Part shown: one piece after another, positions 1 through 35,753 of the stretch
Position numbering within the stretch: position 1 is the stretch's first letter
Layout of the letters: each line of letters begins with the position of its first letter
From: a virus
Length of the DNA: 35,753 nucleotides
Virus record (IMG/VR): IMGVR_UViG_3300025889_000408
Location: 1-35,753 of that record
Reading direction: 5' to 3' (one strand)
Notes under the pieces: generated by a model
Told to the model about the DNA's origin: nothing
The model's input: only the letters and a program-made list of their open reading frames with translations
Database searches by the model: none
Translations under genes and position numbers: made by a program

Positions 1-14
1 AGATCGAGGTAGAA

Positions 15-272
15 ATGAAAGACAGTAGACTAACTAGAGCAGGTGTTTCAGGATTTAACAAACCTAAACGTACACCAAGCCATCCTACTAAGTCTCATGT
101 GGTGGTAGCAAAAGAGGGTGACCAAGTGAAGACCATTAGGTTTGGTCAGCAAGGGGTCACAGGTGATAGACAACCAACTGCTAGACAGAAATCATTTAAA
201 GCTAGACACGCTAAGAACATAGCTAAAGGAAAGATGTCAGCAGCTTACTGGGCAGATAAGGTGAAATGGTAA
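15..272 (+). CDS. Small basic conserved phage protein (85 aa)
   Basis: An 85-residue, Lys/Arg-rich protein with no Cys, signal peptide or TM segment. The C-terminal half is strongly basic (KSFKARHAKNIAKGKMSAAY) and ends with Trp-Ala-Asp-Lys-Val-Lys-Trp. I recall this C-terminal signature from many uncultured marine podophages, where it is of unknown function (possibly a DUF5872-type family; the name was not checked). A GAGGTAG ribosome-binding site lies 3-9 nt before the ATG. The stop overlaps the next start as TAATG, so the two are translationally coupled. The charge suggests nucleic-acid or virion association, but this is inference only. Confidence 0.7.
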   Translation: MKDSRLTRAGVSGFNKPKRTPSHPTKSHVVVAKEGDQVKTIRFGQQGVTGDRQPTARQKSFKARHAKNIAKGKMSAAYWADKVKW

Positions 273-409
273 TGAAACAAGGATTATATGCAAACATAAA
301 TAAACGTAAGAAGGCTGGTACTTCTCGTCCTAAATCTAAAAGTACAGTTAGTCCAGAAGCATACGCAAACATGAAGAAGGGCTTTCCTAAGAAGAAAAAG
401 GCTAAGTAA
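272..409 (+). CDS. Very small basic protein (45 aa)
   Basis: The protein begins MKQGLYANINKRKKAG and ends in a lysine-rich tail (KKGFPKKKKAK). About a third of its residues are Lys or Arg. An in-frame ATG lies 6 nt upstream at 266. The ATG at 272 is preferred because AAGGTG at 258-263 is 8 nt from it but only 2 nt from 266. The stop shares its last base with the next ATG (TAATGG). The 'LYANIN.KRK' start is one I recognise from marine podophages, always beside the preceding gene. Function is unknown; DNA or RNA binding is plausible from charge alone. Confidence 0.6.
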   Translation: MKQGLYANINKRKKAGTSRPKSKSTVSPEAYANMKKGFPKKKKAK

Positions 410-603
410 TGGAAGACATTAACAAACAGATAGGCAGGCTTGAGGCTAACGTAGAAGAGCTACAGCGTCAGATGTCTGAGCTACGTCAGGATGTTAAGGA
501 TATGTCTGCTGTTGTCACCAAGTGGAAAGGTGCTGGTGCTTTGTTGCTTATTCTTGGTGCTTCCTTTGGTTGGATAGTGGATGCCTTGTTTAAAAGATTA
601 TGA
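409..603 (+). CDS. Coiled-coil plus single-TM protein, holin/XhlA-like candidate
   Basis: A 64-residue protein in two parts. Residues 1-38 are a heptad-rich amphipathic helix (IGRLEANVEELQRQMSELRQ). Residues 41-59 are a hydrophobic transmembrane segment (GAGALLLILGASFGWIVDAL), followed by a short basic tail, FKRL. The coil-then-TM layout is that of XhlA/haemolysin-type or small phage lysis proteins. It overlaps the next gene, a u-spanin-like lipoprotein, by 4 nt (ATGA), so it sits in a lysis cassette. The layout and context are visible; holin activity is inferred. It could instead be a structural membrane protein. Confidence 0.55.
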   Translation: MEDINKQIGRLEANVEELQRQMSELRQDVKDMSAVVTKWKGAGALLLILGASFGWIVDALFKRL

Positions 604-995
604 ATAAACTATTGACAATACTGTTGATTTGTGGTATAATCGGTTTACAAGGTTGCAGTGCGCTCAAGCTACTAAGAGGTGGCTCAGGTGTTAATGCTAA
701 TGCACAGGTAGGTAAAGAGAATACCCAGCAGGCTGTAGTCAATCAAGAAAATACTAAGATTGAAGGTGAGAATGTTAATGTCCAGCAAAAAGAAACTGAC
801 ACTAGCATCTCCACTAAGAACGTAGAACAGTTAGTCCAGAATAACACCAATGTTCCTTTGTGGTATTTATTGTTATTGGTAATAGGTTGGTTGTTGCCTA
901 GCCCTCAAGAGATATGGGCTGGGTTTGTTAAATCATTAGAAAGAATTATACATGGCTCGAACAGTAAGCGTAGCAAGAACACTAGGACCAACTAG
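600..995 (+). CDS. Putative unimolecular spanin (outer-membrane lipoprotein with C-terminal TM)
   Basis: A 131-residue protein with a lipoprotein signal: hydrophobic residues 4-16, then a Leu-Gln-Gly-Cys lipobox with Cys19 as the lipidated residue. A polar linker follows (about residues 25-82, rich in Asn, Gln, Glu and Thr). A second hydrophobic span at about 85-100 (VPLWYLLLLVIGWLLP) leads to a basic C-terminus. A lipid anchor at one end and an inner-membrane helix at the other is the architecture of T1-type u-spanins, which join outer and inner membranes in the last step of Gram-negative lysis. The upstream coil/TM gene supports a lysis cassette. A perfect promoter lies inside its 5' end and would make transcripts lacking this start. 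Its last 44 nt overlap the next gene. Confidence 0.75.
   Translation: MNKLLTILLICGIIGLQGCSALKLLRGGSGVNANAQVGKENTQQAVVNQENTKIEGENVNVQQKETDTSISTKNVEQLVQNNTNVPLWYLLLLVIGWLLPSPQEIWAGFVKSLERIIHGSNSKRSKNTRTN
612..640 (+). promoter_or_regulatory. Consensus sigma70 promoter P1 (rightward)
   Basis: TTGACA at 612-617, a 17-bp spacer ending TGTGG, and TATAAT at 635-640: a perfect -35 and -10 at ideal spacing with a TG extended -10. The expected start is near 647, inside the spanin gene, so it would serve the tail-gene block from 952 onward. It is almost identical to the promoters at 23791 and 27617. Confidence 0.85.
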
Positions 996-1320
996 CAGTC
1001 CTGCTGCTAATGTCAAGCAAACATTATTTACTGTTCCTTCAAAGAACACAGGTTTGTGGATAGTTAAATATATTATTAGTCTTGACGGTAATGAGACACC
1101 TAAAGTTTATTGGTATGATTCTTCAGAAAATACAGAGTATTTAATAGTTGCAGGTAAAAACTTAGGTGCTGGCGACAGTGTTTTATTAGATGGTCAGGCT
1201 GCTGTTGCAATGAAAGAGAATGACGAGATTAGAATACAAAACTCAGGTACTACTTATTCTGTAACTTATTTAGCAACGATAGAACTAAAACCAGCAGAAA
1301 CAATACAATTTCATTCATAG
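952..1320 (+). CDS. Phage beta-rich structural protein, fibre/decoration type
   Basis: A 122-residue protein with alternating hydrophobic strands and no Cys or TM segment. Its pattern (WIVKYIISLDGN, VYWYDSSENTEYLIVAG, then GAGDSVLLDG, then NDEIRIQNSG and a closing strand) closely parallels the protein at 31463-31792: a hydrophobic strand, a Tyr-rich strand, a 'G..L' turn, and a final acidic 'L...D.I.V.S' strand. A beta-sandwich virion accessory protein is likely. It starts inside the spanin gene (44-nt overlap), downstream of promoter P1, with a weak AGAAAG ribosome site. The specific role is unknown. Confidence 0.55.
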   Translation: MARTVSVARTLGPTSSPAANVKQTLFTVPSKNTGLWIVKYIISLDGNETPKVYWYDSSENTEYLIVAGKNLGAGDSVLLDGQAAVAMKENDEIRIQNSGTTYSVTYLATIELKPAETIQFHS

Positions 1321-1330
1321 GAGCTAATCA

Positions 1331-1435
1331 ATGCCAACATTTAAACCTTGTCCTACTTGTCCTTATCCAAAAAAGTGCATGGCAGCAGGTAAATGCTTAC
1401 AGAAAACTATGTCTAAATCTAAAAAGAAAAAATAA
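1331..1435 (+). CDS. Cys-rich mini-protein (34 aa)
   Basis: Thirty-four residues with four cysteines at 7, 10, 16 and 22 (CPTC, then KKC, then KC) and a lysine-rich tail. The start follows TAGGAGCTAATCA, a good AGGAG ribosome site 7 nt from the ATG. It sits between two rightward structural genes with almost no spare sequence. The Cys spacing could bind one zinc ion, but this is not demonstrated. It is a short gene supported by position, ribosome site and composition. Confidence 0.5.
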
Positions 1436-1437
1436 TC

Positions 1438-1569
1438 ATGCCACTTAAGAAGGGTAAATCTAAGAAAGCCATCAGTGAGAACATCAGTATGATGGTTAAA
1501 GAGGGCAGACCACAGAAGCAAGCAGTGGCTATTGCGCTATCTAAAGCCAGAAAGAGTAAGAAGAAATGA
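1438..1569 (+). CDS. Small basic DUF6496-like protein (43 aa)
   Basis: The sequence begins [17 protein letters not shown], continues through [18 protein letters not shown], and ends in a basic tail. The 'PLKKGKSKK...SKNI..E...[12 protein letters not shown]' pattern is one I recognise from many phages and tentatively equate with DUF6496; function is unknown. It has a basic N-terminus, one predicted helix and a basic C-terminus. The stop overlaps the next start as ATGA, so it is coupled to the adaptor gene. Nucleic-acid binding is an inference from charge. Confidence 0.65.
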
Positions 1570-2213
1570 ACTACATAAATCTTGTTAAAGATGTATTAGT
1601 AAGACTCAGAGAGTCTGAAGTAGATAACGTTACGTCTACTCCTTACTCTAAGCTAATTGGTAAGTACATTAACGATGCAAAGAGATACGTTGAGGATGCT
1701 TACCAGTGGAACGCATTGTCTGAGACATTGACAGTCACTACTGCTAATGACTTGTTTAACTATGTAATGACAGGATCTGGTCAAAGGTTTAAGGTTATTG
1801 ATGTCATTAATAGTGAAGACGATATATTCTTAGAGTATATGCCTTTTACTAAGATGAACAATTTATTCTTGAATCAAAGTCCTCAAAAAGGTTCACCGAT
1901 GTACTACAACTTCAACGGTGTTGATTCTAATGGAGACACACAAGTTGACGTATATCCTATTCCTGATGGTGCTTATAATCTTTACTTTAATATTTATAAA
2001 CCTCAAGTTGCGTTGAGTGCTGATGCTGACGAAATAAAAGTACCGTCACATCCCGTCATTCTACACGCCTACGCAATGGCTGTAGCAGAGCGTGGTGAGG
2101 ACGCAGGACTAACGGCATCTGAAGCATTTGCTTTAGCTAACCAATCTCTAGCAGATTCTATAGCTATCGAGAATGGTAGATATCATGATGAATACGTCTG
2201 GCACACAGTGTAA
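1566..2213 (+). CDS. Head-tail adaptor (tail tubular protein A-like)
   Basis: A 215-residue protein. The N-terminal half is helical ([12 protein letters not shown], then [19 protein letters not shown]). The middle is beta-rich, and a C-terminal helix pair contains [18 protein letters not shown]. An N-terminal 'W..L' helix, a beta insert and a final 'A..ERGE' helix are typical of podoviral head-tail adaptors (T7 gp11/P22 gp4-type, gp6-like). These form the ring between portal and nozzle. Location fits: it lies directly before the nozzle-like gene, which begins at its last base. Assignment is by pattern and neighbourhood, without detailed residue matching. Confidence 0.65.
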
Positions 2214-3832
2214 TGGCTAAACAACTACTTACTACTACGATATCAGCACCGGGCTTTCTTGGTATTAACACTCAAGAGAGTAGTGTTGATCTAGCTTCTG
2301 GTTACGCACTAGAGGCATACAACTGTGTCATAGATAAGTTTGGTAGGATTGGTGCTAGAAAAGGATGGACTAGACAGAACACATCTACTAATGCTGATCT
2401 AGGTACTAATGACATTGAGTTCTTGTTTGAGTTACCAGAGACAGGTACAGTGTTTGCTGGCGGTAATAGTAAGATGTTTACATTAGCTAGTGGTGCTAGT
2501 ACATTGACTACAGCTATTAATACTACCGTTGCAGACGCAGCAGGAACAGGCACAACAGCTTATACGATTACAGATAACAACTGGTCAGCATCAAGCATTG
2601 TGTACGGTGAAGGACCGGATATCAAGCCTCATGGCTACTTCTGTCAAGCTGGTCACTTACCTCTAGTGTATCATCAACTAGGGTCTAGTCATGCTCATAC
2701 AGGTAGCTATGGTTTTAACTTACTTAGCGATGCTGGCTCAGTACCTAGTACTTATGCTTCAGCTTCTGACTTTAAACCTAACATAGTATTGGGAGCATAT
2801 GGACGTACTTGGTGGGCAGATATTACTAACGATGAGCAGACTGTGTACTTCAGCGCACTACTGGATGGATCAAACTTGTCTACCGGTGATTCAGGTTACC
2901 TTTCTTTGGTAGATGTATTTCCTAATGGAGACCAAGTAGTAGGACTAGCAGCACACAACGGTTTCTTAATTATCTTTGGTAAGAGAAACATAGCGATCTA
3001 CGCTAATCCTATTGACGTAACACAGTTGACGTTAGCTGATTTGATTACTAACGTAGGATGTATCGCAAGAGATAGTATTGTTAATACTGGTACAGATGTA
3101 ATGTTCTTGTCTGACACAGGGGTAAGAAGTATTGCTCGTGTTATTCAAGAAAAGTCAGCACCTATTAATGATATATCTTTTAACATTCGAGATGACTTAG
3201 TTAGCTTTGTAGATTCAGAGACTGACAAAGAAAGAATCAAAGCTGCTTACTATCCTCGTGATGCTTTTTATATTCTATCAGTACCTACATCTAAGTATGT
3301 ATTCTGTTTTGATTTAAGAGCTAGATTACAGAATGGAGCAGCAAGAGCTACAGTATGGGACAGTATTAATCCTACTGCTTTGCACGTTACTTACACAGGT
3401 AACTTATTACTAGGTAAAGCAGGATATATAGGTAAGTATGGTTCTCATCTTGATGATACTGCTACTTATAAGTTGCGTTACTACACCAATCACTTTGATT
3501 TAGGTAGTCCTACTAACTTAAAGTTTTTAAAGAAAGCTAACTTTACAGTGGTAGGTGGTGTAGGTCAGGATGTATTTGTTAAATATGGTTTTGATTATGT
3601 GGCTTCCTATAAAGATATTCGTAAGTCTTTGGTAGCTGGTAATGTGTCTGAGTACAGTATTGATGAGTATAGTATTGGTGAATACACAAACGGATTAGCA
3701 TTAGAAGAAGTACGTTCTAATCTTGGTGGTTCAGGTTCAGTAATACAGCTAGGGTTTGAAGCAGACATAAACCAGAACCCGTTGTCAATACAAAAGATAG
3801 ATGTTTACGTTAAAGCAGGTAAAACAGTTTAA
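2213..3832 (+). CDS. Tail nozzle / tail tubular protein B-like structural protein
   Basis: A 539-residue beta-rich protein. The N-terminus (SAPGFLGINTQESSVDLASGY, then NCVIDKFGRIGARKGW) is the signature of the large tail-tube/nozzle family in many podoviruses. The body has repeated Gly/Asp turns and short strands, as expected for a beta-propeller-like nozzle. One segment, SLVDVFPNGDQVVGLAAHNG, contains the 'G..V..L..H...L..F' motif common in this family. It immediately follows the adaptor gene. It is shorter than T7 gp12 and nearer P22 gp10 in length. The final 'VYVKAGKTV' strand is complete. Confidence 0.7.
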   Translation: MAKQLLTTTISAPGFLGINTQESSVDLASGYALEAYNCVIDKFGRIGARKGWTRQNTSTNADLGTNDIEFLFELPETGTVFAGGNSKMFTLASGASTLTTAINTTVADAAGTGTTAYTITDNNWSASSIVYGEGPDIKPHGYFCQAGHLPLVYHQLGSSHAHTGSYGFNLLSDAGSVPSTYASASDFKPNIVLGAYGRTWWADITNDEQTVYFSALLDGSNLSTGDSGYLSLVDVFPNGDQVVGLAAHNGFLIIFGKRNIAIYANPIDVTQLTLADLITNVGCIARDSIVNTGTDVMFLSDTGVRSIARVIQEKSAPINDISFNIRDDLVSFVDSETDKERIKAAYYPRDAFYILSVPTSKYVFCFDLRARLQNGAARATVWDSINPTALHVTYTGNLLLGKAGYIGKYGSHLDDTATYKLRYYTNHFDLGSPTNLKFLKKANFTVVGGVGQDVFVKYGFDYVASYKDIRKSLVAGNVSEYSIDEYSIGEYTNGLALEEVRSNLGGSGSVIQLGFEADINQNPLSIQKIDVYVKAGKTV

Positions 3833-3842
3833 GGAATAAGAG

Positions 3843-4514
3843 ATGTCAAACTATACAAAGGCAACTAACTTTACAGCTAAAGACAGTTTAACTACTGGTG
3901 ATCCGGGTAAACTAATTAAAGGATCAGAGATAGATGCTGAATACACAGCCATAGCTACAGCTATTACGTCTAAAGCTGATACTGCATCTCCTACGTTTAC
4001 TGGTACACCATCAGCACCTACTGCTTCTTTTGGTACAAGTACCACACAAATAGCTACTACTGCTTTTGTACAAGCTGCTTTAGCTGCTATGTATCCAGTA
4101 GGTTCTATATACACAAATGCAAGTGTTTCTACTAATCCAGCAACGCTACTTGGTTTTGGTACATGGACTGCTTTTGGAGAAGGTAGAGTAGCTATAGGTA
4201 ACGGTGGTGGATTTACTGCTGGTGCTACAGGTGGTAGCGCAGACGCTATTGTTGTAAGCCACACACATACATTAACCAGTGTTACTACTAATACTACTGG
4301 ATCACATAATCATACTTATACCAGACCTTCAGGAACAGCTCCTCAATCTGGATCAGCTACTCAGTGTTACGTTAGTACAACTACTGACAATACTGGCAAT
4401 GCTGGCGATCACTCTCATACATTGTCAGGGTCTACTGATAGTAGTGGTTCATCAGGTACTAATGCTAACTTGCAACCATACGTTGTTGTTTATATGTGGA
4501 GGCGTACTGCTTAG
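3843..4514 (+). CDS. Short tail fibre/collar-type protein with HxH metal motifs
   Basis: A 223-residue protein. Residues 1-75 are a Thr/Ser/Ala-rich shaft ending in a 'TTQIATTAFVQAAL' neck. Residues ~84-118 contain YPVGSIYTNASVSTNPATLLG and FGTW, the collar-domain signature of T4 gp12-like and many receptor-binding fibres. Three HxH motifs follow (SHTHT, SHNHT, DHSHT). In T4 gp37 and gp12, HxH motifs from three chains coordinate metal ions. The C-terminal 'NLQPYVVVYMWRR' strand is also typical. It probably forms a trimeric receptor-binding tip. AGGAATAAG supplies the ribosome site. Confidence 0.8.
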   Translation: MSNYTKATNFTAKDSLTTGDPGKLIKGSEIDAEYTAIATAITSKADTASPTFTGTPSAPTASFGTSTTQIATTAFVQAALAAMYPVGSIYTNASVSTNPATLLGFGTWTAFGEGRVAIGNGGGFTAGATGGSADAIVVSHTHTLTSVTTNTTGSHNHTYTRPSGTAPQSGSATQCYVSTTTDNTGNAGDHSHTLSGSTDSSGSSGTNANLQPYVVVYMWRRTA

Positions 4515-4515
4515 T

Positions 4516-4806
4516 GTGAAAATACCTTTAGTAGATTTGCCAGAGTTTGTTTTATACTTTGAAGAATACAACGGATATACTTTTATACATTGTGATATCA
4601 AAGTTAAGTGGACTAAAGAAGTAAAGAAGAAATTAAAAGAAGTATATAAAACAATAACAGATTCGTATAGTGAAAATATATTTGCTAATCACGAACAACA
4701 AGACAAGAAGCATGAGAAGTTTTTAAAGATGTTTGGTTTTGAGTATTTAAATTCATTTGTAGGTAAAGACAACAAAGACTACGATTTATATGTTTGGAGA
4801 AGATAA
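4516..4806 (+). CDS. Conserved hypothetical protein with GTG start (96 aa)
   Basis: The gene begins at GTG 4516, immediately after the collar-gene stop; the open frame extends upstream but there it only shadows the collar gene. The protein starts VKIPLVDLPEF and has a helical middle (KEVKKKLKEVYKTI) and a C-terminus (HEKFLKMFGFEYLNSFVGKD, then YDLYVWRR). The strand-helix-strand layout ending in a 'K.LK.FGF' element loosely recalls the C-terminal half of GNAT acetyltransferases. No acetyl-CoA loop (Q/RxxGxG) is visible. I remember similar proteins at this position in marine podophages. Function is unknown. Confidence 0.6.
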   Translation: MKIPLVDLPEFVLYFEEYNGYTFIHCDIKVKWTKEVKKKLKEVYKTITDSYSENIFANHEQQDKKHEKFLKMFGFEYLNSFVGKDNKDYDLYVWRR

Positions 4807-5849
4807 TGGGAATTGAAGCCGCAGTTATAGGTAGCGCAGTTGTTGGTGGAATGATGCAGAAAAAAGCTGCAGATAAACAAGCTGCTGCTATGCAACAGGC
4901 TTCTGCTGCTCAACTAGAAGCTAGTAGACAAGCTGCTGAAGAAGCACGATTTAGACCAGTAGGGATCACTACTAGGTTTGGATCAGCTACTCCTCAGTTT
5001 ACCGATGGAAGATTATCAGGTTACACTTATCAAGCTACACCTGAAGTTCTTGCTTTTCAAGATCAACTTGCTAGATTATATGGCGGATCTTTACAGCAAG
5101 CAGAACAAGCTACTGCTTTACAACCACAGTTCCAACAAGCAGCTACTGGTCTTATGGGACTAGGACAACAGTATCTAGCTAAATCTCCTGAAGAAGCAAG
5201 ACAAACATATCTACAACAACAGATGGATGTGTTACGTCCTTATGATATTGAGGAAGAACAACGTCTAGCTGCTGGTGTCTTTGGTCGTGGTCGTGGTGGT
5301 TTAAGTGTAGGTACTGGTGGACAACCAGAATTACAGGCTCTTGCTGAGTCACGAAGACGTAGAGACTTACAACTAGCTGCACAAGCAGAACAAGCTGCAC
5401 AGCAACGTACAAACTATGGTGCTGGTTTATTTACTACTGGTGCTGGATTACTAGGCACAGGATACCAGACTCAGACAGCAGCATTGTCTCCATTCATGAG
5501 TCAGTTTGGTGCTGCTCAACAACTAGAAGAAACAGCACAACAGCCTATGCAGATAGGTGCTGCACTTGGTTCTTCAAGTTCACAGTTTGGTGGTCAAGCT
5601 GCACAGATACTACAAGGTGGTGCAACTGCTGCTGCTAACTTACAGTCTCAAGCTGCTCAAGCTAAAGCACAAGGACTAGCAGGTCTTGGTCAAGGAATCT
5701 CTGACGTAGGTATGATGTACGGAATGAGACAACAACCTACAACACCAAACAATGCTACTAGAATGATACCGGGATTAATGGGGTATACATCTTCTGGTAA
5801 TCCTTATCAGTACGGTGCTAGAGGTACTGGTGGTGGATATAGTTCATAA
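4806..5849 (+). CDS. Internal virion/ejection protein, Ala-Gln-rich with N-terminal membrane segment
   Basis: The 347-residue protein begins MGIEAAVIGSAVVGGMM. Start 4806 is preferred over an upstream in-frame TTG because GGAGA lies 5-9 nt before it and the ATG overlaps the previous stop (TAATG). A small Gly/Ala hydrophobic patch at 5-17 is followed by an Ala/Gln-rich helical region (KQAAAMQQASAAQLEAS). Further Gln/Ala-rich stretches and a Gly-rich C-terminus follow. Podoviral ejection proteins (T7 gp14 and P22 gp7/gp16 types) have this composition and a membrane-active N-terminus. Position after tail-tube genes agrees. The assignment rests on composition and synteny. Confidence 0.6.
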   Translation: MGIEAAVIGSAVVGGMMQKKAADKQAAAMQQASAAQLEASRQAAEEARFRPVGITTRFGSATPQFTDGRLSGYTYQATPEVLAFQDQLARLYGGSLQQAEQATALQPQFQQAATGLMGLGQQYLAKSPEEARQTYLQQQMDVLRPYDIEEEQRLAAGVFGRGRGGLSVGTGGQPELQALAESRRRRDLQLAAQAEQAAQQRTNYGAGLFTTGAGLLGTGYQTQTAALSPFMSQFGAAQQLEETAQQPMQIGAALGSSSSQFGGQAAQILQGGATAAANLQSQAAQAKAQGLAGLGQGISDVGMMYGMRQQPTTPNNATRMIPGLMGYTSSGNPYQYGARGTGGGYSS

Positions 5850-5863
5850 TTAAGGAGTAAACA

Positions 5864-6913
5864 ATGGCTTCAATAGCGTCTTTATTTGGTCCAAGTGCAG
5901 AAGAGATTGTATACTCACAAAGGTTACAAGAACGCACAAGGCAACAGCAACAACTACAAGAAGCACTAGCAGCACAACAAACATTAGCTGGTCGTAACTA
6001 TTATCAAGCTGGTTACAACATAGCTAAAGGATTAGGTGGTTTGTTTGGTGTTAGTCCAGCTATAGAGCAAGATCCTAGAATAGCTAAAGCTCTTGAGATG
6101 AGACAAATCTTTGGAGACTTCTCTGCTCAAGATCTAAATGATCCTACTAAGCTAGAAGAATTAGCAGGTAAGTTAGTTGACAAGGGTTATATAGATCAAG
6201 GCTTCCAGTTGTTTGATAGGTCTATGGATATTGCTTCTAAGATTGCTGCAGCAAAACCAGACATTAAAAATGTAGATATTTATGTTGACAATAAAGGCAA
6301 TAAGTTTCACGGGGGAACTATTGACGGGCGTATAGTAGCTGTAGATCAGGAAACTGGAGACTATTATCCTGCTCCTCAAGGATCTTCTAAGTACGTAGAA
6401 CCTAAGAGAGGAACTGCTAAGACTCCCGGAGCTAATGAGTTAGGGTATGCTGAACAATCTTTAGATACCATAGGTGAAGATATAATGGACACCGGGTTGT
6501 TTGATTTTACAGGAATAGATAAAGGTTCTGAAGAATATGTTAACTTAACTAGAAGAATAGCTGCCGAGGCTCAGAGACTTATTGATGCTAATGAGGCTGA
6601 TGATATTATGACAGCTTCAGATATGGCTACTCTTAAAATTCTAGGAAGAGAACAACAGGTTCAAACTAGTCAGACATTTTCTAAAGAGACAGGATTAAGC
6701 AGAACTCCTAAAGAAAATGAAACTGTTATGATTGCTCCTGATGGTCATATGGTTATTGTTGATCCTACTGATACAGATGCTCAAGGTAATCCTAGAATAA
6801 AAGAGACAGGTTCTATAGCTATCTCTCCAGAAATAGCATCAAAGTATAGAGCATCAGCTTTAGCTGGACCTTCCTTACAATCTCAATCAACGCAAGGTTA
6901 CGTGATACCATAA
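5864..6913 (+). CDS. Internal virion protein, helical (349 aa)
   Basis: Residues 1-45 are a charged/Gln-rich helix (ERTRQQQQLQEALAAQQTLAG). A small hydrophobic patch (YNIAKGLGGLFGVSPAIE) comes next, then helical and mixed segments. The 'LAGKLVDKGYIDQGFQLFDRS' helix pair occurs around residue 105. A good AAGGAG site lies 6 nt before the ATG. It lies between two other putative ejection proteins, matching the three-gene internal-core cluster of T7-like phages (gp14-15-16). No enzyme motif was seen. The role is inferred from order and composition. Confidence 0.55.
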   Translation: MASIASLFGPSAEEIVYSQRLQERTRQQQQLQEALAAQQTLAGRNYYQAGYNIAKGLGGLFGVSPAIEQDPRIAKALEMRQIFGDFSAQDLNDPTKLEELAGKLVDKGYIDQGFQLFDRSMDIASKIAAAKPDIKNVDIYVDNKGNKFHGGTIDGRIVAVDQETGDYYPAPQGSSKYVEPKRGTAKTPGANELGYAEQSLDTIGEDIMDTGLFDFTGIDKGSEEYVNLTRRIAAEAQRLIDANEADDIMTASDMATLKILGREQQVQTSQTFSKETGLSRTPKENETVMIAPDGHMVIVDPTDTDAQGNPRIKETGSIAISPEIASKYRASALAGPSLQSQSTQGYVIP

Positions 6914-6915
6914 AC

Positions 6916-9807
6916 ATGGCTAATAAAACTTGGGAAGAACTAGTAGGTACACAACCTGTTCAACAACAGGCTGAAGCACAGCAAGAAGAAGCTCCGTCAT
7001 ACGCTACTTCTGACTATGTTGCTATTGATAGACCAACATCATCAGACTTGATGTCTTATGGTTGGAATGTCTATGGCGATACGGATTTTAATGCGCTTGC
7101 TAAGATAGGGCGCACACAAGGATGGTACAACGTAGGTAAGTTTGAAGACGGAGAATACAAAACCCTTGAAGAATTATATGGTGATGACTTTTCATCCTTG
7201 TCTACAGATCAGAAACGAGAGCGTATCAATGCTGTTGAAGAACAAAACAGACAGCGTGATTATCTTAATGTTATAGCATACGGAGAACAAGACTCTGCTT
7301 TAGCTACTGCTTCTGGGTTTGTAGGAAGTCTTGCTACGCCTACTACATTCTTACCTATTAGTGGTGTTAAGTATGGGATTAAAGGAGTAGCTGCAGCGTC
7401 TGCTTTGTTTGGTGCAGAGTATGATTTATTAAATCAGTATGCAACCAAAGGAGATGTAGATTGGACACAAGCTGCAGCAGTAACAGCATTGTCTGCTGGT
7501 CTTGGTGGTGGTATTGCTGCACTACCTAAAGCAATTAGATTTGCTGCTAGAGGTAAAGGCACTAAGCCATTAACAGAAGTAGAAAAAGCAAACATGATGA
7601 CAGCTAAGATAGAAGATGTCTATGCTGATGCTGTGCTTGAAGGTGTTGCTACTAAAGATATGCACGCTTATGCGTTAGAGAAATTAGGTATGACAGCAGA
7701 TGAATTAGCTGCTGCTACTGCTGACTCATCTAATAAGATCAGAGTACCTACGCCACAACAAGCAAGAGAAATGAAAGAACTTGCTGCTAAAGGTATAGAC
7801 GCTAATACTATTGCTACTAATCCAACAGTAAATAAACTTATTACTCCTATCATTGAACAGATAGGGAAGATAGATGAAGCATTAGGTACTGACTATTTCT
7901 TTAAGAATAATGTACGTGGTTACTTCTTTAAGTCTTACAACAATGCTATGCAAAAGATTGATAAGTCTTCTGGAATGTTAAATCTTTATAAGAAGATGCC
8001 ACAGAATATTAAAGATGATTTGGATAATCTTCTTATCAATGCAAACGAAAAGAATATAAACAATGCTCGTAAGTTAGTAGAAAATTATCAACCCGGAGCA
8101 GGTAAATATTTTGATGACTTTAGAAATCAAATAGATGCTATGGGTAAAGAATTACGAAAAGCTAAATACAAAATACCAGACAATCCTTATTATGTTCCAC
8201 GTAGAGTTAAAGACTTTGACGGTCTATCTAAATATTTAAAGAAGGCAGCACCTGATTTATCTAGTGGTATTGAGAAAGCTATGCAAAAGAGAGCAGAGTA
8301 TCTCAAGATAACTACAGATAGATTATCAAAAGAAGATAGAAACTTTATTACTACCAGTATTCTTAGAGGACTAAGAGTGGGTACTAATAAAGATGGAAGT
8401 ATGTACGCTGCTAAGTACGCAACAAATAGTAAAGAAGGTTTGTTGATGCAGCGTAGGATTAAAGTAGTCAACAAAGATATGCAGAAGTTTTATGAGACTC
8501 CATTAGCAGGATCTATGCAGTATTTTATGGATGCTCAAAAGCTAGTAGAAAGAGTTAAGTTCTTTGATAGTATTCAAGACATAGATAAACTCAGAGGCAG
8601 AGGTACTAATACTAACCACGCTGTGAGAACAGAAGACGGTATCAACATAGAGAAGTCTATTGAGAGTTGGGTAAAGAGTCACGGTTTAACTGGTGACTTA
8701 CAAGCTAATTTACAAAATGCTTTGCATGCTGTAATGGTTGATGCTGATAAGTCAATGGGTAAAGCTGCTAGGTTGTATAAGGATATTGCTCATGGTGTTT
8801 TGTTAGGTAATATAGGATCAGCGTTGACACAACTAGGTGACTTAGGCATGGCTTCTTGGGTGTTTGGTTTACGTAACACTTTGTCAGGACTTATGTCTAA
8901 AGGTAGGGTTAGCGCAATTAAAGATTTTCACTTAGATTCTGCTGTGCTAGAGCATTTTTCATCAGGAACTAGAGTAACAGAGTCTGTTAATAAACTTCTT
9001 AATTGGTCTCAGTTCAAGCGCATGGATAGTTTAGGTAAGAATGTTATTATCAATGCTGCATGGAAACAAGTACAGAAACAAGTACGCACACCAGCAGGTG
9101 TTGCTAAACTAAAGAAAGAATATGGTACAGCTTTTGGTCCTAACTTTGATAACTTTGTAAGAGAGGTTCAGAACGGTGAGCTAACTGAGCGTACCAAAGA
9201 ATATTTATTTAACAGACTTTCTGATATTCAACCTGTGTCTCCTGCTGAGATGCCTGAGAAGTATCTGAGGATGAAAGATGGTAGGATACTGTACACACTA
9301 CACAGCTTTACGTTAAAACAACTTAACCTAATTAGGAAAGGTATAGTTGAAGAGTATCAGAAAGGTAACAAGGCAGTAGCTGCTAGAAATGCTATAGCTT
9401 TTTCTTTACTCGTACCTACATCTAACATGACTATTGGTATGGCTAAAGACTTAATAGCTGGTAAAGATATTGATTTAGAATCTGAAGTAGGTCAAAGATA
9501 TATAGACAATGTATTCAAGGTGTTTGCTTCATCTCAGTACGGTGTAGCTAAGTTAGCTAAGACAGGAAAAGTTGGAGACTTTATTTTAGATTCGGTAGCA
9601 CCACCTCTTAATATGTTTGATAACATAATTAAGGGCGGAATTACTGCTATATCAACTGGAGAGTTTGATCCTAGAATGGGTAAGAATATTCCTTTACTCG
9701 GATCTCTTTGGTATAACTGGTTTGGCGGTGGTGTAGAAGAGTATCAAGAGAAACAGAAAAAGAAACAACGATCAGAACTTAGAGAAAGGTATGGCATTGG
9801 AGGCTAA
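6916..9807 (+). CDS. Large internal virion/ejection protein (963 aa)
   Basis: The largest gene in the window. Residues 1-25 are acidic/Gln-rich. Hydrophobic Ala/Gly segments near 130-200 (LATASGFVGSLATPTTFLPI and AAAVTALSAGLGGGIAALPK) could insert in the inner membrane. Most of the rest is helical and charged, with a motif-rich C-terminal third (IAHGVLLGNIGSALTQLGDL, then a KRMDSLGKN segment). It corresponds by size and order to T7 gp16-type DNA-ejection channel proteins. I see no transglycosylase motif; the muralytic domain is on the next gene instead. The start is 3 nt after the previous stop, with no strong ribosome site. Confidence 0.6.
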   Translation: MANKTWEELVGTQPVQQQAEAQQEEAPSYATSDYVAIDRPTSSDLMSYGWNVYGDTDFNALAKIGRTQGWYNVGKFEDGEYKTLEELYGDDFSSLSTDQKRERINAVEEQNRQRDYLNVIAYGEQDSALATASGFVGSLATPTTFLPISGVKYGIKGVAAASALFGAEYDLLNQYATKGDVDWTQAAAVTALSAGLGGGIAALPKAIRFAARGKGTKPLTEVEKANMMTAKIEDVYADAVLEGVATKDMHAYALEKLGMTADELAAATADSSNKIRVPTPQQAREMKELAAKGIDANTIATNPTVNKLITPIIEQIGKIDEALGTDYFFKNNVRGYFFKSYNNAMQKIDKSSGMLNLYKKMPQNIKDDLDNLLINANEKNINNARKLVENYQPGAGKYFDDFRNQIDAMGKELRKAKYKIPDNPYYVPRRVKDFDGLSKYLKKAAPDLSSGIEKAMQKRAEYLKITTDRLSKEDRNFITTSILRGLRVGTNKDGSMYAAKYATNSKEGLLMQRRIKVVNKDMQKFYETPLAGSMQYFMDAQKLVERVKFFDSIQDIDKLRGRGTNTNHAVRTEDGINIEKSIESWVKSHGLTGDLQANLQNALHAVMVDADKSMGKAARLYKDIAHGVLLGNIGSALTQLGDLGMASWVFGLRNTLSGLMSKGRVSAIKDFHLDSAVLEHFSSGTRVTESVNKLLNWSQFKRMDSLGKNVIINAAWKQVQKQVRTPAGVAKLKKEYGTAFGPNFDNFVREVQNGELTERTKEYLFNRLSDIQPVSPAEMPEKYLRMKDGRILYTLHSFTLKQLNLIRKGIVEEYQKGNKAVAARNAIAFSLLVPTSNMTIGMAKDLIAGKDIDLESEVGQRYIDNVFKVFASSQYGVAKLAKTGKVGDFILDSVAPPLNMFDNIIKGGITAISTGEFDPRMGKNIPLLGSLWYNWFGGGVEEYQEKQKKKQRSELRERYGIGG

Positions 9808-9809
9808 CT

Positions 9810-11462
9810 ATGGCTACTAAAAGAAAGAACAAACTGCAAATATTTATGGAACGCTACGGCATTGGCGAGAAAGGTTTAGTGCAGAAGCAAATAGAATCTG
9901 ATCCATACCTCAAGTGGATTAACTCAGGCATGAGATCTACTGACTATACGCCTGAGATAGCTGCTGCCAAAAGAAGGTTTATTGAAAAGCAACAAGGCGC
10001 AAAGCAACAACCTACATACAGAGACACAGGTAATGTTGTAAGGATAGAAACTATTGAGGATACTGTTCCTTCTGAAAGAGCTAGACCTAGACCAGTTACC
10101 GCAGGTGGTATGGGTGGTTATAGTCAAGGCGGTTTGTTTAAGTCAGACCGTGGCATGGGTGTAGTTCCAGATAATGTAGATACAACCAGTGCGCCACCTG
10201 ATGCACCTACTGATTTATTAGATGCTGCTTTGGATGAGAGTGATAGATACTTTGGTACACGCAGTCCCGGCGATGAAATGACAGCAGCGTGGCAAGCAGA
10301 GCAATTAAGAAGACGCAGAGCAGAAGCTCCATACGATTTAGTTACTGCTGCTGTTGGAAGAAATCCTGCTGTTGTTACTTCTGGATACCCAGCAAGAGAT
10401 TTCTCAAGAGATCCTTACTTAGGCGGTGCTGGAGCAGGTGGGTCAGAGATGACTCGTGCTGCTCAACGTCAAGCAGAATTAAACTCTGCTAGTATGGACA
10501 TGCCTAGAGGATTGTTTGGTAACACTTGGTCTACATCTACAGGCACTGCGCCATATAGTGCTGAAAGAAACTGGGGTCAACCTAATGTTTACATAGGTGG
10601 TGGTAGTCCCGGTGAAGAGATACAAGCTGAGATGCAAAGACAAGCTGCATTACAATCAGCAGGATATGATTTTAATCTACCATTAAACGGATCTACATAT
10701 CAAACAACTACAGGTACTGCTCCTACACCACCAGTAACTAACTGGGGACAAACAGCGTTCCCATACATAGGACAGAGTGGAGCAGGTGGAGAGGAGATGT
10801 CAAGAGCTATGGATGCTATGCCACCAGAACCACCAGCAATAGTTCAAGAACTACCGAAAGAAGCTATAGACTTTAGACGAAGACTAGGTGCTGGCTTTGG
10901 AGGAGGAAGTGGTGCAGATATACAAGCATCAAGAGCGCAGTTAGTTGAGCCACAGTTCTCTGAAAGATTTACTAATTACTTACAAAAAGTAGAGGGGTTA
11001 AAAACTGATACAGGTAAGACACCATTTAGATATGAGTCTGCTGAAGGCGGTAATGATACAGTAGGCATAGGACATAAACTTACAGACGCAGAAGTAAAGT
11101 CTGGAAAAGTATATGGGTATGATCTAAAGACATTAACTAAAGAACAAGTTCAAGATATTTTACAGAAAGATTTAGATAAAACTAAATCAGTTTTAAGTAA
11201 GAATCTTACAAACAAATATAAAAAATCTTTTGAAGACTTGACTCCTAAACAACAAGAGATGTTACTTGATCTTCAGTTTAATGTTAAAGATTCAGGAAAA
11301 GGCGGAGGCATCCTTGAGTTTCCTAAATTTACAGAAGCACTACTAAAGAATGATTTAGAAACAATGAGGAAAGAATACAAAAGATACTATACAGATCCTG
11401 AGACAAAGAAGAATGTATCTTTAGGTAGGAACAAAGACTTCTTTAATACATATCTAAAGTAA
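9810..11462 (+). CDS. Repeat-bearing virion protein with C-terminal GH24-like lysozyme
   Basis: A 550-residue protein in three parts. Residues 1-135 start with a basic segment (KNKLQIFMERYGIG echoes the end of the previous protein, ERYGIGG). Residues ~147-340 hold a tandem ~58-residue repeat. The C-terminal domain (~385-550) is a phage-lysozyme/GH24-type muramidase: the 'VEG' Glu is residue 395 and DTVGIGH is at 416-422. In T4 lysozyme the triad is Glu11-Asp20-Thr26; here Glu395 and Thr417 match, but seven extra residues separate them. No Asp sits at the Asp20 position (nearby acids are Glu409, Glu412 and Asp416). It may be a virion-associated cell-wall enzyme, or it may also act as the endolysin, since no other lysin is seen. 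Confidence 0.7.
   Translation: MATKRKNKLQIFMERYGIGEKGLVQKQIESDPYLKWINSGMRSTDYTPEIAAAKRRFIEKQQGAKQQPTYRDTGNVVRIETIEDTVPSERARPRPVTAGGMGGYSQGGLFKSDRGMGVVPDNVDTTSAPPDAPTDLLDAALDESDRYFGTRSPGDEMTAAWQAEQLRRRRAEAPYDLVTAAVGRNPAVVTSGYPARDFSRDPYLGGAGAGGSEMTRAAQRQAELNSASMDMPRGLFGNTWSTSTGTAPYSAERNWGQPNVYIGGGSPGEEIQAEMQRQAALQSAGYDFNLPLNGSTYQTTTGTAPTPPVTNWGQTAFPYIGQSGAGGEEMSRAMDAMPPEPPAIVQELPKEAIDFRRRLGAGFGGGSGADIQASRAQLVEPQFSERFTNYLQKVEGLKTDTGKTPFRYESAEGGNDTVGIGHKLTDAEVKSGKVYGYDLKTLTKEQVQDILQKDLDKTKSVLSKNLTNKYKKSFEDLTPKQQEMLLDLQFNVKDSGKGGGILEFPKFTEALLKNDLETMRKEYKRYYTDPETKKNVSLGRNKDFFNTYLK
10248..10803 (+). repeat. In-frame tandem ~58-residue repeats in the lysozyme gene
   Basis: The landmark 'Y-[FLI]-G' followed by a Gly-rich turn and 'E-M/I' occurs at residues 147, 203, 261 and 319, spacing 56, 58 and 58. 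Units share the order SPG/AGG-x-E-[MI], then Q...A.L.SA, then GN/GS-T-[WY], then TGTAP and NWGQ, then YIG. The last unit is partial. Expansion of an extended, low-complexity tether is likely. Confidence 0.75.
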
Positions 11463-11741
11463 CTACTGTGATAGGTTGAGGAATATATCTTCAACCTTCA
11501 TAGCTTCCTCTTCTCTACGTCTCCACTCATCATAGGACTGGGCAGGTTTCTTACCTGCCCATTGCCATTGACAGTGATGCCAGATCTCGTGAACGAGTAT
11601 GTGATCCTTATACATACCCGGCTTCACGTAGATCACACCAATATCCCCAGCTAGATAGAACGTATTATTACTAGACGTAATAACGTAGTCCTGTGGATGA
11701 CAGTTCAGTAGAGCTAAGAAAGCTATGACTGTCTCTAACAT
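11463..11741 (-). CDS. Mini HExxH zinc-metallopeptidase-like protein (92 aa)
   Basis: HEIWH at residues 51-55 is a canonical zinc-peptidase motif, preceded by a hydrophobic strand (HILV). An acidic helix at 72-84 (EWRRREEEAMKVED) offers Glu77-79 as a possible third ligand, as in gluzincins. The N-terminus (MLETVIAFLALLNC) is hydrophobic and might be a weak signal. It is the last gene of the leftward RNR operon; its ATG follows the RNR stop directly. The stop codon abuts that of the convergent lysozyme gene with no gap. Peptidase activity is inferred from the motif; the protein is unusually small. Roles in proteolysis or lysis are open. Confidence 0.6.
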   Translation of the reverse strand: MLETVIAFLALLNCHPQDYVITSSNNTFYLAGDIGVIYVKPGMYKDHILVHEIWHHCQWQWAGKKPAQSYDEWRRREEEAMKVEDIFLNLSQ

Positions 11742-13634
11742 TTAGATCTCGCAAACACCTGCTGTGCAAGCCAGTTGCTGTACGCCCTCAACGTTATCAT
11801 CATCCTCTATTAACTCATCCCAGTGTAACTTAGCTGGCATCTTCATTAATAGTTCCTCGTACTGTTCATAGGTACACTCCTCGTAAGGTGCTTGCTTGTA
11901 TGTACCACCATCATGTGGTAAGAATGAGACACCACTGATGTCATCAAAGTTCTTCCACACCCAAGCTCCTACCTCAACCCACTCGTCTTCCTTAACAGAG
12001 ATAGTTACTGACGGCTTGTGTTCACACCAATGTTTTTGATATAGCATCCACAAATCTAAATGCTCAATAGCTGTGAGGTCATCACGTAACGTAGCAGAGT
12101 CTGGTGCTTTCTTAGGGAAGCTGAACACCACAGTAGACTCTGGTCTCATCACACAGTCCTCTGCTGGTATACCTTTCTCTACCATGAAGGCGGTGAGCGG
12201 GTCTTTCTTATCTCCACGAACACGGCGTATATAGTGAAGACTATGTCGCGGATGAATACCACTGGCAGAATCAACAAGCTGACTGACAGTACCGCTAGGT
12301 TTAACACAAGTAATAGAGACAGAGTGGTTAATGCCAAGATCACCTGCAAGCTGTAGGTTCTCATCGATAGCAACCATTTTAAGTCGTTCAAGAAGAGATC
12401 TAGTCTGTTCAACATTTGCTCCTAACATTTTATTATCTAAGATACCAGTAAGAGATACGCCTAAGAGTCTCTCTTCCTCTGTGTTTCGTTGCCATATCTT
12501 ACGTAGGTATGGGAAGTGTGTCATCGTAGACTGATACGTACCAAGTATAGACGCTAGTCTAACCTTACGTTCAAGATCATAGATCGTATCTGATTCACGT
12601 ACTACGCACTCTGATAAATTACAAAACTGGTAAGGTCTCAAGATGATTTCCGAACACGGGTTAGTCCCAAACTCTTGCTCGTAATCCCTACGTCCTGTCT
12701 TCTTAGCTTGCTCTATTGCAGCTTCACGATTAAAGATACCACGTTCACCAGAGTGTGACTGATACAAGCTAGTCCACTCGTTAAGGAACTGACCTACGTC
12801 TGGCTTAGAATTATAGACAGCAGAGTTGTTAGCCAATGCACGTTGTGGATTCTCAGTCCACCAGTTACCTGTCTTAGCATGACGCATCTTGTCATCCTCA
12901 AGATCAGACAGTGAGATCATAGCTGATCTACGTACACCACCTACTACCACAACCTCTGCTACTTTACACATAATGTCGTGACACTCAAGCGTGGTTAGCC
13001 TACGTCCTGCTGCTCCCTTGAACTTACGTACCACAAACTCAAACAGTTCTTGTAATGGTTTAGGTCCACTAGCTCTACCACCAAAGGTCTTGAGTCTAGC
13101 ACCTGCTGGTCTGATCTTAGACAGATCCCACTTAGGTATCTCACCTGAGTATAGCAAGGCTATCACCTGACGTAGAGACTTAGCCCAGCCCTCCTTACTA
13201 TCAGACACAACCACAGTGGTAGCACTATCAAACATCTTCTCAGGTACATCTGGTAACTGGTCTACGTACTTATGCTCCACGCTAAACCCAACACCAGTAC
13301 CACAGAGTAGGATATACATCGCCTCATCAAAGGCTTTGGGATCATCCACTGGTAGGTAGCTACAGTTATACCCTGCCGTATTGTCCCTCTCAAGGGCTTT
13401 ACCGGCTGTCATAATAGACCGCATGGAGGGGACTACCTCTAGGTTTTTAATCGCCTCAGTAAGCTCCTCGTAGGTCTCAGAGGGTATTCTGTGGTTATGT
13501 TTAGACTCTAAGTGCTTCGCCATAAAGTCCATGTATCTATCAACAGTCTCGTCCCAGTCCTCTCTCCGTTGTTGATCGGGTAGGAATCTGGAGTACCGAG
13601 ACTTGGCTATAAACTCTTGGTATAAATCCATCAT
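11742..13634 (-). CDS. nrdJ: Class II (adenosylcobalamin-dependent) ribonucleotide reductase
   Basis: A 630-residue monomeric RTPR-like enzyme that converts ribonucleotides to deoxyribonucleotides, raising dNTP supply for phage DNA synthesis. Key residues fit the Lactobacillus leichmannii enzyme. Asn325-Pro-Cys327-Ser-Glu329 forms the radical-site finger loop. Cys338, 11 residues later, and Cys91 (in YNCSYLP) form the reducible pair. The tail has the C-terminal thiol pair (ACTAGVCEI, Cys-x4-Cys). No small subunit or activase is nearby, as expected for class II, so the host must supply B12. The start overlaps the upstream 53-aa gene by 4 nt (ATGA). No intein is seen. Confidence 0.96.
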   Translation of the reverse strand: MMDLYQEFIAKSRYSRFLPDQQRREDWDETVDRYMDFMAKHLESKHNHRIPSETYEELTEAIKNLEVVPSMRSIMTAGKALERDNTAGYNCSYLPVDDPKAFDEAMYILLCGTGVGFSVEHKYVDQLPDVPEKMFDSATTVVVSDSKEGWAKSLRQVIALLYSGEIPKWDLSKIRPAGARLKTFGGRASGPKPLQELFEFVVRKFKGAAGRRLTTLECHDIMCKVAEVVVVGGVRRSAMISLSDLEDDKMRHAKTGNWWTENPQRALANNSAVYNSKPDVGQFLNEWTSLYQSHSGERGIFNREAAIEQAKKTGRRDYEQEFGTNPCSEIILRPYQFCNLSECVVRESDTIYDLERKVRLASILGTYQSTMTHFPYLRKIWQRNTEEERLLGVSLTGILDNKMLGANVEQTRSLLERLKMVAIDENLQLAGDLGINHSVSITCVKPSGTVSQLVDSASGIHPRHSLHYIRRVRGDKKDPLTAFMVEKGIPAEDCVMRPESTVVFSFPKKAPDSATLRDDLTAIEHLDLWMLYQKHWCEHKPSVTISVKEDEWVEVGAWVWKNFDDISGVSFLPHDGGTYKQAPYEECTYEQYEELLMKMPAKLHWDELIEDDDNVEGVQQLACTAGVCEI

Positions 13635-13792
13635 TCTATTATCCTTATAAGTTTGTCATAATTATCTTCAACTAAATCTTCAAACCTTACAAGTATATCA
13701 TAAGTTGTAAGGTTTAGCAACTCAATAATATCTACCTCATCCATCTGAGATAGCTTATCAATTAGTTCAGGTAATGTTAGGTTGGTTGTCAT
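13631..13792 (-). CDS. Small acidic helical protein (53 aa) upstream of RNR
   Basis: It starts MTTNLTLPELIDKLSQMDEV, continues through LLNLTTYDILVRFEDLVEDN, and ends KLIRIIE. It is acidic and entirely helical in pattern, with Leu/Ile heptads. The start overlaps the end of the preceding gene by 26 nt, and its TGA overlaps the RNR ATG. I recall a similar 'LVDKLS..DEV.ILELL.I...DIV.RF.D.IE..YD.L' protein in the same place in marine podophages. That supports a real gene and perhaps a link to RNR. Function is unknown. Confidence 0.65.
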   Translation of the reverse strand: MTTNLTLPELIDKLSQMDEVDIIELLNLTTYDILVRFEDLVEDNYDKLIRIIE

Positions 13793-14054
13793 TACGTAAA
13801 TCTTCCAATGTCATTATCACAAGCTGTGCATAACCGCTAATGTCTCGCCATGAATCCTCATGGTAGTAGTTACCATTGAGAATCCTAGCAATCTTGTTAG
13901 CTATCATGTCCATACTCTCTCGTGCAAAGTTAGGCATGATCCTATAGTTAGGAGACTCACGCATAACTCGCTTTATCTCCTGACTAATGTTACTCACGAT
14001 CTCGTAGCGTCCATAAGTCTGCTCTCTTTCCATCAGTATATCAGTTGTGTCCAT
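13767..14054 (-). CDS. DUF6378-like phage protein (95 aa)
   Basis: It begins MDTTDILMEREQTYGRYEIV. The core has SPNYRIMPNFARESMDMIAN, then KIARILNGN, then DSWRDISGYAQLV. The 'ER...YG.f......I......E.l.mI..KiaRil.G.....DsW.DiaGYa.L' pattern is that of a widespread phage family I associate with DUF6378 (not checked), distantly MazG-like in layout. GAGGAAAACTT before the ATG gives a good ribosome site. It overlaps the phosphoesterase upstream by 14 nt. A role in nucleotide metabolism is suggested only by the neighbouring RNR. Confidence 0.65.
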   Translation of the reverse strand: MDTTDILMEREQTYGRYEIVSNISQEIKRVMRESPNYRIMPNFARESMDMIANKIARILNGNYYHEDSWRDISGYAQLVIMTLEDLRNDNQPNIT

Positions 14055-14808
14055 AAGTTTTCCTCAAGTAATTAATTGATACAGGCATCTCATCAAAGCT
14101 ACCTTTGTGTACCTCATTCAGCATCCAGACACCAGACCATGAACCATTAGTCTGTGGGTTTAGATACGCCTCCTCGTGTTGATAGAAGATACCAGCGAAC
14201 AGACCAGTGATGCGATTACCATCTGCTTTCTTACTGAAAGCTATCGCTCTGTCCTGAACATGACCCATGATACAACTCATGTGCTTCTTCTGTAACAACA
14301 ATGACGGACTACTTACTGGTCTACCCATGATACCTGACGTAAAGTAATGAGAGTAAGCTACGTCATTGACAACCACAACATCTAAGAAGTTATGTACTTC
14401 CCAGTTGTACTTCTTAAGGTTGAAGTCTCTGTATCCTATCAAACCATCTAGCTTCCTGTCTGATTCGATAGCTCTCTCGATCCTCTGCTCATGGTTACCA
14501 ATAAGAAATATCTTCTTTGGTTTCCATATCTTCTTCTTGTCCCTCCTCTGTCTGTTCTGTTCCTCAATGATAGGTTTCATGAACGCATCCATCCCGGCGT
14601 TACCTGCCTTGATGTCATCGCTGTATGTCCTACCTTCAAAGGACTTCTTGCCTACGTCATAGACACTGAGGCTTGGCATGTCCCAGTGATCTCCTAAGTG
14701 TATTATAACTTCAGGCTTGGTCTTTGCTGCATACTTACCTGCCCACTCTAAATGCTCGAAAGAGTTGTTAGGTTTACATTGTGTGTCAGGAATGATTAAG
14801 TGTCTCAT
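14041..14808 (-). CDS. Calcineurin-like metallophosphoesterase
   Basis: A 255-residue protein with the metallophosphoesterase motif series: IIPDTQ (Asp8, Gln10), HLGDHWD (Asp40, Asp43), IGNHEQRIER (Asn105, His106), then a His in the 'YSHYF' strand and a GH near 'MGHVQD'. The first motif is DxQ rather than DxH, which I recall as common in phage members. Such enzymes hydrolyse phosphodiesters or phosphomonoesters at a two-metal centre. Substrate is unknown; nucleic-acid or nucleotide processing fits the replication operon. Its ATG overlaps the nuclease stop (ATGA), and AAGGAT is 5 nt upstream. Confidence 0.85.
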   Translation of the reverse strand: MRHLIIPDTQCKPNNSFEHLEWAGKYAAKTKPEVIIHLGDHWDMPSLSVYDVGKKSFEGRTYSDDIKAGNAGMDAFMKPIIEEQNRQRRDKKKIWKPKKIFLIGNHEQRIERAIESDRKLDGLIGYRDFNLKKYNWEVHNFLDVVVVNDVAYSHYFTSGIMGRPVSSPSLLLQKKHMSCIMGHVQDRAIAFSKKADGNRITGLFAGIFYQHEEAYLNPQTNGSWSGVWMLNEVHKGSFDEMPVSINYLRKTYGHN

Positions 14809-15203
14809 TTTATCCTTTCAAGTAAACTAAAGTAATACTCCGCATCAATGACAGCTAGTGGTTTAGAATAATTCTGTTTGATTACAAGCACAGGTTCTCT
14901 ATCATCAGGCGTGTTATCTGCTGCCTGAGAATAGAAAGCATAGACACCAATAGAATTACGTGACTTACATTCTATTGAGATACCTAACTTATCACCAGCT
15001 TCTTGACTAAACAGTATGTCCTCACCACCAGCACCCATGCTAGTGCTTCTTACATCGGACCGGGAAAAGCTAAATTTCTCGATGATAATGTCCCTAACCC
15101 ATTGCTGGAGTTTTCTTCCTTTGGCTTTTGCACTTTGCGTCTTAATGATTTGTTCCCTCCTAATAGCTGTTTCAGTTTGAATCTCTTGATCTTCTTGATC
15201 CAA
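14805..15203 (-). CDS. PD-(D/E)XK nuclease, Holliday-junction-resolvase-like
   Basis: The conserved core begins KTQSAKAKGRKLQQWVRDII, followed by DVRSTSMGAGGEDILF and GISIECKSRN. Glu-Asp of 'GED' and Glu-x-Lys of 'ECK' form a PD-(D/E)XK active site. Proteins of this type in T7-like operons sit where endonuclease I sits and probably cut branched or host DNA. The listed ATG gives 132 aa, but family similarity starts near residue 21. A perfect AGGAGG (15156-15161) stands 6 nt before in-frame ATC (15149) and 9 nt before ATT (15146). The true start may therefore be a rare AUC/AUU codon. The gene overlaps the preceding one by up to 154 nt. Confidence 0.75.
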   Translation of the reverse strand: MDQEDQEIQTETAIRREQIIKTQSAKAKGRKLQQWVRDIIIEKFSFSRSDVRSTSMGAGGEDILFSQEAGDKLGISIECKSRNSIGVYAFYSQAADNTPDDREPVLVIKQNYSKPLAVIDAEYYFSLLERIK

Positions 15204-15427
15204 CCCTTTGGTATATGTATCCGTGAGTTAGATTCTGGACCAGCCCAACACACTGCAATTGTGATAGCCTTCTTATCCTCTGCTACCACGAACCCTATGG
15301 TTGAGACATGGTGAATGTCAGTCTTATCTGTGAGTTCCCAACCAGCATCTGCACAAGCATCGTCCCACTCTATGTAAGCTATGTCTGGGGTGGAGTCCAC
15401 AATTGATTTGGTTTTCTTCTGATCCAT
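15050..15427 (-). CDS. Conserved phage protein with overprinted C-terminal extension (125 aa)
   Basis: Residues 1-90 look conserved: a 'DSTPDIAYIEWDDACADAGW' segment, then HHVSTIGFVVAEDKKAITIA, then SRIHIPKGWIKKIKRFKL. I recall this 'i.WeDAcad.gWe...T.GfvvaedkkaisIa......sR..IPkGWI' protein in many T7-like phages; it is small, cytoplasmic and of unknown function. The usual family end is near 'IKRFKL'. Here the frame continues about 40 residues (basic, low complexity) inside the nuclease gene. GAGGA 8 nt before the ATG supports the start. It overlaps the exonuclease 3' end by 49 nt. Confidence 0.7.
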   Translation of the reverse strand: MDQKKTKSIVDSTPDIAYIEWDDACADAGWELTDKTDIHHVSTIGFVVAEDKKAITIAVCWAGPESNSRIHIPKGWIKKIKRFKLKQLLGGNKSLRRKVQKPKEENSSNGLGTLSSRNLAFPGPM

Positions 15428-16083
15428 AAAAGCTGTCCTCTCTCTTTGATTGTATCAACATCACCATCGTATGCTTTAAGTACCGCATCGTACAGTGACT
15501 CCTCAGTGTCACATTTCTGTAACAATTTCTCAGCTTTCTTTATGCCAACTCCTTTGATCCCCGGGATATTATCTACTCTATCCCCTGTTAAAATCTGAAT
15601 GTAAAAGTTCTTGATCGCCTCTTGCTCAGTGACGTAGTAAAGATCTTCCTTAACAAAATTGTAGTGCCAACCTCGTAGCATGTTGAGGTCTTTATCAATA
15701 GACATAACACAACAGGTATCTTCAGCATGGTTGTATACCTCGATACCTATTGCGTCATCTGCCTCTTGTCCTTCAATCAAACTAAACTTCCACTTGCTCA
15801 TGAGATAATCCCTGAGAGCATCGTAGTGTATGGGCTTACGTGCTTTTTCCCTGTTCCCCTTATACGTTTGCTCAGTCGCTATCTCTGTTCTGTAATTAGA
15901 GTTCCCTGTGATGAAGCCCTTGTAATCTACTACACCTTCAAGGGCTATGAGGTTATCGATGAAGTGACCCATGCGAGCTATCGCAAACTTCTCCTCCTCA
16001 AGATCATCAACAGAGAACCCTATCCTATAGACAAGGATGTCTCCGTCAATGAGAGCTGTTACTTTCTGCATTGACGGATTCAT
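15379..16083 (-). CDS. 5'-3' exonuclease (T7 gp6/FEN-like)
   Basis: A 234-residue PIN-like/FEN-family nuclease. Visible metal ligands: LIDGD (Asp13, Asp15); GQEADDAIGIE (Glu107, Asp109, Asp110); SIDKDLNML (Asp130, Asp132); TGDRVDNIPG (Asp168, Asp171). A helix-hairpin-helix 'GIKGVGIKKA' at about 175-184 binds DNA non-specifically. It would remove RNA primers and degrade duplex DNA 5' to 3' at replication forks, and help recombination. It lies in an SSB-exonuclease-nuclease order. The initiating Met could be residue 1 or 5; no strong ribosome site distinguishes them. The C-terminus overlaps the next gene. Confidence 0.9.
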   Translation of the reverse strand: MNPSMQKVTALIDGDILVYRIGFSVDDLEEEKFAIARMGHFIDNLIALEGVVDYKGFITGNSNYRTEIATEQTYKGNREKARKPIHYDALRDYLMSKWKFSLIEGQEADDAIGIEVYNHAEDTCCVMSIDKDLNMLRGWHYNFVKEDLYYVTEQEAIKNFYIQILTGDRVDNIPGIKGVGIKKAEKLLQKCDTEESLYDAVLKAYDGDVDTIKERGQLLWIRRKPNQLWTPPQT

Positions 16084-16488
16084 TTAGAGAGCTTCTTCCA
16101 GTGCTTCTTCTTCTGGAGTACCAGTGTACTCGATCAGATGACTAAGCACCAACTTGTTGATACCAACAGACACGCCAGCCTTACCTCTGAACTGATACTC
16201 GTAAGGTTTAATGGTGGCTGTACCTTTAGAACCATTAGCTACCTTGACATTGACGGGACTACCATCTTCCATCTCAGTCTTGATAGGATAGTCTTTAGAC
16301 TTCGCTACAACATAGTTACCTTTCTCGTCAGCATGCTTGACGTTGACTCCCATTTCTTTCAGTTTGTCCGTAGCCTCATCAGATAAGTTGCACAGGTCAA
16401 CTTGGTATTTGCCTGATAGAGAGTTAGGTTCTGATAGAGATGCCCACATGATGTCGGCTTTAACTCTGAATGGTTTAAGATCTAACAT
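16084..16488 (-). CDS. Single-stranded DNA-binding protein (T7 gp2.5-like)
   Basis: A 134-residue OB-fold-type protein beginning MLDLKPFRVKADIMWASLSE. The family signature includes '..A.I.wa.L..p......G.yqvdl' and an Ile-Lys-Pro-Tyr-Glu-Tyr strand, and an acidic tail (EEEALEEAL) that in gp2.5 contacts polymerase and helicase. The start at 16488 is chosen over an in-frame upstream codon because AAGGAGA lies 5-7 nt before it, exactly in the 11-nt gap after the polymerase stop. It coats and protects single-stranded DNA at the fork. Neighbours are DNA polymerase and exonuclease. Confidence 0.85.
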   Translation of the reverse strand: MLDLKPFRVKADIMWASLSEPNSLSGKYQVDLCNLSDEATDKLKEMGVNVKHADEKGNYVVAKSKDYPIKTEMEDGSPVNVKVANGSKGTATIKPYEYQFRGKAGVSVGINKLVLSHLIEYTGTPEEEALEEAL

Positions 16489-16499
16489 AGTACTTCTCC

Positions 16500-18143
16500 T
16501 TAGTGTGTGCTTGCCCAATTAGCTCCAGTTTTGAACTCACCATCGAGTGGGCAGCGTAGCCCGAGGGTGTGTCCTGCTTCCTGAATTGCCTGTATTCCAA
16601 ACTGTCCTACAGATTCAGCAAGTTCTTTCGTAGTCTCAATCTGCCACTCATCGTGTACGTTAGCGACAAACTGAGCATCTATTATACCACATTTTAACTT
16701 ATCATGCAAGTGTATTAATGCTTGTTTCATAACAATTGCACCTGCTCCCTGCAACAAAGTGTTAAGCGCGGCGTGCTGTGACCTGACATATAAACGTCTA
16801 CCATCTAGTCCCGGCAACCACCCCTTCTTAGACAGACGATCAACCTTCTGTCTCAGTGTACGTAAAGCTGGTGTGTTATCGAGGAACTTATCAATCAACT
16901 TCTTACCCTCACGCTCACTACCACCTACGATACTACCTATCTTAGCCGGACCTCCACCATAAAGGAAAGCATATATCAATGTTTTTGCCTGATCTCTATT
17001 GGTTAGACCAGCCGCTTTCATATTGACAGTATGAATATCACCGTCACATACTTCCTTAATGTAGTCCTCATCCTGCATGTAGTGTGCCAGCATACGTAGC
17101 TCAAGACCAGAGGCATCAATACCAACCAACACCTTACCATCGTCTGCTATCCAGCAAGACCTACACTCCTCACCATACGCACTACCAACACGTGGTACTT
17201 GTGCCATGTTAGGTGAACTGTGTGTCATTCGTCCCGTGACTGCACCGTTGGTGATGACCGAACCATGTACCCTGTCCTCGTTATCAGCATGCTCAAGCCA
17301 TGATTCAACTTGAGCCACCCGTTTCTGAAGCAGTAAGTATTTCTCGATGAGCCTAGCTTGAGGGATGTTAATAGTTGATAATACTTTCTCATCTACAATC
17401 ACCGATCCTTTCTCTGTGTGCTTGTCAGGTTGCCAGCCAAGAGACATAAGTCTCTCAGCTATTTGTTTACGAGAGCCGGGGTTGAATACCTCAACTAAAT
17501 CCTTGAGTCTCTTGCCTGTCTTCTCGCTGTAACGTACTGTTACTATCGGTCTAAATACTTGTTGGAGTTCTTGCTCGATCTCATTAAGTCCATCCTTCCA
17601 TTCAGCCAAGAGGGACATGACCTTTCTAATGTCCAGCTTGAAACCAACCTCTTGCTGACTCTGAATAATCTCGGCAACCCTGTGTTCGATATCAACGCTC
17701 CGATCCCATGCCAGTAGACCATCGCTAAGACTTTTGTATAGTGAAGCAGTGACTTCAACATCCTGTTTGCAGTATCCAACCATCTCATCTGTTAATCCTC
17801 CATCAAAGTTATTAAACTCTTCCTTTTGTTTTCCTAGTCTTAGACCCCAAGACTTTAGCGAATGACCGCCTTCTCTCACTGGGTTTAACAACCTTGAGAT
17901 GACTAGTGTATCTCGTAGTTGGTGCTTCGTTGTATTCAAATTCCATAGCCTCCTTAACACTGGCGCATCGAATCCGATTATGTTGTGACCAATCAACGTA
18001 CTTGGTTCTTCCAGATAGCTTTGTAATTTTTCTGCTTGAGTCCATACATTCACCTCGTTAGTGTCTAAGTCTTTAGTAACAGCGCACCAGATCCTACTCG
18101 ATACGCTGTTGGTCTCGATGTCAATTACTATTTGTCTACTCAT
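16500..18143 (-). CDS. Family A DNA polymerase with 3'-5' exonuclease (T7 gp5-like)
   Basis: A 547-residue replicative polymerase. Exonuclease motifs: VIDIETN (Asp8, Glu10), HNIIGFDAPVL, YCKQDVEVT. Polymerase motifs: A, GIDASGLELRML (Asp343); B/O-helix, RDQAKTLIYAFLYGGG (Arg383, Lys387, Tyr391); C, NVHDEW (His497, Asp498, Glu499). Tyr391 is the equivalent of T7 Tyr526/E. coli Phe762, a virulent-phage-type residue at the dNTP-selectivity position. It is shorter than T7 gp5 (704 aa), so thioredoxin-binding thumb insertions are probably absent. The start overlaps the upstream nuclease stop (TAATG). Confidence 0.96.
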   Translation of the reverse strand: MSRQIVIDIETNSVSSRIWCAVTKDLDTNEVNVWTQAEKLQSYLEEPSTLIGHNIIGFDAPVLRRLWNLNTTKHQLRDTLVISRLLNPVREGGHSLKSWGLRLGKQKEEFNNFDGGLTDEMVGYCKQDVEVTASLYKSLSDGLLAWDRSVDIEHRVAEIIQSQQEVGFKLDIRKVMSLLAEWKDGLNEIEQELQQVFRPIVTVRYSEKTGKRLKDLVEVFNPGSRKQIAERLMSLGWQPDKHTEKGSVIVDEKVLSTINIPQARLIEKYLLLQKRVAQVESWLEHADNEDRVHGSVITNGAVTGRMTHSSPNMAQVPRVGSAYGEECRSCWIADDGKVLVGIDASGLELRMLAHYMQDEDYIKEVCDGDIHTVNMKAAGLTNRDQAKTLIYAFLYGGGPAKIGSIVGGSEREGKKLIDKFLDNTPALRTLRQKVDRLSKKGWLPGLDGRRLYVRSQHAALNTLLQGAGAIVMKQALIHLHDKLKCGIIDAQFVANVHDEWQIETTKELAESVGQFGIQAIQEAGHTLGLRCPLDGEFKTGANWASTH

Positions 18144-18637
18144 TAAAGATACTCTTCATGTTTGGAGTTAGTACCAACTTTGTTGATGCTCATATTATAA
18201 CAATCACTTCTAACTGTAAAGTTATTATCTTTATCTATGTCTCCCTTCTTCATAAACGAGGAATAGTTAAGATAAGTTTCCTTTGGTATTAACCCTATGA
18301 ACCATGCTTTAGAATAATCATTCATAACACGCATGAAAGCATAATAGTCACACTTTTGTTTTGTATTTAAAGCGGCTACGCTACAATCATAATAGTCTTT
18401 AGGTTTATGATTAGTTCGTTTTGTTTTTACATCTACTGTTTTACCATCACTTAAAACTATATCATAATTATAAGTGTTACTTTGAGTAGCGTTTAACAAC
18501 TGCCTTGCTAATACTTCTCCTAAGAATCCTGCTATATTTCCTTTACCATCAGTAATACTATTGTTTAGTTTACCCATCTCTTTTGCTAATTTCTTAGCTT
18601 CATCAATGGATTCTTTAGTTGGTTCAATAGTAATCAT
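18143..18637 (-). CDS. PD-(D/E)XK-type nuclease-like protein, AT-rich insertion
   Basis: A 164-residue protein. An N-terminal helix pair contains NIAGFLGEVLARQLL; the core strands give YDIVLSDGKTVDVKTKR, with Asp-x(n)-Asp-x-Lys, the PD-(D/E)XK arrangement (Glu of 'GE', Asp of 'YDI', 'DVK'). Restriction- and resolvase-like nucleases share this core. AAGGAGAGTT before the ATG is a strong ribosome site. Its base composition is much more AT-rich than the flanking primase-helicase and polymerase genes (sampled 60-base blocks are about 25-35% GC against nearly 50%). It looks like a later insertion between two core genes. The substrate is unknown. Confidence 0.65.
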   Translation of the reverse strand: MITIEPTKESIDEAKKLAKEMGKLNNSITDGKGNIAGFLGEVLARQLLNATQSNTYNYDIVLSDGKTVDVKTKRTNHKPKDYYDCSVAALNTKQKCDYYAFMRVMNDYSKAWFIGLIPKETYLNYSSFMKKGDIDKDNNFTVRSDCYNMSINKVGTNSKHEEYL

Positions 18638-20241
18638 AACTCTCCTTCATCTTTACGTTCAATCATTCTACCACATTCCAGATCATAAAGCAAGCGGCAT
18701 GCTGGTCCAGTCAATCCACTAAACCTATTCTTCAAGACACGCACGTTGGTTGTGTGTCTCTCGATAGGATCTTCTGCCTGACCATTACGTTCGAGTGACA
18801 GTACGATGTCTGATAGCTGACCGATAGAACCACTGCCTCTCAGTTGTGATAGGCTGGTAGCCGCGCCTTCCTCGTGACCCTTGTTACCATCAGGTCTCTT
18901 GAGGTGAGACACCACGAACAGAGCTATACCTGTCTCTTGAACTAGCATACGTAGCCTAGTCATTATCTCATCGATAGCTTTGCGTTCGTCACCCGATTGC
19001 TGTGCGCTGACCACAATACTCACGTGATCTAAGAATATGTATTTACATCCTAATCCTTTTGCGAGATAACGTACTCTGCTTATAATGTTCTCGATATCGG
19101 TAGATCCAAAGTGATCGAACAGGTAGATCCTGCCAGTGCCTAGCGTGAGATCAAACGACTCGATCAGTTCATCCTCAGTATATGGTACGTCCGGTAGGTG
19201 TAGTGGTTTGTTAGCGGCTAGTGACATCAGTGATCGTGCTGTCTTGCGTGTTGATTCCTCAAGGAACATCAGACCAATGTTGTCCTGCGTGTTGTTAAGC
19301 ACATGCCACACCACCTCACGTAAGAACTGTGACTTACCTAGTCCTGATCCTGCTGTGATCGTGACAAGCTCCGCCTCTCTGATACCGTAGGTTAGTTTGT
19401 TGAGTCCAGCGTAGGGATAGTTAACCATTGACTTCTCGATTGGCTTGCTGACTTCTTCCCATAGCGTAGACCCATCAATGATACCATCAGGTACATACTT
19501 CTCTGACTGCCACCACTTGTCCATGAATAGCTTTTGCTGACCAGCCTTGAGATAATCACAACCATCCTTATACTCAGACGTTGACTTGAATATCTTTACC
19601 TTTGATCCGAACACATTAGCTATCTGCTGTGCCGCTTCCTTACCTTGCTCGTCATTGTCCATGCACACTACGATATGCTCGAACGAATCCAGCCACTCGT
19701 AGTTATCCTTGACGTTAGACATAGCACTACCAGCCCCTGACTTGATTGAGACAACAGGGAACTTAGAACCTAGCATCTGGTACACCGCTAGACAATCCGC
19801 TTCGCCCTCTGTAATGGTGACGTACTTACCACCATCGCTGAACTGTGTCATACCGAACAGTGGCTTGGCATCTTCCCATTGACCTACGATATGAAACTTC
19901 TTCTCGTGCTTGCTACGTTTCTTGATAGCACAGACATCGCCATTGGTAGACGAGTCGTGGTATGGAAACCAGTAGAACAGATCATCCTCTACTACTCCGT
20001 ATGCCTTGCACGTAGCACTCGTGATCCCTCGATCCTTCATGCCACTAGCATCAGACAGGTTTTGATACTGACTATACCAGTCGTTATCTTTTGGTTTAGT
20101 AATCATTATCCTTCTCTCTTGTTGGTGGTTACTGTTTCTTGTGTGACAACTGAAGCAATAGGTGTGATCCTCGTAGTAAGACAGAGCATCACTAGAACCA
20201 CAGTCATCACATGGTTGGTGCGTCTTGATTGCTGTACTCAT
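18634..20241 (-). CDS. Bifunctional primase-helicase (T7 gp4-like)
   Basis: A 535-residue replisome protein. Zinc-binding Cys11, Cys14, Cys29 and Cys32 recognise priming sites. A TOPRIM-type primase core follows, with TEGEAD (Glu145, Glu147) and MDNDEQG (Asp195, Asp197). A RecA-like hexameric helicase has Walker A AGSGLGKS (297-304), Walker B IFLDH and the SHLKRP / RGSGSIGQ switch segments. It unwinds DNA and lays primers for the polymerase downstream. The 5' leader contains promoter-like and Fur-box-like elements. AAGAGG in a TCTTATAAGA palindrome acts as the ribosome site. Its stop overlaps the next ATG. Confidence 0.95.
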   Translation of the reverse strand: MSTAIKTHQPCDDCGSSDALSYYEDHTYCFSCHTRNSNHQQERRIMITKPKDNDWYSQYQNLSDASGMKDRGITSATCKAYGVVEDDLFYWFPYHDSSTNGDVCAIKKRSKHEKKFHIVGQWEDAKPLFGMTQFSDGGKYVTITEGEADCLAVYQMLGSKFPVVSIKSGAGSAMSNVKDNYEWLDSFEHIVVCMDNDEQGKEAAQQIANVFGSKVKIFKSTSEYKDGCDYLKAGQQKLFMDKWWQSEKYVPDGIIDGSTLWEEVSKPIEKSMVNYPYAGLNKLTYGIREAELVTITAGSGLGKSQFLREVVWHVLNNTQDNIGLMFLEESTRKTARSLMSLAANKPLHLPDVPYTEDELIESFDLTLGTGRIYLFDHFGSTDIENIISRVRYLAKGLGCKYIFLDHVSIVVSAQQSGDERKAIDEIMTRLRMLVQETGIALFVVSHLKRPDGNKGHEEGAATSLSQLRGSGSIGQLSDIVLSLERNGQAEDPIERHTTNVRVLKNRFSGLTGPACRLLYDLECGRMIERKDEGEL

Positions 20242-20294
20242 AAGACCTCTTATAAGATTATTATTATAATTATCTTATTAGATAACTAATAAGT

Positions 20295-20311
20295 ATTATA
20301 ACACTTGTCAA
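20295..20311 (-). promoter_or_regulatory. Extended -10 promoter for the replication operon
   Basis: Reading leftward, TTGACA (20311-20306) is followed only 5 nt later by TATAAT (20300-20295), within TGTTATAAT, a TGn extended -10. The pair is too close to act together. The extended -10 is the likelier promoter, with the -35 position at 20323-20318 (GGGTAT, poor). Transcription would start near 20288, about 47 nt before the primase-helicase ATG. Confidence 0.45.
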
Positions 20312-20323
20312 TAGAATATACCC

Positions 20324-20338
20324 TAATGATTATCATTA
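20324..20338 (-). promoter_or_regulatory. Fur-box-like palindromic operator
   Basis: TAATGATAATCATTA is a 7-1-7 palindrome identical to the central 15 bases of the classical 19-bp Fur box (GATAATGATAATCATTATC); the two outer bases on each side differ. It abuts the -35 position of the extended -10 promoter of the replication operon. Binding by Fur or any other regulator is inference. Another palindrome-binding repressor is possible. Confidence 0.4.
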
Positions 20339-20359
20339 AAATGTACTAAGGATAATCAC

Positions 20360-20599
20360 TTATTCCCTGTCGGAATATATCTCATCGAAAGACACCTCGA
20401 TACCAGAATTAGAGTAATCAGTATCGTAATCTATTGTCTCATCATAAGCATGCACTAGGTCTGGTCTGTCAATGATAGGTAGCTCATCATCTAACCTAGA
20501 CATACAGTCGCGACACAGATCAAGATACTCCTCTGTGTCTGCTGTCTTAACTGTTGCTTCATAGTCACTCAGGACTGTATTACAGGCTCTACAGCGCAT
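20360..20599 (-). CDS. Small zinc-finger-like early protein (79 aa)
   Basis: It begins MRCRACNTVLSDYEATVK, with CxxC at 3-6 and a second CxxC in 'LDLCRDCMSRL', forming a four-Cys zinc knuckle. The remainder is acidic. The ATG at 20599 is chosen over one 30 nt upstream because GAGGAGA precedes it by 6 nt. Similar 'MRC.aCn..L.d.E........dlC..C' proteins are common in T7-like phages, with unknown role; host-factor or nucleic-acid binding is possible. It overlaps the upstream gene by 11 nt, and the 118-nt promoter region follows it. Confidence 0.7.
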   Translation of the reverse strand: MRCRACNTVLSDYEATVKTADTEEYLDLCRDCMSRLDDELPIIDRPDLVHAYDETIDYDTDYSNSGIEVSFDEIYSDRE

Positions 20600-20777
20600 C
20601 GTCTTTCTCCTCGGTAGGTAGGTATTCATGTTCAGATTGCGTTGATTCTATGGCTTCTACGTGCCTCCTGAATGGGTAATGTTTTAAGATGAACGCTCCC
20701 TCTCTTGGAGAGAGCTGTCTAAACTCTGCTTGTTTAATCAGGTGGTACGCCTTGACAATATTAGGATCAACTTTCAT
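20589..20777 (-). CDS. Early hypothetical protein (62 aa)
   Basis: It begins MKVDPNIVKAYHLIKQAEF, then LSPREGAFILKHYPFRRHVE and a polar C-terminus. It is probably helical and soluble, with no cysteine or membrane segment. AGGAGAG lies about 8 nt before the ATG, and the gene overlaps both neighbours slightly, as is usual in this early cluster. I do not recognise the family. Small early proteins in this position often modify host functions, but nothing in the sequence shows that. Confidence 0.6.
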   Translation of the reverse strand: MKVDPNIVKAYHLIKQAEFRQLSPREGAFILKHYPFRRHVEAIESTQSEHEYLPTEEKDDAL

Positions 20778-20967
20778 AGGTATTCTCTCCTAGTCTCATG
20801 GTTAGTAGGTGTTCTCGATAGCTGTTGTCCCTCACCATCTCATCCCACCCTTCAAGACTGCGCCATGTGCTGGTCTCTAGTACCTGATCCAGCACCTCTG
20901 CATCAGTCATCTTATCTATCTGATCTGCTATCTGCTCTGCTCTCATCTCGTTGTAGTGGTTACTCAT
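20767..20967 (-). CDS. Early hypothetical protein (66 aa)
   Basis: It starts MSNHYNEMRAEQIADQIDKM; the middle is TDAEVLDQVLETSTWRSLEG, and it ends LLTMRLGENTYES. It is acidic, amphipathic helical and soluble. The frame is open 30 nt further upstream, but the ATG at 20967 follows an AAAGGG site and fits the end of the upstream gene (8-nt overlap). No known domain was recognised. It lies in the tightly packed leftward early cluster. Confidence 0.55.
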   Translation of the reverse strand: MSNHYNEMRAEQIADQIDKMTDAEVLDQVLETSTWRSLEGWDEMVRDNSYREHLLTMRLGENTYES

Positions 20968-21148
20968 CTGCGTCATCCCTTTCATCGTCAGTGGCATAGA
21001 AAATCTGTAATTTAAATCCGTTGTACTCGTATTTAATTCTTTGCTCTTTTAATATTCTTTCAACTATTTTCTGAATGAATAAAAATTCTTCATGGTTTAA
21101 GTCCATATCAAATACGTTTATTATTTCCTCGTCATAGTCTATGTTCAT
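20960..21148 (-). CDS. Early hypothetical protein (62 aa)
   Basis: It begins MNIDYDEEIINVFDMDLNHE, then FLFIQKIVERILKEQRIKYE and an acidic tail (ATDDERDDADE). It is strongly acidic, with a central amphipathic helix. GAGGAGGAATT directly before the ATG is a near-perfect ribosome site, indicating high translation. The stop and start overlaps are short on both sides. The gene is more AT-rich than its neighbours. No family was recognised; acidic DNA mimicry is a possibility from composition only. Confidence 0.6.
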   Translation of the reverse strand: MNIDYDEEIINVFDMDLNHEEFLFIQKIVERILKEQRIKYEYNGFKLQIFYATDDERDDADE

Positions 21149-21402
21149 AATTCCTCCTCATCTACATCTCCTCTCTCTACTGGGTCGTAGCCCCAATCTT
21201 TTTTATCACCGTGCAACTCGTTCCAACTGTAACCCTCGTGGTAGTCTGCGATCTCTTGCTTAGTCATCGCTTCCTCAGGTACACGCATGCCATTACCTGT
21301 GCCGTATGGGTAGTAGTGTGGCTCTCGCTTCCTCCAGTAGTAAGAGTCTGCCGCGCCTCGATCATAAGCTGATCCATGCTTTACGTTTTGTCTGTATTCC
21401 AT
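21145..21402 (-). CDS. Conserved phage early protein (85 aa)
   Basis: It begins MEYRQNVKHGSAYDRGAADS, followed by YYWRKREPHYYPYGTG, then TKQEIADYHEGYSWNE and an acidic end. I recall the 'YR.NVKHGSAYDRGsADaYYgR...PHy.p.Gt' signature from many phages; its function is unknown. Tyr, His and Arg are abundant. The start at 21402 is favoured over a TTG 6 nt upstream because GGAGA lies 7 nt before the ATG, which overlaps the previous stop (TAATG). Confidence 0.7.
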   Translation of the reverse strand: MEYRQNVKHGSAYDRGAADSYYWRKREPHYYPYGTGNGMRVPEEAMTKQEIADYHEGYSWNELHGDKKDWGYDPVERGDVDEEEL

Positions 21403-21623
21403 TACCAATTCTCCAAATGTAAAAGGTTTACTTTAGTTTTAGTTTCTCGATCCATCTCGTTAATTGTATACCCTTTACGTGACAGTATCAAGTCTAGTTC
21501 CTTGACAATGAACTCCAAATCTTTAGGCGATGCTGTGCCTATTGCATCCTTTATCTCATTGATTGCAAAGAACATTTGTGCTTCTTGCTGTGCCACTGTG
21601 GTCTCATACTCTAGTCTATCCAT
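21402..21623 (-). CDS. Early hypothetical protein, helical (73 aa)
   Basis: It starts MDRLEYETTVAQQEAQMFFA, then INEIKDAIGTASPKDLEFIV and KELDLILSRKGYTINEMD. Two amphipathic helices are separated by a 'ASPKD' helix cap. There are no Cys or membrane segments. AAGGGG lies 7 nt before the ATG. It is preceded by three ~23-bp tandem repeats in the short gap upstream. No family was recognised. Confidence 0.6.
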   Translation of the reverse strand: MDRLEYETTVAQQEAQMFFAINEIKDAIGTASPKDLEFIVKELDLILSRKGYTINEMDRETKTKVNLLHLENW

Positions 21624-21636
21624 AAGCTAACCCCTT

Positions 21637-21704
21637 AAAAAAGTATCCCAGTAATATAGAAAAAAGTCTCTGGGTAATATAGAAAAAGTCTCCTAGTAAT
21701 ACTA
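21637..21704 (-). repeat. Three tandem ~23-bp repeats in an early leader
   Basis: Units at 21637-21659, 21660-21682 and 21683-21704 share A5-6, GTCTC/GTATC, a variable 3-4 nt, then GTAATA. In the leftward transcript each reads as a TATTAC box and an ACTTTTT run. The array fills the gap between the genes at 21702 and 21623. It may be a protein-binding or pausing site, or simply slippage expansion. Confidence 0.6.
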
Positions 21705-21845
21705 ATGCACCGCTACCTTAACATATGGTGTGGTGTCAGTCAACACATCCATGATTACATCCCTCAGTAGTTCGTTCATCGAACCATCTTCGATCAGGTA
21801 ACAGATACATTCTAGTATCATATCTTTCAGTTCATCTTCAGTCAT
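21702..21845 (-). CDS. Small acidic early protein (47 aa)
   Basis: It begins MTEDELKDMILECICYLIED, then NELLRDVIMDVLTDTTPYVK and ends VAVH. It is acidic and helical, with two close cysteines. GGAGGAGAAAGGTG immediately before the ATG is a strong ribosome site. The ATG overlaps the upstream TGA (ATGA), so the two are translationally coupled. Its last codon touches the repeat array. It is short but well supported by signals. Function is unknown. Confidence 0.65.
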   Translation of the reverse strand: MTEDELKDMILECICYLIEDGSMNELLRDVIMDVLTDTTPYVKVAVH

Positions 21846-22207
21846 CACCTTTCTCCTCCAACTTTTTGTAAAGTGAATAAGACCTTTTCCAATCTTTTCT
21901 CTAAAACCTCCCTACACTCAATTAGTTCATCATCGGTTAAATCTCGAAGACTACAATGCGTTTCCTCTATATCGTCAAAAATATCATACTCCTGTTTAAC
22001 ATCTAGTTCTTTGTCTATTGCTTGCTGTATCACCTCCCAATTTATTCCTACATAGACATCAAATTCTTCCACTAATCTTATCATAATATTTTCCACCTGT
22101 TCTTTGGTTAATGGTTTACCTGCTACTTCCATTATATCTTTAGCGTGCCAGTCATCTCGTAATACTAGATCTCCATACACTCCTTTAGATTTAAATACGT
22201 GCGCCAT
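21845..22207 (-). CDS. Early hypothetical protein (120 aa)
   Basis: It begins MAHVFKSKGVYGDLVLRDDW. Residues 35-70 form helices (TKEQVENIMIRLVEEFDVYV, then GINWEVIQQAIDKEL), followed by an acidic helix (DLTDDELIECREVLEKRLEK). The 'MAHVFK.KGiYGDLVLRD.W...D' start and the 'VGINWEVI..AID' segment resemble phage proteins I recall from marine podophages; role unknown. AAGGAAACA before the ATG matches the leader of the gene at 22803. It is soluble and acidic. Confidence 0.65.
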   Translation of the reverse strand: MAHVFKSKGVYGDLVLRDDWHAKDIMEVAGKPLTKEQVENIMIRLVEEFDVYVGINWEVIQQAIDKELDVKQEYDIFDDIEETHCSLRDLTDDELIECREVLEKRLEKVLFTLQKVGGER

Positions 22208-22219
22208 GTTGTTTCCTTT

Positions 22220-22321
22220 CTAGTTAATTAACGAATTAATTGCACCGAATATAATCATAGCACAGGCAAAGATAGACACAAAGCCCATGAACCACAGCAA
22301 GATATTAACTATTATCTTCAT
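22220..22321 (-). CDS. Single-span membrane peptide (33 aa)
   Basis: It starts MKIIVNILLWFMGFVSIFAC, continues AMIIFGAINS and ends LIN: one hydrophobic transmembrane helix with a single N-terminal Lys. AGGAGG lies exactly 6 nt before its ATG and is embedded in the acidic C-terminal codons of the preceding gene, which it overlaps by 17 nt. The optimal ribosome site and TM pattern support a real micro-gene. It may be an inner-membrane effector such as a superinfection or holin-like toxin; this is inference. Confidence 0.65.
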   Translation of the reverse strand: MKIIVNILLWFMGFVSIFACAMIIFGAINSLIN

Positions 22322-22514
22322 CTTCTTCCTCCTCATACTCATCTACCAGTTCTAGTAATGCTTCTCTCGGGATGTGGTACATCAAGCAATACACCGATTC
22401 TATATCGCTCGTGTACGATATGTACTCCAACACTTTCTTGATTAGCTTGTCGTTAGGGTGTGGGTCTAATCCATATTCTTCCCAATCAATTGCCCATCTA
22501 TCTTCTTCCGTCAT
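22305..22514 (-). CDS. Early acidic hypothetical protein (69 aa)
   Basis: It begins MTEEDRWAIDWEEYGLDPHP. The middle helix is KLIKKVLEYISYTSDIESVY, and a long acidic tail (VDEYEEEEDEDNS) follows. GAGGTGAT lies about 4 nt before the ATG. The 5' leader of this gene is the 3' product of the hammerhead ribozyme at 22537-22592: cleavage would leave a 5'-OH leader of 28 nt with the ribosome site intact. The charge suggests interaction with basic proteins or DNA mimicry. Unrecognised family. Confidence 0.6.
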   Translation of the reverse strand: MTEEDRWAIDWEEYGLDPHPNDKLIKKVLEYISYTSDIESVYCLMYHIPREALLELVDEYEEEEDEDNS

Positions 22515-22536
22515 ACTATCACCTCGTTTAGTTATT

Positions 22537-22592
22537 GTCTAAGACACCCAATCCTCTGGGTGTTTCGGGTATTCAACCCTCATCAGTTAGAC
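22537..22592 (-). ncRNA. Type I hammerhead ribozyme A (downstream copy)
   Basis: Read leftward, the parts in order are: stem I arm GUCUAA; core CUGAUGA; stem II GGGU with loop UGAAU and ACCC; GAAA; stem III CACCCA with loop GAGGAU and UGGGUG; then U16.1 and C17; and the closing stem I arm UUAGAC. All invariant hammerhead nucleotides are present (C3 U4 G5 A6 G8 A9, G12 A13 A14, A15.1-U16.1). Stem I is the open helix, so this is type I. Predicted cleavage is between C17 (opposite 22543) and U (opposite 22542). The core overlaps the last codons of the gene at 22573. Confidence 0.93.
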
Positions 22593-22803
22593 TCATGGAA
22601 AAAAAATTATTAAATTTGCGGTAAGCCTCACAATATTTTTCGTATTCGTCTTTGGCTGAATAGAAAAAGGTTAAGCTAGGATAGATATAATAATCAGGAT
22701 TGAAATCACCGACGGCGTTACCGACTTTACGGCGTACAACTTTCTCACCGTTGTATTCTTCAACACTTAAAAATTCATTTAAAAATTCTTTGTAAGTTAG
22801 CAT
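22573..22803 (-). CDS. Small protein encoded between two hammerhead ribozymes (76 aa)
   Basis: It begins MLTYKEFLNEFLSVEEYNGE; the middle is GDFNPDYYIYPSLTFFYSA, then YEKYCEAYRKFNNF, ending SMSLTDEG. It is Tyr/Phe-rich and soluble. AAGGAA lies 5-7 nt before the ATG. The whole ORF with its ribosome site lies in the 287-nt RNA (22829 to 22543) released by the flanking ribozymes. The final SLTDE codons encode the ribozyme core of the downstream copy, and the same residues end the unrelated preceding protein. No known family recognised. It is the only gene in the window with this flanking. Confidence 0.75.
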   Translation of the reverse strand: MLTYKEFLNEFLSVEEYNGEKVVRRKVGNAVGDFNPDYYIYPSLTFFYSAKDEYEKYCEAYRKFNNFFSMSLTDEG

Positions 22804-22823
22804 TGTGTTTCCTTTCTGTTATT

Positions 22824-22879
22824 GTCTAATACGCTCGATACTCTGAGCGTTTCGGCTAATCAAGCCTCATCAGTTAGAC
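22824..22879 (-). ncRNA. Type I hammerhead ribozyme B (upstream copy)
   Basis: Read leftward, the parts are: stem I GUCUAA; CUGAUGA; stem II GGCU, loop UGAUU, AGCC; GAAA; stem III CGCUC, loop AGAGUAUC, GAGCG; U16.1 and A17; then UUAGAC. It is the same length as copy A. Of ten differences over the surrounding 62 nt, six form three compensatory base pairs (one in stem II, two in stem III), and invariant core and stem I are unchanged. H17 is A here and C in copy A; both are permitted. Cleavage is predicted between the nucleotides opposite 22830 and 22829. Confidence 0.93.
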
Positions 22880-23093
22880 TTTGGATATACTCCTGCGGTA
22901 CTACTCTGCCTATATCTTTGCCTCCTAGATATTCGTTTATATGGCGCGTCGTTGTTTTACTGTATTTCTTATCAGTTCTAAATGCTCCCTGCTCATCCCA
23001 TCCCGCGACGGGTGTTTGATAACTGAATAAAATCGTGGTGTCTTTATTCAAAACTAGTTCGTTCATGTTTGATTTGATTGGGTTTAGTTTCAT
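22860..23093 (-). CDS. Conserved early phage protein (77 aa), first gene of the leftward operon
   Basis: It begins MKLNPIKSNMNELVLNKDTT. Conserved features are ILFSYQTPVAGWDEQGAF and KYSKTTTRHINEYLGG. The '.vl.SY.TPVA........f.T...yS.TTtrHIN.wL' signature is widespread in phages of Proteobacteria; function unknown. It ends SLTDEA, whose codons overlap the hammerhead core. Cleavage after the stop would leave this mRNA intact with a 3' hairpin and cyclic phosphate. AAGGA lies 9 nt before the ATG. The leftward promoter at 23134 reads directly into it. Confidence 0.75.
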   Translation of the reverse strand: MKLNPIKSNMNELVLNKDTTILFSYQTPVAGWDEQGAFRTDKKYSKTTTRHINEYLGGKDIGRVVPQEYIQSLTDEA

Positions 23094-23133
23094 TTCTTAT
23101 TTTCCTTTGGTTTGTTTTGTTGCTATGGTTCAC

Positions 23134-23161
23134 ATTGTAGACTATCCGCGAGATAAGTCAA
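23134..23161 (-). promoter_or_regulatory. Leftward early promoter PL
   Basis: Read leftward: TTGACT (23161-23156), 16-bp spacer, TACAAT (23139-23134). Both boxes differ from sigma70 consensus at one position. The start would be near 23127, 34 nt before the first early ATG. It is the only plausible promoter in front of the ribozyme-bearing early operon. Confidence 0.6.
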
Positions 23162-23192
23162 GCAAAAAACATAGGAATTTTTCCCAAAATTA

Positions 23193-23230
23193 CCTAAGTA
23201 AAATCATTAGATAAGCCTAAGTAAAATCAT
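23193..23230. repeat. Pair of 15-bp perfect direct repeats
   Basis: CCTAAGTAAAATCAT occurs at 23193-23207 and 23216-23230, a 23-bp period (about two helical turns). The copies lie 32-70 bp upstream of the PL -35 box, a place where an activator or origin-binding protein could bind on one DNA face. Confidence 0.65.
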
Positions 23231-23390
23231 GAATAGCTAAGTTATTGATTTATAAGGGAATCCACGTAAATAAGAATTAGGTACTAGGGTAAGGGTTTTG
23301 GCTTGCGTCGCGTGTAGGGCTTTCTCGAGGGTCTCAGAGGCATGTTACATAAATGAGACAGTAGTGTTGCGTTTATACCACATGGTTTAG

Positions 23391-23418
23391 TGTATACTGT
23401 ATACTGTATTCTGAATTC
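23391..23418. repeat. Tandem 7-bp repeats, array 1 (four units)
   Basis: Four consecutive heptamers: TGTATAC, TGTATAC, TGTATTC, TGAATTC. The GTATAC core is itself palindromic. It is related to the second array at 23533. Confidence 0.7.
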
Positions 23419-23457
23419 AAACGTACACCCTACCAAACTTTTTAGATTAGGTCTAAA

Positions 23458-23477
23458 GTCTCGCGAGGTCTCGCGAG
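23458..23477. repeat. Tandem 10-bp GTCTCGCGAG pair
   Basis: GTCTCGCGAG is repeated twice without a gap. Each copy contains the 8-bp palindrome CTCGCGAG. The high CpG content stands out in an AT-rich intergenic region between the two heptamer arrays. Confidence 0.65.
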
Positions 23478-23532
23478 GTAGCCTCACCGCCTCACACACT
23501 CACCAGAATACAGAGTGCCACATACCGAACTC

Positions 23533-23574
23533 TGTATACTGAATACCGAATACTGTCTACTGAATACTGTATAC
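23533..23574. repeat. Tandem 7-bp repeats, array 2 (six units)
   Basis: Six consecutive heptamers: TGTATAC, TGAATAC, CGAATAC, TGTCTAC, TGAATAC, TGTATAC. The consensus TGWATAC matches array 1. Iteron-like spacing is below one helical turn, so simple binding on one face is unlikely; a melting or slippage origin is also possible. Confidence 0.7.
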
Positions 23575-23584
23575 AAACTGCATA

Positions 23585-23618
23585 GGGGGGGAGGGGCTAG
23601 GCAGGGGCTAGGGAGGGG
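23585..23618 (+). other. G-quadruplex-forming motif
   Basis: G tracts of 7, 4, 4, 3 and 4 are separated by loops A, CTAGGCA, CTA and A. This satisfies the (G3+ N1-7) x4 rule on the plus strand with one spare tract. GGGGCTAGG occurs twice inside it. It is an isolated G-rich island between tandem repeats and an AT-rich tract. Confidence 0.7.
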
Positions 23619-23790
23619 AGAGACCCTAACATATACAAAAAAGAGTAAAATAAGCAAAATACTACATAAATTAGACAGTAATTAAATAAAAAATGTACAT
23701 TTAGAATCAATTAGTTATAATAAAGAAGATAATTATGGAAATGTTCGTTTAGATCTTATAAGAGTGTACCCTACAAAATGTAAATAGTTC

Positions 23791-23819
23791 TTGACAAATG
23801 ACTAGAAATGTGGTATAAT
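23791..23819 (+). promoter_or_regulatory. Consensus sigma70 promoter P2 (packaging operon)
   Basis: TTGACA 23791-23796, 17-bp spacer ending TGTGG, TATAAT 23814-23819: perfect boxes with an extended -10. The start is expected near 23826, giving a ~96-nt structured leader before terS. It is nearly identical to P1 and P3. Confidence 0.9.
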
Positions 23820-23827
23820 AAGAGTCT

Positions 23828-23907
23828 ACTATGTAGAACTAAGAGCAAACTTTATTTTTATTCTTATATTATCGTCTTTATCTACATAGTTATCTAATAA
23901 TAACTAT
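23828..23907 (+). promoter_or_regulatory. 5' leader with two mutually exclusive hairpins
   Basis: ACTATGTAGA (23828-23837) is perfectly complementary to TCTACATAGT (23881-23890). ATAGTTAT (23886-23893) is complementary to ATAACTAT (23900-23907). Both stems use ATAGT at 23886-23890, so only one can form. They lie between P2 and the terS start. Attenuation, stabilisation or translation control is possible; no ligand domain is recognised. Confidence 0.45.
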
Positions 23908-23921
23908 GAAGGATAAAGGTA

Positions 23922-24335
23922 TTGTCTATTAATGATAACCCTCCTGTCAAAAAGAAACGTGGGAGACCTCGTAAAACAGACATCGAGGCTAAGAAAAGCA
24001 GAGGTGTCGTAGGTAGACCACCCGGAGAAGCAGCTAGAATAAAAGAATTTTATGCTAGATTGCTTACAACTAGTGGTGAAACAGTAATAAACACTGTCCT
24101 CAAGAAGGCGTTGGATGATACTGATAAGGATCAGATCGCTTGTTTGAAGATGTGTATGGATAGGATGTTACCTGTTTCCTATTTTGAAAAGGATAAGGAT
24201 GCTCGCAGGGGTAACGTATCTATTCAAATTTCAATGGTTGGGGATCAGAAGGCAATCATTGAGCAGGAAGAGGAAGAAGACCAAGATATTCATGACGTTG
24301 AATATGAGACCATAGATGTCAGATCTGAAGATTAA
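23922..24335 (+). CDS. terS: Terminase small subunit
   Basis: A 137-residue DNA-recognition subunit of the packaging motor, placed directly before terL and overlapping it by 20 nt. Start is TTG 23922, with AAGGAT 8-9 nt before; no in-frame ATG is available. The N-terminus has two AT-hook-like minor-groove motifs, KKRGRPRK (residues 11-18) and GRPPG (31-35), then a helical body (RIKEFYARLLTTSGETVINT) and an acidic C-terminus (EQEEEEDQD). Small subunits bind pac/cos DNA and load it onto the large subunit. Identity rests on position, size and composition. Confidence 0.75.
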   Translation: MSINDNPPVKKKRGRPRKTDIEAKKSRGVVGRPPGEAARIKEFYARLLTTSGETVINTVLKKALDDTDKDQIACLKMCMDRMLPVSYFEKDKDARRGNVSIQISMVGDQKAIIEQEEEEDQDIHDVEYETIDVRSED

Positions 24336-25587
24336 GCTGCTACCTTGGCAGCAAGAGGTCTGGACTGACAGCTCTAGGTTCAAGGTCATAGCTGCAGGTC
24401 GTAGAACAGGTAAGAGTAGATTGGCTGCGTGGAGATTGATTGTCTCTGCGCTAGAAGCTAAGAAGGGTCATGTGTGGTATGTAGCCCCTACGCAGCAACA
24501 AGCTAGGGATATTATGTGGCAACAGTTGTTAGAGCTGGCTCATCCAGTCGTAACTAACAGCCATGTCAATAATATGCAGATCACGCTGATAAATGGTTCT
24601 GTCATATCACTAAAGGGTGCTGATAGACCAGAAACGATGCGAGGTGTAGCCTTAAAGTTTGTCGTACTTGATGAGTATGCAGATATTAAGCCTACAGTAT
24701 TTGAGCAGATCTTGAGACCTGCACTAGCTGACTTGAAAGGTGAAGCTGTATTTATTGGTACACCTAAAGGTCGTAATCATTTTTATGATATTTACAAGCT
24801 AGGTCAGAGTGAAAGACCAGAAGCAAAGGATTGGAAGAGCTGGCACTTTACTTCATTTGATAATCCTCTCTTAGATAAGGAGGAGATTGAAGTAGCAAAG
24901 AACACCATGTCTACATTTGCGTTTAGACAGGAGTTCATGGCTAGTTTTGAAGCACCACAGTCAGAGTTATTTAAAGAAGACTGGGTGTTGATTAAGGATA
25001 AAGAGGAAGAACCAGAGCAAGGAACGTACTATATGGGCGTAGACCTTGCAGGTTTTGAGAATGTATCCTCTCAGGCTAGTAATAAAAAGAAATATCTGGA
25101 TCAAACAGCTATTAGTATTGTCAAAGTAGGTGATGATAATAGATGGTGGGTGGATAAGATTGATGCTGGCAGGTGGGATATCAAGGAGATATGCGAGAGA
25201 ATCCTGAATCATGTCCAGTTATACGACATACAGGTAATTGGAATAGAAAAAGGTGCATTAAAAAGAGCAATCATGCCGTATTTAACGGAGATGATGCTAA
25301 AAAGAGCAATATATCCACGCATAGACGAAGTAGCACTAGGAAATAAAAGCAAGGTAGACAAGATCATTGGAGCTTTGCAGGGTAGGTTTGAACACAAACA
25401 GATAGAACTATGTGATGGTGAGTGGGTAAGAGAGTTTAGAGACGAGTTATTAAACTTTCCTACTACTGGAGTCCATGATGACATGGTGGATTCACTGAGT
25501 TTGATAGCACATATTGCTAATGCAGCAGTGTATTTTGAAGATTACAACGATGATTACGAACCCTTAGACATTATATCAGGATATTAA
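24316..25587 (+). CDS. terL: Terminase large subunit
   Basis: A 423-residue ATP-driven DNA packaging motor. Walker A-like AAGRRTGKS is at 26-34; Walker B FVVLDEYAD has Asp119 and Glu120; the coupling segment is FIGTPKG. The C-terminal RNase H-like nuclease has GVDLAG (Asp243), IGIEKG (Glu311) and HDDMVDS (387-393). It cuts concatemers and drives DNA into the prohead through the portal. It is compact for the family. The ATG at 24316 lies within the terS 3' end; the next ATG downstream would remove conserved sequence. Confidence 0.95.
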   Translation: MSDLKIKLLPWQQEVWTDSSRFKVIAAGRRTGKSRLAAWRLIVSALEAKKGHVWYVAPTQQQARDIMWQQLLELAHPVVTNSHVNNMQITLINGSVISLKGADRPETMRGVALKFVVLDEYADIKPTVFEQILRPALADLKGEAVFIGTPKGRNHFYDIYKLGQSERPEAKDWKSWHFTSFDNPLLDKEEIEVAKNTMSTFAFRQEFMASFEAPQSELFKEDWVLIKDKEEEPEQGTYYMGVDLAGFENVSSQASNKKKYLDQTAISIVKVGDDNRWWVDKIDAGRWDIKEICERILNHVQLYDIQVIGIEKGALKRAIMPYLTEMMLKRAIYPRIDEVALGNKSKVDKIIGALQGRFEHKQIELCDGEWVREFRDELLNFPTTGVHDDMVDSLSLIAHIANAAVYFEDYNDDYEPLDIISGY

Positions 25588-25589
25588 AC

Positions 25590-27620
25590 ATGGCTGAACA
25601 ATACAACGAGAACGAATTACAATCAGTAGAAGAATATGAAGTTACTGAGAGTGATAAAGAGTTAGTATCATTCGTAGTTGAACACTGTGACAGGTGGAGA
25701 GACTGGCGAGACACTAACTATGAAAGTAAATGGGATGAATATGAAAGGATATATTATGGTATCTGGGCTTCTGAAGATCGTACAAGGGATAGTGAGCGTA
25801 GTAAAATCATTAGTCCTGCTACTCGTCAAGCTGTTGACAACCGTGTCGCAGAAACTATGGAAGGGTTTGCAGGCTCTGGTAAACTATTTGAAGTCGTTGA
25901 TGACTTAGCAGATGGAGACAAGACTGACGTTGAGATTATGCAGAATCTTCTTGTTGAAGATACACATAACAACGCATACTTAAACAATGTCAGTTCTATT
26001 GTCAAACTAGCTGAGATCTATGGTACAGGTGTAGGTGAGATTGTTGTTAAGACAGAGATTGAAAAGATCCCAACAACGCAAGCTATGCCGGGACAAGAAG
26101 GTGTAGCTGCTATTGGTGTTACTGAAAAAGAAAAAGTAGCAGTCAAAGTTAAACCTGTACATCCAAGAAATATCTTAATAGATCCTAATGCAGATGCTAT
26201 TGATGATTCTCTTGGTGTAGCTGTAGAAGAATACGTAAGTCTTTATCAGATTGTACGTGGTATTGAGTCAGGTGTTTATCGAAAGGTAGACATTGAACCG
26301 CATTACGAAAGTGATGATTTAGAACCAAGTAAGGTAGAGTCAACCAGTTATCAAGACGATAAGGTTAAGATACTACGCTACTATGGTTTAGTTCCTAGAG
26401 AATACTTGGAGCAGATGGAAAATGAAGGTGAAGAGGTTGTAGACTTGTTTCCTGAAGATTCTGCTGCTGACAAAGTATCAGACTTGGTAGAAGCTATTAT
26501 TATTATTGCTAACGATACGCACCTACTTAAGGCTGAAGCATCTCCATATATGATGCAAGACCGCCCTGTTATTGCTTATAGACCAGAAGTACGTCCGGGT
26601 AGATTCTATGGCGTAGGTACGGTTGAAAAGGCTTATAACATGCAGAAGGCTATTGACGCTCAGTTAAGAAGCCACATGGATTCTCTGGCGTTGACAACTG
26701 CACCTATGATGGGTATAGATGCTACTCGCTTACCACGAGGTATGAAGTTTGAAGTTAGACCGGGTAAGAACATTCTAACCAATGGTAATCCTGCTGAGAT
26801 CCTACAGCCGTTTAAGTTTGGATCTACAGATGCTTCTAACTATGAAACAGCTAAAGGGTTTGAAGCAATGCTGCTACAAGCTACAGGCACACTAGACTCG
26901 TCAGAGTTGGTCAAGAGCGCAGCATCTACAGCAGGGCAGAATAATGGAATGGGTATGTCTCTGGCTATGTCAGCGATTGTCAAGAAAAACAAATTGGCAA
27001 TGGCTTCATTCCAAGATGATTTCATTATCCCAATGGTTCAGAAAGTCGCATACAGGTATATGCAGTTTGATCCAGACCGTTACCCAATGAGAGACTTTAA
27101 GTTTACTACCATGTCTTCTATTGGTGCTATAGCTAGGGAATACGAACAACAACAGCTAATAGGCTTGATGCAAACGCTCGGTCCTAACTCCCCTATTGTT
27201 CCTGTTCTGTTAAGAAGCATTATTGCTACATCAGGAATAATGAACAAAGAACAGTTGATGGCACAACTAGAACAGATGTCTCAGCCTAATCCTGAAGCAC
27301 AGCAGATGGAACAACAGCATCATCAACTACAGATGGCTTTGGTTCAAGCACAAGCTAATGAACTTAATGCTAGGGCTAGTGAGTCTGCTGCTGACGCACA
27401 AGAAGCACAGGCTAGAGCGCAGAAGTTAATGGTTGAAGCATCTCTAATGGATGATAAAGTTAAAGCTGATTTAATAAGAAGTTTGTCTGCTAACATGAAT
27501 ACACGGGATAAGAATGAGTTTGAAAAGCGTGTTAAGGTAGCTGATTTAATACTTAAAGAACGTCAGATAGATTCAAATGAGCAGATAGTTAGAGAGCAAA
27601 TGATGCAAAAAAATGCTTGA
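25590..27620 (+). CDS. Portal protein
   Basis: A 676-residue portal of the podoviral type. Features: an acidic N-terminus (ENELQSVEEYEV), a helical region starting ERIYYGIWASEDRTRDSER, then SKIISPATRQAVDNRVAETM, a wing/stem region with RPGRFYGVGTVEKAYNMQ, and a Gln/Ala-rich C-terminal coiled coil (about 580-676) that may form the barrel. A dodecameric ring at one vertex joins TerL, adaptor and scaffold. It starts 2 nt after the terL stop. Promoter P3 begins at its last codons. Confidence 0.88.
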   Translation: MAEQYNENELQSVEEYEVTESDKELVSFVVEHCDRWRDWRDTNYESKWDEYERIYYGIWASEDRTRDSERSKIISPATRQAVDNRVAETMEGFAGSGKLFEVVDDLADGDKTDVEIMQNLLVEDTHNNAYLNNVSSIVKLAEIYGTGVGEIVVKTEIEKIPTTQAMPGQEGVAAIGVTEKEKVAVKVKPVHPRNILIDPNADAIDDSLGVAVEEYVSLYQIVRGIESGVYRKVDIEPHYESDDLEPSKVESTSYQDDKVKILRYYGLVPREYLEQMENEGEEVVDLFPEDSAADKVSDLVEAIIIIANDTHLLKAEASPYMMQDRPVIAYRPEVRPGRFYGVGTVEKAYNMQKAIDAQLRSHMDSLALTTAPMMGIDATRLPRGMKFEVRPGKNILTNGNPAEILQPFKFGSTDASNYETAKGFEAMLLQATGTLDSSELVKSAASTAGQNNGMGMSLAMSAIVKKNKLAMASFQDDFIIPMVQKVAYRYMQFDPDRYPMRDFKFTTMSSIGAIAREYEQQQLIGLMQTLGPNSPIVPVLLRSIIATSGIMNKEQLMAQLEQMSQPNPEAQQMEQQHHQLQMALVQAQANELNARASESAADAQEAQARAQKLMVEASLMDDKVKADLIRSLSANMNTRDKNEFEKRVKVADLILKERQIDSNEQIVREQMMQKNA

Positions 27621-27645
27621 CAAAACACTGATTTTGTGGTATAAT
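27617..27645 (+). promoter_or_regulatory. Consensus sigma70 promoter P3 (capsid operon)
   Basis: TTGACA 27617-27622, 17-bp spacer ending TTGTGG, TATAAT 27640-27645: perfect boxes. It bridges the portal stop and the next start; the -10 shares bases with the ATG at 27644. Transcription would begin near 27652 and serve the scaffold and coat genes. Confidence 0.88.
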
Positions 27646-27922
27646 GATGGCTCATTATAGTAACTTAATAGAGGACTCCATATTGGATAAAGAACTCCAA
27701 GAGTATTACGAAGCAAGATTTGATATGATGTCAACAAAAGGATGGAAGGATCTCCTAATTGATGTTGACAAGATGATAGAAGAAAGAAACAACTTAATGG
27801 CTACTAAGAGTTTAGAAGAACTAAACCTTAGGAAAGGTCAGCTAGATGTTCTTTACTGGATCAAGACACTCAAGCAACTATCCGAAGAATCATGGGAGCA
27901 ACTCAATGAAAAGGATGTTTGA
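27644..27922 (+). CDS. Small conserved morphogenesis-region protein (92 aa)
   Basis: It begins MMAHYSNLIEDSILDKELQE, then YYEARFDMMSTKGWKDLLID, and continues helical through LRKGQLDVLYWIKTLKQ. It is acidic and helical. The outer ATG has no ribosome site and overlaps the P3 -10 box, so P3 transcripts lack it. An in-frame TTG at 27683, with AGAGGA 7 nt before, is an alternative start (79 aa). Similar 'DKElQEyYe.lFd..stkGWk.l..D' proteins occur between portal and scaffold in marine podophages; role unknown. Confidence 0.7.
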   Translation: MMAHYSNLIEDSILDKELQEYYEARFDMMSTKGWKDLLIDVDKMIEERNNLMATKSLEELNLRKGQLDVLYWIKTLKQLSEESWEQLNEKDV

Positions 27923-28139
27923 GTTTAGATGTGGTGAAGGTCATCTAACAGAAAGATATATTGACGAGAAGGTAAAACATATTGATTGTCCTTCTTGTGA
28001 ATGTATAGCTCTCCGTATTATTTCTAGTCCGCGTATCTCGTTGGAAGGTGTCACAGGAGACTTTCCAACAGCAGCAGATGCTTGGGCAAGAAAGCATGAG
28101 GAGGCTACAAGAGTTGCCAATAAACGCAGAGAGGGTTAG
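27906..28139 (+). CDS. FmdB-like zinc-ribbon protein (77 aa)
   Basis: It begins MKRMFEFRCGEGHLTERYID, with Cys9 and His13, then IDCPSCECIALRIIS with Cys28 and Cys31. This matches the small zinc-ribbon (FmdB/'regulatory protein' type) pattern often seen in phages: an aromatic-Cys start, CPxC, then a hydrophobic strand. The C-terminal half has GDFPTAADAWARKHEEA, which I recall from marine phage versions. The start at 27906 is chosen at the overlap with the previous gene. It may bind nucleic acid or a virion partner. Function is unknown. Confidence 0.65.
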   Translation: MKRMFEFRCGEGHLTERYIDEKVKHIDCPSCECIALRIISSPRISLEGVTGDFPTAADAWARKHEEATRVANKRREG

Positions 28140-28191
28140 CGTCAGGTAACATTTTTTAATTCCTAAAATCACAAACGTGACAGGAGACAGT

Positions 28192-28998
28192 ATGGCGAAG
28201 TTTGAAGATCCGTTGCAAGAAGAACTTGAGTTTGATAGTGTAGAAGAAGAACAGACTCCAGAAGAACAAGTAGAACAACCTGTTCAAGAAGAACAACCTG
28301 AACCAGAAATACCAGACAAGTATCGTAACAAGTCAATCCATGACATTGTTAAGATGCACCAAGAAGCTGAAAGGTTAATTGGTAAGCAAGCTCAAGAAGT
28401 TGGCGAAGTTAGAAAACTAGCTGACGATCTACTAAAACGGGAACTCTATCAACAACAAGCCGTTCAAAACCCTAAACAAGAAGAAAAAGATCCTACAGAA
28501 AGATATTTAGAAGATCCTGTAGGTGCAGTTAATGATGCTGTTAGCAATCATCCTGCTATAAAGCAAGCACAAGAACAAGCGTTTGCTTATAAATCACAGC
28601 AGGTTGAACAAAGATTAAGACAACAGTTTCCTAACTTTGATGAAGTAATACAAGATCCAAAGTTCTTTGAGTGGATTAAAGTTTCACCCGTAAGAACTAG
28701 GTTGTTTACAGAAGCTCATTCTCAATATGATTATGATTCTGCTGTTGAGCTAGTATCAACATGGAACATAATGAATAAAGAGAAACAAGTAACACAACCT
28801 GCTATGGTTACTGATGCAAAAAAAGAAACAGCTAAGAATCTTAAAGCTGCTACAGTAGACACTGGCTCACCTGCTCCGAGTTCTAAAAAGACTTATCGTA
28901 GATCTGATCTTATTAATTTACGTTTACGTGATCCAGATCGCTACTATGCGATGCAAGATGAGATTATGTCTGCATACGCAGAAGGGCGTGTCAAATAG
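28192..28998 (+). CDS. Capsid assembly scaffolding protein
   Basis: A 268-residue highly charged helical protein directly upstream of the coat gene. The N-terminus is very acidic (EEELEFDSVEEEQTPEEQ), the middle helical with coiled-coil character (EVGEVRKLADDLLKRELYQQ), and the C-terminus basic (KKTYRRSDLINLRLRDPDRY), a likely coat-binding hairpin like P22 gp8. The ATG at 28192 follows CAGGAGACAGT (AGGAG, 5-nt spacing), preferred over a GTG 15 nt upstream. It shapes the prohead and is later lost. Confidence 0.85.
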   Translation: MAKFEDPLQEELEFDSVEEEQTPEEQVEQPVQEEQPEPEIPDKYRNKSIHDIVKMHQEAERLIGKQAQEVGEVRKLADDLLKRELYQQQAVQNPKQEEKDPTERYLEDPVGAVNDAVSNHPAIKQAQEQAFAYKSQQVEQRLRQQFPNFDEVIQDPKFFEWIKVSPVRTRLFTEAHSQYDYDSAVELVSTWNIMNKEKQVTQPAMVTDAKKETAKNLKAATVDTGSPAPSSKKTYRRSDLINLRLRDPDRYYAMQDEIMSAYAEGRVK

Positions 28999-29012
28999 AA
29001 AGGAAATAAAAA

Positions 29013-29957
29013 ATGGCACTTGGTACTAATCACGTTACCCTTACTACTGCGGATAAATTTATCCCAGAAATTTGGAGTGACGAAATCATTGCAGCTTACA
29101 AGCAAAATCTTGTTGCTGCTAATCTGTTCTCTAAAATGTCTTTCAAAGGTAAGAAAGGCGATACGCTTCACATTCCGAAGCCTACTCGTGGTTCTGCTTC
29201 TGCAAAGTCTGCTTCTACTCAAGTTACACTAATTGCTGCAACTGAGTCAGAGCAACAAGTTCTTATCAACAAACACTATGAGTATTCTCGATTGATCGAG
29301 GACATCGTAGAAGTTCAAGCACTTGCTTCACTACGTAAGTTCTATACGGACGACGCTGGTTACGCTCTTGCTAAACAAGTTGATACAGACCTCATCAGGC
29401 TTGGTCGTGGTGTTAATGGTGGTGTTGTTGGTACTTCTGACTACGCTACTGCAGCTGCTTCAACCAACGCTTGGATCGGTTCAACTGGTGCAACGGTATA
29501 TAACTCTTCATCTTCAAACGCTGCTGCGCTTGGTGATGCTGGTATCCGTCGTTCAATCCAGAGACTTGATGACAATGACGTTCCAATGACGGATCGTTTC
29601 CTTATCATCCCACCTAATGTTCGCAACACTTTGATGGGTCTTAACAGATTCACAGAGCAGGCTTACACTGGTGAGGCAGCTGGTGGAAACGTTATCCGCA
29701 ATGGTCAGGTAGGTGACGTATATGGTGTTAAGGTATATGTAACTACCAATGCTGATACTGCTGCTGGTAACACAGCAACTGACCGTATCTGCTTGCTTGC
29801 TCATAAAGACGCTTTTGTTCTTGCTGAGCAAATGGGTGTACGTTCTCAGTCACAGTACAAGCAAGAGTACCTCGGAACTCTCTTCACCTCAGACATGCTC
29901 TATGGTGTTGCTGAGCTTCGTGACAGCTCTGCTGTTGCTCTAGCTGTTCCAGCCTAA
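29013..29957 (+). CDS. Major capsid (coat) protein
   Basis: A 314-residue coat protein, probably HK97-fold. N-terminus: TTADKFIPEIWSDEIIAAYK, then NLFSKMSFKGKKGDTLHIPK; mid: HYEYSRLIEDIVEVQALAS; C-terminal: VGDVYGVKVYVTTN. The 'fipeiWs.ei.....n.v.a......f.gkkGdt..Ip' beginning is characteristic of N4-gp56/T7-like coat families. It follows the scaffold gene, with GAAAGGAAAT before the ATG. Codon use is more C/G-ending than in neighbours, suggesting high expression. A strong terminator follows immediately. Confidence 0.9.
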   Translation: MALGTNHVTLTTADKFIPEIWSDEIIAAYKQNLVAANLFSKMSFKGKKGDTLHIPKPTRGSASAKSASTQVTLIAATESEQQVLINKHYEYSRLIEDIVEVQALASLRKFYTDDAGYALAKQVDTDLIRLGRGVNGGVVGTSDYATAAASTNAWIGSTGATVYNSSSSNAAALGDAGIRRSIQRLDDNDVPMTDRFLIIPPNVRNTLMGLNRFTEQAYTGEAAGGNVIRNGQVGDVYGVKVYVTTNADTAAGNTATDRICLLAHKDAFVLAEQMGVRSQSQYKQEYLGTLFTSDMLYGVAELRDSSAVALAVPA

Positions 29958-29976
29958 CTCTAGGCTATTGTAATAC

Positions 29977-30011
29977 CTCCCCGGATCTAACAAGGTCTGG
30001 GGAGTTTTCTT
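29977..30011 (+). terminator. Rho-independent terminator after the coat gene
   Basis: CTCCCCGGATC pairs with GGTCTGGGGAG (11 bp with two G-U pairs) across a 6-nt loop TAACAA, followed by TTTTCTT. It lies 20 nt after the coat stop. It would end or reduce transcription before the pqqA-like gene and fibres. Confidence 0.9.
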
Positions 30012-30022
30012 AGGAGAACTCA

Positions 30023-30094
30023 ATGTGGTCTAAACCTCAATATACGGAAGTAAGATTTGGTTTTGAAGTAACAATGTATATTGCTACTAAGTAA
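30023..30094 (+). CDS. pqqA: PqqA-like coenzyme PQQ precursor peptide (23 aa)
   Basis: The 23-residue peptide begins MWSKPQYTEVRFGFEVTMY and ends IATK. PqqA is the ribosomal substrate from which pyrroloquinoline quinone is made; its Glu and Tyr are cross-linked by the radical-SAM enzyme PqqE with chaperone PqqD. Here the hallmark Glu15-Val-Thr-Met-Tyr19 is in place, preceded by Arg-x-Gly-Phe, with the N-terminal Trp-x-Lys-Pro shared with Pseudomonas-type PqqA. Length also fits. AGGAG lies 6 nt before the ATG. No pqqB-E is nearby, so host enzymes would be needed. It lies between the coat terminator and a tail-fibre gene. Family match is strong; phage function is inference. Confidence 0.85.
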   Translation: MWSKPQYTEVRFGFEVTMYIATK

Positions 30095-30103
30095 GGAAGT
30101 AAT

Positions 30104-31459
30104 ATGGCTATATGGAGAGGTGCTGGAGGTCCGGGTGATGCAACCACTGATGCTGCTAATGAAGCTAGTGTAGCGTCTACCAAAGCTGCTGAAGCTGCTG
30201 CGTCTGCTACTGCTGCTGCAGGATCAGCTACATCTGCTGCTAACTCAGCAACCAATGCTGCAAACTCTGCAACTGCTTCTGCATCGTCAGCTAGTAGTGC
30301 TTCTAGTTCTGCTACATCTGCATCTTCTTCTGCCTCTTCTGCTTCTACATCGGCTTCTAACGCATCTTCATCTGCTACTGCAGCGTCAACTGCTCAAGGT
30401 TACGCTGAAGAGTGGGCTACTAAAGCTGAAGACAGCTTAATTAGCACTGCTGCAGGTGGTGATGGATCTACTGATTACTCATCTCTACATCATGCTGCTA
30501 AGTCTGCTGCTAGTGCTAGTGCTGCAGCTAGTTCTGCTAGTGCTGCAGCGAGTTCAGCTTCTGCTGCTCAGACAGCACAGACAAATGCTGAGACCGCAGA
30601 GACTAACGCTGAGACAGCACAGACTGCTGCTGAAGCTGCAAGAGACGCTGCTCTAGCTGCTCTTGATAACTTTGATGATAGATACTTAGGTGAGAAAGCT
30701 AGTGATCCCACATTAGATAATGATGGTGATGCGTTAGTTGCTGGTGCATTATATTTTAATACTTCTTCAAACATAATGAAAGTCTACACAGGCTCTGCTT
30801 GGGTAGCTGCTTATGTATCTGGTAGTATTAATATTGATAGTATTACTGATGTAACCATTACTTCTGTAGCTGATAATGAAGTATTGGCTTATGATAGTAC
30901 ATCAAGCAAATGGATTAATCAAACTGCTGCTGAAGCAGGTCTAGTAGCAACTAGTGATATTGGCTCAACAGTACAAGCCTACGATGCTACAATTCTAGTT
31001 GACGCTGACATTGGCGTTAATGTTCAAGCATACTCTTCTGTTTTACAGAATACTACAGCTTCCTATACTATTGCTGAAGAAACTAAACTAGCTGGTATTG
31101 AGACTGCTGCTGACGTAACAGATGCTACCAATGTAGCTGCTGCTGGTGCAGTAATGGATACAGACTTCTCAACTAATGGGTTGATGAAGCGTACTGGTGC
31201 TGGCACATACACAATTGTTACTGATAACTCTAGTGAATGGGATACAGCTTACTCATGGGGCAACCACGCTAGTGCTGGTTATCTAACTAGTTACACTGAG
31301 ACAGATCCTGTTTACACAGCATCGAGCTGGTACACAACAACAAACAATTCAACTAATTGGGATACAGCGTATGGTTGGGGAGATCACTCAACTGCTGGTT
31401 ATGTAACTTCAGCAGATCCTGCTGGTACGGCTGTAGCAATGGCAATCGCACTGGGATAA
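30104..31459 (+). CDS. Tail fibre protein with Ala/Ser-rich coiled-coil shaft
   Basis: A 451-residue protein. Residues 1-100 and 130-190 are Ala/Ser/Thr-rich with heptad-like repeats (SSATSASSSASSASTSASNA), typical of trimeric fibre shafts. A module at ~197-240 (RYLGEKASDPTLDNDGDAL, then ALYFNTSSNIMKVYTGSAW) is common in phage fibres. The C-terminal region carries repeats with WDTAYSWGNHASAGY and WDTAYGWGDHSTAGY, seen in marine phage fibres. AAGGAAG lies upstream of the ATG. It starts the adhesin cluster. Confidence 0.85.
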   Translation: MAIWRGAGGPGDATTDAANEASVASTKAAEAAASATAAAGSATSAANSATNAANSATASASSASSASSSATSASSSASSASTSASNASSSATAASTAQGYAEEWATKAEDSLISTAAGGDGSTDYSSLHHAAKSAASASAAASSASAAASSASAAQTAQTNAETAETNAETAQTAAEAARDAALAALDNFDDRYLGEKASDPTLDNDGDALVAGALYFNTSSNIMKVYTGSAWVAAYVSGSINIDSITDVTITSVADNEVLAYDSTSSKWINQTAAEAGLVATSDIGSTVQAYDATILVDADIGVNVQAYSSVLQNTTASYTIAEETKLAGIETAADVTDATNVAAAGAVMDTDFSTNGLMKRTGAGTYTIVTDNSSEWDTAYSWGNHASAGYLTSYTETDPVYTASSWYTTTNNSTNWDTAYGWGDHSTAGYVTSADPAGTAVAMAIALG

Positions 31460-31462
31460 AAC

Positions 31463-31792
31463 ATGGCTAATACATTTAAGAATTACGCAGCTACAGGTGT
31501 TGGAACTTCTGCTTCCACGATACTAACTGGACCGGGAGCTACACAGACTACTGTAATTGGTATTACGGTAGCTAACATATTGACCTCTGGACCTATCACA
31601 GTGGACGTATACGCTACGATAGGCGGTACAGACTACTACATAGTCAAGAATGCTGTGATCCCTGTAGGTGGTGCATTAGTTCCGGTGGGTGGAGATCAGA
31701 AGTTAGTCCTTGAAGCTACGGACGTATTGAAGGTGGTATCAGATACAGCAAGTTCTGCTGACGTGATTGCTTCTGTGTTGGAGATTACATAA
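31463..31792 (+). CDS. Small beta-sandwich virion accessory protein (109 aa)
   Basis: Strand pattern: TVIGITVANILTSGPITVDV, then TDYYIVKNAVIPVGGALVPV, then ATDVLKVVSDTASSADVIAS with a final strand. No Cys, signal or TM. The same strand order occurs in the protein at 952-1320, so the two appear to be distant paralogues. It sits among fibre genes; an attachment or decoration role is likely. The stop overlaps the next start (ATAATGG). Confidence 0.6.
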   Translation: MANTFKNYAATGVGTSASTILTGPGATQTTVIGITVANILTSGPITVDVYATIGGTDYYIVKNAVIPVGGALVPVGGDQKLVLEATDVLKVVSDTASSADVIASVLEIT

Positions 31793-32919
31793 TGGCTTAC
31801 ATAGGTTCGCCTGCTGCACCTACTATTGCTACAGTTAGTGATGACACTATTACTACTGCTAAGTTAGCAGATGATGCTGTAACTTCTGACAAGTTAGCCG
31901 CAGGTGCTGTGTCTGCTGCTGCTGTTTCAGACCAAGCAAACTCATCTACTGGTTATTTTGATTTACCTGCTGGTACAACTGCTCAACGCCCCGGATCGCC
32001 AGCTAACGGAATGATTAGGTTTAACACAACTAATACAGAGTTTGAATTTTATGATGGATCTGATTGGAAAAATGTAACAAACACTAATGCTGATACTTAT
32101 GCTGCTAGTTATTTAGTAGTTGCTGGAGGCGGTGGAGGAGGTTATGACCGTGGAGGCGGAGGTGGAGCAGGTGGTTATCGAAACTCTTACTCTACTGAAA
32201 CTTCTGGTGGGGGATCAGCTACTGAAACACCGTTACAATTAGCTAGTGGTATTTCTTATACCATCACTGTTGGTGGTGGCGGGGCTAAAGGAACAACTTC
32301 TTCAGGAACAGCTACTTCTGGTAGTGCATCTTCTATTTCTGGTTCTAATATATCAACAATAACCTCGACTGGTGGCGGAGGTGCTGGAAACCAAAGTTCT
32401 GCTGGTAACTCTGGTGGGGCAGGTGGTGGAAATGGTTCAACAATAACGTCATCAGGAGGATCTGGAACTAGCGGTCAAGGTTACGCTGGTGGATCTGGTT
32501 ACGCTACAGAATCAGGAACATACTTACGTCAAGGCGGTGGCGGTGGAGGTGCTGGCGCAATAGGAGTAACAGGATCTTCTTCTATTCGTGCTGATGGTGG
32601 AGCAGGTTTATCATCCTCTATTACAGGTTCTAGCGTTGCTAGAGGTGGAGGCGGAGGAGGTGGCGCACAATCTGGAGCTACTGTTGGCGGATCAGGAGGT
32701 GGAGGAAACGAAAGCACAAACGGTACTGCTAATACTGGTGGTGGAGGCGGTGGTGAATCTAATGGAACAGGTACTGCTGGTAATGGTGGTTCTGGTGTAG
32801 TGATATTACGAATAGCTACGTCTAATTACAGTGGTACTACTACAGGTTCACCTACAGTAACTACAAGTGGTTCAGATACTATTTTAACGTACACTGCTTC
32901 AGGTACATACACGGGATAG
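31792..32919 (+). CDS. Glycine-rich tail adhesin
   Basis: A 375-residue protein. Residues 1-55 hold short shaft repeats (TITTAKLADDAVTSDKLAAG); residues ~60-95 a fibre module (GMIRFNTTNTEFEFYDGSDW). From ~105 a long Gly-rich domain starts with SYLVVAGGGGGG and ends GGSGVVILRIATS; it contains at least ten poly-Gly runs separated by variable Ser/Thr/Asn loops. Gly-rich adhesins such as phage S16 gp38 fold as a polyglycine-II sandwich with variable loops contacting the receptor; similarity in composition and borders suggests the same here. Confidence 0.75.
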   Translation: MAYIGSPAAPTIATVSDDTITTAKLADDAVTSDKLAAGAVSAAAVSDQANSSTGYFDLPAGTTAQRPGSPANGMIRFNTTNTEFEFYDGSDWKNVTNTNADTYAASYLVVAGGGGGGYDRGGGGGAGGYRNSYSTETSGGGSATETPLQLASGISYTITVGGGGAKGTTSSGTATSGSASSISGSNISTITSTGGGGAGNQSSAGNSGGAGGGNGSTITSSGGSGTSGQGYAGGSGYATESGTYLRQGGGGGGAGAIGVTGSSSIRADGGAGLSSSITGSSVARGGGGGGGAQSGATVGGSGGGGNESTNGTANTGGGGGGESNGTGTAGNGGSGVVILRIATSNYSGTTTGSPTVTTSGSDTILTYTASGTYTG

Positions 32920-32922
32920 GTA

Positions 32923-33291
32923 ATGGCACATTTTGCAAAAGTAGATCAAGGCAAAGTAATTAATGTAATTGTCGCAGAGCCTGAGTTCTTTGACACATTT
33001 GTTGATAGCTCACCGGGAGAGTGGATTCAAACTTCTTATAACACAAGAGGTGGTATTCATTACGGACAAGATGGACAACCTGATGGTGGTGTTGCATTAA
33101 GAAAAAATTATGCTGGTATTGGTTTTTCGTATGACCAAGGTAGAGATGCTTTTATTCCACCACAGCCTTACGCAAGCTGGACATTGAACGAAGATACTTG
33201 TTTGTGGGATTCACCTGTACCTCGTCCTGATGATGGAAATTTATATACTTGGGATGAGTCAACAACTAGCTGGATATTGGAGTCAGCATAA
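32923..33291 (+). CDS. Conserved fibre-cluster protein (122 aa)
   Basis: It begins MAHFAKVDQGKVINVIVAEP. Conserved segments are GEWIQTSYNTRGGIHYGQDG, then ALRKNYAGIGFSYDQGRDAF and PYASWTLNEDTCLWDSPVPR. I know this protein from cyanophages and other marine phages, where it accompanies tail genes: 'MahfA..d..n.V..Viv......TWIQTSYNT.GgvH......pdgg.alRkNyAgiGy.YD..rDAFI.p.py.SWtLne'. Its function is not established; virion component or fibre chaperone are options. Trp/Tyr-rich and compact. Confidence 0.75.
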   Translation: MAHFAKVDQGKVINVIVAEPEFFDTFVDSSPGEWIQTSYNTRGGIHYGQDGQPDGGVALRKNYAGIGFSYDQGRDAFIPPQPYASWTLNEDTCLWDSPVPRPDDGNLYTWDESTTSWILESA

Positions 33292-33782
33292 TGGGAAGAT
33301 CAAGAGATTTAGCAGACGGTAGTTACATAGCTGATGGCTCAATAGTTCAAGCAGATTTAGCTTCTGGAGTTGTTGGTACTGGACCTGCATTTTATGCTTA
33401 TGGTACAGCTTCTGTTACACCAAGTGCTAATACAAGTACAAAAGTAAAATTTAATACTGAAGGTTTTGATACTGCTAGTTGTTATGATAATGCTACTAAT
33501 TATAGATTTACTACTAATGTAGCTGGTTATTACCAAATAAATGTTGGAATAAACATGACTAGTGGTGTTAATAGATTAATGGCAATGATTTACAAAAATG
33601 GTTCAGAATACGCATCAACAGATATAAACGCAAGCACTGTTAAGTTAGTAACAACAGGATTGGTATATTTAAACGGAAGCACTGATTATGTAGAAGGTTA
33701 TACTTGGAACAGTCAAGGTGGAGTAGCTGTATTTAATAATATAAACACTTTTTTTTCAGGATGTTTAGTGAGGGCTGCCTAA
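33291..33782 (+). CDS. C1q-like fibre-tip protein (163 aa)
   Basis: Residues 1-30 are a short shaft (RDLADGSYIADGSIVQADLA). Residues 35-163 look like a C1q/TNF-like jelly-roll: GPAFYAYGTASVTPSANTST, then VKFNTEGFDTASCYDN, then YRFTTNVAGYYQINVGINM and FFSGCLVRAA. The '.V.F....fD....y.......f..p.aGyY.v' pattern is the C1q hallmark. Such domains form trimers and serve as receptor-binding tips in phages. It starts at the last base of the previous gene. Confidence 0.75.
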   Translation: MGRSRDLADGSYIADGSIVQADLASGVVGTGPAFYAYGTASVTPSANTSTKVKFNTEGFDTASCYDNATNYRFTTNVAGYYQINVGINMTSGVNRLMAMIYKNGSEYASTDINASTVKLVTTGLVYLNGSTDYVEGYTWNSQGGVAVFNNINTFFSGCLVRAA

Positions 33783-33943
33783 TGACTTTATATGAAAAAA
33801 TTATAGCTCTTTATCCTGCTTTAACAACAGAAGAATTTACAACAGTTATTACATTACAAAACGACTCTGACGGTAATGGAGACTACATTGCTAAGTGGGA
33901 GCATCCAACACTACCTAGACCTACTGAGGAGCAGTTAGCATGA
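33782..33943 (+). CDS. XkdW-like small protein (53 aa)
   Basis: It begins MTLYEKIIALYPALTTEEFT, then NDSDGNGDYIAKWEHPTLPR, ending PTEEQLA. The '..i...yP.l...df....I.LqnD.dG...YI..W.hp.l..PT..ql' pattern resembles the XkdW family that accompanies phage fibres. The ATG at 33782 overlaps the previous stop (TAATG). A frame extension 21 nt upstream is part of the C1q gene. It may be a fibre assembly factor; inference only. Confidence 0.65.
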   Translation: MTLYEKIIALYPALTTEEFTTVITLQNDSDGNGDYIAKWEHPTLPRPTEEQLA

Positions 33944-34368
33944 GCTACATAGGTATTCCACCATTTGGAAATACAGTTAGGTCGGTTACTAATGTAACTG
34001 CTACTGCTAGTCAGACTACGTTTAACATAACTGGTGGCTACGTCATTGGTTACGTTGATGTCTTTTTAAATGGTGTGCTACTTACTCCAAGTGACTACAC
34101 TGCAAGCAATGGACTAACCGTTGTATTGAATAGTGGTGCATCAGCAAGTGATGAGTTCCAAGCAGTATCGTATCAACCTATATCATTGTCTCAACACACA
34201 ATGCCTACAGGTGGTACAGGTAACGTAATATTTTATGAGAACGATCAGACAGTGACACAGAACTACACCATCACAGCAGGCAAGAATGCTATGAGTGCTG
34301 GACCGATAACCGTAAACTCTGGTGTGACTGTTACTGTACCAACCGGATCAACATGGACGATTGTATAA
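33940..34368 (+). CDS. Tail fibre segment protein (142 aa)
   Basis: It begins MSYIGIPPFGNTVRSVTNVT. The middle, GYVIGYVDVFLNGVLLTPSD, then YTASNGLTVVLNSGASASDE and FQAVSY, is the recurrent phage fibre domain 'GY..G.vDVylNG.kL...Dyta.nG..v.L...a..gD.v.vvsy'. Residues 90-142 are a beta-strand tail ending GVTVTVPTGSTWTIV, common at the C-terminus of marine phage fibres. It overlaps the preceding gene by 4 nt. Probably trimeric. Confidence 0.75.
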   Translation: MSYIGIPPFGNTVRSVTNVTATASQTTFNITGGYVIGYVDVFLNGVLLTPSDYTASNGLTVVLNSGASASDEFQAVSYQPISLSQHTMPTGGTGNVIFYENDQTVTQNYTITAGKNAMSAGPITVNSGVTVTVPTGSTWTIV

Positions 34369-34938
34369 ATGGCTATAACTATTAATGGATCAGGAACGAT
34401 TGGTGGTGTAAGTGTAGGTGGCTTACCAGACGGTATTGTTGATACCGATATGTTGGCTAGTGCAGCAGTAACGTCTGCAAAGGTTGGATCGCTTGGTACT
34501 TCTAATCTTCCAGCAGGCAGTGTGTTGCAAGTAGTTTCAGGATCAGATAGTACTTCTGATTACAATACAACATTAACTCAAAACTCTAGTATACACAGCG
34601 GAGTTTCAATAACTCCAAGCAGTACTTCTAGCAAAATATTAGTGATTGCACAGTTTTCAACTGAAAAGATATTCGGAAGTGGTGGAAGTACAAGCTCAAC
34701 AGGATATTACCATGCACTTATATGCAGAGATGGTACTGCTATTAGGAGAATTGGTAATGCAGTTGGACATCTTGCTCCAAGTAGTATGAGGCAACACGTT
34801 GCAGGATCGTATTTAGATAGTCCATCAACAACAAGTTCAATTAGTTACGATATTAAAGCTCAAAGTGTTAATTCAGGAGGCTCAATTAGAGTTCTTTTTT
34901 ACGACCCGTATATTACTTTATTGGAGATAGCAGGATGA
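34369..34938 (+). CDS. Tail fibre tip protein, paralogue 1 (189 aa)
   Basis: A short shaft (DTDMLASAAVTSAKVGSLGT) precedes a neck 'NLPAGSVLQVVSG' at about 45-57 and a beta-rich head (SGVSITPSSTSSKILVIAQF, then SYLDSPSTTSSISYDI, then YITLLEIAG). Neck and head share wording with the truncated protein at 35263, so they are paralogues. It starts right after the previous stop. It is a probable alternative receptor-binding tip. Confidence 0.7.
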   Translation: MAITINGSGTIGGVSVGGLPDGIVDTDMLASAAVTSAKVGSLGTSNLPAGSVLQVVSGSDSTSDYNTTLTQNSSIHSGVSITPSSTSSKILVIAQFSTEKIFGSGGSTSSTGYYHALICRDGTAIRRIGNAVGHLAPSSMRQHVAGSYLDSPSTTSSISYDIKAQSVNSGGSIRVLFYDPYITLLEIAG

Positions 34939-35270
34939 TAAACAAAGGAGACGCACTTCAATCACTTAGACCGGGAGCAGAATGGGTGCTTCGAGGTGAT
35001 GACTTGGAGTGGTTAGATCAAAACCAAACTGAACCAACTAGCGCAGAGATTGATGCTGAGGTTGCTAGGCTACAGACTATCGAGCCTTTGAAGAAAGACA
35101 TAGCAGAAGCTAAGAAGCTACTAGCTGAATCTGACTGGGTGGTTGTAAAGATTGCTGAGATGAATCTTGAAGGCACTGATGTTAAAGGTCAGTACCTAGA
35201 CATACTTAGCCACAGAAAACTTATGAGAGAAGTGATTAACGCAAAGGAAGCTGAGATAGCCAATGTCTAA
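34935..35270 (+). CDS. Fibre-associated conserved protein (111 aa)
   Basis: It begins MINKGDALQSLRPGAEWVLR, then LEWLDQNQTEPTSAEIDAEV and a helical C-terminal half including LLAESDWVVVKIAEMNLEG. 'inKg.AL.slrPgaeWvlrGd...gLeWld..qt.PT..Ei.aE.arl......' followed by 'L..sDW...k' recurs next to marine phage fibres and resembles tail-assembly chaperones of the XkdW/DUF4376 kind; function unproven. ATG overlaps the upstream stop (ATGA). Confidence 0.7.
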   Translation: MINKGDALQSLRPGAEWVLRGDDLEWLDQNQTEPTSAEIDAEVARLQTIEPLKKDIAEAKKLLAESDWVVVKIAEMNLEGTDVKGQYLDILSHRKLMREVINAKEAEIANV

Positions 35271-35753
35271 AATTGCTTTAACTCCTAACGCTAGTGGAAC
35301 AGGTACGCTAACCATTGCTGCACCTAACACTAGCACTAATAGGACTATTACTTTGCCAGATGAAACTGGATCTATTATTACTACTGGATCTAGCGGTAAA
35401 GTAATTCCATCTGCAGCTTTACCTGCTGGTAGTGTTTTACAAGTTGTAAATTCTTGGTCAATGACTCAAGAATCTACTACGTCTACTAGCTTTGTTGCAT
35501 CTAGTTACATTAAAGCATCTATTACTCCATCTAGTGCATCTAGCAAAGTTTTTGTAATAGTAAACGGTGGTGGAGTTTATTCTCAAGTAAATGCTTCAAG
35601 ATTGTTTACTACTATTTATAGAGATGGCACTACAAATTTAGGGGATGCTAATTATGGATTAAGTAGACAACAAGTTAGCGCATCTTATGTTCAACCAATA
35701 TCTATTCATTTATTAGATTCGCCATCAACTACAAGTTCTACTGAATACAAAGT
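35263..35753 (+). CDS. Tail fibre tip protein, paralogue 2 (truncated by window edge)
   Basis: At least 163 residues, open at the right edge. It begins MSKIALTPNASGTGTLTIAA, a fibre module (NTSTNRTITLPDETGSIITT), then the neck SAALPAGSVLQVVNS and a head with ASITPSSASSKVFVIVNGGG and HLLDSPSTTSSTEYK. The neck and head echo the protein at 34369. The start overlaps the upstream stop by 8 nt. Its end is outside the window. Confidence 0.75.
   Translation, partial: MSKIALTPNASGTGTLTIAAPNTSTNRTITLPDETGSIITTGSSGKVIPSAALPAGSVLQVVNSWSMTQESTTSTSFVASSYIKASITPSSASSKVFVIVNGGGVYSQVNASRLFTTIYRDGTTNLGDANYGLSRQQVSASYVQPISIHLLDSPSTTSSTEYK

Follow-up and report, generated by a model that had tools for sequence, protein, structure and literature searches.

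The genome of a podovirus-like phage (IMG/VR record IMGVR_UViG_3300025889_000408, positions 1 to 35,753; this whole 35,753-nt stretch of viral DNA is referred to here as the window) carries two complete type I hammerhead ribozymes on its minus strand, an assignment that is strongly supported by sequence, with catalysis predicted. We postulate, with a probability of roughly 0.77, that both are working ribozymes that split an early leftward polycistronic RNA at the boundaries between genes 1 and 2 and between genes 2 and 3. From sequence, structure, conservation, and placement, we infer catalysis, segmentation of the RNA, effects on stability, and translational gating. The register of stop codon, ribozyme, predicted cut, and start codon recurs at hundreds of sites, and cultured pelagiphages have it too. 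It points to the cutting of messages between genes, and the exact sites and cultured examples that it supplies make the cleavage idea testable.

Read on the minus strand, copy 1 is GUCUAA-CUGAUGA-GGCU(UGAUU)AGCC-GAA-ACGCUC(AGAGUAUC)GAGCGU-A^UUAGAC and copy 2 is GUCUAA-CUGAUGA-GGGU(UGAAU)ACCC-GAA-ACACCCA(GAGGAU)UGGGUGU-C^UUAGAC (the caret marks the predicted cut). By direct reading, both contain the invariant core (CUGANGA ... GAA, A15.1-U16.1, and H17), and stem III of each begins with A15.1-U16.1. In both, stem I is open and stems II and III are closed by loops, the type I permutation. The two elements lie where the preliminary description had placed them, with every core nucleotide intact and in the leftward operon that it described, and its count of 10 differences between the copies, including three compensatory base pairs, is borne out by the sequence. 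A 31-nt pattern common to both copies matches twice in the window, against 0.00 matches expected from shuffles. When each copy is folded alone, the hammerhead is the minimum-energy structure. In a 421-nt context, copy 1 retains the whole hammerhead, while copy 2 keeps stem III and shows stem II in the centroid only; that the minimum-energy structure of this longer RNA lacks the complete copy 2 hammerhead is a counterpoint to segmentation.

Table 1. Positions of the ribozymes, flanking genes, and predicted products in the window
Feature	Positions	Strand	Remarks
Sigma70-like promoter match TTGACT-16-TACAAT	23134..23161	-	Upstream of gene 1; kept in relative L122
Gene 1	22860..23093	-	77 aa; PHROG 5643, function not assigned
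Hammerhead copy 1, type I	22824..22879	-	Sequence, pattern, R1 covariance model, isolated fold
Copy 1 stem I	22879-22874 with 22829-22824	-	
Copy 1 core CUGAUGA	22873-22867	-	
Copy 1 stem II	22866-22863/22857-22854	-	Loop UGAUU, 22862-22858
Copy 1 GAA	22853-22851	-	
Copy 1 stem III	22850-22845/22836-22831	-	
Copy 1 H17	22830	-	A; predicted cut 22830/22829
Gene 2	22573..22803	-	76 aa; no family
Hammerhead copy 2, type I	22537..22592	-	Sequence, pattern, R1 covariance model, isolated fold
Copy 2 stem I	22592-22587 with 22542-22537	-	
Copy 2 core CUGAUGA	22586-22580	-	
Copy 2 stem II	22579-22576/22570-22567	-	Loop UGAAU, 22575-22571
Copy 2 H17	22543	-	C; predicted cut 22543/22542
Gene 3	22305..22514	-	69 aa
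Predicted 287-nt RNA	22543..22829	-	Message carrying gene 2 alone; 5'-OH at one end, 2',3'-cyclic phosphate at the other; inferred from the two predicted cuts

The preliminary description had proposed the Rfam type I covariance model as a deciding check. Rfam returned no match over the window at its gathering thresholds; Hammerhead_1 (RF00163; cut-off, 34 bits) found nothing in the window even at an E value of ≤10, and the sole Rfam match at that E value was RAGATH-1-hammerhead (RF03152), whose scores for the two copies, 28.9 and 21.3 bits, fall far short of its 56.3-bit cut-off. To reject the ribozymes on this ground would be wrong, because the Rfam models miss the subclass to which both copies belong. 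Hammerhead_1 resembles them in its core and in the type I order of its stems, but the window copies differ from it in having a 6-bp stem I without an internal loop, A and AA flanks, and a UNNAU loop II. RAGATH-1-hammerhead, the best Rfam match to both copies, likewise shares the hammerhead core and type I order but includes a further hairpin upstream, which in the window is weak or long-gapped, and a stem I of five pairs in the model.

A covariance model (R1) was built from 32 copies in other phages, with the window and two contigs related to it (L122 and L057) excluded. R1 matched copy 1 at 62.7 bits (E value, 5.7e-15) and copy 2 at 59.8 bits (E value, 3.5e-14), and its next-best match in the window had an E value of 0.33. 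In 13 ribozyme-rich loci, Hammerhead_1 passed its threshold for 1 of the 47 type I copies found by descriptor, and in five records of pelagiviruses, either cultured or from fosmids, no hammerhead rose above the Rfam thresholds. The absent Rfam match is a limit of the models, which also miss nearly all relatives in the subclass. An abundant hammerhead subclass has been overlooked by standard RNA-family annotation. The type I identity given earlier stands on the intact core, on stem covariation over hundreds of copies, and on the independent covariance model.

Searches of 2.9 million viral contigs with DNA patterns returned at least 119, at least 67, and at least 103 stretches. After removal of redundancy, a descriptor yielded 311 copies, spread over 180 viral loci; applied to mononucleotide-shuffled sequence of the first 203 loci, it found none. 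Two nearby copies had been called unusual, a view that does not survive: in a sample gathered largely by hammerhead pattern, 81 of the 210 copy-holding loci have at least two, on the same strand within the locus in 81 of 81, and hammerhead clusters near phage genes are common and published (PMC3088659). Covariation of the helices is seen in stem II, which is a perfect 4-bp helix in 247 of 257 matches to CTGANGA-N13-GAAAC (a pattern that does not require pairing), in the stem pair counts (from sequences selected for pairing), and in the three compensatory pairs between the window copies. Stem I consists of six pairs in 284 of the 311 copies.

Besides this 6-bp stem I, the subclass is marked by the A and AA on either side of it and by a UNNAU loop II that covaries with these flanks. 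All 250 copies with a U-pentaloop have A immediately 5' of stem I (position -1), while in all 14 with a GUAA tetraloop position -1 is C or U and the 3' flank is UA; the window copies are both of the former class. We relied on these flank classes because the first U of loop II is invariant, which made a mutual information search for base pairing between loop II and the tail uninformative. The cosegregation of flank and loop II suggests that stem I and loop II make the tertiary contact known from natural fast hammerheads. Among 84,980 genomes of bacteria and archaea, a tight subclass pattern matched once (a lower bound, as the pattern is strict), and the subclass looks largely confined to free phages. 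No DNA similarity was found between the 20.5- to 25-kb part of the window and 50,697 phage records.

The placement of the ribozymes with respect to reading frames is exact. In both copies loop II opens with the UGA stop of the upstream gene: that of gene 1 (22862-22860) in copy 1 and that of gene 2 (22575-22573) in copy 2. The C-terminal residues SLTDEA of gene 1 are encoded by stem I, core, and stem II of copy 1, and the SLTDEG tail of gene 2 is encoded by copy 2. Gene 2 starts 26 nt past the first predicted cut and gene 3 starts 28 nt past the second. Across loci, nearly all copies have the upstream stop between -17 and +14 relative to core C3, a register that is partly automatic, given that the core UGAUGA and the stem I UAA stop two of the three frames and that the CTAA/TTAG search pattern enforces that UAA. 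The start-codon register, unlike this part of the stop register, is not built in: the median distance from predicted cut to next gene start is 31 nt, and 58% of these distances fall within 15 to 50 nt, compared with 5.6% for random positions. Ten percent of predicted cuts lie inside an automatic gene call. The GenBank-annotated ends of Eistla gp15 and gp19 and of HTVC168P gp2 are UAA codons inside stem I. A sigma70-like match upstream of gene 1 is listed in Table 1; such matches are no commoner in the region than chance would give. A perfect 12/12 sigma70 match (TTGACA-17-TATAAT) is located at 23791-23819 on the plus strand, in an intergenic region facing the rightward genes.

We propose that each ribozyme, overlying the 3' end of the upstream gene and supplying its last codons and its stop in loop II, would cut 26 to 28 nt before the next start, so that the ribosome-binding site of the following gene stays with the downstream fragment. 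A cyclic phosphate would then close the structured 3' end of the upstream message, and a 5'-hydroxyl would start the downstream one; because the split messages would carry different ends, neighboring genes could diverge in stability and expression. A ribosome terminating on the upstream gene would occupy the ribozyme, and cleavage may therefore be gated by translation. That the ribozyme includes the stop codon hints that terminating ribosomes may compete with cleavage.

Comparison with close relatives bears on an alternative explanation. In L122, which is 98% identical to the window on one flank, gene 1 has been replaced, from its start codon to the base before copy 1, by an unrelated gene that nonetheless ends in SLTDEA. 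L057 shares 907 nt with the window at 99.9% identity, a match that begins one base before copy 1; upstream of this junction it carries structural genes together with a small gene that is unrelated to the other two and ends in SLTEEA. Its ribozyme has its own N7 (A) and so is not a copy of that in the window. Over L057:1-7844, structural genes of another lineage are joined to the window-like 907 nt exactly at the ribozyme edge, and the contig is either a true recombinant or a chimeric assembly. Single-gene replacements ending at the ribozyme edge were found in 28 comparisons from about a dozen phage groups.

These observations raise the possibility, which we consider doubtful but worth weighing, that the ribozyme is kept mainly as a joint for modular exchange, with genes swapping at its 5' edge; any incoming gene would work there, because the ribozyme stops translation in any frame and separates transcripts. 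The three unrelated genes that share an end point and a SLTDEA or SLTEEA tail, together with the 28 replacements, favor this explanation. Replacement ends also exceeded expectation in a hotspot test against uniform positions (68 versus 12), and the signal was likewise strong against all other boundaries at 80% identity. However, at ≥90% identity and among boundaries within 1.5 kb, the broken fraction was 0.336 with a ribozyme and 0.346 for the others, so that a hypervariable neighborhood may explain the pattern; moreover, the conserved element itself fixes where alignments end. We do not claim a recombination hotspot at the ribozymes, as the excess vanishes against these nearby boundaries. What can safely be said is that the ribozymes sit in a hypervariable early region and persist when the preceding gene is replaced. 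A version joining both ideas seems to us rather unlikely: the ribozymes would be translation-gated separators, with stops in stem I, core, or loop II covering all three frames, ribosomes blocking cleavage, and cleavage reporting that upstream translation has ended, and would serve in addition as a universal joint for early gene exchange.

Segmentation of the message at gene boundaries remains our preferred reading when products other than linear messages are considered. Gene 2 might be freed and religated as a 287-nt circle, which is conceivable because the 5' end that the upstream ribozyme generates is able to pair into stem I of the downstream one. The window copies do have identical stem I sequences, and consecutive copies that are unlike in stems II and III are compatible in stem I in 53% of cases, compared with 23% of random pairs. 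Nearly half of consecutive copies are nevertheless incompatible, so the signal is not general; local duplication predicts the same sharing of stem I, and Perreault et al. (2011; PMC3088659) sought circular or spliced products in bacterial clusters and detected none (data not shown there). We therefore regard circularization as very improbable. We give slightly less credence still to selfish or relic sequences that spread by duplication and in which cleavage would play no part, for although copies within a genome share sequence and hammerheads are known in selfish elements elsewhere (PMC3088659), all stems are maintained by compensatory changes, the core and flanks hardly vary, the elements are placed precisely between genes, and the orthologous copies 2 of the window and L122 differ only at free or compensated sites (a pattern that gene conversion from copy 1 could also cause).

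Copy 2 of L122 (L122:4428-4483, corresponding to 22537-22592 of the window) has the stem III that belongs to copy 1, which suggests that one ribozyme has converted another within a single genome. At L122:3401-3560, between genes and upstream of the early promoter, are short GTATTCAGTATTC-like repeats.

Clustered phage hammerheads and the message-cutting idea have been known since Perreault et al. (2011), who described cleavage in vitro of tandem bacterial and prophage hammerheads, and of a triple array also in Escherichia coli, and already proposed processing into single-gene mRNAs (PMC3088659). As in their prophage clusters, where several hammerheads on a transcript flank single genes, copies 1 and 2 flank gene 2 on the same strand. 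Their clusters were in bacterial and prophage genomes, whereas the tight pattern for the present subclass, as noted above, matched only once in bacterial and archaeal genomes. Stop codons, ribosomes, and recombination are not mentioned in the main text of that paper. As late as 2023, the reason for hammerheads near phage genes was described as unknown (PMC10085705), and in the literature covered no effect on expression is shown for any phage hammerhead. Set against open-licence papers, including the main text of Perreault et al., what we appear to add is the exact coding register, the persistence of the ribozymes when the gene in front is exchanged, the failure of Rfam to recognize the subclass, and cultured phages suited to testing.

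The cultured Pelagibacter phages in question are Eistla EXVC025P, HTVC168P, HTVC131P, and Jormungand EXVC012P, in which hammerheads with a 6-bp stem I, unannotated in the GenBank records and below the Rfam thresholds, lie between annotated early genes; Eistla EXVC025P has two copies with identical stem I. Like those in the window, they overlap stop codons, theirs in stem I, but they differ in having other stem I sequences and a longer stem III. Among open-licence papers, we found none on hammerheads in pelagiphages. Pelagiviruses known from culture or from fosmids whose early regions contain unannotated hammerheads are L315 (Eistla EXVC025P), L316, L317, L204, and L205. In a single phage operon of another locus (L078:3517-5251), three Rfam-passing type II and three type I hammerheads are found on the same strand within ~1.7 kb.

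Follow-up and report, generated by a model that had tools for sequence, protein, structure and literature searches.

The window, by which we mean the whole 35,753-nucleotide stretch of viral DNA analysed here, carries a 72-base ORF with an ATG start and a TAA stop between its major capsid protein gene and a tail-fibre gene (Table 1). A preliminary description, made from the sequence alone, had claimed a 23-residue gene with AGGAG at the correct spacing and a match to the PQQ precursor peptide PqqA. The ORF and its spacing are as described, and the residues had been named correctly: the match runs the whole length of the peptide and includes Trp2, Pro5, Arg11, Gly13-Phe14 and the Glu-x3-Tyr motif, with Glu15 and Tyr19 at the spacing of the Glu/Tyr pair that is cross-linked by PqqE. 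The family profile search proposed in that description placed the peptide above both curated cut-offs, at 44.8 bits for Pfam PF08042 (cut-off 21.1; E 1.1e-11) and 46.1 bits for NCBIfam TIGR02107 (cut-off 20; E 2.9e-12). Against the six-frame translation of the window, PF08042 gave this ORF as its single match (E 4.0e-12), and it found nothing over cut-off in any of 14 control genomes. PHROGs held no family matching the peptide, and a PDB search with it returned only a chance match to titin. Judged by its profile scores and residues, the ORF is a true PqqA gene.

Table 1. Features at the pqqA locus of the window, and the predicted riboswitch of related loci
Feature	Position	Strand	Basis
Major capsid protein gene, 5′ of pqqA	29013..29957	+	PHROG 267 major head protein, E 1.2e-49
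Terminator-like hairpin with T-rich tail, between capsid gene and pqqA	29977..30004	+	12 pairs; fold z -2.53
AGGAG, Shine-Dalgarno-like	30012..30016	+	6 nt upstream of pqqA ATG
pqqA, 23-residue PqqA precursor peptide MWSKPQYTEVRFGFEVTMYIATK	30023..30094	+	ORF translation, family profiles
Tail-fibre gene, start 9 nt past pqqA stop	30104..31459	+	PHROG tail fibre families, best named E 1.5e-27
RF01739 between capsid gene and pqqA	L249 3250-3296, L301 3124-3170, L258 6551-6598, L011 9846-9893 and 10 more loci		53-57 bits, gathering cut-off 35

The gene is embedded among viral genes, in the order major head, pqqA and tail fibre, and phage-family terminase, portal, DNA polymerase, primase/helicase and ribonucleotide reductase genes are present in the window. 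On the minus strand, positions 11742-13634 encode a relative of adenosylcobalamin-dependent ribonucleotide reductase that scores 318 bits, below the RTPR equivalog cut-off of 340, yet fits PHROG 367. The reported absence of pqqB-E from the window was borne out by tblastn, the best match having an E value of 0.15, and no match to a PQQ dehydrogenase was found there. The gene had also been placed just behind a coat-gene terminator in a late, highly transcribed area. The capsid stop (29957) is indeed separated from pqqA by a terminator-like hairpin, whereas high transcription has not been shown. The hairpin alone is weak evidence, as one was found where shuffling led us to expect 0.8, and a gene situated directly behind it may be transcribed only by read-through. 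A predicted fold at 30002-30021 pairs the Shine-Dalgarno region of pqqA with the hairpin tail; its conservation in the sibling locus L012 was not obvious.

At least 583 IMG/VR stretches encode a PqqA relative (583 of 600 candidates). A pattern built on the N-terminus alone retrieved at least 120 stretches, 119 of which were read; among the matches listed, 117 of the 119 ORFs were complete, all with 23 residues, and the other two ran off contig ends. AGGAG stood within 20 nt upstream of pqqA in 83 of these 119 viral relatives and AGGA in 31. The preliminary description had named conservation of Glu15 and Tyr19 in relatives as the point on which its reading could be refuted. Neither residue was forced by the search, and both were kept in all 117 complete copies among the matches listed, as well as in all 23 copies reached through the capsid gene (best 80 capsid relatives). 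A separate GME-type pattern found 29 IMG/VR stretches, all with short PqqA-like ORFs and some of the alphaproteobacterial kind; these are not evidence of conservation, because the pattern itself forces the Glu and Tyr. PqqA of alphaproteobacterial type (GMEVTSY/GMEITSY) occurs on the viral contigs L323, L336, L320, L327, L328, L331 and L338, one contig being 266 kb long, which suggests that phages of alphaproteobacteria also carry pqqA.

The 184 viral 23-mers represent 78 different peptides and 168 different coding sequences; the commonest of these peptides accounts for 35 sites, with 34 DNA versions. Peptide positions 6-8 and 20-23 are variable. Among the viral genes, in a set partly chosen by the core motif, pN/pS is 0.18, from which we infer that purifying selection is acting on the viral PqqA peptide. 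The profile scores, the E value over the window and this ratio rule out a chance ORF. Host contamination of the viral set was examined by tblastn with Acinetobacter PqqB-E, which matched only two of 203 loci (L008 and L009, rejected below) and none of 99 further viral loci; that the test is sensitive is shown by the bacterial loci, 20 of 36 of which gave a PqqB match with the same queries.

The capsid relatives of the window show how the gene comes and goes. This set consisted of the best 80 loci, 11 of them too short to judge, and absence here means absence from the stretch at hand (between 400 nt and 6 kb of sequence past the capsid gene), not from the genome. At a capsid identity of at least 77% there were 36 loci, 30 of them evaluable, of which 23 had pqqA after the capsid gene and seven did not; below 77%, none of the 39 evaluable loci (of 44) had it in the stretch. 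Six of the seven close relatives without the gene (L245, L246, L247, L253, L306 and L241) have the capsid gene, the hairpin and then the tail-fibre gene directly, and the seventh, L256, has a different gene at that place. A profile search of the best 80 sibling loci found no decayed copy of 12 bits or more. The six siblings thus miss just the insert, which, together with the lack of decayed copies, indicates that pqqA is gained and lost as a unit and does not drift.

Repeated gain is indicated by several observations taken together. After de-duplication, the 191 viral pqqA sites fall into 46 gene neighbourhoods, 18 with two or more loci; the neighbourhoods were formed by single linkage, and contig ends inflate the number with a single locus. 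Distant capsid relatives outside the 80 (L066 and L054) have pqqA elsewhere in the structural block. When a 4.7-kb stretch of phage MEP402 was used as a query, its best DNA match to P19250A, MEP301, Venkman and four Melnitz strains was pqqA only (query positions 618-712). The gene recurs in unrelated phages. That it is optional among siblings could be taken to mean that it is a neutral hitch-hiker, or no gene at all, a reading to which we give almost no credence: it is at odds with the strength of the profile match, with the excess of synonymous over amino-acid change, with the lack of decayed copies and with the 18 neighbourhoods of more than one member.

A tblastn search of 50,697 public phage records with the window peptide matched 12 records, of which 10 were counted. 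The two that were not, CAKLQF020000010.1 and CAKLQH020000055.1 ('Acinetobacter phage MD-2021a', the L008 and L009 above), hold a full pqqABCDE operon, which in L008 adjoins fur, ppk and other host genes, and were taken as chromosomal contigs. The credible carriers are Venkman, four strains of Melnitz, MEP301, MEP401, MEP402, P19250A and the uncultured ctXG6705. Hosts are named for nine of the ten, and all nine are methylotrophic Methylophilales. Searches with two other PqqA types added no public phage record. The methylophages MEP431-434 and HIM624-A are listed in the taxonomy and were absent from the phage-collection matches, and we make no claim about all methylophages.

The suspicion that such a gene is easily missed by annotation proved justified, since none of the six phage records that we opened annotates pqqA on its own strand; four have no feature there and two only an antisense ORF. 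We attribute this to the shortness of the gene. The antisense ORFs annotated across the true pqqA are those of Melnitz (L004 2961-3056, minus strand) and ctXG6705 (L003 2067-2195, minus strand).

A phage that brings only the precursor depends on its host for the rest of the pathway. No PqqE over cut-off was found in 50 whole viral records (44 from IMG/VR and six phages), two of which gave weak radical-SAM matches, so host enzymes would have to process the phage peptide. A PQQ alcohol dehydrogenase exceeded its cut-off in a single one of the 50, the 72-kb record L074, which also has pqqA (608 bits against 480). In L074, positions 2103-6897 code for PqqA, a 624-aa PQQ dehydrogenase that we ourselves label XoxF-like, a 946-aa molybdopterin protein resembling formate dehydrogenase, and a protein with curlin repeats, possibly a viral C1 module.

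The bacterial counterparts bear on what the peptide is for. Of 399 genomes from a single bacterial order, 76 gave a match to the commonest phage peptide, and in four a chromosomal PqqA was identical to it; in the same search, chromosomal pqqA reached up to eight copies per genome. The preliminary description had offered two uses for the peptide, as a substrate for host enzymes or as a decoy. The four identities lead us to favour substrate supply, and the decoy remained without support. As a competitive inhibitor, the peptide would occupy PqqD/PqqE, lower host PQQ and slow competing periplasmic metabolism, and it is true that the phage peptide would also bind these proteins and that the viral records searched lack PqqE. 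A decoy, however, requires binding and not chemistry, yet Glu15 and Tyr19 are invariant in both sets of relatives examined above; the commonest phage peptide is a chromosomal PqqA; and L074 also brings a PQQ dehydrogenase, which is sensible only if PQQ is wanted. We therefore regard this use as improbable.

Which host the window phage infects is not settled. The nearest bacterial PqqAs to the window peptide (19 of 23 residues identical) come from MAGs of Betaproteobacteria/Burkholderiales, several of them marine by title, and are only a hint to the host. PqqE and PQQ alcohol dehydrogenase were over cut-off in all 12 bacterial genomes chosen for near PqqAs. One MAG contig with pqqA-E, L212, bears the title 'Bordetella parapertussis' (isolate TH-08apr19-40), probably in error; its PqqA is betaproteobacterial and of the environmental type. 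No tRNA was found in the window, and neither its terminase nor its capsid is close to that of any named phage, the capsid being at most 37% identical to those of known phages, cyanophages first. We infer a PQQ-making, probably methylotrophic, beta- or gammaproteobacterium.

We consider it probable that the window ORF is the stand-alone pqqA of a podovirus-like phage and serves as an auxiliary metabolic gene supplying PQQ substrate, its expression, processing and benefit to the phage being inferred. Once the phage had made the PqqA peptide during infection, the cross-link between Glu15 and Tyr19 would be introduced by PqqD/PqqE of the host, whose PqqF/G, PqqB and PqqC would then complete PQQ. 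Because one PqqA is consumed for each PQQ, a 72-base gene may be the cheapest way to sustain supply of the cofactor. The cofactor would go to PQQ-dependent dehydrogenases of a cell that is being drained by the phage; in methylotrophs the enzyme concerned would be methanol dehydrogenase. The accessible part of PMC10906245 describes PqqE joining Glu to Tyr in PqqD-held PqqA, the linked peptide then being cut and oxidized to PQQ, and gives Glu16/Tyr20 as the cross-linked residues of Methylorubrum PqqA. It is conceivable, if very improbable, that the phage peptide yields some PqqA-derived product other than PQQ, or reuses the PqqA sequence as a signalling or structural peptide; no biochemical test exists and seven positions vary, but the family match is whole-length and includes the reacting residues.

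Published work supports substrate supply and also sets limits to it. A methylotroph strain has five pqqA copies, a stand-alone copy being among the two most expressed, and a Gluconobacter extract turned added PqqA into PQQ at 70-80% in other work reported by the same paper (PMC9851590, as far as its text was accessible). Expression of a stand-alone pqqA and conversion in extract make it plausible that a phage with pqqA alone raises or holds PQQ through host enzymes. In Acetobacter, extra pqqAB increased PQQ by 29% and extra pqqABCDE increased it eightfold (PMC7936290, available text). As the effect of pqqAB was only 29%, PqqA supply may not limit PQQ, and the gain to the phage may be modest.

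The phage copy might instead mainly compensate for the disappearance of host pqqA mRNA once transcription in the host has been shut off, so that PQQ would be maintained, not boosted. A replacement role of this kind has been proposed for psbA in cyanophages. Each locus has a single phage copy (212 sites in 212 loci), and streamlined hosts hold xoxF as their top transcript, according to the part of PMC5120137 available to us; both are compatible with replacement. There are no data on host shut-off for the window phage, though, and this role is hardly separable by sequence from the supply of substrate that we prefer; we think it unlikely, without dismissing it.

In some relatives the gene has a putative regulatory element upstream. 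The glutamine riboswitch family RF01739 was found in 15 of 38 sources scanned (3/4, 11/20 and 1/14 per scan), and in 14 sources, which lie in a single branch of the capsid relatives of the window, about 105-110 nt separate the end of the predicted riboswitch from pqqA. After the predicted riboswitch comes a short ORF (MTWQDFCRKREL... in L249), which ends near pqqA. RF01739 was found neither in the window nor in the nearest relatives scanned (L010, L012, L018, L020 and L243), nor in four scanned siblings without pqqA (L245, L246, L247 and L253). In the 102-kb viral record L031, a glutamine riboswitch (10148-10195) lies after pqqA and is followed by a freshwater-2 RNA (10654-10730). For Melnitz, a glutamine riboswitch has already been published, on its ssrA gene (PMC9004378, accessible text).

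Taken together, our data suggest that phages of methanol-eating bacteria keep host methanol oxidation going while they multiply. With only slightly better than even confidence, we go further and propose that pqqA is a convergently acquired hallmark of methylotroph phages: tailed phages with no relationship to one another, ranging from podovirus-like (35 kb) to T4-like (140 kb), would each carry one stand-alone, 'substrate-only' copy that doses host PQQ and methanol oxidation, and in one branch of the window's relatives a predicted glutamine riboswitch would tie PQQ supply to nitrogen state; on the same proposal, the gene would mark methylotroph hosts in metagenomes, including those of uncultured phages. 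Should phages indeed dose PQQ, methylotrophs that abound in the sea and in fresh water would have their methanol oxidation steered directly by infection, which would be a link in the C1 carbon cycle. The question is testable now, since phage-host pairs are available in culture (Venkman and Melnitz on H5P1, MEP301, MEP401/402 and P19250A).

In the accessible text of four methylophage papers (PMC9004378, PMC8163748, PMC10580990 and PMC8024684), a term search found no mention of pqqA, and the words pqq and pyrroloquinoline appeared in a single passage, which concerns an additive to the medium. We did not find the recurrence of viral pqqA described in the open-licence literature; most subscription journals were outside this scope. 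Viral pqqA itself is already in print (PMC7678222 and PMC13188868), and, as far as these partly accessible sources allow a judgement, its recurrence and the near-total lack of annotation look new, and phage pqqA is far more general than printed accounts describe.

The peptide of the window matches the PqqA family (PF08042, TIGR02107) over its whole length, but it is encoded on a phage genome, alone, with pqqB-E not in the record. The isolated methylophages Venkman, Melnitz, MEP301, MEP401, MEP402 and P19250A likewise have a stand-alone PqqA of 23-24 residues, in other gene neighbourhoods and 65-70% identical to the window peptide. Cyanophage psbA and other auxiliary genes of energy metabolism set a precedent for a phage supplying one fast-consumed component of host energy metabolism; pqqA differs in that what it would supply is neither an enzyme nor a reaction-centre protein but a peptide substrate that is sacrificed. 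Virus-encoded pqqA, pqqE and pqqD of reservoir sediments have been reported as phosphate-solubilizing auxiliary genes (PMC13188868, 2026); pqqA is likewise a viral auxiliary gene there, but among phosphorus-cycling genes and with no link to methylotrophs in the available text. Another viral pqqA is that of the Lake Baikal T4-like population VP_266, a predicted Methylophilaceae phage, which was proposed to serve methanol dehydrogenase (PMC7678222, accessible part). VP_266 is a large T4-like phage that also brings methanol dehydrogenase, and is paralleled by L074 with its pqqA and PQQ dehydrogenase, whereas the window, podovirus-like and 35.8 kb long, has pqqA without a dehydrogenase match.
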